Assembly: GCA_016839915.1 (NCBI GenBank) | Contig: JAEOTH010000046.1 | Coordinates: 1-44,515 of the forward strand | DNA length: 44,515 nt | Direction: 5' to 3' | From: Promethearchaeota archaeon | Lineage (GTDB): Archaea > Asgardarchaeota > Lokiarchaeia > Sigyniarchaeales > SOKP01 | Shown: piece after piece, positions 1 to 44,515 of the stretch | How the letters are laid out: each line of letters starts with the position of its first letter | Numbering within the stretch: the stretch's first letter is position 1 | Translations under genes and position numbers: made by a program | The notes under the pieces: model-generated | What the model was told of the DNA's origin: nothing | Seen by the model: only the letters and a program-made list of their open reading frames with translations | The model's database searches: none

Positions 1-1
1 A

Positions 2-3000
2 ATTGCTAAAAAAGCCTATAAAGAGGAGATTGCAAAAAGATTTGAGAGTGGGAATCCCAATATTATTCGTTTTATCTTAGAGGAAGGTTTATTGGATTAT
101 TTGAATAAAGAAGAAAAGATTTCATTAATTAAGCAACGATTTTCAGGGATCTTAAACATTGGAGATTTTCCTGATAAGTCTATAGATGATTATTTTAATA
201 AAACTGTAGATTATATTTTTAATTCCCTACTTAAACTTGCACAAGAGAAAGGTTGGAAAGATGAGTATTTCCCGGCTTTCTTACAGGTTATTTATGAATT
301 ACTTTATTACAAGTCCGAGGCTTTTTCCCAATTGCTTGAAATAGCAAGAAAAAAGGGATGGCGTAAAGAACTCTTCTATATGTTCCTGGAGAGTATAGAT
401 AAATTTACTGATACTTATGATAAATATTTTAGTTTTACCGACTTAATTGATTCACTTAAAAATACAGATATCGTTAATAATCCTAAAATAGAATCCAAAT
501 TTATCATCCTCGCAGAAGGGATTAATAAATTACAAATAGTTGATGATTATGATGAAGAAAAGAAATATTCCGCTTGTTCTCAATTACTTAGAGTAGCGAA
601 AATAACCGGATTGATAAAAGAACATATCTCTACTTTATTGGACGCTTTTTCAAATATCAACTATGAATCCTATGGCTTATATGACGATTTACTTTCTGCA
701 ATCCCTAATGTAAGCCAAAGATTTGCTATATTTAAGATCATCCTTGAAAAGACTAAAAATCCGGGTTTACAATCTTACCTTTTTAATAACTTCTTAAAAA
801 CAATCGAAGATTCTAAAGTTGTTAAACAAAACATCGAATTTATTATGTTTTTTTTTGAAGAGGCTCTTAAGGATAACCTAAGCGAAGGGGAATATGAATT
901 TTACCAAGCTTATATTTTTATAATAAAATTTATTGAAAAACTAATAGCTATAGGATTGTTGAATATTAAAATAACTGAAAATTCAACTTACTATGCTAAC
1001 GATTATTATGAGAGACTGGATCATTGTACTAAAGGATTTTATACTTTAATTGAAGAGATAAGAGACACTGAAATAATAGAATATTTGATTCCTAATTTAT
1101 TATTCACAATATGGGCATATTCAGATAATGAATTGGGTTTTGAAACGTATAAATTGTTCTCTTTATTGTTAGAGATTGCATATAAGAAGAACCTTTTAGA
1201 GAAACATTTAATCTATTTTGTAATATATTACAATTGGAGGCATTACAATCTTAATTCTGTTGGAATTAAGAATCTACTTGAGAATTTTTTAGAATATTTC
1301 AGTCGCGATCAGATAGTTTCTATTCTTACTCCAGCATTACAAAATACTGAGTTACTACTGGAATATAAACATTATAAACGCATTCTTGGATTTTTTGAAA
1401 TGTTCACCAAAGGGGGCGGTAATCCGTTTTTAAAGGCATTTCTTGTTCACATTCTTCTGAAAAACTCAAGTGAAATTAATTTATATTTAGTAGAACAATA
1501 TTTTTTACACCGTTTAGAAGCTGAAGATTTTAAAGAAGTACTAAAAGAGTTAGGTCCGAAATTTTTTTTCTGCTTCCTTAATCCTACATGGTATGGTTTA
1601 GAATACGCAAGTACTAAAATAGCTGAATTACTGAAACATATTTATAAAGAAATCCCGAAGATTCTAAAGAATCAAATGAAAAAAGCCTTGAAGGACGGAT
1701 CATATGAGTTTATCTTTTCATTTTTTAAATATTCGATCTATGAGTTCTTTTATAATGAAATTTTTGATAAAGAATTTCTTTTCTCTTTGCTTGAAGATCA
1801 TGACTCGACATTTAAGATGTGTTTAATAGAACTACTCGAGCAAAACGAAATCCAAAGTGAGGTATGGAGGGATTACTTAAAGCGAAAAGAGAAAAATCGT
1901 CAAGAAAGTATGACAAAAAGTAGATTGAAAGAAAATAGAATGATAGTAACTCTCATTTTTATTAATATCTATCAAGAGCTTGGACCTGAATATTTTTTAG
2001 ATCTTTTTACCCTACTCCCAGAGCCCGCAAAAAAGCAATTAATAAAGTGTACGAAAAGATTGATAAAATATTCAAGTCAACTACATGATAACCGCAATCT
2101 AAACAGACAACTTCATAAGCTAAGTTTGATCACAAAAATAAAACATTCTGCTCGTGATTTATTGGTAATAATAGATAAAGAAGCATGGCAAAATTTAAAA
2201 TATGTTACTATAAAAGGAGAACAGTTCTACATTATTAATAATAAATTGGATCTATCCAGACAAAAACTTAGGGATATTAATGATATTTCAGGATTAGCTG
2301 AGCATACAGATTTAAAAGAATTAATTCTAAGTATTAATATGATTACCAAAATTGAAGGACTAGATAGTCTCATCAATTTGGAGATTTTAAATTTGGGTGT
2401 AAATAAAATTTCTAAGATTGAGGGCCTTAAACATTGTACTAAATTAAAATCTTTATCATTAGGTAACAACAACATTAGGGAGATCGAGGGTTTAGAAACT
2501 CTTAAAAATCTTGAGACTCTTTACATCTCAAAAAACAGTATATATGAGATAAAAGGACTTGATACGCTTGAAAATTTAAAGAAATTTTATATTTCCGCGA
2601 ATCATATTAATAAAATTAAGGGATTAGAGAATCTTAAAAAGCTTGAAATCTTAGGCTTCTCTGAAAACCATATATCGGAGATTAAAGGAATATTTCATCT
2701 AGTTAAGTTGAAAGAATTCTATCTTTCAGAAAATAACATTAAAGATGTAAGTGATTTAGACCAGTTTGAGAGTTTAGAACAGCTTACAATGAAAAAAAAT
2801 CCAATTCTGGAATCGCATATTGTAAAATATTTATCACATTATACACACGATGAATTTATCACAGCAAAACTACTTAAAAAATATTGTCAAGCGAAAAAAA
2901 GCAAAGAGGAACCGAGTTTTAGTTTAGAAAAATTCGTAGAAAGTCTTTTTCCTGAGGGGGATTATCTAAATAAAGACCATCAAAGAAAAATTTTTAAAAA

Positions 3001-3007
3001 TCTATGA
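2..3007 (+). CDS. Leucine-rich-repeat (SDS22-like) protein with N-terminal helical region; 5' end cut by window edge
   Basis: Tandem LRRs near the C-terminus (LINLEILNLGVNKISKIEGLKHCTKLKSLSLGNNNIREIEGLETLKNLETLYIS...). The frame stays open upstream of the TTG at 92 to the window edge (IAKKAYKEEIAKRFESGNPNIIRFILEEGLLDYLNK...), so the true start is outside. Confidence 0.85.
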   Translation: MAKKAYKEEIAKRFESGNPNIIRFILEEGLLDYLNKEEKISLIKQRFSGILNIGDFPDKSIDDYFNKTVDYIFNSLLKLAQEKGWKDEYFPAFLQVIYELLYYKSEAFSQLLEIARKKGWRKELFYMFLESIDKFTDTYDKYFSFTDLIDSLKNTDIVNNPKIESKFIILAEGINKLQIVDDYDEEKKYSACSQLLRVAKITGLIKEHISTLLDAFSNINYESYGLYDDLLSAIPNVSQRFAIFKIILEKTKNPGLQSYLFNNFLKTIEDSKVVKQNIEFIMFFFEEALKDNLSEGEYEFYQAYIFIIKFIEKLIAIGLLNIKITENSTYYANDYYERLDHCTKGFYTLIEEIRDTEIIEYLIPNLLFTIWAYSDNELGFETYKLFSLLLEIAYKKNLLEKHLIYFVIYYNWRHYNLNSVGIKNLLENFLEYFSRDQIVSILTPALQNTELLLEYKHYKRILGFFEMFTKGGGNPFLKAFLVHILLKNSSEINLYLVEQYFLHRLEAEDFKEVLKELGPKFFFCFLNPTWYGLEYASTKIAELLKHIYKEIPKILKNQMKKALKDGSYEFIFSFFKYSIYEFFYNEIFDKEFLFSLLEDHDSTFKMCLIELLEQNEIQSEVWRDYLKRKEKNRQESMTKSRLKENRMIVTLIFINIYQELGPEYFLDLFTLLPEPAKKQLIKCTKRLIKYSSQLHDNRNLNRQLHKLSLITKIKHSARDLLVIIDKEAWQNLKYVTIKGEQFYIINNKLDLSRQKLRDINDISGLAEHTDLKELILSINMITKIEGLDSLINLEILNLGVNKISKIEGLKHCTKLKSLSLGNNNIREIEGLETLKNLETLYISKNSIYEIKGLDTLENLKKFYISANHINKIKGLENLKKLEILGFSENHISEIKGIFHLVKLKEFYLSENNIKDVSDLDQFESLEQLTMKKNPILESHIVKYLSHYTHDEFITAKLLKKYCQAKKSKEEPSFSLEKFVESLFPEGDYLNKDHQRKIFKNL

Positions 3008-3018
3008 TTGTTGCATTC

Positions 3019-6000
3019 TCAACCAATTTGAAGGTATTTCTTTACAAAATGTAAAAAATATGGCTTAAGTTCCTTACCAAATTTCCGCTGTATTTGAAGA
3101 ACGTTGTTTTCTTTATAATCATCATCAAATAACCTTAATAATTGTGCGGCTGCCCATTCTGAATCTCCAAATTTATCTATATACAATTCAATAAAAGGTA
3201 TTACTCTATCATCGTTTATCCCCGAAAATTGATCTAAATACTTCAATGCATATGTAACCTTACTCTTGTCTCCCGTACTAGGGCACTCTGGAAAATTAGT
3301 AATAAGTTTGTCAACAATTTCTATTCTTTCCTTGGAACCTAGTGAATTAATCACGGCACTATATGTAATATTTTCCATGTTATTTATAACACCAATGGCC
3401 TTAGCTGCAGCTTCCCTCGTATTTAAGTCAGAGTGAGTTAAAGTTGATTTTAATAAAGCTAAAGCTTTCTTTTCTTTAGTTTCTTGAAAAATTGAGATGG
3501 TATGGTTTGTATCTGAATAACTATCTATGTATCGTTGGATATATTTTTTTCTCTCTTCCTCTTCTAAACTTAGGAAAAAATCAGAGATTTTCTTAAATTT
3601 AAAAGAAGGATCAATTTCACAGATTGCTTTTATGATTCGATCATCATAGTCTGCACTTACTCCTATTTTTTTTTTCAGTAGCTCAATTACACGAGGATCC
3701 TTAAAGGCACCTAAAAGAGAGATGATATTTCCCCGATAATGGGGATATTCTGGTTCTTCCAAGACTTTAAACAACAAATCTATAGCTCTCTTATCCTTCA
3801 TTTTTACCATCTTTTCTCCCGTTTCTTCAATATTGCCATCACTTCTTGTGCTAATAAAGTACTCAAGTTGTTCTTTTAGGTCAGATGTTTTTAATTGTGC
3901 GAACAATTTACGCAAACTTTCAGCCTTATGATATACTCCTGATTTTTTGATTCTTTCATCTAAAACTTCGAGAATTCTCTCCTGTTCTCTGTCAGGAAGC
4001 ATTCTATAAATTTCAAAGTAATTCTTATTTGCATATTTTGGATTTAGTTTTGCTAACGCTACGGCGACCGTTTCTTGGTTTTTTGATGCTGTTTGAATGA
4101 AACATTTTATAAGTTTTTCTTCAAGTGATTCATCATCAATTTGGACAAGATAATCAATTACAAAAGGCTCGTATTCAATCAAAATTGTTAATTCATTCAG
4201 TAGAATTTCTTTTATCTCTGAATCGAAGTTAGAAACAACTTCCCCAAAAGATTTTGTTCCATCGGGATTATAGAATTTCGACAATCTTTCTAAAGCTAGT
4301 TTTATAACGCCCATATAACTTGAATTGAATAAGGAAAATAAACTCTTAAAAATCCTTTTTTTAACGTCATTAGGAAAATATTCAATTAATTGGTGAAATT
4401 TCTTATCACTATATGTTGGATAAGTTTTATGAACCCATCTCAAATAAGGTCTAACTTCGTCATTAAAATCGTATTTATTATCGATTGCGATAATTGATTC
4501 GTATTTTGTGTAGATAACATCTTCACTTTCTTCAGGTTTCAGTGTCTTGAAATATTTTTTAATTTCATCTTTGCTCGTTAGGTCGTTAATTTCAATAAGT
4601 ATTTCATATAGTAAATCGTGTAAAGAACTATATTTTTCTGCTATATAATATGCTTGGATAAAATACTTTTCTGCATTTTTTCCTTCTAGCTCTAATAAAT
4701 ACCTTGCTGCTTTTTTTTTGCCTTTCGTAACAGCACCGGTTATTATATTTTGTAGAGAGCTAATTACTTCCGATTTTTGGCTATCTTCTAAAGAATTCAC
4801 AATTTCTGTGAAATTTTTTCTGCGATATTCCCTATAAATAGCACTTAACGCCTGTGCTGCTCCTAAACTTTTATAGATACAGGTGCTACTTAATGCTTCG
4901 ATCAGTAGAGTTTTGAGTTGGGGATATTGAGAGGCAGATAATTCATCTATCACTTGATCCACTAACTTCTCATCATTATATTTTTCCGAGGAGTCTCCTT
5001 TTGCAAGATCTCCTTTATAATATCGAGAAGGGGCTAAGCAGTCAATTAGAATCCTAATAGCTTTTTCATTTTTTATTATTGCTAAATGTTGGATGGCTTT
5101 CCTTTGAATGAAATAATTGCTATTATATTTTGCAATTTTCTCGAGATTTGAAAGAATTCGCTCTTTTAATTTACTTTCTACTATGTTAAAGGCTTTTCCA
5201 AAGTTGTCATTTGTGAATCTAGGCTCATATTTCTCCTCATCTTCAGTATATACCTTATTCAAAAATATTAACAATCCTGTAGCACTTGCCTGTCTAACTG
5301 ATCCTGATAAGTTTACTAATCCTTCTTTTAATTTATCTAAGACTCTTTTGTCATCTGACTTTACTAATAGAGTTATATTTTCCCTCGTAAAGTTCTCCAT
5401 TAACTTATTAGAAAGATCATCTTTAACATCTTCCGATAAGCTGTTCAATATTTGTTCAATATTTTTACCCCCATATTTCTCGGGGAAGATTTCGTGAAGT
5501 GCATCTACAATTGCATTTTTAATTTCATTTAAACTAAGGCTTGTTTGACTAAGAAGGTTAATTAGATCTAGCTCAACGGTCTTGATTTTTAATTTTGCTA
5601 ATCCATTCAGAATATCTACATATTCCAAAGAAGAAGTATCTTTCTTCCGTAATAGTTTTACTAATATCTTGGCATATTTTGTGTGATAAGCAGCGTTTCT
5701 GACTAAAATTACATGAACTTTTTTTTTTTCCTTAGCCCAAATATCCTTGTCTAGTATAATAGAAAATAGAACCTCTTGCATTCCAGGTGAATTATAATTC
5801 TGTAAACCTTCTAACGCTGCACCTCTTAATCCTTTATCTTTTTTTATAGCATCAATAACAAAATCTTTCATCCTTGGATCTCCTGTAGCGATTAATGCTT
5901 TTAAAGCTCGTATTCGGAACTCCTTATTAAAACTCAATTGATATGCTTTCTTTAATGGCTCGAATGCAGTCTCTCCCATTTTTTCAAAAAAACCCGCAAA

Positions 6001-6159
6001 ACCATCCCAGGAATCTTCAAGACGTTTTATAAGGTAATGGATTGAAAGCTCTCCAATTTCAACTAATTTCTGTATAGCATTTTGTTTTTTAATATCATCT
6101 AATCGCTGAGATCCTTGAATATAATCTTCAATAATTTTAGCTATTCTATTTTCATCCAT
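3019..6159 (-). CDS. HEAT-repeat-like large protein
   Basis: 1046-aa ORF with repeated helical pairs (DPRMKDFVIDAIKKDKGLRGAALEGLQNY; DPRVIELLKKKIG; REAAAKAIGVI). Confidence 0.8.
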   Translation of the reverse strand: MDENRIAKIIEDYIQGSQRLDDIKKQNAIQKLVEIGELSIHYLIKRLEDSWDGFAGFFEKMGETAFEPLKKAYQLSFNKEFRIRALKALIATGDPRMKDFVIDAIKKDKGLRGAALEGLQNYNSPGMQEVLFSIILDKDIWAKEKKKVHVILVRNAAYHTKYAKILVKLLRKKDTSSLEYVDILNGLAKLKIKTVELDLINLLSQTSLSLNEIKNAIVDALHEIFPEKYGGKNIEQILNSLSEDVKDDLSNKLMENFTRENITLLVKSDDKRVLDKLKEGLVNLSGSVRQASATGLLIFLNKVYTEDEEKYEPRFTNDNFGKAFNIVESKLKERILSNLEKIAKYNSNYFIQRKAIQHLAIIKNEKAIRILIDCLAPSRYYKGDLAKGDSSEKYNDEKLVDQVIDELSASQYPQLKTLLIEALSSTCIYKSLGAAQALSAIYREYRRKNFTEIVNSLEDSQKSEVISSLQNIITGAVTKGKKKAARYLLELEGKNAEKYFIQAYYIAEKYSSLHDLLYEILIEINDLTSKDEIKKYFKTLKPEESEDVIYTKYESIIAIDNKYDFNDEVRPYLRWVHKTYPTYSDKKFHQLIEYFPNDVKKRIFKSLFSLFNSSYMGVIKLALERLSKFYNPDGTKSFGEVVSNFDSEIKEILLNELTILIEYEPFVIDYLVQIDDESLEEKLIKCFIQTASKNQETVAVALAKLNPKYANKNYFEIYRMLPDREQERILEVLDERIKKSGVYHKAESLRKLFAQLKTSDLKEQLEYFISTRSDGNIEETGEKMVKMKDKRAIDLLFKVLEEPEYPHYRGNIISLLGAFKDPRVIELLKKKIGVSADYDDRIIKAICEIDPSFKFKKISDFFLSLEEEERKKYIQRYIDSYSDTNHTISIFQETKEKKALALLKSTLTHSDLNTREAAAKAIGVINNMENITYSAVINSLGSKERIEIVDKLITNFPECPSTGDKSKVTYALKYLDQFSGINDDRVIPFIELYIDKFGDSEWAAAQLLRLFDDDYKENNVLQIQRKFGKELKPYFLHFVKKYLQIG

Positions 6160-6306
6160 TTTCTAGGTAACTTTCAGTTTAATAACTTAATATTTTAATT
6201 TATAGTTTATTTGTTTGAAAAATTTTCTATCTGTTCCTTTTTTTATATGGAGTTTGAATTCATTCAAACTATAAGGAAATATTAAAAAAACTAATGTAAA
6301 GTCACT

Positions 6307-7599
6307 TCAATCATTATTATGTCGTTGTCTTTTCTTTACAATAAATATTGAGATTATAGATATAAAAAAAATCAAAGATATTATTGTCTGTGTATCAAAT
6401 CCTCCTATACTTGGTTCTATGCAGACGTTATCCTCAATTATATTATCTTTACTAGTCGCGTCTTGAAATATGCATTTTTCACAATCGGATATGCGATTCG
6501 AAGTGATATTATTATAGCTACTACGTTCAATATAAATACCAGTTTGACTCTTTGATATTTTATTAGATAAAATTATATTCTGTTCGCCTTCTATTATCAT
6601 AATTCCGGTTTCATGGTTATTGATTATTACATTATTCGTAACAAGAGAGTGATTGGTTTTGAAAAAATGCACACCTATGTGTGTGCGACTGGTTGAGATT
6701 TCATTCCCTGAGATCAGTGCATTAATACCAGCCCCCAAAAAAATATGTGAGCTAGTATTATTGTAAATTAGATTATCGGTAATACTACAGTCTTGGGTGG
6801 TGAGGGGAAATCGAGTAGGGGAGAATATTCCAAGATGATTACTACTTATAGTGTTATCGTGAATTGATATATTATAGCAATGAAGCAGAAAAATCCCTTC
6901 CTCGCTAAATTTTATTATGTTCTTAGTTATGTTATTACTGTGAGAAGAACTCGCAATATATATGCCTTTATAATTATTTTTAAAAGTATTATTCAAGATC
7001 AAATTACGAGAGGACGCGAACTGCATCTCGATTCCTGCCCAATTGTTTCTGCAAAATAGATTATTGATAAAGTAATTATTTGAACTTTGAAAGCAATAAA
7101 TACCACTGTCTCCAGTTGCACTCCCAGATTCAACACAACTATCCATAAAACAACTTCTATCAATCGTAATGTTTTGACAGTTGTATAAAAAAACCCCTGA
7201 TTCCTGATTGTTCGAACACGTACTATTAACGATATGACCGTTCTCTACATTATATAGGAGAATCCCGAATAACGCGTTGCTAAAGGTACAATTTCTTATT
7301 ATAAAATAATCGGAAGTTTGTTCGATACTTATAGAAGCTCCAGAATACGGAAAATCTATAGTAATATTTTCAACGATGAATGGATCAGTCCAATTACCTG
7401 AACCGGAGCACCAATCGTAAGTTAATGCTGTTTCAGACCAATTATTGTAAATGTGAATGTTAAAGGGTATATTCCAATAACCAGAAGATTCTAAATTATA
7501 ATGTTGAATTTCATCTAAATGAGTATTTTCCAGGTTATAACCTAGAGATAATAGTAATAAAAAAGATACAATCAAATACGATTTTTTGAAAGCTTTCAT
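6307..7599 (-). CDS. Secreted or surface right-handed beta-helix (NosD-like) protein with C-terminal TM anchor
   Basis: N-terminal hydrophobic signal; repeated N-rich coils (NNTFKNNYKGIYIASSSHSNNITKNIIKFSEEGIFLL); C-terminal TM IISLIFFISIISIFIV followed by KKRQRH. Confidence 0.8.
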   Translation of the reverse strand: MKAFKKSYLIVSFLLLLSLGYNLENTHLDEIQHYNLESSGYWNIPFNIHIYNNWSETALTYDWCSGSGNWTDPFIVENITIDFPYSGASISIEQTSDYFIIRNCTFSNALFGILLYNVENGHIVNSTCSNNQESGVFLYNCQNITIDRSCFMDSCVESGSATGDSGIYCFQSSNNYFINNLFCRNNWAGIEMQFASSRNLILNNTFKNNYKGIYIASSSHSNNITKNIIKFSEEGIFLLHCYNISIHDNTISSNHLGIFSPTRFPLTTQDCSITDNLIYNNTSSHIFLGAGINALISGNEISTSRTHIGVHFFKTNHSLVTNNVIINNHETGIMIIEGEQNIILSNKISKSQTGIYIERSSYNNITSNRISDCEKCIFQDATSKDNIIEDNVCIEPSIGGFDTQTIISLIFFISIISIFIVKKRQRHNND

Positions 7600-7736
7600 A
7601 AGGATTCTGTTTTAAGTTCTTATGTTATTTTTGTTAATTAGATATTTAAATTTTTTTTTAGATCAAGTCTAAGTAATTTTAATAAACAGCTTCTGCATTA
7701 TCAAGTATTAAGGACAAAAAGTAAAGTATACCAAAA

Positions 7737-7877
7737 ATGGCTGTTAATAGAAACGAACTTATGAGGGAAAAATATCCAGAGCTTCTAAATTCAATCGTGA
7801 GTATGCCAGTTGATAGAGATAAACTTGAAGCTTTTTCTAATTTGTTTTACACAATTATGGGTATAATTAGTAGATAG
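7737..7877 (+). CDS. Small ORF, 46 aa, hypothetical
   Basis: ATG to TAG translation MAVNRNELMREKYPELLNSIVSMPVDRDKLEAFSNLFYTIMGIISR; not in the supplied ORF track (below length cutoff). Confidence 0.4.
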   Translation: MAVNRNELMREKYPELLNSIVSMPVDRDKLEAFSNLFYTIMGIISR

Positions 7878-7905
7878 AAATCATAAAAAGAAAAAGGATT
7901 TTACA

Positions 7906-8505
7906 ATGAAATGGTATATAATTCGGCATGCTGATAAAGAACAAGGAGATTTTTATAATCCTGATCTAAGGCATCAAGATCAGCCGATTAGTGAAGAAGG
8001 TCATTTAAAGGCACAAAAATTATTTTCATACTTCTCAGATAAGCCGATTGATAAAATTTATGTTAGTGAATATATTCGAACTAAACAAACAATTAAAAAT
8101 GTTGCTGAAAAAAAGAAGATATCACCGATTGCTGATAGTCGCTTGAACGAAATTGATAATGGTTTAATCGAAGGATTATCTGAGCAAGTATTACAGCAGA
8201 GATATCCCGATGTTTGGAATGCTTTTAAGGATAGGGATCGTGATTTTCAATTTCCCGAAGGAGAGAGCGGAGAAGATGCTCGAAACCGGATCGAGTCGTT
8301 TTTTAAAGACAAACAGGCATCCAAGGAAGATATTATTCTTGTTAGCCATGATGGATTGATTCGACTGCTAATGTGCTACATATTAGGAATTGCCGTGTAT
8401 CGCCGATGGGATTTTCGAGTAGATACATGTGGGATTATGGAAATTGAATACCAGACGACATTTAAAAGATGGAAATTAATTCGATTTAATCATATTTGTA
8501 CATGA
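7906..8505 (+). CDS. Histidine phosphatase superfamily (phosphoglycerate mutase-like)
   Basis: RHADKEQGD (RHG-type motif), EYIRTKQT, EIDNGLIEGL, VSHDGLIRLL. Confidence 0.85.
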   Translation: MKWYIIRHADKEQGDFYNPDLRHQDQPISEEGHLKAQKLFSYFSDKPIDKIYVSEYIRTKQTIKNVAEKKKISPIADSRLNEIDNGLIEGLSEQVLQQRYPDVWNAFKDRDRDFQFPEGESGEDARNRIESFFKDKQASKEDIILVSHDGLIRLLMCYILGIAVYRRWDFRVDTCGIMEIEYQTTFKRWKLIRFNHICT

Positions 8506-8691
8506 AATCGCTTCTTGGAAATAAATTATATTGAAATTTAAATAATATCTATATTTGGATGAGATGAGAAGGAGTATGTTCTTTAAGTTTTAAATTTTTT
8601 ATTTATTTTAACAGTTCAAAATAAACTGAGAAGAGTTTAAATTTCTCCTTATCTTGTTTGTATAATAGAAATTTAAAGGTTATTTAGTCAG

Positions 8692-9192
8692 TTGAGGAAA
8701 AGAGCTGGGTTAGTACTAGTGGTCATTGGTTTTTCAGGGTTATTTACATTTTTATTAGTCTATTACTGGCCCCCTGCAACTGCTAAATGGGAATATTATA
8801 TTGAATTTGGTATATATACAGCATCAGAAGAAGTACATATAGGAAATGAAACATTTACTTTAGAGACATATATGTGGCGTGATTTTATGCCAGTTACTCC
8901 TCCTGATGGAAAACCTTTAATTGTTATTATAAAAATTCATGCGGTTGGTGTTATGGAATTCCCTTTAACAATAAATGTTGAACGTTTATGGATAATTAAT
9001 GGACTAGAAATAAGTTCAACATTAGCTACAAATGAATATAAAATATATGGTAACACATTTGAGATGGTATTTCGAAATGGTCCAAAATAGGGGCCGGGTA
9101 TTGTTATTGATGTTGTGGTGAAACTAAAAAGCGTGGATTTTAACTCTTACTATTTACTTGCATTAAATCAACCCATTCACAGAACAGACTAA
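8692..9192 (+). CDS. Membrane-anchored beta-rich protein interrupted by in-frame TAG (ORF track ends at 9090)
   Basis: TTG start; N-terminal TM GLVLVVIGFSGLFTFLLVYYWPP. After TAG at 9088-9090 the same frame continues GPGIVIDVVVKLKSVDFNSYYLLALNQPIHRTD to TAA at 9190-9192. Confidence 0.6.
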
Positions 9193-9321
9193 AGATTTGG
9201 TAAATATTTTTCTTTATGATTATCAGGGAGCTTTCGGGCGACCTATTTAGCCCGTTACTCTCAATAGTATTAAATTTTTATTTAAATGATTCAATTTATC
9301 ATTTTTCAAGAAGACTTGATT

Positions 9322-9337
9322 AAAAAAAAAAAAAAAA
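9322..9337 (-). terminator. Poly-T (T16 on minus strand) terminator abutting the stop codon of the radical SAM gene
   Basis: A16 run at 9322-9337 on the plus strand, immediately downstream of the minus-strand TAA at 9338-9340; archaeal termination uses U-tracts. Confidence 0.6.
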
Positions 9338-10903
9338 TTAAGTTTTTTGATATTTCTGGAATTCAATCATACCATTATACCATTTAGAATATATTTTTCG
9401 TTGTTCTTCTTGCAAATAATCAGTTATTTGTTCTAGTTGTTCCTGGGAGCTTGAACCATCATTTTCAAAAATCTTGGTTGCCTCTTCAACTACATCAAAA
9501 AACAAATCATTATATGAGGCAATGATTTCTCTTAAATACACCTCATATCCAGCAATATTTTTCGTTTCAGCATAGAATTTCTTCAATACAGCTAATTCCA
9601 TTCGATGCCACCGCAGTTTTACAAGAATTCCTTCATTCGTAAATATCCATTTATAAAAAATTCTACTCAAGTAAGAGAATAGTTTATCCAATCTAGGATC
9701 TAGAAAATCGTAATTAGGATATAATATTGATCCCTTTAAACGTCCTTCACTCATAAGCTTTTTTTCTATAGGTGTTTCGGCATAGGGTATCATTTTACAG
9801 AAGGTAACGGGTGAACTTCCATTTCCACAGATTTTTCTTAAAAAATTGATATTGTCTGTTATAGACTCGAATGTGCTTGAAGGATCAAATAACATAAATC
9901 CAAATTCATATAAAATGTTGTGTTGATTTAAAATATTAACAGCATTGATGTTATCTTCAACACTTAATTGTTTATTCAGAACTTCCAGTCCTTTTTGATT
10001 ACCTGATTCAATTCCAAGATAAACCAGAAATAATCCCACATTTTTCAATATATTAAAGAGTTCAGTGTTAATCTCATCAGATCTACAATTTATCTTCCAA
10101 AAAATTTTTTCAGCTAATCCCTGACTTTCTAATTCACTAATAAAATCAAGAATCCATTTCTGTCCTATCCGTCCTGTAAGAAGGAAATCATCATCTTGAA
10201 ATAGAAATATTCTCGTTTTTTTTCTCTTATATAGTTCTCTCATTTCCTTTACAACATTTGTAGGGCTTCTATTTCTTCTGAGTTTACCTTTTGGTAATTG
10301 ATAAAATCTCCTAATACTGCAGAAGGAACAATTTCGAACACAACCTCTACTTGCAATTAAAAAAGCTGCATTTATTCCCATACACACATGTCTATTATTA
10401 TTAGTTCTTAATGGTATTGGTAAAGTATCAAGATCTTGTATCAAAGGTCTTAAATCGTTAGAAATTGGTGTCCCATTGTTTCTATATGCAATTCCCCTAA
10501 TTTTTCTCCAATCTTTTTTTTCATTAAGATTCTCCACTAGTTCACAGATTGTAAATTCTCCTTCAAATCTAACCACAGAATCTATATATGGTATATGATT
10601 TAGAGTGTCTTCAAACCTGAGGCTAGGGTAATGACCTCCTACAGTAAAATGGCAGTCAAGACCGTTTTTCCTCAGATATTTCGCAATTTCATACATTCTA
10701 AAAAAGTGATACTGAAAAATAAGTGAAAAACCTATAATGATTGGATCCACATTTTTGATTTGCTTATATATTTCCTCCTTATTCAACTTAAAATCCACAA
10801 TTTTAACTTTATAACCTCTTAAACTTAGCATTGTGGAAAGATAAGATACTCCTAAATTATCCTGTTCATCGTAACTGATGAAAATAACTGTATTTTTGGA
10901 CAT
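9338..10903 (-). CDS. B12-binding-domain radical SAM protein
   Basis: N-terminal B12-binding-like region (VIFISYDEQDNLGVSYLSTMLSLRGYKVKIVDF...); CxxxCxxC in RGCVRNCSFCSIRRFY; IESGNQKGLEVLNK. Confidence 0.85.
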   Translation of the reverse strand: MSKNTVIFISYDEQDNLGVSYLSTMLSLRGYKVKIVDFKLNKEEIYKQIKNVDPIIIGFSLIFQYHFFRMYEIAKYLRKNGLDCHFTVGGHYPSLRFEDTLNHIPYIDSVVRFEGEFTICELVENLNEKKDWRKIRGIAYRNNGTPISNDLRPLIQDLDTLPIPLRTNNNRHVCMGINAAFLIASRGCVRNCSFCSIRRFYQLPKGKLRRNRSPTNVVKEMRELYKRKKTRIFLFQDDDFLLTGRIGQKWILDFISELESQGLAEKIFWKINCRSDEINTELFNILKNVGLFLVYLGIESGNQKGLEVLNKQLSVEDNINAVNILNQHNILYEFGFMLFDPSSTFESITDNINFLRKICGNGSSPVTFCKMIPYAETPIEKKLMSEGRLKGSILYPNYDFLDPRLDKLFSYLSRIFYKWIFTNEGILVKLRWHRMELAVLKKFYAETKNIAGYEVYLREIIASYNDLFFDVVEEATKIFENDGSSSQEQLEQITDYLQEEQRKIYSKWYNGMIEFQKYQKT

Positions 10904-10917
10904 TTTAATTAAATTTT

Positions 10918-11118
10918 TTATATTTTTGGTAGACTCTTATAGAATTCCAATCTGTTTTCTAGGTCATTTATCCTATATCGAATTTCGAGTTTAGCGATAT
11001 CAATTAACTGTTCTTGATCAACTACTCTAAGGAAAACTCTAGGTGGATCAGTCCACCAATCTTGGTCGAATTTCAATTTATATAACTCCTTAAATGTAGG
11101 TGCAGTTTCTTTTTGCAT
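10918..11118 (-). CDS. 66-aa hypothetical protein immediately upstream of the radical SAM gene
   Basis: MQKETAPTFKELYKLKFDQDWWTDPPRVFLRVVDQEQLIDIAKLEIRYRINDLENRLEFYKSLPKI; AGGTGA-type RBS upstream; 14-nt gap to the radical SAM start. Confidence 0.65.
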   Translation of the reverse strand: MQKETAPTFKELYKLKFDQDWWTDPPRVFLRVVDQEQLIDIAKLEIRYRINDLENRLEFYKSLPKI

Positions 11119-11583
11119 ATATAATCACCTCAAATTATTTTTTTATAAAATTCCATTTTTAGGTTTAAGATAAAGATTTAGATATTGGTGAATGCCCTCT
11201 TTACAAAAACCTATTGGTGCTTATAGTAAAAATATTTCTAAAATTTCATATTTTTAACAATATCAAATTCTAGTAATTTGAAAATTGAATTTTCAAATCA
11301 GATGTTTTTGTTAGATTTCGAGTTATTCTACTTTTGAGTAGATTGCATTAGTAGTTTTAGATAAAAGACTCCAAATAGAGTCTTGGACTTCTATAGAAAA
11401 ATAATGGGTTTAAAAAATTGAAATTAAATTATTTGCACCTGCTCTTATTTACCCACGCTCCTATTATTATTCAATACTATTCTACACAAATGTTAAATTT
11501 CTTACTATCTAATTTTATCTTATACTCATAATTTAACTAAAAAAATAACTGAAAATCCAATAAATTTGAAAAGAGGTATCAAA

Positions 11584-11898
11584 ATGCCAAAATATTTTGT
11601 AATTCATCCAATTGATAAAAAGATTATAAAAGCGATGGTAAACCTTCCTCCCGAGAAAAATCAATTATTTAAACAGTTAAAGGCAAGTTATACAAGTGAT
11701 GCTGATTGGGTAAGAAGTTGGGCAGTACCAGAGCAAGAAAAGCTCTATTGTGAATGGGATGCAAAAAACCCTGAAGCAATACGTGAAATATTTGATAAGC
11801 TTGAAGGCCCTAAAATCGAAATAGAAGCAATTTATGAACTGCATGTTTTAGAAGGAGAAGATTATAAGGAAAAGCTTGTAAGTGAAGCAATTCAATAA
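11584..11898 (+). CDS. Small DUF4242 / SCO4226-like protein
   Basis: MPKYFVIHPI...DADWVRSWAVPEQEKLYCEWDAKNPEAIREIFDKLEGPKIEIEAIYEL; preceded by AGAGGT. ATG at 11584 preferred over TTG at 11566. Confidence 0.5.
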   Translation: MPKYFVIHPIDKKIIKAMVNLPPEKNQLFKQLKASYTSDADWVRSWAVPEQEKLYCEWDAKNPEAIREIFDKLEGPKIEIEAIYELHVLEGEDYKEKLVSEAIQ

Positions 11899-11933
11899 TA
11901 ACTTTACCCAAATTTAGCTAAAATTAGAATCTC

Positions 11934-11946
11934 TTTTTTTTTTTTT
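11934..11946 (+). terminator. Poly-T (T13) terminator
   Basis: T13 run 36 nt downstream of the stop at 11898. Confidence 0.5.
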
Positions 11947-12213
11947 CTTACCAAAGAATATAGAATTTTTATCAATTAGCTTGATAATAAATTAAGGATA
12001 TATTCAATTCTTGAAAAAAGTGTTAAATTTATATTTTGACATATTTATATTTTGACCTTTTAAAACTTGGTAAATACGAAGATTGTCTATTCTCAAGAGC
12101 TATTAGATTAATCACTAATTTTATAAACTAAATTCTTTTTCCTCTTATTTTAATTTTTCTTAAGAGGAGTAAGTTCGAAAAAAATAAAAATCTATTCTAA
12201 AACTTTCTCTTAC

Positions 12214-12257
12214 TTTCGAACTTCCCAAAAAGTCTCGCAATAGAAACTATTTAGCGA
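12214..12257 (+). repeat. Dispersed CGAACTTC-type intergenic repeat, copy A
   Basis: cgaacttcccaaaaagtctcgcaatagaaactatttagcgaatc aligns across about 44 nt with 21249-21292. Confidence 0.5.
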
Positions 12258-12277
12258 ATCTTAACTAGATAAAATAC

Positions 12278-13354
12278 ATGCTAAAAATAAATAAAAATAG
12301 ACTTCTAGGGAAGAAAAACTTTCTTGGATCTCCCTATCCATTGAAGGAGAATTTAGGGTGGCTCAAACGACTTATTTGTGGTCCTAAAACGGATAATAAT
12401 GGTAATGTTGAATATATTGCTAAAAGTTCTGTTTTAAACAAAATCTCTCCAAAATATACTATATCTTTTATAGGAGATATAATGGATATGAATCTAAGAG
12501 ATTTAATCATCGGTGAAAGTGTTAAAAGTTTTGTAAATGGGTCAGATTTTCTTATTGGAAATTTTGAGGCAACACTCACTTCAGAGAAAAGGTTAATTAA
12601 TGGTAAGCGTCATAAACCACAGATAATGGATGCTCTAGAAAGTCTATTTACTCCAAACAAAACATATTTATCAACTGCAAACAATCATAGTGGGGATTTT
12701 AGTGAGGAAAATTTCTCAGATTCTGTATACCAATTAAGAAAAAGAGGTTTCAATGTGTTTGGTACTGAAAAAACACCTTATTTTGATTTAACAAATGATC
12801 TTAGAGTGATAGGGGGGACTCAATGGTCCAACCGTCCTTGTGATTATTTAACAAAATTAGAAGATTCAAATCAATATCTCAGGGAAGATTCATTCAATAT
12901 ATTATTCCCACATTGGGGTTATGAAATGGAATTATATCCTCGGATAGAAATTATTAAGCAGGGTATAGAATTATTAAACAAATTTGATGCATTAGTTGGT
13001 CATCATTCACACTCTCCTCAACCAGTATCGTTTTCTCCTATTGAAAACGATAATAAATTAATAGCATATTCTTTAGGAAATTTTTGCGATGGAAAGAAGG
13101 TTGAAATGCACAATTATGGAATTGCAATAAAGGCTGAAATAGGAACTGATGCTAATGGTAAATGGCAGGTTGGTAAATGTGATTGGACTTTCCTTAATAC
13201 TCACTCTTTATCAAATACAGAATTTATTGTAGACACAGTCGATAATTTTGCAGACTTCTTATTCAACTATAAAGCTATATGCCAAGACTATAGATCTGAT
13301 GCTGTAATTACAGATAGCTGGCTTGAGACAGAGCAAATAGTAGTATGTGCATAA
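12278..13354 (+). CDS. CapA family (PGA_cap) metallophosphatase-like protein
   Basis: ISFIGDIMDMN, NFEATLTSEKR, STANNHSGDF, FPHWGYEMELYP, GHHSHSPQPVSF, IAYSLGNF. Confidence 0.85.
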   Translation: MLKINKNRLLGKKNFLGSPYPLKENLGWLKRLICGPKTDNNGNVEYIAKSSVLNKISPKYTISFIGDIMDMNLRDLIIGESVKSFVNGSDFLIGNFEATLTSEKRLINGKRHKPQIMDALESLFTPNKTYLSTANNHSGDFSEENFSDSVYQLRKRGFNVFGTEKTPYFDLTNDLRVIGGTQWSNRPCDYLTKLEDSNQYLREDSFNILFPHWGYEMELYPRIEIIKQGIELLNKFDALVGHHSHSPQPVSFSPIENDNKLIAYSLGNFCDGKKVEMHNYGIAIKAEIGTDANGKWQVGKCDWTFLNTHSLSNTEFIVDTVDNFADFLFNYKAICQDYRSDAVITDSWLETEQIVVCA

Positions 13355-13369
13355 TTTAATCTATGCTTA

Positions 13370-13726
13370 TCAATACCTACCAAGATTAAAATAAGCAACA
13401 ATTCCTCCAAAAAAGCTAAATAGAGCCCCAATGATATATAATGGGAAAAAATAAAATATAAAAGATCCCATCATTAGAAGAGATATAAATCCAGTTATCC
13501 CAGCAATAACACATAGAAGTGGGCTAAATTTATTATCTTTCAGTCCAATAATTGCACCAGTTAGACTTAATGTGCTAACTATCAAGATATTTGGATAAAA
13601 CCACCAACCTTCAGATAATCCAATTCTCAGTACAGAAACAATGATAATTTGTGATAAGTACAATAACCCTCCTACTAGGCAAATATATAAATCTACTCTT
13701 TTATCCAATAATTTTTTATTCTTCAT
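13370..13726 (-). CDS. Small multi-TM membrane protein
   Basis: Several hydrophobic helices; directly downstream of the HTH gene on the same strand. Confidence 0.6.
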   Translation of the reverse strand: MKNKKLLDKRVDLYICLVGGLLYLSQIIIVSVLRIGLSEGWWFYPNILIVSTLSLTGAIIGLKDNKFSPLLCVIAGITGFISLLMMGSFIFYFFPLYIIGALFSFFGGIVAYFNLGRY

Positions 13727-13794
13727 TTATTTTAATTTACTCATAAATTTAAAATCGAAAGTTCGTGAGAGAACTATACTATTTACCGATAAAA

Positions 13795-14136
13795 CTACAT
13801 CATCTGCTTAAATAACGCTTGGAATTCTTTCTTTACATCAGTTAATCCTAGATTTCCAAGTAGCTCCATTGATTTTTTACTTAGAGAATAAAAAGAGCGA
13901 GGTTCAGAGCGTTTATACCCCATTCTTTTCTCATTTTTAATGAAATCGTTTTCTTTAAGGATTTTAAGATGATAATTTAAGCTATTCTCCGGAACCGATG
14001 GTAAAATTTCCTTCAATCGACTGAATGAGAGAGACTCCTCACTAGCTAATAGAGTGAGTAATATTTTATACCTGGTTTTCTCTGATATAATTTCCAATTC
14101 TTTCCTCATATTTTCAAGTTTTTTAGGAGTGTCCAA
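13795..14136 (-). CDS. ArsR-like winged-helix transcriptional regulator
   Basis: KTRYKILLTLLASEESLSFSRLKEILPSVPENSLNYHLKILKENDFIKNEKRMGYKRSEPRSFYSLS. Confidence 0.8.
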   Translation of the reverse strand: MDTPKKLENMRKELEIISEKTRYKILLTLLASEESLSFSRLKEILPSVPENSLNYHLKILKENDFIKNEKRMGYKRSEPRSFYSLSKKSMELLGNLGLTDVKKEFQALFKQMM

Positions 14137-14212
14137 ATCTTTTACCTCCTATCATTTATATTTAATTTTTCATCTATTTCCATACTAAATACAGATAAGC
14201 ACATATATAAAT

Positions 14213-14236
14213 TTAACTCAAAATCAATTGAGTCAA
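14213..14236. promoter_or_regulatory. Candidate operator dyad between the ArsR-like and Rossmann-like genes
   Basis: TTAACTCA-N8-TGAGTCAA (one mismatch over 8-bp arms), in the divergent intergenic region. Confidence 0.4.
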
Positions 14237-14310
14237 TCACTATTGATATATAATAATTTATAATATAAATCAATTTCTCAATTATTTTATATATTTGTTG
14301 GGAGTAGAGA

Positions 14311-14802
14311 ATGCAAGTTTCACATGATAATGCATGGGAAGATTTTTTAGAAGAATTTATTAATATTTTTTCAGTTTACGATCTGAATAAAAACAAAATC
14401 TTTATATGTGGGTCTTATAGTGAAGATACCTTTATCACTCTTCAGGAAGTACAAAAAATTGTGAATACTATTGAAAATAACCTTGGCTTTTTTGAAAAAG
14501 AATTTAGACGCACCCACCTTGAGAATTTGGTATTAAAATTTGATCTTATTGCAAAATTCTCGAATGAAATCATTATGATTATAGAACATGATAAAGGAGG
14601 CCATATGATTGAAATGGGAATTATCCTTTCCTTTAAAGAATTTTCTGAAAAGACAAAAGTCTTTGTACTAAAAGATGTGGAAATTACTGAAGTCTTAAAA
14701 AGGGGAGGTTTATTGACACCTTTTTTTCGTGAGGAAGAAAGCTTATTTTACTTTGAAAATGTTGAAATGCTAAGATTATATATAAAAAAGTTATATACAT
14801 AA
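14311..14802 (+). CDS. Predicted Rossmann-like protein (TIR/nucleoside deoxyribosyltransferase-like), function unknown
   Basis: KIFICGSYSEDTF ... FSNEIIMIIEHDKGGHMIEMGIILSFKEFSEKTKVFVLKD resembles the strand/E-x-G/strand layout of NDT/TIR-like folds. Confidence 0.4.
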   Translation: MQVSHDNAWEDFLEEFINIFSVYDLNKNKIFICGSYSEDTFITLQEVQKIVNTIENNLGFFEKEFRRTHLENLVLKFDLIAKFSNEIIMIIEHDKGGHMIEMGIILSFKEFSEKTKVFVLKDVEITEVLKRGGLLTPFFREEESLFYFENVEMLRLYIKKLYT

Positions 14803-14826
14803 TATCTTAAAATTTTAAGAAATTAG

Positions 14827-14839
14827 AAAAAAAAAAAAA
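14827..14839 (-). terminator. Poly-T (T13 on minus strand) terminator
   Basis: A13 run on plus strand just beyond the minus-strand stop at 14853. Confidence 0.45.
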
Positions 14840-14852
14840 TAATAATTAGATT

Positions 14853-15269
14853 TTATGCATTTGCAATTATTTCAAAGATAACTCTAAGTATGATATAAAC
14901 TATCCAGGGAGTAAAAGGAAGGATTAAAGCAATAAAGACCATACCTATTGGTCCAAGAATCAATGTACTTAGTGGAATCCACCACCATAAATCCCATCTC
15001 CCCGAAAGATAATAAAATGATAAAGCACACCCTAAGATACTCCCAATTATTAATAAGCAAACGATTGGATTTTTACGGAATAAATGCTTATAATATTTCC
15101 CTGTCAAAGTTCTCTTGGTACTTACTTTCTTTTTCTCTAGTGTTATATCCGGCTGATTTTCTTGAAAGTTTACGTATAAACTTTCTTTTGCTTTAGAATT
15201 TTCGTAAAAATTATCATCCCATTCAGTTTTCTCTTCTAGGATAGAAACTTGCTTTTCTAATTCATTCAT
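14853..15269 (-). CDS. Hypothetical membrane protein
   Basis: Charged N-terminus followed by hydrophobic helices (IVCLLIIGSILGCALSFYYL; WWIPLSTLILGPIGMVFIALI). Confidence 0.6.
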   Translation of the reverse strand: MNELEKQVSILEEKTEWDDNFYENSKAKESLYVNFQENQPDITLEKKKVSTKRTLTGKYYKHLFRKNPIVCLLIIGSILGCALSFYYLSGRWDLWWWIPLSTLILGPIGMVFIALILPFTPWIVYIILRVIFEIIANA

Positions 15270-15350
15270 ATTAAATCCCTTTTCTTAATTTTTTTTTGAG
15301 TTTGTTAATTTAACAATATATAAACCTCCTTATTTAGTTCTTTATACTAT

Positions 15351-15370
15351 ACTTTTCACGAAGTTCGAAG
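15351..15370 (-). repeat. Dispersed CGAACTTC-type intergenic repeat, copy C (reverse complement)
   Basis: Reverse complement cttcgaacttcgtgaaaagt is identical over 20 nt to 21247-21266. Confidence 0.5.
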
Positions 15371-15774
15371 CAATAAGTGAAGCAACTCCGCTCTGCTGAA
15401 GTGTCGTAACCAGATGTGAGAAAAAACAAAGCTTCTTTCAGAACAACTTCTGAAAGTTGTAAATAGAGTAAATGCATAATTAGAAATTGTAAAAATTTTA
15501 AGATAAAAATTTAAAATTAAATCATTGATGATTTTTTAAAGTTTGAGCCATCTATTGTCTATGATAATTTATCGCGAATGAAAACGAACGGCAATACCAC
15601 AATTCCTTGCTTGATGTTAATATGTAAGATGCTTGGAGCTAATAAATGTTAGTCTTTAAAATATTATACAGGTGATGAATTATTACCTTCACAATCCTAT
15701 TGTGTACCATGCTTTTCTGGTATCATCCAATCTTAAATAAATTATTTAGTAATTGTATCGGGCAAGGAATTATA

Positions 15775-16326
15775 TTAAAACCTCATGACCATATATTCAT
15801 AGATGGAATTGATTGAACCAAACCAAAATTGTAACGCTCCCATAGAGAGCAATAGCATCATAAATCCTATTATTAGCCACTTCCGAGAGTCCTTTATCAA
15901 CAATCCAATACCACTGAGAATTAGAACAATCTCAGGTGCAACCAACCCGGTTAGCGTTAAACCCCCCATATCAACGTTCATATTACTGGGTCCTAAGATA
16001 GGAGGACCATTAGGGCTGTCTACGAGTAATATCAACATAAAAATATATACTCCAATAATAATATATACAAAGCTAAAAACAAGATACCTTTTTTCGATTA
16101 TGATATCTTTTATTACTTTTCCTTCTTTCACTATAAAACCAGCTATTATAAATCCCAAAGTTAAATTTATAGGAAGAACTATAAGTCCCGTATAAAAATT
16201 ATATGTATATATTCTAAAAATATTCGAGGATATAATCCAAAAAAGAGTACTACTAAGAAATAATATTACTCCCTCAATTACCAATAAATTTCCTAAATTT
16301 TTCTTTTCTATTTTACTACCTCCCAT
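15775..16326 (-). CDS. Multi-TM membrane protein, paralog of 17487-18023
   Basis: Shares VDSPxGPPILGxxNxNVD and overall TM layout with the 17487-18023 product. Confidence 0.75.
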   Translation of the reverse strand: MGGSKIEKKNLGNLLVIEGVILFLSSTLFWIISSNIFRIYTYNFYTGLIVLPINLTLGFIIAGFIVKEGKVIKDIIIEKRYLVFSFVYIIIGVYIFMLILLVDSPNGPPILGPSNMNVDMGGLTLTGLVAPEIVLILSGIGLLIKDSRKWLIIGFMMLLLSMGALQFWFGSINSIYEYMVMRF

Positions 16327-16361
16327 TTTAGAATTTTTTTTGAGAATTGAAACTCACCGAT

Positions 16362-17264
16362 TTATGTAATATCTCTTTTCTTCCGATCTTTACTTCTGAT
16401 TAATCCTATAATGACGATACTGGTAATTGCTATAGAAATCGGAAACCCAAACGCAATTTTTTCCATCATTTCTACAAAAGGTGAAGCTTCTCTATAAAAC
16501 AGTACTCCCATGTCCATCAAAGGGCTTAAAGTATTATTCCATTCACATATCCAGGATTTTCCTCCTATAATATCCACAACCTGGCTGGGAGGTGCTGTAA
16601 TATACATCAGTGGAAAATGAGGTTGTCTTCCATATACTCTAAGCTCCACTCTTCCCGATGTATCTCCTATCCAATCTTGTGATGTTCCTATATGATATAC
16701 CATATAAAATATATCCGTTCGCTCAAAAGGGTTACTCTCTGACCATATGAGACGATATCTTATAATAGACGTGCTATTTTTAATAAGAGTAGCATTACTT
16801 TTAATTAAAGTAATTGGATATATCGTAACTGGATATATCTCCATAAACTCCAATGTTAATTGGATATCTATTACCGTAATGTTTTCATTCCAAAGCGGAA
16901 CGCTAATTAAATCATGAGAAATTAGAGTATTATTTGCAAACACTTCAATTGTAACTTCGCTGGTATTTACTGCTAAAGAGAAGGGTAATATCACCGCTAG
17001 AGTAGTTGTATTTTCTTGATTGTATATTGTATAGTTAGCATCAAAACTAATATCGACTTTATTGGATATAACTGCCGTATTGAAGGTGAGAACCGTATTT
17101 GTGTAAGAAAGCTGTAAAGGTGCGGTACTATTTGGGAACATTTCAGTAATAAACTGATCTGGTCGTGGTGGAGGAGGAGCAGATACATTAGGAACTGAAA
17201 TCCAACAATTTAGAATTAAATATACTGAAATGAAAACTAGAGAATATCGTTTTCCTACCTTCAT
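16362..17264 (-). CDS. Secreted or anchored protein (signal peptide plus C-terminal TM), paralog of 18074-18958
   Basis: FISVYLILNCWISVPNVSAPPPPRPDQFITEMFPNSTAPLQLSYTNT aligns with the paralog; internal ATG (residue 9 of the 17288 ORF) matches the paralog's start. Confidence 0.75.
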   Translation of the reverse strand: MKVGKRYSLVFISVYLILNCWISVPNVSAPPPPRPDQFITEMFPNSTAPLQLSYTNTVLTFNTAVISNKVDISFDANYTIYNQENTTTLAVILPFSLAVNTSEVTIEVFANNTLISHDLISVPLWNENITVIDIQLTLEFMEIYPVTIYPITLIKSNATLIKNSTSIIRYRLIWSESNPFERTDIFYMVYHIGTSQDWIGDTSGRVELRVYGRQPHFPLMYITAPPSQVVDIIGGKSWICEWNNTLSPLMDMGVLFYREASPFVEMMEKIAFGFPISIAITSIVIIGLIRSKDRKKRDIT

Positions 17265-17291
17265 TTTTTCACCCGATTCAACTGACAAATA

Positions 17292-17304
17292 AGATCCTAG
17301 ATCT
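17292..17304. promoter_or_regulatory. AGATC-CTA-GATCT palindrome, 28 nt upstream of the proposed start
   Basis: Perfect 5-bp dyad, conserved at the same spacing upstream of the paralogous cassette; TATA-like atttaaat just upstream on the minus strand. Confidence 0.5.
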
Positions 17305-17486
17305 CCATTTAAATGTAACGTTAAAATTTGTAGTATTTTAAAATATCACCCTAATTCGAATTAATATAAAACGCTTAGAGTACTGTTCTAGATATTGTTT
17401 TTGAAGAATAGAAATCCAATCACACAATAAATAAAGATAATAATGAATATATGCAGACCCAAGTTATCCCTCTTAATATTAAATAT

Positions 17487-18023
17487 TTAGAACCATTGAT
17501 AAACCATATTGAGTTCCATAAACCAATTTTGTAATACACTCATGGAAAACATCAGTGCAAAAAACCCTAACACTAACCATAATGGTGCATTATTTGGGTT
17601 TACAATTAGCCCTATACCATTGAGTATCAAAATAAGCTCAGGCAAAAACATCAAATACAATAAATGTGGCCATCCGTAATAATCGACATTTATATTCCTT
17701 GAACCTAAGATTGGTGGACCAACAGGACTGTCGACAAGTACTATCATCATAAAAATATAGATTGCAAAGATAATGTAGACAGTCCCGAGAATATGATATT
17801 TTCTTTTACGTACAATATCTTCCTTTCCTTTTTTTTCCTTCATTATAATACCCGCGATTAAAAAAGAAAAAGTAAAAATTCCCGAAAGGATCATAAGCCC
17901 AAAATAAATCGTATTGGTATATATTTCTAAAAATCTTACTGTTATTGCCCAAAAGAGACTACTACTAATAAATATAATCAGAGCTTCGATTATCAATAAA
18001 TTTCCAAGATTCTTTTTTCCCAT
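17487..18023 (-). CDS. Multi-TM membrane protein, paralog of 15775-16326
   Basis: KKNLGNLLIIEALIIFISSSLFWAI and LVDSPVGPPILGSRNINVD match the paralog. Confidence 0.75.
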   Translation of the reverse strand: MGKKNLGNLLIIEALIIFISSSLFWAITVRFLEIYTNTIYFGLMILSGIFTFSFLIAGIIMKEKKGKEDIVRKRKYHILGTVYIIFAIYIFMMIVLVDSPVGPPILGSRNINVDYYGWPHLLYLMFLPELILILNGIGLIVNPNNAPLWLVLGFFALMFSMSVLQNWFMELNMVYQWF

Positions 18024-18073
18024 TTCATCATCTCAAATTTTAGCGTTTAATTTATAGATGGAAACTTACAGTT

Positions 18074-18958
18074 TTATGTAATTTTCCTTTTCTTTCTTTC
18101 TCCTCGTTTAATTAATATTATTATGACAATTCCTATAGCTGATAGCAAAATTGGAAAGCTAACAGCTATAACTTCCATTATTCCTACAATAGCAGGAGCT
18201 GGTTTATAAAATTTTACTCCAATATGCATAAAATACCAAGTATTATTCCATTCACATATATAGGACTTTCCTCCATCAATATCAACAATTTGACATTGAG
18301 AAAAGCCATATCCACCCCCACTATATCGTGGTTCTTTCCCATAGCATCTAAGTTCTACTCTTCCTGTTGTATCTCCTATCCATTCTTGTGATGTTCCTAT
18401 AATATACATCAAATAAAATATATCCATTAGTTCAAAAGGATTATACTTTGATCCACTGAAACGATACCTTATTATGGATGTGCTATTCCTAAAAAGAGTA
18501 ACATTAGTTATAATTATAAAAATCGGATATAATCCCCAATCCCATTCAAATTGGAGATCTATTGCAGCATCAATTTCATTCACACTCGAAATATTAATTA
18601 AATCGTGGGAAATTGGAGTATTGTTTGCAAACACTTCAAAAATACCTTCACTGAGATTTATAGCTAAAGAAAAAATCATGATTAGCGGCATAATAGTTGT
18701 ATTTTCTTGATTGGTTAATGTGTAGTTTGCATCAAAAGAAATATCGATTTTCTTTGATATATTGGTCGTATTGAAGGTTATAATAGTATTTGTATGAGAA
18801 AGTTGTAAAGATGCAGTACTATTTGGAAAAATTTCAGTAATAAATTGATCTGGGAAATCTTGTGGAGGAGGAGCAGATACATTAGGAACTGAAATACAAC
18901 AGTTTAAAACTAAATATACTGAAATGAGAAATAGACAATTTCGTTTTCGCGCCTTCAT
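18074..18958 (-). CDS. Secreted or anchored protein (signal peptide plus C-terminal TM), paralog of 16362-17264
   Basis: LISVYLVLNCCISVPNVSAPPPQDFPDQFITEIFPNSTASLQLSHTNT; IIGTSQEWIGDTTGRVELRCYG versus HIGTSQDWIGDTSGRVELRVYG. Confidence 0.75.
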   Translation of the reverse strand: MKARKRNCLFLISVYLVLNCCISVPNVSAPPPQDFPDQFITEIFPNSTASLQLSHTNTIITFNTTNISKKIDISFDANYTLTNQENTTIMPLIMIFSLAINLSEGIFEVFANNTPISHDLINISSVNEIDAAIDLQFEWDWGLYPIFIIITNVTLFRNSTSIIRYRFSGSKYNPFELMDIFYLMYIIGTSQEWIGDTTGRVELRCYGKEPRYSGGGYGFSQCQIVDIDGGKSYICEWNNTWYFMHIGVKFYKPAPAIVGIMEVIAVSFPILLSAIGIVIIILIKRGERKKRKIT

Positions 18959-18985
18959 TTGTTCACCCGCTTAAGCTGACTAATA

Positions 18986-18998
18986 AGATCCTAGATCT
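18986..18998. promoter_or_regulatory. AGATC-CTA-GATCT palindrome, 28 nt upstream of the start
   Basis: Identical to 17292-17304, with conserved flanks (ATTTAAAT ... GTTAAAATTTG). Confidence 0.5.
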
Positions 18999-19218
18999 CT
19001 ATTTAAATCTAATGTTAAAATTTGAATAATTTAGAAATATTACTTTAAATAGAATTGTTGAATTCCCCACTTAATCTAATGTTACAGAGATCCCTGTAAA
19101 ATTTAAAAGAAAGCTTAAATAGGGAAAAGACATAATTAAGCATTGTAAAAAATCTTATGATAATGAAATATTTTTTCATAAAATAAAATATATAGAATTG
19201 AATAGGAGGATCAAAATA

Positions 19219-19602
19219 ATGAAAGATTTGACTATTATTCTGAAAAATGAACCTGGTACACTAGCTGATATGGGGGATGCTCTAGGTAAAATGGGTATTA
19301 ATATGGAGGGTCTATGCGGATTACCATTAAAGAATGAAGCTATTGTTCATATTTTAGTGGAGGATGAAAGTACATCCCGTTGGGCTCTCGAAGAAGCTGG
19401 CTTTGAAGTACGAGCTGTGCGTGAAGTCCTTGTTTTGGATATAGGTCATGTTGTTGGAAAGCCTGGAACAGGAGGGAAATTGGCGCGTAAAATAGGTAAC
19501 GCAGGGATTAATATTGATTTAATATATTTTGCAGAGAATAACAGAATAGTTCTCGGGGTAGATAACTTAGATAAAGCTCGTGCTGCTCTGTCGAGCGAAT
19601 GA
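19219..19602 (+). CDS. ACT domain-containing protein
   Basis: DLTIILKNEPGTLADMGDALGKMGINMEGLCG; GKLARKIGNAGINIDLIYFAENNRIVLGVDNLDKARAAL; AGGAGGA at 19204-19210. Confidence 0.85.
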   Translation: MKDLTIILKNEPGTLADMGDALGKMGINMEGLCGLPLKNEAIVHILVEDESTSRWALEEAGFEVRAVREVLVLDIGHVVGKPGTGGKLARKIGNAGINIDLIYFAENNRIVLGVDNLDKARAALSSE

Positions 19603-19795
19603 GCTCACACGAGAAGGAGTTTCATTGTAGCATAGATCTGATTTTTTCAAAATGTTGTCAGACTGGACAATATTGTTAACAAAGAGATTTCTGATTAGAC
19701 TTATTTATAATTAAAAATTCAATCTTATAATGGTAAAGTTTAGAGGCCTTTCCCATTAAAATCTAATGAAATTACAAAAAGATAGTGAAAATAAA

Positions 19796-20107
19796 ATGAA
19801 ATTTATATCATATTTTGAGCTTAATCCCGACTTTGAACCTTCTGAATTAGCTGTTTTAGCGCAAGATTTCCTTAAAAAAAAATTATATCCAGCTCCTGGA
19901 GTAGAAAGTATCGCTTGGTATATAGCTCCAGGGTATTGGGGAATTTCAATATCAGAAGCAGAAAAAGTCGAAGATATTATGAATAATGTAAATGCATGGA
20001 GAATAGCTAAACCTGGGATCTTTAAATCATATAAGATTGAACCCGCTATGCAGGCTGTGGAATTACTTCCTCTTGTAGTACAACTAGCCAAAAAAGTAAG
20101 AGATTAA
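19796..20107 (+). CDS. Small DUF3303-like protein
   Basis: MKFISYFELN...WYIAPGYWGISISEAEKVEDIMNNVNAWRIAKPGIFKSYKIEPAMQAVELLPLV; internal ATG at 19796 matches the family-like start. Confidence 0.55.
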   Translation: MKFISYFELNPDFEPSELAVLAQDFLKKKLYPAPGVESIAWYIAPGYWGISISEAEKVEDIMNNVNAWRIAKPGIFKSYKIEPAMQAVELLPLVVQLAKKVRD

Positions 20108-20179
20108 ACCCTAATAAATAAATAATACTTTATTTTTTCTTTTTTCAATAATTATTTTTTAACTTCTTGTTTTAATATG

Positions 20180-20692
20180 TTATTCATGAATAGGGTTAGA
20201 ATTTAAATATGGAAGAGTTTTAATTTCCATTGAAGTCCCGGTAGCCCTTATTAATTTTTGGAAATCAGGCCCTGGGATTTGTAAAGTTTCAGTATTGTCG
20301 TTTGGATGGCAACATATTTCATCTGCTTTCCATACATTTTCATCTATAATAAATATCACTTTATGATATATATCATTTACTAATCCAATCGGAGAAACAG
20401 CACCTGCTGTAATACCTAATATCTCAGAAAGTTCTTCAGGTCCTGCAAAACGCACTTTTGGAGCACCTATCATTTTACGAAATCGATTTAAATCCAAGCG
20501 TTTTTCTTGAGGAATAGTCACTAGATATAGTTGCCCAGATTTTTTATTTTTAAGAAATAAATTCTTACAATGAGTCCCCTGGATATGTCCACAATGTACT
20601 TTTGCTTCCGGTACGGTAAACACTGCAGGGTGTGTATATAAGACATATTGGATATTATTTTCAGCTAACCATTGTTTTAAAGATTCATCCAT
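20180..20692 (-). CDS. YbaK/ProX-type aminoacyl-tRNA deacylase (prolyl-tRNA editing domain)
   Basis: NIQYVLYTHPAVFTVPEAKVHCGHIQGTHCKNLFLKNKKSGQLYLVTIPQEKRLDLNRFRKMIGAPKVRFA. Start MDESLKQWL preferred over the longer ORF start at 20827. Confidence 0.85.
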   Translation of the reverse strand: MDESLKQWLAENNIQYVLYTHPAVFTVPEAKVHCGHIQGTHCKNLFLKNKKSGQLYLVTIPQEKRLDLNRFRKMIGAPKVRFAGPEELSEILGITAGAVSPIGLVNDIYHKVIFIIDENVWKADEICCHPNDNTETLQIPGPDFQKLIRATGTSMEIKTLPYLNSNPIHE

Positions 20693-20867
20693 TTTAATCT
20701 CAATTAAATAAAAAGCTCTTTGAATTATAAATTTTAAAAATAAATCAGAAAAAAATAATTGTTTGTTTTTTTTCAATTCATTATTTACCGACGAAATTGC
20801 AAACATAAATAAGTACAATATTTCCATGTGGTTTCATAAGAATATATTTTTATTTTGGGGTTATTAT

Positions 20868-21158
20868 ATGAACTTTGAGGAGTTATATTTAGTCTTAAAT
20901 AAAAGAGGTTTTTTTAATACTTTTCAAGTCCTTTCACAATTTAGAGAGTACAAAGCTGAAAAAGGAGAATTTTATAGAATACTCACAGAGTTTAGCAATT
21001 ATAATTCCTTTTTTCGATTAAAAGATAAACTAGTGGAAATAAAATTAATAAATCTTGAAAGAAATAATGGAGAAGAGTATATTGAACTTACAGAAAAAGG
21101 AGTTTCGGTATATAACAATTTAATCCGCCTTAATGAATTAATAAACGAAGAAAATTAA
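20868..21158 (+). CDS. Winged-helix-like hypothetical protein
   Basis: MNFEELYLVLNKRGFFNTFQVLSQFREYKAEKGEFYRILTEF...KLVEIKLINLERNNGEEYIELTEKGVSVYNNL. Confidence 0.5.
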   Translation: MNFEELYLVLNKRGFFNTFQVLSQFREYKAEKGEFYRILTEFSNYNSFFRLKDKLVEIKLINLERNNGEEYIELTEKGVSVYNNLIRLNELINEEN

Positions 21159-21246
21159 CATGTGATAATTACAGGCAAGATAACCAGTCAATAATACAGA
21201 AATACTGATCATTGTACAAGCTGTTTTTTTTCAAACTTTTTTTCAA

Positions 21247-21292
21247 CTTCGAACTTCGTGAAAAGTTTCGTAATAAAAACTATAAAACGAAT
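21247..21292 (+). repeat. Dispersed CGAACTTC-type intergenic repeat, copy B
   Basis: cttcgaacttcgtgaaaagtttcgtaataaaaactataaaacgaatc. Confidence 0.5.
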
Positions 21293-21521
21293 CAAATCTA
21301 TATTAAAATTAATAAAAAAAACCCTAAATTAAAAGGTTAAAAAAAAATGAAAAGAAAAGAAAATGCTCAAATAATTGTAAGGAATGTTGGATTCGCTTTT
21401 CACAGCGTAACTAAATAATTTTTTTGTTTTTTATTTCTTTTTTATTTTAATTTTTAAAATGGTTGGAAAATCATTTATTTAATCAACCCAAATTTTCTTA
21501 AAATCCAATCATCAATGGTAA

Positions 21522-21812
21522 TTTATTAGTGATCCCTCTGGTAATCCTGAAAAGTGGAAAAAATCATATGAATATATGTTAACATTAGACATTGATGCTG
21601 TCGTTCCAGGACATGGTCCAGTGGTAGGAAAAAAATACATACAAAAACAGGTGAATTTCATTAAAAATCTAAAAAAAAATGTTCTAAAGGCAATTTCAGA
21701 AGGCAAAGGTCCAGAAGAGACAGAAGTACCCGAATATGAATATAAACCAGCAGAAGATTGGCAAATTCCACAAGCTTTAGAGTTTTTACATAAATATTAT
21801 TCAAATTACTGA
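21522..21812 (+). pseudogene. C-terminal remnant of a metallo-beta-lactamase-fold hydrolase
   Basis: FISDPSGNPEKWKKSYEYMLTLDIDAVVPGHGPVVGKKYIQKQVNFI; typical C-terminal PGHGPV region with no in-frame N-terminal catalytic part (stop at 21519-21521). Confidence 0.65.
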
Positions 21813-21864
21813 GAATAAAGCATGAAAAATATTATCTTCTTTTCTCTTATATGTACAAATTAAA

Positions 21865-22650
21865 CTACTCTATTGGAAATATGTCTAATAATCCTCTAGT
21901 TTCACTGGCTTTTTTTTTAATTTCACTCTTTACATATTCAATATTTTCTTTAATATTTTCACTTCTAGGTTCATTTCTATTCTCAAGATAATCTAAAATC
22001 TGGATTTGGTCTTTGAATAGCTGTATTACTTCGGGATATTGAGTTTTATTATGGTATGCTCCTTGGAACTTAGAAATCTTAAATGATATACCTTGTAGTG
22101 CCGCAATTAAGGCCCAAATTACCATAAAAGCTCCAACTATCCATTCTAATATTATATATCTTACGATGAGATAAATTGCCACCAAAACTCCAATAAAAAT
22201 GCCAAAACACACTAAGTATTTTTTAAATATTGGACCTTTATACCTTAATGACTTAGAACTTTGGCGCATCATTATACTGTAAAATACAATATGAATTGAA
22301 GATCCTAAAAAACCAACAATAGTTACAAATGCATGAAATGCTTGAAAGGCTTCTATATTTTCTCGGTCTGGTGGTATCCCAATTAGAGCAAGACAAGCAT
22401 TAATAAAAATTGCTAACCCCGTAGTAACTCCTCTAACACTTTCTTTTATATTCAATAATTGTCTTTCCAAATAGATATAAAAAGGGATCAACAATGAACC
22501 CCCCGCTATAAGCCCAATACCAAATAACGAATTTGCAGTGCTCCATCCTAAAGAACTTATTGTATTGCTTAAAGGGGTAAATCCTGGTGTAAGAAGTGCT
22601 GTTAATGGAAGAAAAATTAAAATAAATAATGTGCCAAATAAACCAAGCAC
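21865..22650 (-). CDS. DUF998-like multi-TM membrane protein (paralog 1)
   Basis: TPGFTPLSNTISSLGWSTANSLFGIGLIAGGSLLIPFYIYLERQLL; strong similarity to 22855-23655. Confidence 0.7.
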   Translation of the reverse strand: MLGLFGTLFILIFLPLTALLTPGFTPLSNTISSLGWSTANSLFGIGLIAGGSLLIPFYIYLERQLLNIKESVRGVTTGLAIFINACLALIGIPPDRENIEAFQAFHAFVTIVGFLGSSIHIVFYSIMMRQSSKSLRYKGPIFKKYLVCFGIFIGVLVAIYLIVRYIILEWIVGAFMVIWALIAALQGISFKISKFQGAYHNKTQYPEVIQLFKDQIQILDYLENRNEPRSENIKENIEYVKSEIKKKASETRGLLDIFPIE

Positions 22651-22854
22651 TAATCCAATTCTAATATCTTTTATAATTATTGAAATAATTTATCACACTG
22701 GTACGTTATATATTAAAATGCTTTTAATATTAATAAATCTTTAAAAAGTGATTAAAGTGAATAACAAAATTTTTCTCTATAGAACAAATTATGGATCCTT
22801 TTAGCTTAATTATGATAAATACAGCAATAATCAAATTCAGAATAAATTTTCTTC

Positions 22855-23655
22855 CTAAGCATTATTTGTTTTGTCATTTTGTTTCTTTTCCATTTCGCCC
22901 TTAATAAAATCAATATTTTCTATAAGAGTCTCCTTTATAGGCTCATCGCCCAAATCAAGGTTATCTAATAACTGGATGGCGCTTTCAAATAGTTTTAATG
23001 CTTCAGGATATTGAGATCGTTTATAATATATTCCAGGTATCTTAGAAAACTTAAACGAAATACATTGTAATGCAGTAATAATAACCCAAGATATTATGAG
23101 CATTGCTAAAATCCATTCGATTAATGGATTAAATGTGAATAAGAATAGTACCAACACAAATCCAATTAAAAAGCCATAAAATGCTAAATATTTCTTAAAT
23201 GCTGGACCCCTATAAATTACTGACTTAGGTCCTTTATACATTAAGATGCTATATAAAACAATATAAATTGAAGATCCAACAAAACTGACTCCTGCCACAA
23301 ATGCATGAAAAGCTAAAAACGCATCCATATAAGTGTGATCTGGAATAATTCCAACAAGAGCAATACACACATTAGTAAAAATCGCAACTCCTGTCGCAAG
23401 TCTTCGAATGTTTTCTGCAATATTTACTAGTTCTCTTTCAAGATAGATATAAAACGGGATTAATAATGAGCCACATACCACAAAACCAATGCTAAATAAT
23501 GATTTTGCATTCCCTTCTCCTAACATACTTACAGTATCTTTTACTGGACTATATCCTGGTGTAAATACAATAGTTATTGGTAGAATTATCAAAATAAATA
23601 AAGCACCAAAAAATCCAAATAAAACCTCCAATCTACTTGCTTTTATTGCAACCAT
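22855..23655 (-). CDS. DUF998-like multi-TM membrane protein (paralog 2)
   Basis: TPGYSPVKDTVSMLGEGNAKSLFSIGFVVCGSLLIPFYIYLERELV. Confidence 0.7.
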   Translation of the reverse strand: MVAIKASRLEVLFGFFGALFILIILPITIVFTPGYSPVKDTVSMLGEGNAKSLFSIGFVVCGSLLIPFYIYLERELVNIAENIRRLATGVAIFTNVCIALVGIIPDHTYMDAFLAFHAFVAGVSFVGSSIYIVLYSILMYKGPKSVIYRGPAFKKYLAFYGFLIGFVLVLFLFTFNPLIEWILAMLIISWVIITALQCISFKFSKIPGIYYKRSQYPEALKLFESAIQLLDNLDLGDEPIKETLIENIDFIKGEMEKKQNDKTNNA

Positions 23656-23698
23656 AATAATTCCTCATAATGGAAAGTTATTTATTAAAATCCATTAA

Positions 23699-23734
23699 AT
23701 ATTAATTAGTTCAATTGTATATTAATTAGTTCAA
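23699..23734. repeat. Two exact 16-bp direct repeats (atattaattagttcaa), 20-bp period
   Basis: atattaattagttcaa at 23699-23714 and 23719-23734, upstream of the 23655 start on the minus strand. Confidence 0.6.
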
Positions 23735-23854
23735 AAAGTGATTTAGGCTTTTGACACACATGGTAAGTCAAGGAAATTCTAGATACTATAATTTTTCTCT
23801 TTTTTTCATAACTAATCTAAAAGAATTAATTTCTTCAGAAATTAATTATTTATT

Positions 23855-24340
23855 ATGAAAATTTTAATTGCATATTTTACAATGGGAGGAAGAACAAAAA
23901 AAACAGCAGAAGCTATCGCGAGTGTTCTAGTAACTCATGAAGTGAGTTTTTTTCCAATCGAAATAATCGGGAAATTTATTGAAAAGATAAAAATGTTAGA
24001 AAAGTTCCAAAATAAAGATTTTTCAACGATAGAAACGGAATTGAATACTCTTAATGCGGTGAGTTATGATTTAATTATGGTTGGTATGCCCACATATGGA
24101 AATTTTCCACCAAAAGCTTTTGAAGAAATCTTAGAGAGAATAGGAAATCTTAGTGGAAAAAAAGCAATCGTATTCAATACAGCTCGTTTCAGTGGTGGAA
24201 AAGCATTAGAATATATGAAAACAAAAGTTGAAGAAGTTGGAGCCGAAGTAATTGTTCAAAAAAAATTTAGAAAAGTATTGTGGATCGGAACAAAAAATGC
24301 CATTAAATTTGGCAAACAAATCAATGAAAGATTAGAGTAA
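23855..24340 (+). CDS. Flavodoxin family protein
   Basis: MKILIAYFTMGGRTKKTAEAIASVL; YDLIMVGMPTYGNFPPKAFEEIL; KKAIVFNTARFSGGKALEYM. Confidence 0.85.
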   Translation: MKILIAYFTMGGRTKKTAEAIASVLVTHEVSFFPIEIIGKFIEKIKMLEKFQNKDFSTIETELNTLNAVSYDLIMVGMPTYGNFPPKAFEEILERIGNLSGKKAIVFNTARFSGGKALEYMKTKVEEVGAEVIVQKKFRKVLWIGTKNAIKFGKQINERLE

Positions 24341-24387
24341 TACTTTCAAAGCGAACTAGGTTACACATCTATATAAAAAGTGATTAA

Positions 24388-24939
24388 ATGAGTAAATTTA
24401 AATTTAAAATTACAATCATTGGAGATGGTTACGTAGGAAAAACTTCTTTAATAAGAAAATTTACTCAAGGAAATTTTCAAGAAGATTATATTCAGACAAT
24501 AGGGGCACAATTTTCTGAATACACTGAAGAAATAGAAGGTGATCGGTGCGAATTAATTTTCTGGGACATAGCAGGTCAAGATGAATTTCATTTCCTACGA
24601 CCTGCTTTTTATAGGTCAAGTTTGGCATCAATAATTGTGTTTTCTCTTGAGGAAAATGATTTGGGTAAAGAAAGCTTTAAAAATATTGTTGAATGGCATA
24701 AAGAAATTAAGAAATTTTGTGGAAAAATACCAGTTATACTTTTCGGCAATAAAGTTGATTTAATTGATGAGGACAAATTAAATGATGAAAAGATCTTAAA
24801 AATCGTAAAAAAAAGCAATTTTATTGGATATTATCATACCTCGGCGAAAACTGGACAAAATGTTGAAGATGCGTTTAGAGGAATAATTGAAGAACTCCAT
24901 ACAAAATATAAATTGATGAGCTCCATTCAAGAGCCTTAA
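24388..24939 (+). CDS. Ras/Rab-like small GTPase
   Basis: GDGYVGKTSLIRKF (G1), WDIAGQDEF (G3), GNKVDL (G4), TSAKTG (G5). Confidence 0.93.
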   Translation: MSKFKFKITIIGDGYVGKTSLIRKFTQGNFQEDYIQTIGAQFSEYTEEIEGDRCELIFWDIAGQDEFHFLRPAFYRSSLASIIVFSLEENDLGKESFKNIVEWHKEIKKFCGKIPVILFGNKVDLIDEDKLNDEKILKIVKKSNFIGYYHTSAKTGQNVEDAFRGIIEELHTKYKLMSSIQEP

Positions 24940-24957
24940 ATTATTGTGTAAAAAGAC

Positions 24958-24967
24958 TTTTTTTTTT
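24958..24967 (+). terminator. Poly-T (T10) terminator
   Basis: T10 run 19 nt after the GTPase stop. Confidence 0.45.
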
Positions 24968-25105
24968 GAAAGGCTTATATTAATTTTTATTTTTGATAGA
25001 TTTTACATAGCATTAATACTCACATTTTGAATTTTAAATAACTTTTATTTTAATCAATATATTAGTTGATTAGACTTTTTAGCTTAGAGTGTGGGTTTTT
25101 TTAGG

Positions 25106-25246
25106 ATGAAAAAGTTAGCAGAAAAACTGAAGAAATTAGATATCGAGTTGCCTAAATGGACACGGAAAGTATTATATGACCATTTAATGGATATTTGCCA
25201 AGATTTAAAGGAGCATAAGAACCTTAAAAATGGAATTATTGCTTAA
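25106..25246 (+). CDS. Small ORF, 46 aa, hypothetical
   Basis: MKKLAEKLKKLDIELPKWTRKVLYDHLMDICQDLKEHKNLKNGIIA; ATG to TAA; below the ORF-track cutoff. Confidence 0.4.
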   Translation: MKKLAEKLKKLDIELPKWTRKVLYDHLMDICQDLKEHKNLKNGIIA

Positions 25247-25324
25247 AATTAAGAAATACCTTAAAATTTAAGGGTCAATTTGTTTTCAATAAGATTTATA
25301 TTTTCATCTATTCTATTTTTCTTC

Positions 25325-25618
25325 ATGCCAATATATATTTTAGCAACTAAGCTACAAAATCCTGATCTAGTGCAGAAAAGAAAAGAACAAGGAGCAAAGT
25401 GGCTAAATTTAGTTAGAGAAAAAGTCCCAAATATTAAATGGATCGCACATTATGCCATACTGGGGCCTTACGACTTTCTTGACATTTTTGAAGTTAAGAA
25501 TGAACAAGATGCTGCTAAAGTCTCGTTGCTTTCTCGCTCTGCTGGAGCTGCATTCGCCGAAAGCTGGATTGCCATTCCTTATACCGATTTTCTTAATTTG
25601 GTTGAAGATTTAAAATAA
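25325..25618 (+). CDS. GYD domain-containing protein
   Basis: MPIYILATKLQNPDLVQKRKEQGAKWLN...IAHYAILGPYDFLDIFEVKNEQDAAKVSLLSRSAGAAFAESWIAIPYTDFLNLV; ATG at 25325 preferred over TTG at 25280. Confidence 0.85.
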   Translation: MPIYILATKLQNPDLVQKRKEQGAKWLNLVREKVPNIKWIAHYAILGPYDFLDIFEVKNEQDAAKVSLLSRSAGAAFAESWIAIPYTDFLNLVEDLK

Positions 25619-25794
25619 AATATCCTCTAAATGAGTTTTAAAACTCTTTAGATGATTTGGTTAGTTGTGATGATGTTTGGTAGTGATATAAATCTTTACT
25701 TAAATTATAAATTCAAAAAAGCATATTCTTTTTTTTTACAAGTTTAAAAAGTTCTTTTTTGAAATAAAGTATAGAAACCATTTATTTTTTAAAG

Positions 25795-26001
25795 ATGTTA
25801 GAAATAATGCTTAAATTAAGAAAGAGAAAATTTCTAAATTTTAGAACTTCTTTTGCTAAGAGATATCGACACTGTAATCGCTGTGAGAAACAATTGAATA
25901 TATACAATAATGAAGAAATTGTCTGTCTTTTATGTGGAGAAACATTTTGTAATTGCTGTATAAATAATCACCAGAAATATTGTTATAATGTAAATTTTTG
26001 A
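25795..26001 (+). CDS. Small Cys/His-rich zinc-finger protein
   Basis: CNRC-x13-CLLC-x4-CNCC-INNHQKYC arrangement of potential Zn ligands. Confidence 0.6.
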   Translation: MLEIMLKLRKRKFLNFRTSFAKRYRHCNRCEKQLNIYNNEEIVCLLCGETFCNCCINNHQKYCYNVNF

Positions 26002-26083
26002 ATATTTTACTATGAAATCATAATTTCAACTATTCATTGTTGCTTTTATTAAAATTTAGGTGAAGTTTGGACTTAGAGTACCA

Positions 26084-27259
26084 TCAATTCACAACTTTTA
26101 TTTTTGAAATAAAATCTTGCGAAGGTAATGATTTTGATAAGAACATATCTACAACATGGTTTTTAAACTCGGGGTCTTTCTCTGCTAAAGATAATAATTT
26201 ATTAAGGTTTTCTCCATTATTCTCATAAAAAAATCTAATCATTGAGCGCTTCATTTTAAAATTTCTACCCATTTTCTTGATTTCTGGATGGACTTTATAT
26301 CTTTTTAAATAAACTCGAGAGAAATCTTCTTCTTGTAAAGAATTTATTGCTACTTCTGCAGATACTTTACCAGAGATTATGGAAGTATGAATTCCTTCAC
26401 CACTTATTGGAGAGACAAACCCTCCAGTATCCCCTATTAGCATTAAATTATCATCATATAGACTCTTCTCTAATACTCCTTGAGCAGGAAAAGGAAAGGC
26501 TCCACTCCAAATGATTTTACAGTTCGAATCAGGAATGTATTCTTTTATTTGTGGATCATTAAGAAATTGGTTATAAATTGTGATTAAATTATAGTTAAAA
26601 TTATCTTCACCGAATGTAGTTATTCCAATATTAAATTTCTTATTCCCTAATGGAAAAATCCATCCATATCCCTTATAAGGTCTGAAGTAGGTATATATAA
26701 ATTCCTCATCCAATTGGTTATCACCCTTCATTATTGCACATTTAGCAATTCCGAGTTCCTCAGTCTTCCATTTTGATCTTAGTCCTGTCTTTAACGCTAA
26801 TTTAGAACTCATACCATCAGCAACAATAAGAAGTTTTCCATAATATTCTTTAATCCCTGAAGGTGTTTTTGTTTTTATACCAATTTTTTTTTTATTTTTT
26901 ACTATAAAATCAGTAGATAATGTTCTATTAAAAAGATCAGCTCCTTCATCAATAGCTACATTTCTCATTAGATTATCAAATTCTAATCTATCCATTACAG
27001 TGCCATATTTTTGACCTGTTAACTCGTATTCTAACTTATGATAGTCTGCTGAATGCATAACAATTCCTTTAATTTTTGGAATATTAAGTTTTCTCAGTTT
27101 TGGAACTAAGGAAAATGCTCTATGATGGATGCCACCTCCACATGGTTTTCGCCAATTTATATCTTTTTCTAATAGAGCGATTTTATACCCTGCTTTCGCT
27201 AAAACTTCTGCGCACTTTGATCCAGAGGGTCCTGCCCCCGATATTACAACATCATACAT
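26084..27259 (-). CDS. Geranylgeranyl reductase family FAD-dependent oxidoreductase
   Basis: YDVVISGAGPSGSKCAEVLAKAGYKIALLEK; KPCGGGIH; LMLIGDTGGFVSPISGEGIHTSIISG. Confidence 0.9.
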   Translation of the reverse strand: MYDVVISGAGPSGSKCAEVLAKAGYKIALLEKDINWRKPCGGGIHHRAFSLVPKLRKLNIPKIKGIVMHSADYHKLEYELTGQKYGTVMDRLEFDNLMRNVAIDEGADLFNRTLSTDFIVKNKKKIGIKTKTPSGIKEYYGKLLIVADGMSSKLALKTGLRSKWKTEELGIAKCAIMKGDNQLDEEFIYTYFRPYKGYGWIFPLGNKKFNIGITTFGEDNFNYNLITIYNQFLNDPQIKEYIPDSNCKIIWSGAFPFPAQGVLEKSLYDDNLMLIGDTGGFVSPISGEGIHTSIISGKVSAEVAINSLQEEDFSRVYLKRYKVHPEIKKMGRNFKMKRSMIRFFYENNGENLNKLLSLAEKDPEFKNHVVDMFLSKSLPSQDFISKIKVVN

Positions 27260-27346
27260 AATTACTTCTAAAAATACTCAAATAAGTTTAAAAAGTTTAC
27301 TTAATTGATTGCTCTAAAAATTTTATCACACAAAAAAAGTACCTAC

Positions 27347-27481
27347 TTATAATTCAGGATTTCGATATTCGCTAAGATCTTCTCTATCTTCCGTTTCATC
27401 ATTTTTTGATAATAAATGAATATGTCCGTGGTAGATTATAATTCTATGGTTATCTTTATGTGCTTTTTCTGTTTCCGGCAT
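27347..27481 (-). CDS. Small ORF, 44 aa, hypothetical
   Basis: MPETEKAHKDNHRIIIYHGHIHLLSKNDETEDREDLSEYRNPEL, ATG to TAA; fills the gap between flanking minus-strand genes. Confidence 0.45.
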   Translation of the reverse strand: MPETEKAHKDNHRIIIYHGHIHLLSKNDETEDREDLSEYRNPEL

Positions 27482-27488
27482 GGTATAT

Positions 27489-28274
27489 TTAAGATACAAT
27501 TTTATTTTTTCTTAGGATCCAGTTATCAATTGCAAAGTTCTGCATTTTATCCTTAATATTGTCAAAACCAGAATGTATCGTGGATTTAGGAATCCAAACT
27601 TCTAATCCATTGTTAAATTGAATAAGTAAAGCTTTATCAGTTTCTCCTTTTATTGACCCATCTACATTTTTTATCTTACTAGGTTTATCATCATTATCTT
27701 CATCACTGGGAGAAGTTACATCAGTTGTAATAACTTCTTCTTGGACAATAAGGCTATTTGATTGATTAGGATTGCTTTTTTTGTAACTAGTAGGAGTAGT
27801 AGCAAATTCTATTTTTTCCTTTAGGATGTGCTTCAGAAGCATATTTAGTATTGTAAATTGAGCATATTCAAGTACTTTTGAATAAGAACCGATATGAACC
27901 CATAGTTTATCGTGTTTTCCATCTTCCCATTTAAATGAAATCTGAGTTTTACTATCCTTAAAAGTGTGATAACTGGACCAAGAGTTTACTTCATTTTCTA
28001 ACACTCGAATGATCCAAACCATTTCTTCTATCGAGAATTTAATTACTTTACCTTCTCCACTGCTTGGTTTTTCCCAAGACCCATTATTTTTGGATTTAAT
28101 TAGCCTAAAGAACATAAAAGGTTCTTCTTTTGAAGCACTTTGAATTATTAATCCTACTTTTTGACCAAAAAAACTATAACTATGATTATCAACCATATAA
28201 CTATTAATTATTGGATATTTAAAAAGAAAAACAGAGTCTAAATTTAGTATTTTTGTCGTAAATACAAATAACAA
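27489..28274 (-). CDS. Hypothetical two-domain protein, possibly nucleic-acid binding
   Basis: GSWEKPSSGEGKVIKFSIEEMVWIIRVLENEVNSWSSYHTFKDSKTQISFKWEDGKHDKLWVHIGSYSKVLEYAQFTILNMLLKHILKEKIEFAT plus a C-terminal basic domain; alternative start ATG (MVDNHSYSFFG) near 28196. Confidence 0.55.
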   Translation of the reverse strand: MLFVFTTKILNLDSVFLFKYPIINSYMVDNHSYSFFGQKVGLIIQSASKEEPFMFFRLIKSKNNGSWEKPSSGEGKVIKFSIEEMVWIIRVLENEVNSWSSYHTFKDSKTQISFKWEDGKHDKLWVHIGSYSKVLEYAQFTILNMLLKHILKEKIEFATTPTSYKKSNPNQSNSLIVQEEVITTDVTSPSDEDNDDKPSKIKNVDGSIKGETDKALLIQFNNGLEVWIPKSTIHSGFDNIKDKMQNFAIDNWILRKNKIVS

Positions 28275-28307
28275 AAATTTTTTTAGTTTTTAATATTCCT
28301 TACCACT

Positions 28308-29147
28308 ATGGGAGCGGAGAATAATAAAAAATCTGAGAGGGAAGTAGTAAAATCTACTCAATATCCCAACACTATAAATTCATTAAAACAAGATTTTGAA
28401 GCACTTGGTATTAAATCCGGATTAGTACTGATAATGCATAGTGCATTAAGCAAGATTGGATGGACTGTAGGAGGTCCCGTTGCTGTTATAAAAGCGTTAA
28501 TGCAAATTCTCACTTCAGAAGGAACCCTAATCATGCCTACATTTTCGGGAGATAATACGGAACCCTCTCACTGGGAAAATCCTCCTGTACCCGAAAATTG
28601 GTGGAGTAAAATTCGTAATGAAATGCCAGCTTATCATCCCGACATAACACCTACCAGAGGAATGGGTGCAATTGTAGACACATTTAGAAAATGGCCTAAT
28701 GTTCTTCGTAGTAACCATCCTATATCATCATTTGCTGCGTGGGGTAAACATGCTCAATATATTACAAAAAATCATGAATTATTAACAGATCTAGGTGAGA
28801 ACTCTCCATTAGCCCGAATTTATGAACTTGATGGGAAAATCTTATTAATTGGGGTGTCCCATGAAAATAATAGTTCTCTTCATCTTGCTGAATACCGAAG
28901 TGAATATCCTGGGAAACAATATAGACTAACGGGATCAGCAATGCTAATGAATAATGAAAGAAAATGGGTAGAATGGGAAGAACTAATTCTTAATAGTGAC
29001 GATTTTGAACAATTAGGTACAGATTTCGAATCAAAAATCAAATACATTCAAGGTAAAGTGGGATTGGCAGAAGCTAAACTATTTTCACAGCGTAAATTAA
29101 TAAATTTTGCTTTAAAGTGGTTTAAGAAAAATCGAAAAGCTATGTAA
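28308..29147 (+). CDS. AAC(3)-family N-acetyltransferase
   Basis: SGLVLIMHSALSKIGWTVGGPVAVIKALMQILTSEGTLIMPTFSGDNTEPSHWENPPVPENWWSKIRNEMPAYHPDITPTRGMGAIVDTFRKWPNVLRSNHPISSFAAWG. Confidence 0.9.
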   Translation: MGAENNKKSEREVVKSTQYPNTINSLKQDFEALGIKSGLVLIMHSALSKIGWTVGGPVAVIKALMQILTSEGTLIMPTFSGDNTEPSHWENPPVPENWWSKIRNEMPAYHPDITPTRGMGAIVDTFRKWPNVLRSNHPISSFAAWGKHAQYITKNHELLTDLGENSPLARIYELDGKILLIGVSHENNSSLHLAEYRSEYPGKQYRLTGSAMLMNNERKWVEWEELILNSDDFEQLGTDFESKIKYIQGKVGLAEAKLFSQRKLINFALKWFKKNRKAM

Positions 29148-29154
29148 TAATCAC

Positions 29155-29760
29155 TCAAATATTTACATTAAAATTTCTTAATTCTGTGCGTAAGTCTGTA
29201 TTTCGAGCAAATAAAATGGTTTTTATATTCAGAATTTTCGCTTGAGATAAAAATTCATGCACGTCATCAATAAAAATACACTCTTCTGGTACGAGGTTAT
29301 ATTTATTAATTAATTTCTGATAAATTTCAAGCTCAGGTTTGATAACTTTTTCTTTTCCTGAAATGATTTTTCCATCAAAAAGAGAAAGAAAATCATGTTG
29401 ATTTTTTACAAAATCAAATGCTTCGACAATAAAATTAGATAAGATGTATATTCTATAACCATTAGATTTTAAGTCATGTAGGATTTTTACATTTTCTGGG
29501 ATCGGAGTAAGCATTTCCATCCAATGCCTAAAAAACATTCCTATAAATTCACGATCTTCAGGATATTCCTTAATGAATTCTTCTTCAGCCTTTCTAATTG
29601 AAATGGTTCCACGATCTAATTTTAACCATATACTGCTTCTAATGACTTTTAAAATATACTCCTTTATATAATTTTCATCCTTAGTGAATTTGCGTAAGAA
29701 TTTCTCTGGTTTGAAATTGAATATTACGTTACCTAAATCAAAAATTATATTCCTTATCAC
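29155..29760 (-). CDS. HAD superfamily hydrolase
   Basis: IIFDLGNVIFNF; IYILSNF; ECIFIDDVHEFLSQA. Confidence 0.88.
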   Translation of the reverse strand: MIRNIIFDLGNVIFNFKPEKFLRKFTKDENYIKEYILKVIRSSIWLKLDRGTISIRKAEEEFIKEYPEDREFIGMFFRHWMEMLTPIPENVKILHDLKSNGYRIYILSNFIVEAFDFVKNQHDFLSLFDGKIISGKEKVIKPELEIYQKLINKYNLVPEECIFIDDVHEFLSQAKILNIKTILFARNTDLRTELRNFNVNI

Positions 29761-29883
29761 AATCTAATATCAACAGACTACTGGACTGAATTAAAATACA
29801 AAATAAGTAAATATAAATAAATTTTTTTTAATAAGTAAGATAATATCAACAAAAGTGGATTAGAATTAGAGAAAATTGATTAG

Positions 29884-29900
29884 CTGGAACTCTGTTCCAG
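29884..29900. promoter_or_regulatory. Perfect 7-bp inverted repeat (CTGGAAC-TCT-GTTCCAG)
   Basis: Direct reading; intergenic between divergent HAD and GNAT genes. Confidence 0.45.
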
Positions 29901-30000
29901 AGTGTGGAAAGAAATTAGAATTATGTATTACTATTTGTTAAAAATAAGAAAAGGAAAGAAAAGGAATTTTAATTCGAAAAAAACAAAGAGTTAGCTATAT

Positions 30001-30795
30001 ATGTTTAAAAAACCAGATATCAAACTTCTACAGGAAATTTTGATGAATTCATGGCCAGCACATCATTATTACTTTTTACATGGGTGGATCTTGCGCTTTA
30101 CTCGGGGAGTGACATCGCGCGCTAATTCAGTTTTCCCTCTACATTATATTGGAAATATGAACGTAGTTGATGGAGATATTAAATTTGTTGAAAAAGCGTA
30201 TACTGCTTATAAATTACCTGCAATCTTTACTCTTCCCGAGTATTTTGAACCAGTTAATTTGGATATAAAATTATTGGAGCATGGATATCAGAAATTAGGT
30301 TGTACCACATATACAATGACAGCATCTGTTCGAGAATTAATAAATAAAACTATTAATGAGGAATTCAAATATAATCTTTACACAGATCGAGTAAATAAAG
30401 TTTCAAATTTTTTAGCACACTATTCTCAAAGAGATCAGAACGCACAGAATGTATTAGATGCACTCTCTAATAGAATCATTATTCCACAAAAACGTTTTAT
30501 TGTAGTGGAGTATGATAATATTATCGTAGGAACTCTTATGGGAATTTTAGAACCGCGTGGATTTTTATATATCGTTGATGTGTTCGTACATCCAGATTTT
30601 CGACGCCAAAAAATTGCCACTTCAATGCTTTTTAAAATTATTAAAGAAGGGGAGCTCCTAAATGAAGTTAAAACAATTTGGTTACAAGTGGAAATAGAAA
30701 ATAATGAAGCTATGAATTTATATACTAAAATTGGGTTCAAAAAAGCCTACAGTTATTATTACCTTGAGAAGAGTTTGGAACAAATTAATAAATAG
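30001..30795 (+). CDS. GNAT family N-acetyltransferase
   Basis: FLYIVDVFVHPDFRRQKIATSMLFKIIKEG...WLQVEIENNEAMNLYTKIGFKKAYSYYYLEK. Confidence 0.88.
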   Translation: MFKKPDIKLLQEILMNSWPAHHYYFLHGWILRFTRGVTSRANSVFPLHYIGNMNVVDGDIKFVEKAYTAYKLPAIFTLPEYFEPVNLDIKLLEHGYQKLGCTTYTMTASVRELINKTINEEFKYNLYTDRVNKVSNFLAHYSQRDQNAQNVLDALSNRIIIPQKRFIVVEYDNIIVGTLMGILEPRGFLYIVDVFVHPDFRRQKIATSMLFKIIKEGELLNEVKTIWLQVEIENNEAMNLYTKIGFKKAYSYYYLEKSLEQINK

Positions 30796-30990
30796 CTCTA
30801 TGATAAGACTCAGAGCCATTATGAACAATTTATTATTTACATAAATGTGAGTTTTTCGATCTTCAAATCTAAGGTCGAGGACTTTATTAATGGTATACTT
30901 TAGCATCAAATAAATAATGGTAAATCTTCTGATTTATTTTTTTGTCTATAAGATATTATTGTAAAAGGAAAAATTAAATTTTAAATCAGA

Positions 30991-31395
30991 ATGATAAGTA
31001 TTATGACTGATTTAATAAAACTCCTTTATGAGAGAATTCCATATTATTCAACATTAGGCTTTGAATTACAGGAAATTTCAAACGGAGAAGCTATATTCGA
31101 AATTCAGATAAGAAAGGAGCTAACACAGAATGGAATGATTCATGGTGGTGTTTTGGCTTCACTTGTTGATTCCACCTGTGCATGTGCGGCTTTTTCTCTT
31201 ATTCTTCCAAATGGTTATGCCACTACAATTGATTTACAAGTTGAATTTTTAAAAAATGTCTCTAACGGACGTTTAAAAGCAAAAGCGAAATGTGTAAAGA
31301 GTGGTAAAAACATCTTTTTTTGTAAAGCAGAAATATGGAATGAAAATGGAGATCTTATTTGTACAGGTTCTTCCCAACTTCTTAGAATAAAGTGA
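30991..31395 (+). CDS. PaaI-like hotdog-fold thioesterase
   Basis: NGMIHGGVLASLVDSTCACAAFSLILPNGYATTIDLQVEFLKNVSNGRLKAKAKCVKSGKNIFFCKAEIWNENG. Confidence 0.9.
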   Translation: MISIMTDLIKLLYERIPYYSTLGFELQEISNGEAIFEIQIRKELTQNGMIHGGVLASLVDSTCACAAFSLILPNGYATTIDLQVEFLKNVSNGRLKAKAKCVKSGKNIFFCKAEIWNENGDLICTGSSQLLRIK

Positions 31396-31545
31396 AAAAA
31401 AACACAGTAATCTTATCCATTACTCAATTTTACATTTAAGTAAATACTTAATGAACAAATAGCAAAATTTTTTTATATCCTACCATTACGGAAATCATAT
31501 TTTTTCGTACTTTTTTAAATTAAATATAAATTAGAAATTACTAAA

Positions 31546-32055
31546 ATGAAAAAAACAATAAAACTCATTGTCTCTGGAGATGGTGGTGTTGGGAAAACTT
31601 CATTTCTCAATCGGTTAATTCATGGTAATTTTGAAGATAAAAGTGAATTAACTAAAGGAATTGATTTTTTTTCAAAAACTCTTTCAATTAATGGACACGA
31701 ATATAACTTTGTTATTTGGGATTTTGCTGGTCAAAATCAATTTAAACAATTATTAACTAATTTTGTTGACGGGTCTATTGCAGCCTTTGTTTTATTTGAT
31801 CTATCTCGTCTTACTACTCTTGAAGGTGTAGAAGAGTGGATACGTAAGATTGATAAATATGGAAATATTGCGGCTTTTATTTTAGGAACAAAATGTGATC
31901 TTATTGATGTTAATGATTGTAAAGTTTTTGATGAGTTTATTTTACAAATGGTAAGAAAATATACTAATATAATAGGATATTTAAAAATATCCTCAAAAAC
32001 AGGATATAATGTTAAAAAAGCCTTCAATTCTTTATTAGAAAAATTGTCTAATTAA
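31546..32055 (+). CDS. Ras/Rab-like small GTPase
   Basis: GDGGVGKTSFLNRL, WDFAGQNQFKQ, GTKCDL, SSKTG. Confidence 0.92.
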   Translation: MKKTIKLIVSGDGGVGKTSFLNRLIHGNFEDKSELTKGIDFFSKTLSINGHEYNFVIWDFAGQNQFKQLLTNFVDGSIAAFVLFDLSRLTTLEGVEEWIRKIDKYGNIAAFILGTKCDLIDVNDCKVFDEFILQMVRKYTNIIGYLKISSKTGYNVKKAFNSLLEKLSN

Positions 32056-32068
32056 AAAAATCAGGAAT

Positions 32069-32078
32069 AAAAAAAAAA
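32069..32078 (-). terminator. Poly-T (T10 on minus strand) terminator abutting the IlvE stop
   Basis: A10 on plus strand immediately adjacent to the minus-strand TGA at 32079-32081. Confidence 0.45.
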
Positions 32079-33116
32079 TCAGACTTTAGTCATCCATCCA
32101 AACTCATCTTCTATCTCTAATCGCTGAATTCCGGTTAATAATTTATATATTTTATTAGTTATTTCCCCTGGGTCTCTATTATTAAATATTCGCTCATTAC
32201 CTTCAAAATTAACTGAGGCAATTGGTGTAATTACAGCTGCAGTACCACTACAGAATGCTTCTGTACATGAATCTTCAAATAATTCTTTGTAGGATATTTC
32301 TCTTTCTTCAACTTCAATTCCCAATTTTTTAGAAGCGAGTTCTAGGATTGATTCTCTAGTAATTCCTTCTAAAATGGTTCCAGTCTTTCTTGGAGTCGCT
32401 AATTTTCCATTAATCATAGCAAAAAAATTCGCAGCACCAACTTCTTCTATATATTCCATGTGAACAGCATCCAAATATATAATTTGGGCAAATCCTCTTT
32501 TTTTAGCATCTTTTGCTGGTAACATGGTTCCTGCATAATTACATATTGTTTTTGCTGAACCAGTCCCACCTGGAGCCGCTCTCGTATAAGTTTTTGATAT
32601 TTCTAAATTTATTCCTTTAAAACCCTCTGGAAAGTAAGGTCCAACAGGAACTGTAAAAATAATCAATTTAAATTCTTCTGCTGAGTGTACTCCGAGAATA
32701 GGACCATACCCAAATAAAATAGGCCGAATATATAAAGCTCCTTCACTATCATAGGGGGGAATATACTCTTCATTTGCCTTTATTACTCTTTTCACAGCAT
32801 CAATAAATTTATCTATATCATAATCTGGTAGTAACATTCTTCGGGCACTGAAAACGAATCTCTTCGCATTTTCTTTAGGTCGAAACACCGTAATTTCTCC
32901 ATTTTTTGCTCTTAAGGCTTTCATTCCTTCAAAAATGCCCTGCCCGTAATTCAATACGCAAGATGCTGGAGAAATTTCAAAATTTCCGAATGGTATTAAC
33001 TTTCCCTCTTCCCATTTGCCATTCCTATGATTATTCATAAACATAGTTTTGGTAGCAATAAAGTTAAAACCTAACGAATAGAAATCAATATCTTTAGGAT
33101 CTACCATATTTCTCAT
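32079..33116 (-). CDS. ilvE: Branched-chain amino acid aminotransferase
   Basis: VLNYGQGIFEGMKALR; RRMLLPDYD; ICNYAGTMLPAKDAKKRGFAQIIYLDAVHMEYIEEVGAANFFAMINGK. Confidence 0.92.
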   Translation of the reverse strand: MRNMVDPKDIDFYSLGFNFIATKTMFMNNHRNGKWEEGKLIPFGNFEISPASCVLNYGQGIFEGMKALRAKNGEITVFRPKENAKRFVFSARRMLLPDYDIDKFIDAVKRVIKANEEYIPPYDSEGALYIRPILFGYGPILGVHSAEEFKLIIFTVPVGPYFPEGFKGINLEISKTYTRAAPGGTGSAKTICNYAGTMLPAKDAKKRGFAQIIYLDAVHMEYIEEVGAANFFAMINGKLATPRKTGTILEGITRESILELASKKLGIEVEEREISYKELFEDSCTEAFCSGTAAVITPIASVNFEGNERIFNNRDPGEITNKIYKLLTGIQRLEIEDEFGWMTKV

Positions 33117-33342
33117 CCTCTTTTAATAAATTAGTAGGATTAATATATGAAGCTTTTGTTAAAAAATCTTATTAAAAAAATTTGAATTAAAGCAAATTCA
33201 TATTTCAAATGTATTTTTTGAGAGTTTTAGTTTATCAAATTCAAAAAAAATCATATTAGAGAAGAAATAATATGAAAGTTTTTCATGAAATTATAATCAA
33301 AATACCATAAAATTTTTGAAAACTACTGAGTTATTTGAACAT

Positions 33343-34227
33343 ATGTCCTTACAAAAAGTCACTGCAAGAGATATTATAGAGAAGAAGAAAAAAGGTGAAA
33401 AAATAGTTACTATTACATCCTATGACTATTCATTTGCAAAAATTGTTGACGAGAGTGAAATTGATCTAATTCTTGTAGGAGATTCATTATCAATGGTTAT
33501 GCTTGGTTATTCAAACACTTTATCAGTTACGATGGATGAGATGATACATCATACTAAAGCAGTTAGCCGAGGTGTGTCAAATGCATTAATTGTTGGAGAT
33601 ATGCCGTTTCTCTCGTATAAAATAGATAATCTAGAAGCCGTTAAAAATGCAGGAAGGTTTATTCAAGAAGGTGGTGCTGAAGCTGTTAAGGTTGAAGGAG
33701 GAACAGAAATTATTCCAACAATTAAAGCAATGATTGATGCAGATATTCAAGTTATGGGTCATATCGGGTTAACACCACAAGCAATTTATCAATTTGGGGG
33801 CTTTTTAGTCCAAGGGAAAACAATCGAAGCAGCAAAAAAATTGATTTTAGATGCTAAAAATTTAGAAGAAGCAGGAGTGTTTTCAATAGTTTTAGAAAGC
33901 ATTCCTTGGCAAATAGCTAAATTAATTACTAATAGTGTTAACGTCCCTACTATTGGTATTGGTGCTGGACCTTATTGCGATGGGCAAATATTGGTAATTC
34001 ATGATATGTTAGGCATCTTTACAGACATTAAACCCAAATTTCTTAAATACTTTGGCAATATCGGTGAAGCCATTCGGAGTGCCTTGAATGATTATAAGGA
34101 TGAGGTTATAAATGGAATATATCCTGATCGTGAACATTCATATGAATTTCAACAACAAGAATTAAATAAACTCAACAAATGGGTTGAAAATGTTGATATA
34201 TGTGAAGAAGCTCATAAACTACTTTAG
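33343..34227 (+). CDS. panB: 3-methyl-2-oxobutanoate hydroxymethyltransferase (ketopantoate)
   Basis: [94 protein letters not shown] at 33343 preferred over TTG at 33316. Confidence 0.95.
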
Positions 34228-34402
34228 AATATATTTTTATTTAATTAGTTTATATCTTGCTTAGTTATTAGTAAGATAACGGAATTTCATATATACAAAT
34301 AAAATTATAAATTTGTATTTATAGTAATATTATATAATATCGTGTACATTTTAGAAAATAACGCGATATATATTTATTTGAAACGTTAAGTGGGAACATG
34401 TA

Positions 34403-35989
34403 ATGGCTGAAGAATATGATTATCTCTTTAAATCGATCGTTGTAGGCGATGGTGGAGTTGGAAAAACTGCTCTTACTCTCAGATTCAGTAAAGGATTTTT
34501 CACAGAAGACTATAAAATGACTATTGGTGTAGATTTTCATGTAAAAACCATTAATATCGACTCTGTTGAAGGTCCTATTCGTGCAAAGCTTCAAATATGG
34601 GACACTGGAGGTCAAGAGCGTTTTAGCTCAATTAGACCGATGTATTACAGGGGTTCTTTAGGAGCTTTGTTAATTTTTGATCTTACAAATTCTGCAAGTT
34701 TCGAACATCTTCCTCAATGGATAGAAGAAGTAAGAGCAAATGTAAAAACTGAGATTCCATTATTACTTGTTGGTAATAAAAGCGATTTAGTTGATCAAAG
34801 AGCAGTTTCACTAGAGGAAATAAATAATTTCACTCATAATTTTCATTTGTATTATATGGAAACATCAGCAAAGACAGGTGTGGGGGTGGGTGATTGTTTT
34901 TATATTCTTGCATGTTTAATGATTGGTTCAGGAGTCCCCGATCAATTAATTGCGAAAGGAATTGTATTCAGTCCTGGTCAAGTTCCAATCACTGCCGCAG
35001 GAGCTTACCCAACACCAATGCAACAATTGGAACCAGAATTTGACTATGCAGCTCCCCCTGTTCCTGAACCTGCTTCTACTCACACTGTTTCAACTTTTGA
35101 ACCAGAACCTGAATATGAATTTGAAGCACCACCAGTGCCAGAACCTGTACTTGAACCTGAATTTGAACCAGATATTCCTCTACCAGAGCCAGTTAGTCAA
35201 CCAGGCGATTTAGAATTTAAAACTCCAGAGGAAATATTATCCAAAGAACTCTCTGTACAACAACAATCTACTTCTTCTCAACCACCAGTTTTTACTAGCC
35301 GAGACGAGACTTATAAACCAAAAGCGGTTCCATTTACAGATAATATTCCCATTCCTGCTCCAGCACCAGAAGGTTTTCAATCTCCACAAGTACAACCCTC
35401 CATCGAAACGACTTCTTCAAGATTTACTCCTTTTTCAGCACCTCAAGATATAGATGAATCTAAATCAGATTCTTTGATGGATTACTTACCTGACCAAGTT
35501 ATATCAAAAAAGGAAAAAAAGAAACTTGAAAAACAGAAGAAGAAAGAAGAAAAGGAAAAGAAACTTCAAGAAGAAAAAGAACAACAACAAAAATTATTAG
35601 AAGAAATGAAAAAGGCTAAGAAGGAGAAGAAAGAAAAACCTAAAAAAGAAAAGAAAGAAAAGCCGGAGACTAAACTTATTCCAACTATACCAACAGCAGA
35701 AGTTGCTAGTACACCTTCACTCTTCCAAACATTAAGTCAAAAAACAGATGAACCTGACAAAACATCAACCTCAATTGGAGCTTTTATGCCCTTTACAACA
35801 AAACAAGAACCGGAAGCTCAAGAAACTAGTAAATTACGTATTATACCAAATGTTTCAGATATAGGAAGCTCAACTCAACCAGTTCAACCACAAACCGCAT
35901 CTGGAAAAGAAACTATTATTTGTAAACAGTGCGGCGCAATGTTATCAAGTGATTATCAATTTTGTAACAAATGTGGTAACCCACTATAA
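34403..35989 (+). CDS. Rab-like small GTPase with long Pro/Glu- and Lys-rich tail and C-terminal zinc ribbon
   Basis: GDGGVGKTALTLRF, WDTGGQERFSS, GNKSDL, TSAKTG; tail with APPVPEP repeats and KKEKKKLEKQKKKEEKEKK; C-terminus ICKQCGAMLSSDYQFCNKCGNPL. Confidence 0.92.
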   Translation: MAEEYDYLFKSIVVGDGGVGKTALTLRFSKGFFTEDYKMTIGVDFHVKTINIDSVEGPIRAKLQIWDTGGQERFSSIRPMYYRGSLGALLIFDLTNSASFEHLPQWIEEVRANVKTEIPLLLVGNKSDLVDQRAVSLEEINNFTHNFHLYYMETSAKTGVGVGDCFYILACLMIGSGVPDQLIAKGIVFSPGQVPITAAGAYPTPMQQLEPEFDYAAPPVPEPASTHTVSTFEPEPEYEFEAPPVPEPVLEPEFEPDIPLPEPVSQPGDLEFKTPEEILSKELSVQQQSTSSQPPVFTSRDETYKPKAVPFTDNIPIPAPAPEGFQSPQVQPSIETTSSRFTPFSAPQDIDESKSDSLMDYLPDQVISKKEKKKLEKQKKKEEKEKKLQEEKEQQQKLLEEMKKAKKEKKEKPKKEKKEKPETKLIPTIPTAEVASTPSLFQTLSQKTDEPDKTSTSIGAFMPFTTKQEPEAQETSKLRIIPNVSDIGSSTQPVQPQTASGKETIICKQCGAMLSSDYQFCNKCGNPL

Positions 35990-36015
35990 TTTGTATGTTT
36001 AATTTTTTTATCACT

Positions 36016-36789
36016 TTAGAGCGATTTTCCACATATTGGACAAGTGCTCCACATTTTTTTAATCTTAGAATTACAGTGAATACAAAGTTTTAATTCAGGA
36101 TCAATATCAGTTTGAGGTTTTCCAAATATGGTTGATTCATCAGTAACATATTCTTGAGAGTCACCCTTTTCTGGAATTTTAATCTCTTCTTGTGGAAGGA
36201 CTGTGGAGTATTCAAACATTTCTCTAGTAACATGACTTTTCTCTGGGACTGCTTCTGTTGGAGGTTTCTGATAGGTTTTTGGTTTAATAGGAGGTTCAGT
36301 AATGCTTTCTTTAGTCATTTGACTTTCTAAGGCTTGATCCTCAGGCTTGGATTCTTCAATAGGTATTCCAACTTTATAAAAAAAGTATTTTCCATCATTA
36401 TTCTCTATAATTCTTTCTCCATCCTCTAGACAGACTTCTACATAATAAATAATAACTGAACCAATGGGGATTTCTGCAATTTCAGCGATATAATAGTCCA
36501 TTTTTGCATCCATCTCCATTTGATACCATGATTTTCCTTGATCAGCACTAAAAATTAGGTTAACTGAAAAGATAGTTTTATTAAAAGTCTCTTCAGTAAT
36601 TTTTACTACAATTTTAATTGTTTTTTTGTTGACTTCTATTTTTCCAGAAATTATCTCTGTATCATCCCAAGAAGCTCCACATTTAGGACAATTAGTAAAC
36701 CAATTAGGATATTCAAAACTACACTTTGTGCAATTTTTAGTATAATACCGAGTTGTTTTGATTCCGAGTTTTTTTTTTTCTTTGGGCAT
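36016..36789 (-). CDS. Double-zinc-ribbon protein with central beta (E-set/Ig-like) domain
   Basis: N-terminal CTKCSFEYPNWFTNCPKCG and C-terminal CIHCNSKIKKMWSTCPICG; middle FSADQGKSWYQMEMDAKMDYYIAEIAEIPIGSVIIYYVEVCLEDGE. Confidence 0.7.
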   Translation of the reverse strand: MPKEKKKLGIKTTRYYTKNCTKCSFEYPNWFTNCPKCGASWDDTEIISGKIEVNKKTIKIVVKITEETFNKTIFSVNLIFSADQGKSWYQMEMDAKMDYYIAEIAEIPIGSVIIYYVEVCLEDGERIIENNDGKYFFYKVGIPIEESKPEDQALESQMTKESITEPPIKPKTYQKPPTEAVPEKSHVTREMFEYSTVLPQEEIKIPEKGDSQEYVTDESTIFGKPQTDIDPELKLCIHCNSKIKKMWSTCPICGKSL

Positions 36790-36902
36790 ACTTCTGATTG
36801 CAGATTTTTGAAATTAAACTCTCGCTAAAACCTTCTATTAAATAAATAATAACTAATCCTAAATATATTTTTTTTCTAGCTATAGGTTTAAAATTTATAG
36901 TT

Positions 36903-38081
36903 TTAAACATAATTTAATTTTTTTACAATCTTATCTAAATCTTCAGCAAAGTTTTGTAAATGGATTTTCTGAACATGAGGCATAATAACTACTCTAATTA
37001 GATTGAAATCTTCAAATTTTCCAACCATCCATTTTTCATTTCGTAAGTTTTCATCGATTTGACAAATACTTTTTCCATTTTCAGTGGTAATTCCCACAAC
37101 ATTCATAACTGGATCGGTTGCTAATTTTATTCCTTTTATTTCATTGATTCGTTTAGCTAAATAATTTGTATTCTCCATACATTTCTTTACGATTTCTTTA
37201 AATCCATTAATTCCTAAAGATTTTAAGATTACCCAAAATCCTATTACTGTTCCTCCAGATCTAGTCCCAACTATTTGAAAATGCTTAAAATTGCCTCCCG
37301 CTAAATATGGAATTTCAAACCCAAAATTTTTCAATATTGATGAATCTCTTAGGAAAAATCCACCAGAAGGAATGATTCCTAAACCCATTTTGTGCGGGTC
37401 AGCTGTAATAGAATCAACGGACTTGACAGAAAAATCCCAGGGGGGGATATTGTAATTTAACTCTTCTAAGAAAGGTAATATAAACCCTCCAAACGCAGCG
37501 TCGATATGAAAAAAAATTTCTTTATCCTCTGTAAATCGTCCAATTTCTTCTATTGGGTCAATCAGCCCCAATGATGTTGTCCCTGCGATTCCTACAACGC
37601 CACATGTGTCTTTAGTTATTAGCGATTCAAAATGTTCTAAATCTAAATTAAAATTTTTAAGTAATTTTGCTTTTCTAAGTTTAATCCCTAATAGATCAGC
37701 GGCCTTATCAAAAGAAACATGAGCAGAAGACGGCACAACAACTTCAGGATTAGTGATATCAGGTCTTAATTTTTTAGCAATCCTCATAGCGATCAAATTT
37801 GCTTCCGAACCACCAGTAGTGAACGTTCCGATAATATTTCTTCCATGAAAAAGTTCAGCTATTTCTGCTACTAACTCCTCCTCTAATTCAGCTGTCCCTG
37901 AAAACAAGCCAGGATCTCCGAGATTTTTAGAAATATATTTCTTATAAATTTCCACAGCAAAGTCAAAAGGTTTAGTACACATAGACCCTAAGATTGAACC
38001 TGAGTCATATGAATAATCTTTATCCAGTTTTTTCTCCAATATATTAAGTATTTCTTGCTTCTCTAAACCCTTTTCTTGCAT
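36903..38081 (-). CDS. mfnA: Pyridoxal-dependent tyrosine/aspartate decarboxylase (MfnA family)
   Basis: GTFTTGGSEANLIAMRIAK; FHIDAAFGGFILPF; DSITADPHKMGLGIIPSGGFFLRD. Confidence 0.9.
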   Translation of the reverse strand: MQEKGLEKQEILNILEKKLDKDYSYDSGSILGSMCTKPFDFAVEIYKKYISKNLGDPGLFSGTAELEEELVAEIAELFHGRNIIGTFTTGGSEANLIAMRIAKKLRPDITNPEVVVPSSAHVSFDKAADLLGIKLRKAKLLKNFNLDLEHFESLITKDTCGVVGIAGTTSLGLIDPIEEIGRFTEDKEIFFHIDAAFGGFILPFLEELNYNIPPWDFSVKSVDSITADPHKMGLGIIPSGGFFLRDSSILKNFGFEIPYLAGGNFKHFQIVGTRSGGTVIGFWVILKSLGINGFKEIVKKCMENTNYLAKRINEIKGIKLATDPVMNVVGITTENGKSICQIDENLRNEKWMVGKFEDFNLIRVVIMPHVQKIHLQNFAEDLDKIVKKLNYV

Positions 38082-38276
38082 CTTTTTTCTATTAAATGTT
38101 TCACTTAACCTTATTTAATAATAGGAACATTTTGAATAATTAAAGTTTTAACAAGTAAAATCATAATATTTCAAAAAATGATTTGATATGATCCTAGCAA
38201 CAATTAACAAACTCATGGGGATTTAAAAGCTTGATTACAGGACCAAATATTATTTTCATATAGATTCACTTTTTTT

Positions 38277-38594
38277 TTATTCAAATCTTTTCGAGTCTCT
38301 AACCGAATATTTATTAATTACTTTATCTAGCTCAATACTTAAATCTATTTTATAGTAATTCGCAATACATACTATAGCATAGAGAATATCGGCTAGTTCT
38401 TCACCCACCTTAATTTTTTCAATTTTATTTTTTTTTGGCTTATATCCTTCGAGATGATTGATCTCTTTTGCTAGTTCTCCAACTTCTTCAATAACAGCAG
38501 ATAACATTGCCAATGGAGGCCAATACCCTCCATGGTTATTGATCCAATTATGTATTATACGTTGAATATCTTGAAGAGTACTCTTCCCAGACAT
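38277..38594 (-). CDS. MazG-like nucleotide pyrophosphohydrolase
   Basis: AMLSAVIEEVGELAKEINHLEG...KVGEELADILYAIVCIANYYKIDL (EExxE and ExxD). Confidence 0.85.
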   Translation of the reverse strand: MSGKSTLQDIQRIIHNWINNHGGYWPPLAMLSAVIEEVGELAKEINHLEGYKPKKNKIEKIKVGEELADILYAIVCIANYYKIDLSIELDKVINKYSVRDSKRFE

Positions 38595-38711
38595 AAGTAT
38601 AATATTTTTTAATGATTTAAAAAATCAAGTGAAAAAACCACTTAATACATAATGAAGTTCAGACTTATTTTAAAAGAGAATACTCAATTGGATCAAGAAA
38701 ATAAAATATAA

Positions 38712-40847
38712 TTAATTGAATAAATGTTCCCGTTTGCGAGACTCCCACTCCGCTCTTTTACCTGGATTATATCTATCTACTTCACTATAATATCCTGTAA
38801 CTCTTGAATATACCTTAACTTGTCCAGAATGGCACTGTGGGCAACTAAATTGAGAACCTTGGAACATTTTCCGACAAGAAGGGCAATAAATAAAATCGAT
38901 TGTATAAGCAAAATAAGCGGTGTTTGTATTAAGGCAAATATTCTTTGTAAGTTCCCATAAACCATTGATATCTGGTTTTTGCTCTCCAAGCCAAATATGA
39001 GTAATAACACCACCATTAACAATCGGATGAAAATCACCCTGTTTCTGAATTCGAATTGATAATGGAATTTCAGCATCGTATCTAAAATGTCCAGAATTAG
39101 TATAATAAGCAGATTTACCAGATGATTGAGTAATTGCTTTTTTAGGGAAATGTTTTAAATCCAATCTAGCAAAGCGTCCAGAGCTAGATTCTGCGGGCTG
39201 TTCCCATAGAGAGTAATACTTCCTATCTCTTTCTGTCATTGTATTACACTTTGCAACCATATAATTTAGAATTTTCTTTCCTAACTCATATGCCGAATTA
39301 TTCTCATGTAATTCATATCCAGTGAGAGATTTCACAGCTTCGTTTAACCCAGTAAATCCTATAGAGAGGTTTTGATCTTTTATGTTAAAAATAGCTATAT
39401 CGTTAATTTTTCCACTACATAGGGGTAAGTGTCCAGTTCTTAGTCTTTTTTCCATTAAATTCCATTTCTTACGAAGAATTCTAGCCGAAAGTTCCATTTT
39501 ATTATCTAAAATCGTGAAGTAATCATCCTCATTCGAGGAAACATATGAATATCGAGGAAGATTTAAACTAACACTTTGTAATGAGCCAATCGTAACATAA
39601 TTCTCCCATACATTTGTATTTTTTCTCTTTTCAGGATCAAGAATACATTGCTCAATGATCTGATCTCCACTCAAAAATTTCCTACAACATTGGCTATGAA
39701 TTTCATCTGGCATCCAATCTGGACACATATTAAGGAAATAAGGGGTCCCCATTGTTGCAACTTCCTCCATTACTTTTAAGTAAGATGGTTCAAATTCTTT
39801 TAACCATTCTTTTTTAATTTTAATTTCATGTTTCGGAAAAGCAAAAAGTTTTCCATTATGATCACCTTGAATGTAAACATCCGTTAAAGCATCAAATAGT
39901 TTCAGGCATTCATCTTTGTAATCACCATACATACCTATTATTTTTCCATGGGGGCTAACAGCTGGGATATTTAACAAGCCATCAGGTACAGTAGGAGTAC
40001 ATGAGATTGATGTAAAAGGTACTTGTCCACCTCTCGCGGCAAATATTTGGTTAGTTTCAAAAATTAAGCATTGCATTGACTGCTCAATTTCTCTAGCAGA
40101 CACACCTCGTGCATATGGGGCTAAAAATGTAGTTATATAATCATATCCTTGGCCTCCACTGAATTCACCCTGAATAATCCCAAGCCATTTAGCAAGATGT
40201 GTTACAGCAACACGTAAACTTCCTGCAGGTCCTGATTTGCTACAATGTGCCCAACTATCTACTGGAGGTAATCCATGCTCTAAAATCATACGTGGATCCC
40301 ATTCCTGACAGAAAGGCCTTAAATCGAAATATCTCAACATATGAATATGAATATCACCATATAAGTGTGCATGTGCTTCTTCAGAATCTAAAATTCTCAA
40401 TAATGCATATTCATCTGATATTCTATTTGCTGCCCAATGATGAATACTTTCAGGGTTCATATCTTGATTAGCATTTTCATTTATGCCATGTTCTAATATA
40501 GCCTCATAATCCATTAATGGCATTCCTATTCTCGTATATAATTTACGTTCATCTTCAAAATGCTGTTCTGATAGAATTGAACACACAATTTCTCGTATAT
40601 GAGGGCCAGAGAGAAATCGTATCCCAGAAGAAATGATTCTCCTTACTACTAATTCAGTAATCTTATCCGCAGCATTTTGATCCAAGCCTGTCTCATTTAT
40701 AAGACTTTGTTCAATTTTTACTGGATCGAACGGGACCACATCACCCTCAGTTCGGAAAACTCGAGGCAATAATTTATTTAAATATTTCCGGCTTATTTTT
40801 TCAGCATCTTTATCTTTTAATGGTTTTGAATCTGATACCAAGACCAA
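38712..40847 (-). CDS. nrdD: Anaerobic ribonucleoside-triphosphate reductase with N-terminal ATP-cone
   Basis: ATP-cone RVFRTEGDVVPFDPVKIEQSLINETG; QGDHNGKLFAFPKHE; CPSCRKMFQGSQFSCPQCHSGQVKVYSRVTGYYSEVDRYNPGKRAEWESRKRE (zinc site and glycyl radical region). Confidence 0.93.
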   Translation of the reverse strand: MVLVSDSKPLKDKDAEKISRKYLNKLLPRVFRTEGDVVPFDPVKIEQSLINETGLDQNAADKITELVVRRIISSGIRFLSGPHIREIVCSILSEQHFEDERKLYTRIGMPLMDYEAILEHGINENANQDMNPESIHHWAANRISDEYALLRILDSEEAHAHLYGDIHIHMLRYFDLRPFCQEWDPRMILEHGLPPVDSWAHCSKSGPAGSLRVAVTHLAKWLGIIQGEFSGGQGYDYITTFLAPYARGVSAREIEQSMQCLIFETNQIFAARGGQVPFTSISCTPTVPDGLLNIPAVSPHGKIIGMYGDYKDECLKLFDALTDVYIQGDHNGKLFAFPKHEIKIKKEWLKEFEPSYLKVMEEVATMGTPYFLNMCPDWMPDEIHSQCCRKFLSGDQIIEQCILDPEKRKNTNVWENYVTIGSLQSVSLNLPRYSYVSSNEDDYFTILDNKMELSARILRKKWNLMEKRLRTGHLPLCSGKINDIAIFNIKDQNLSIGFTGLNEAVKSLTGYELHENNSAYELGKKILNYMVAKCNTMTERDRKYYSLWEQPAESSSGRFARLDLKHFPKKAITQSSGKSAYYTNSGHFRYDAEIPLSIRIQKQGDFHPIVNGGVITHIWLGEQKPDINGLWELTKNICLNTNTAYFAYTIDFIYCPSCRKMFQGSQFSCPQCHSGQVKVYSRVTGYYSEVDRYNPGKRAEWESRKREHLFN

Positions 40848-41271
40848 AGGTTATCATCCTCTATTTTAAGTTTTACATAATCTATTATAATATAGTGGAA
40901 TAATACGCTATTTTTAATTATAAAATTTTGTCGGTAATATGAACGGAATTAAGAGAATTATTAATTCTTTATTATCGTTAATATTTTACCTCTTTTGATA
41001 TAAAAATTTATTTGTTTTTCCAATTTAAACTTATTTTATTAACTCTTTATTTGATTTTTTAAAATCTTTCTATTAAAATTACGAGAAAATTCATAATCGT
41101 TTGGAGGCTTATCAATTTCTAATTTATTCATGCTTTAATTACAACTGATATAAAATTTTGTCGAAGACATTCTCAAGTTTTACCAGTTTTAACAATAAAA
41201 ACTTTATAAGAATTAAAAATAAGTATATTTAAAGAAAAAATATATACAAAAATTATAAATACACATTTATC

Positions 41272-41601
41272 ATGAGAAAAAATCCTATAAATAAGCAAAA
41301 TGTTCAACCAATCAAGGCATTAGAAGGTATTTTTCGAAAGACCTTGCTTTATAATGATGCATTGATGCTTTGTCATTTTTTTCTTGAAAAAAATTCTGAA
41401 GTCCCTATACACAGTCATAAAGAACATCAGATTGGATATGTCATTAAAGGAAAAATAAAATTCTTAACAGAGAATAGTGAATTTATAGCCACCGAGGGAG
41501 ATAGTTATGTTTTTGATTCTAATGAAAAACATGGTGCTTTTATATTAGAAGAATCAGAAGTTATTGATGTTTTTAATCCATCTAGAGATGATTATAAGTA
41601 A
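41272..41601 (+). CDS. Cupin domain protein
   Basis: VPIHSHKEHQIGYVIKGKIKFLTENSEFIATEGDSYVFDSNEKHGAFI. Confidence 0.85.
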   Translation: MRKNPINKQNVQPIKALEGIFRKTLLYNDALMLCHFFLEKNSEVPIHSHKEHQIGYVIKGKIKFLTENSEFIATEGDSYVFDSNEKHGAFILEESEVIDVFNPSRDDYK

Positions 41602-41640
41602 AATTCTCTCTTTTTTGTACTAGGAGTTAATTGGAATAAT

Positions 41641-41994
41641 TTACCATATATATACGGAAATTGTAAAAATTGCTAGCATGCAGAAGAGAAATTCTCCTAC
41701 TAGCCAATCAAGAAAATACTGTCTTTTTTTGTCTCTATTATTCTTTAATTTTGTGGCTAAACCAAAACTAATTGCTGAGTTTGTACCGGTAAAAATGATA
41801 ACAGCAAATGTCCAAGATTCGAGTTCAAAATTGAAAATTTCTAAGATAGTATCTAATAACAACCATGCACCGAAAAATCCTACAAGCCCTAATAAAAATA
41901 GCCAGCCTGAAAACTGGATGATTTTTTCAAATTTGATATCTAATACTGAAATTGCAGAAGGACTAACAATTCGTTTTTTCTTTATTTTCGACAT
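41641..41994 (-). CDS. Small membrane protein
   Basis: Hydrophobic helices (FLLGLVGFFGAWLLLDTIL; WLVGEFLFCMLAIFTISVYIW). Confidence 0.6.
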   Translation of the reverse strand: MSKIKKKRIVSPSAISVLDIKFEKIIQFSGWLFLLGLVGFFGAWLLLDTILEIFNFELESWTFAVIIFTGTNSAISFGLATKLKNNRDKKRQYFLDWLVGEFLFCMLAIFTISVYIW

Positions 41995-42071
41995 AAAAAA
42001 TTAAAGTGCATGCTTTTTGATTATTAAAAATTTTATAATTCTTAATCTTTATCATTTCATTATTTTACACA

Positions 42072-42551
42072 CTAAGGTTGATTTTTAAAATATAAAATTG
42101 CTTTAGCAATATCTCCATTGCAATCTTTTAGAACAGATTCTGCTTCTTTTTTATCTACATTCGCTTGAGTGGCAACTAACATGATATCATTTTCTGTTAT
42201 TGTTGGTTTTATCTCAAATTCTTCTAATGGTTTGATTTCTTCATAAGGCTTCTCACTTTCAAATGCAAAACTCTCAGGAGAAACTTCTTCTCCTTGACCA
42301 ATTACTTGATATATTTCTTGACCTGCTTGTTTCATCAAAAAAACTTCGGGTTGATCTATTACTAACGTTTTCTCAGCCCCTTCTATGATTACTCTTGTGG
42401 CATCAACTTGCTCCATATCAATACCTTGCTGAGCCATTCTTCTCCTCATCTGTCTTGACCCAGCCTGTTGTCCCTCTCGCTTTACGGCTGGTTGGGGTCG
42501 TTTAGGTTTACTTTTTGCTTTGTCTTGCATCTCTTTAGGCAATTTTACCAT
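42072..42551 (-). CDS. nac: Nascent polypeptide-associated complex protein (NAC plus UBA)
   Basis: QMRRRMAQQGIDMEQVDATRVIIEGAEKTLVIDQPEVFLMKQAGQEIYQVIG; C-terminal UBA-like DIMLVATQANVDKKEAESVLKDCNGDIAKAILYFKN. Confidence 0.92.
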   Translation of the reverse strand: MVKLPKEMQDKAKSKPKRPQPAVKREGQQAGSRQMRRRMAQQGIDMEQVDATRVIIEGAEKTLVIDQPEVFLMKQAGQEIYQVIGQGEEVSPESFAFESEKPYEEIKPLEEFEIKPTITENDIMLVATQANVDKKEAESVLKDCNGDIAKAILYFKNQP

Positions 42552-42599
42552 TTTTTTCCCTTCAATATCTATATCTTAAATTATATAATAAATCACGAT

Positions 42600-43091
42600 T
42601 TAAAATGTTGATTTATATACTCCTTTTCTTATGTTTACAGCAACTCCTACAGAAAATGATCTTATATAGGGACCTGGAACTTTAAGTTTACCAATACCTA
42701 ATAATTCATCATCTTGATTTACCACAATCACTTCGTCTAAGGGTCTCAAATCATCATCAATACCAACAACATGTTTGCAAAAAACATTTCTTCCTTTTTT
42801 TATGAATTCTGAAATATCATTCAATACAACAACCCTTAATTTTGGAGAAATAGATTTCTTAATTATTTTTTCAGCTGAAAAAAGAGTAAGTGTAAAAAAA
42901 CCATTTGTTGGTCTTAATATAAGTAATAAATTATCTTTATAATAGATATATCTGATTTTATTTGTATTGGGGGATCGTTCAAAATGAATATGATCCATAT
43001 CGTCAAAAAGAATATCTGTAATCGGTGGCCCAAATTGATAATCGGAGATTCCCTTAATCTTTCTTAATCCTATTAAAAAGTTTGTGTCCAT
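42600..43091 (-). CDS. PUA domain-containing protein
   Basis: RVVVLNDISEFIKKGRNVFCKHVVGIDDDLRPLDEVIVVNQDDELLGIGKLKVPGPYIRSFSVGVAVNIRKG. Confidence 0.85.
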   Translation of the reverse strand: MDTNFLIGLRKIKGISDYQFGPPITDILFDDMDHIHFERSPNTNKIRYIYYKDNLLLILRPTNGFFTLTLFSAEKIIKKSISPKLRVVVLNDISEFIKKGRNVFCKHVVGIDDDLRPLDEVIVVNQDDELLGIGKLKVPGPYIRSFSVGVAVNIRKGVYKSTF

Positions 43092-43147
43092 AGGAATGAA
43101 TAGAAATAATTTATTAAGTTAAAAAAAGCAAGTGAAACATAAATAAA

Positions 43148-44356
43148 TTATGAGTAAAGACGAGATTCCATAAATTGATCTTTAACCTTATTCATTACTT
43201 TATCTACTGCATCATAAAAATCTTTATTGATTATCATCTCAGCATCTTTTCTTATTGCGAACATTCCCGCTTCTGTACATATTGCTTTAATATCAGCTCC
43301 AGTTGCACCTTCCGTGAGATTTACTAATCTTTTGAATTCAATGTTTTCTTCTACAGTTAAGTTTCTTGTATGTATTTTAAATATTGCTTCTCGAGCCACA
43401 TCATCCGGAATGGGAAAATCAATCATACGATCAAATCTACCTGGTCTTAATAATGCAGGATCTAAAATGTCTACTCTATTTGTCGCACCAATAATTTTTA
43501 CATCTCCTCTTTGTTCAAATCCGTCTAATTCGCTAAGTAATTGCATTAAAGTTCTTTGAACTTCTCTATCTCCTGAAGTTGCTATTTTAAGTCTTTGAGA
43601 TCCAATCGCGTCTAATTCATCGATAAATAAGATTGTAGGGGCCTTTTCTTTTGCTAAATTAAATATTTCTCTTACTAAACGTGCACCTTCACCAATAAAT
43701 TTTTGAACTAGTTCAGAACCAATAATTCTTATGAATGTTGCTTCTGTTTCATGAGCAACAGCCTTTGCTAATAATGTTTTTCCAGTACCGGGAGGTCCGA
43801 ATAATAACACTCCTTTAGGAGGCTCTATTCCAATTCTTTTAAATAATTCTGGTTTTTTTAGAGGCAATTCAACAGTTTCTCTAACTTCCTGCATTTGGTC
43901 TTCTAATCCTCCAACATCTACATAGGATATATCAGGAATAGAATCAATTACCTCCATACCTTTTACAAAAGGATCTAATTTGGTAGGCAATACTTCCATA
44001 ATTGCAAAGGTTCTTTGATTTAATGCTACTCTCGTTCCAGGAGGTAATTTTTCGTTTTTCACTTTTCTACTCGTATTCACAACAAAACTCGGTCCTGTCG
44101 AGCTTTTTACAATTGCTCTCCCTTTTTCATCTAAAAAATCTATGATTGTTGCAGATACTAAAGGGGGTTCTCTTAATCTGTCAATTTCATTTCTAAGACT
44201 ATGTAATTCTTGTTCCAACCTCAATCGTTCTGCATCCAGTAATTGTTTTTCGGTTTCTAAGTTTCGGAGTCGTTTCTCTAAATGTCTTGTGTAAGTTATT
44301 AGATATTCTCCATCTTTACTTTCTTCTTTTTTCTTCCTATCTTTAGTCGTTGTCAA
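43148..44356 (-). CDS. pan: Proteasome-activating nucleotidase (AAA+ ATPase)
   Basis: N-terminal coiled coil plus OB region; PPKGVLLFGPPGTGKTLLAKAVAHET; ILFIDELDAIGSQR; LLRPGRFDRMIDFPIPD. Confidence 0.95.
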   Translation of the reverse strand: MTTTKDRKKKEESKDGEYLITYTRHLEKRLRNLETEKQLLDAERLRLEQELHSLRNEIDRLREPPLVSATIIDFLDEKGRAIVKSSTGPSFVVNTSRKVKNEKLPPGTRVALNQRTFAIMEVLPTKLDPFVKGMEVIDSIPDISYVDVGGLEDQMQEVRETVELPLKKPELFKRIGIEPPKGVLLFGPPGTGKTLLAKAVAHETEATFIRIIGSELVQKFIGEGARLVREIFNLAKEKAPTILFIDELDAIGSQRLKIATSGDREVQRTLMQLLSELDGFEQRGDVKIIGATNRVDILDPALLRPGRFDRMIDFPIPDDVAREAIFKIHTRNLTVEENIEFKRLVNLTEGATGADIKAICTEAGMFAIRKDAEMIINKDFYDAVDKVMNKVKDQFMESRLYS

Positions 44357-44515
44357 AAAAAGTATACCCCTTCCTTCTTACTTTCATTTACAATTTTAAG
44401 AAAATACTTTAAAATATTAATAAACTTTTAATCATTTAAATTTAAGGTTACTTCTCTATATTTACTTAAAAATGTCGATTTTTAAAAAGTTTATAGATTA
44501 TAAAATATAATGACC

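Follow-up and report, generated by a model that had tools for sequence, protein, structure and literature searches.

Recoding of UAG as Pyl, described in methylotrophic methanogens and in Sifarchaeia/Borrarchaeia, places an in-frame TAG between conserved sequence on both sides; in known proteins, Pyl is found mainly in the active sites of methylamine methyltransferases and not in the place of a structural Trp. Among the Asgard archaea, Pyl has been placed only in Sifarchaeia, in which the Pyl users have 21% UAG stops, and tRNA-Pyl-like sequences that occur without the Pyl gene cluster in some Lokiarchaeia have been called probable remnants (PMC9723677). Recoding of UGA as selenocysteine (Sec), with which we compare HdrA of the same genome below, likewise puts an in-frame stop inside a conserved protein; however, the Sec system reads TGA at a conserved Cys with tRNA-Sec and does not read TAG. 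Single-lesion nonsense pseudogenes of prokaryotes (fresh amber alleles) carry a premature stop at a conserved sense codon in an otherwise intact frame, within a host gene that is dispensable and patchily distributed.

The window, by which we mean the whole stretch of 44,515 nucleotides analysed here, contains a frame that shares with the Pyl systems an in-frame TAG and conservation on both sides of it. Unlike those systems, its genome yielded no PylS, PylD or tRNA-Pyl, all of its relatives carry Trp at the position of the TAG, and the protein is not a methylamine methyltransferase. From fresh amber alleles we observed no difference. The frame opens with a TTG codon at 8692, a start common to two Lokiarchaeial relatives (L040 and L051), and runs for 132 codons to the TAG at 9088-9090; the same frame then continues for 33 further codons to a TAA at 9190-9192, and its translation revealed no second lesion. 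These coordinates, both stops and the translation had been given in a sequence-only reading of the window and were confirmed. The features of the locus are as follows.

8692..9192, + strand: ancestral frame of 166 codons plus TAA, membrane-anchored beta-sandwich protein, with one TAG inside (translation; relatives L040, L041, L042, L051 and 15 others)
8692..9087, + strand: translated part, 132 aa, with an N-terminal hydrophobic helix (residues 2-25) and the first sandwich strands (ORF list; AlphaFold model)
9088..9090, + strand: premature TAG, codon 133, Trp in all 19 relatives (alignment of relatives; TGG where checked by codon)
9091..9189, + strand: 33 codons left untranslated, predicted to form the last two beta strands, conserved like the upstream part (homology; AlphaFold model)

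When 58 genomes were searched, relatives turned up in four others, each without a stop at the TAG position; scanning GTDB genomes yielded 19 relatives, some of which are the same loci. Their hosts are Lokiarchaeia, the cyanobacteria Symploca and Oscillatoria, WOR-3, Caldithrix, Gemmatimonadetes, Ignavibacteriales, Aminicenantes, Lentisphaerae, Bacteroidales, one gammaproteobacterium and Eisenbacteria. The sequence-only reading had explained the stop by a single TGG to TAG change and had suggested aligning homologs across it. The alignment bore the explanation out: the column holds Trp in 19/19 relatives, inside GPKW or a similar motif, and TGG encodes it in the four Asgard relatives from the 58-genome search that were aligned codon by codon. 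All 19 continue past this column to a comparable C-terminus, and none of the 19 ends at ...NGPK. The window extension aligns with the C-terminal part of the relatives down to the same final residue ('...IHRTD'). A stop that falls on an invariant Trp column, followed by an extension that aligns to the C-terminus of the relatives, shows that the extension is real coding sequence, as judged by homology and not by length.

The AlphaFold model of the protein (mean pLDDT 90.7) consists of an N-terminal helix (residues 2-25) and a beta-sandwich, of which the segment after the TAG forms the last two strands (residues 138-146 and 152-165), in keeping with the earlier impression that the extension resembles the end of such a sandwich. 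Pfam and NCBIfam hold no model for the family, a sequence comparison found no relative in the PDB, and we found no viral relatives; a fold search returned only generic Ig-like sandwiches (best E 1.3e-3, with low TM-scores). The motifs LETYxWRDFMP and GPKWGPG, a mostly conserved C-terminal RTD and an N-terminal anchor, which is a TM helix in Lokiarchaeia and a lipobox-like Cys in many bacterial members, are features of the family as a whole, whereas truncation before the last two strands is found in the window copy alone. The gene at 8692-9192 and the loci L040-L058 belong to a conserved family without a name that extends from Lokiarchaeia to cyanobacteria and several further bacterial phyla, and many of the bacterial members look like lipoproteins. 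Since a lipobox-like Cys lies near the N-terminus in many bacterial relatives, the family looks like one of anchored, extracytoplasmic proteins, and the most that we would commit to is that they act at the cell surface in a structural or binding capacity. The recognition of this anchored beta-sandwich family, spread over Lokiarchaeia and several bacterial phyla, is a useful by-product of the analysis.

We determined stop usage from the window and 20 other stretches of the same genome (359 kb in total), which is AT-rich (29% GC). TAG was the stop of 43 of the 249 long ORFs (17%), and wholesale reassignment of TAG was rejected on this ground, in agreement with the sequence-only reading, which had called it unlikely and had pointed to two ordinary TAG stops in the window; PanB does end in TAG (34225-34227), as does the ORF at 30001-30795, the GNAT gene (stop at 30793-30795). 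Among ORFs of at least 120 aa in the 359 kb, an open extension of at least 34 codons followed 5 of the 43 that end in TAG (12%), compared with 7% for TAA and 17.5% for TGA, and there was no TAG-specific excess over the other stops. Because such open stretches are not rare in an AT-rich genome, the length and texture of an extension are by themselves weak proof of coding. The earlier description of this extension as protein-like thus held with regard to coding, by way of homology; the argument from length and texture was insufficient by itself, since 12% of TAG-ending ORFs have an extension of this kind.

Identity to the nearest relative was 68% before the TAG and 70% after it (33 codons), and dN/dS against the same relative was approximately 0.38 upstream and approximately 0.35 downstream. 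Of the columns that are the same in at least 17 of the 19 relatives, the window gene keeps 13/13 upstream and 5/5 downstream of the TAG. The remainder after the TAG is without measurable decay, a comparison to which 33 codons lend limited power. Equal conservation on both sides, with no violated column, suggests that the stop must be young relative to the splits between the compared genomes, or else not real; a consensus error or rare suppression would likewise give conservation after the stop.

The gene is held by 5 of the 65 genomes of the taxonomic family and by 3 of the 19 genomes of the genus, absence being the common state across the family's genomes. Because of this patchy distribution, it is plausible that the gene is dispensable and that its loss is tolerated. 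The gene lies in a variable stretch next to conserved neighbours; the two further members of the genus with the gene carry it a few kb from conserved genes that are also present in the window, with no fixed place. No remnant of it was seen beside the conserved neighbour gene in nine relatives that lack the gene and whose surroundings were examined. Two conserved neighbours were mapped in the window.

13795-14136: winged-helix regulator, conserved neighbour
14311-14802: 163-aa protein, conserved neighbour

The regulator and the 163-aa protein, which has no Pfam match, form a pair (13795-14802) conserved in most genus members. The 163-aa protein shows 82-91% identity in most of them, and the genes on either side of the pair are variable, differing from one genome to another.

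These results make a recent, ordinary nonsense allele, caused by one base change in an accessory gene, the very probable explanation. If intact, the gene would encode an Ig-like beta-sandwich protein of approximately 166 aa that lies outside the cytoplasm and is anchored in the membrane by its N-terminus, in which a single base change from TGG to TAG would end translation at residue 132 and remove the invariant Trp together with the last two sandwich strands. Because these elements would be lost, the short product is probably unfolded, degraded and non-functional. We infer that the TAG base is real in the organism and that the change was recent; the allele may stem from a single strain whose variant became fixed in the consensus of the metagenome-assembled genome. 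The probabilities that we attach to this and the following readings are judgements and were not computed.

It is unlikely, with an appreciable residual chance, that the organism has Trp and an intact gene and that the stop is an error of consensus or assembly, the consensus of the metagenome-assembled genome being wrong or having taken the base of a minority strain. Such an error would fit a lesion of one base in a gene that is otherwise undamaged and looks as if it is still under selection both before and after the lesion, and the genome is a draft of 221 contigs with 93.9% completeness and 6.9% contamination. However, the per-base rate of consensus errors in covered draft contigs is as a rule far below the frequency of single-lesion pseudogenes among accessory genes, and the gene has no second disruption elsewhere. 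By itself the locus carries little weight, as one accessory gene that is either broken or mis-called.

Readthrough of the TAG, either programmed or by a suppressor tRNA, would insert Trp, Pyl or another residue and yield the full-length protein; it is compatible with the conserved extension, but we consider it very improbable. The sequence-only reading had listed readthrough among its alternatives, next to a sequencing error and a fresh nonsense allele, and had proposed a search for pylS; the search gave a best PylS match of 24 bits against a cut-off of 178 in a genome that is 94% complete, and a best PylD match of 20 bits against a cut-off of 150, so that both are absent. tRNA genes were sought with RF00005 matches, with ARAGORN allowing introns and with two pattern scans from anticodon to T-arm. 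Neither the tRNA matches nor the pattern scans contained a tRNA with a CUA anticodon, in a draft genome whose inventory of intron-rich tRNAs is incomplete; both CUA scans gave background counts, and the only tRNAs that they matched were Arg(TCT) and Gln(CTG). No stable RNA structure above chance was detected after the TAG (z = +1.4). TAG is also an ordinary stop here, without an excess of extensions, although the 17% of TAG stops is not decisive against Pyl by itself, since the Pyl-using Sifarchaeia have 21% UAG stops (PMC9723677). Taken together, these data lend no support to the Pyl alternative; a small probability of readthrough stays open because of the tRNA-Pyl sequences reported in some Lokiarchaeia (PMC9723677). 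In its more specific form, readthrough is a slightly fainter prospect still: a suppressor tRNA of the Lokiarchaeon, such as a tRNA-Pyl-like CUA tRNA that was retained and is now charged by a canonical synthetase, would insert an amino acid at this TAG and keep the gene functional in a genome that otherwise uses TAG as a stop. Readthrough, if true, would bear on these orphan tRNA-Pyl sequences.

Many tRNA genes of this genome (loci L013-L038) have introns, some apparently outside the anticodon loop, and because of this the standard tRNA calls for the genome are incomplete or mislabelled. A 'tRNA-Stop(tta)' called by ARAGORN in intron mode at L018 was read instead as a tRNA-Glu(CTC) with its intron outside the anticodon loop. 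The 'tRNA-Pyl' calls of a permissive ARAGORN run were discarded as noise, as every isotype was called across each locus.

That the 132-aa product is a functional short protein, the stop being a neutral or adaptive C-terminal truncation, is hardly credible: its upstream part is conserved (68% identity), but none of the other relatives stops at this point, the truncation takes away the invariant Trp as well as two predicted sandwich strands, and the undecayed remainder has left no time for independent retention to show.

Sec use is known for Lokiarchaeia, and the same genome offers a positive control for real recoding. The HdrA gene (L072:13108-14877, contig C207) has an in-frame TGA in the sequence DDCSI-TGA-ILGP, which aligns with a Cys of solved HdrA in the motif DDCSxCIL, and a tRNA-Sec gene is present in the genome (L031). 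Because the TGA stands exactly at this conserved Cys and a tRNA-Sec gene is at hand, HdrA is most likely a selenocysteine-containing protein. At the window site a TAG stands in a Trp column, which does not fit Sec recoding. The two loci provide a useful contrast, within one genome, between true recoding and a plain nonsense lesion.
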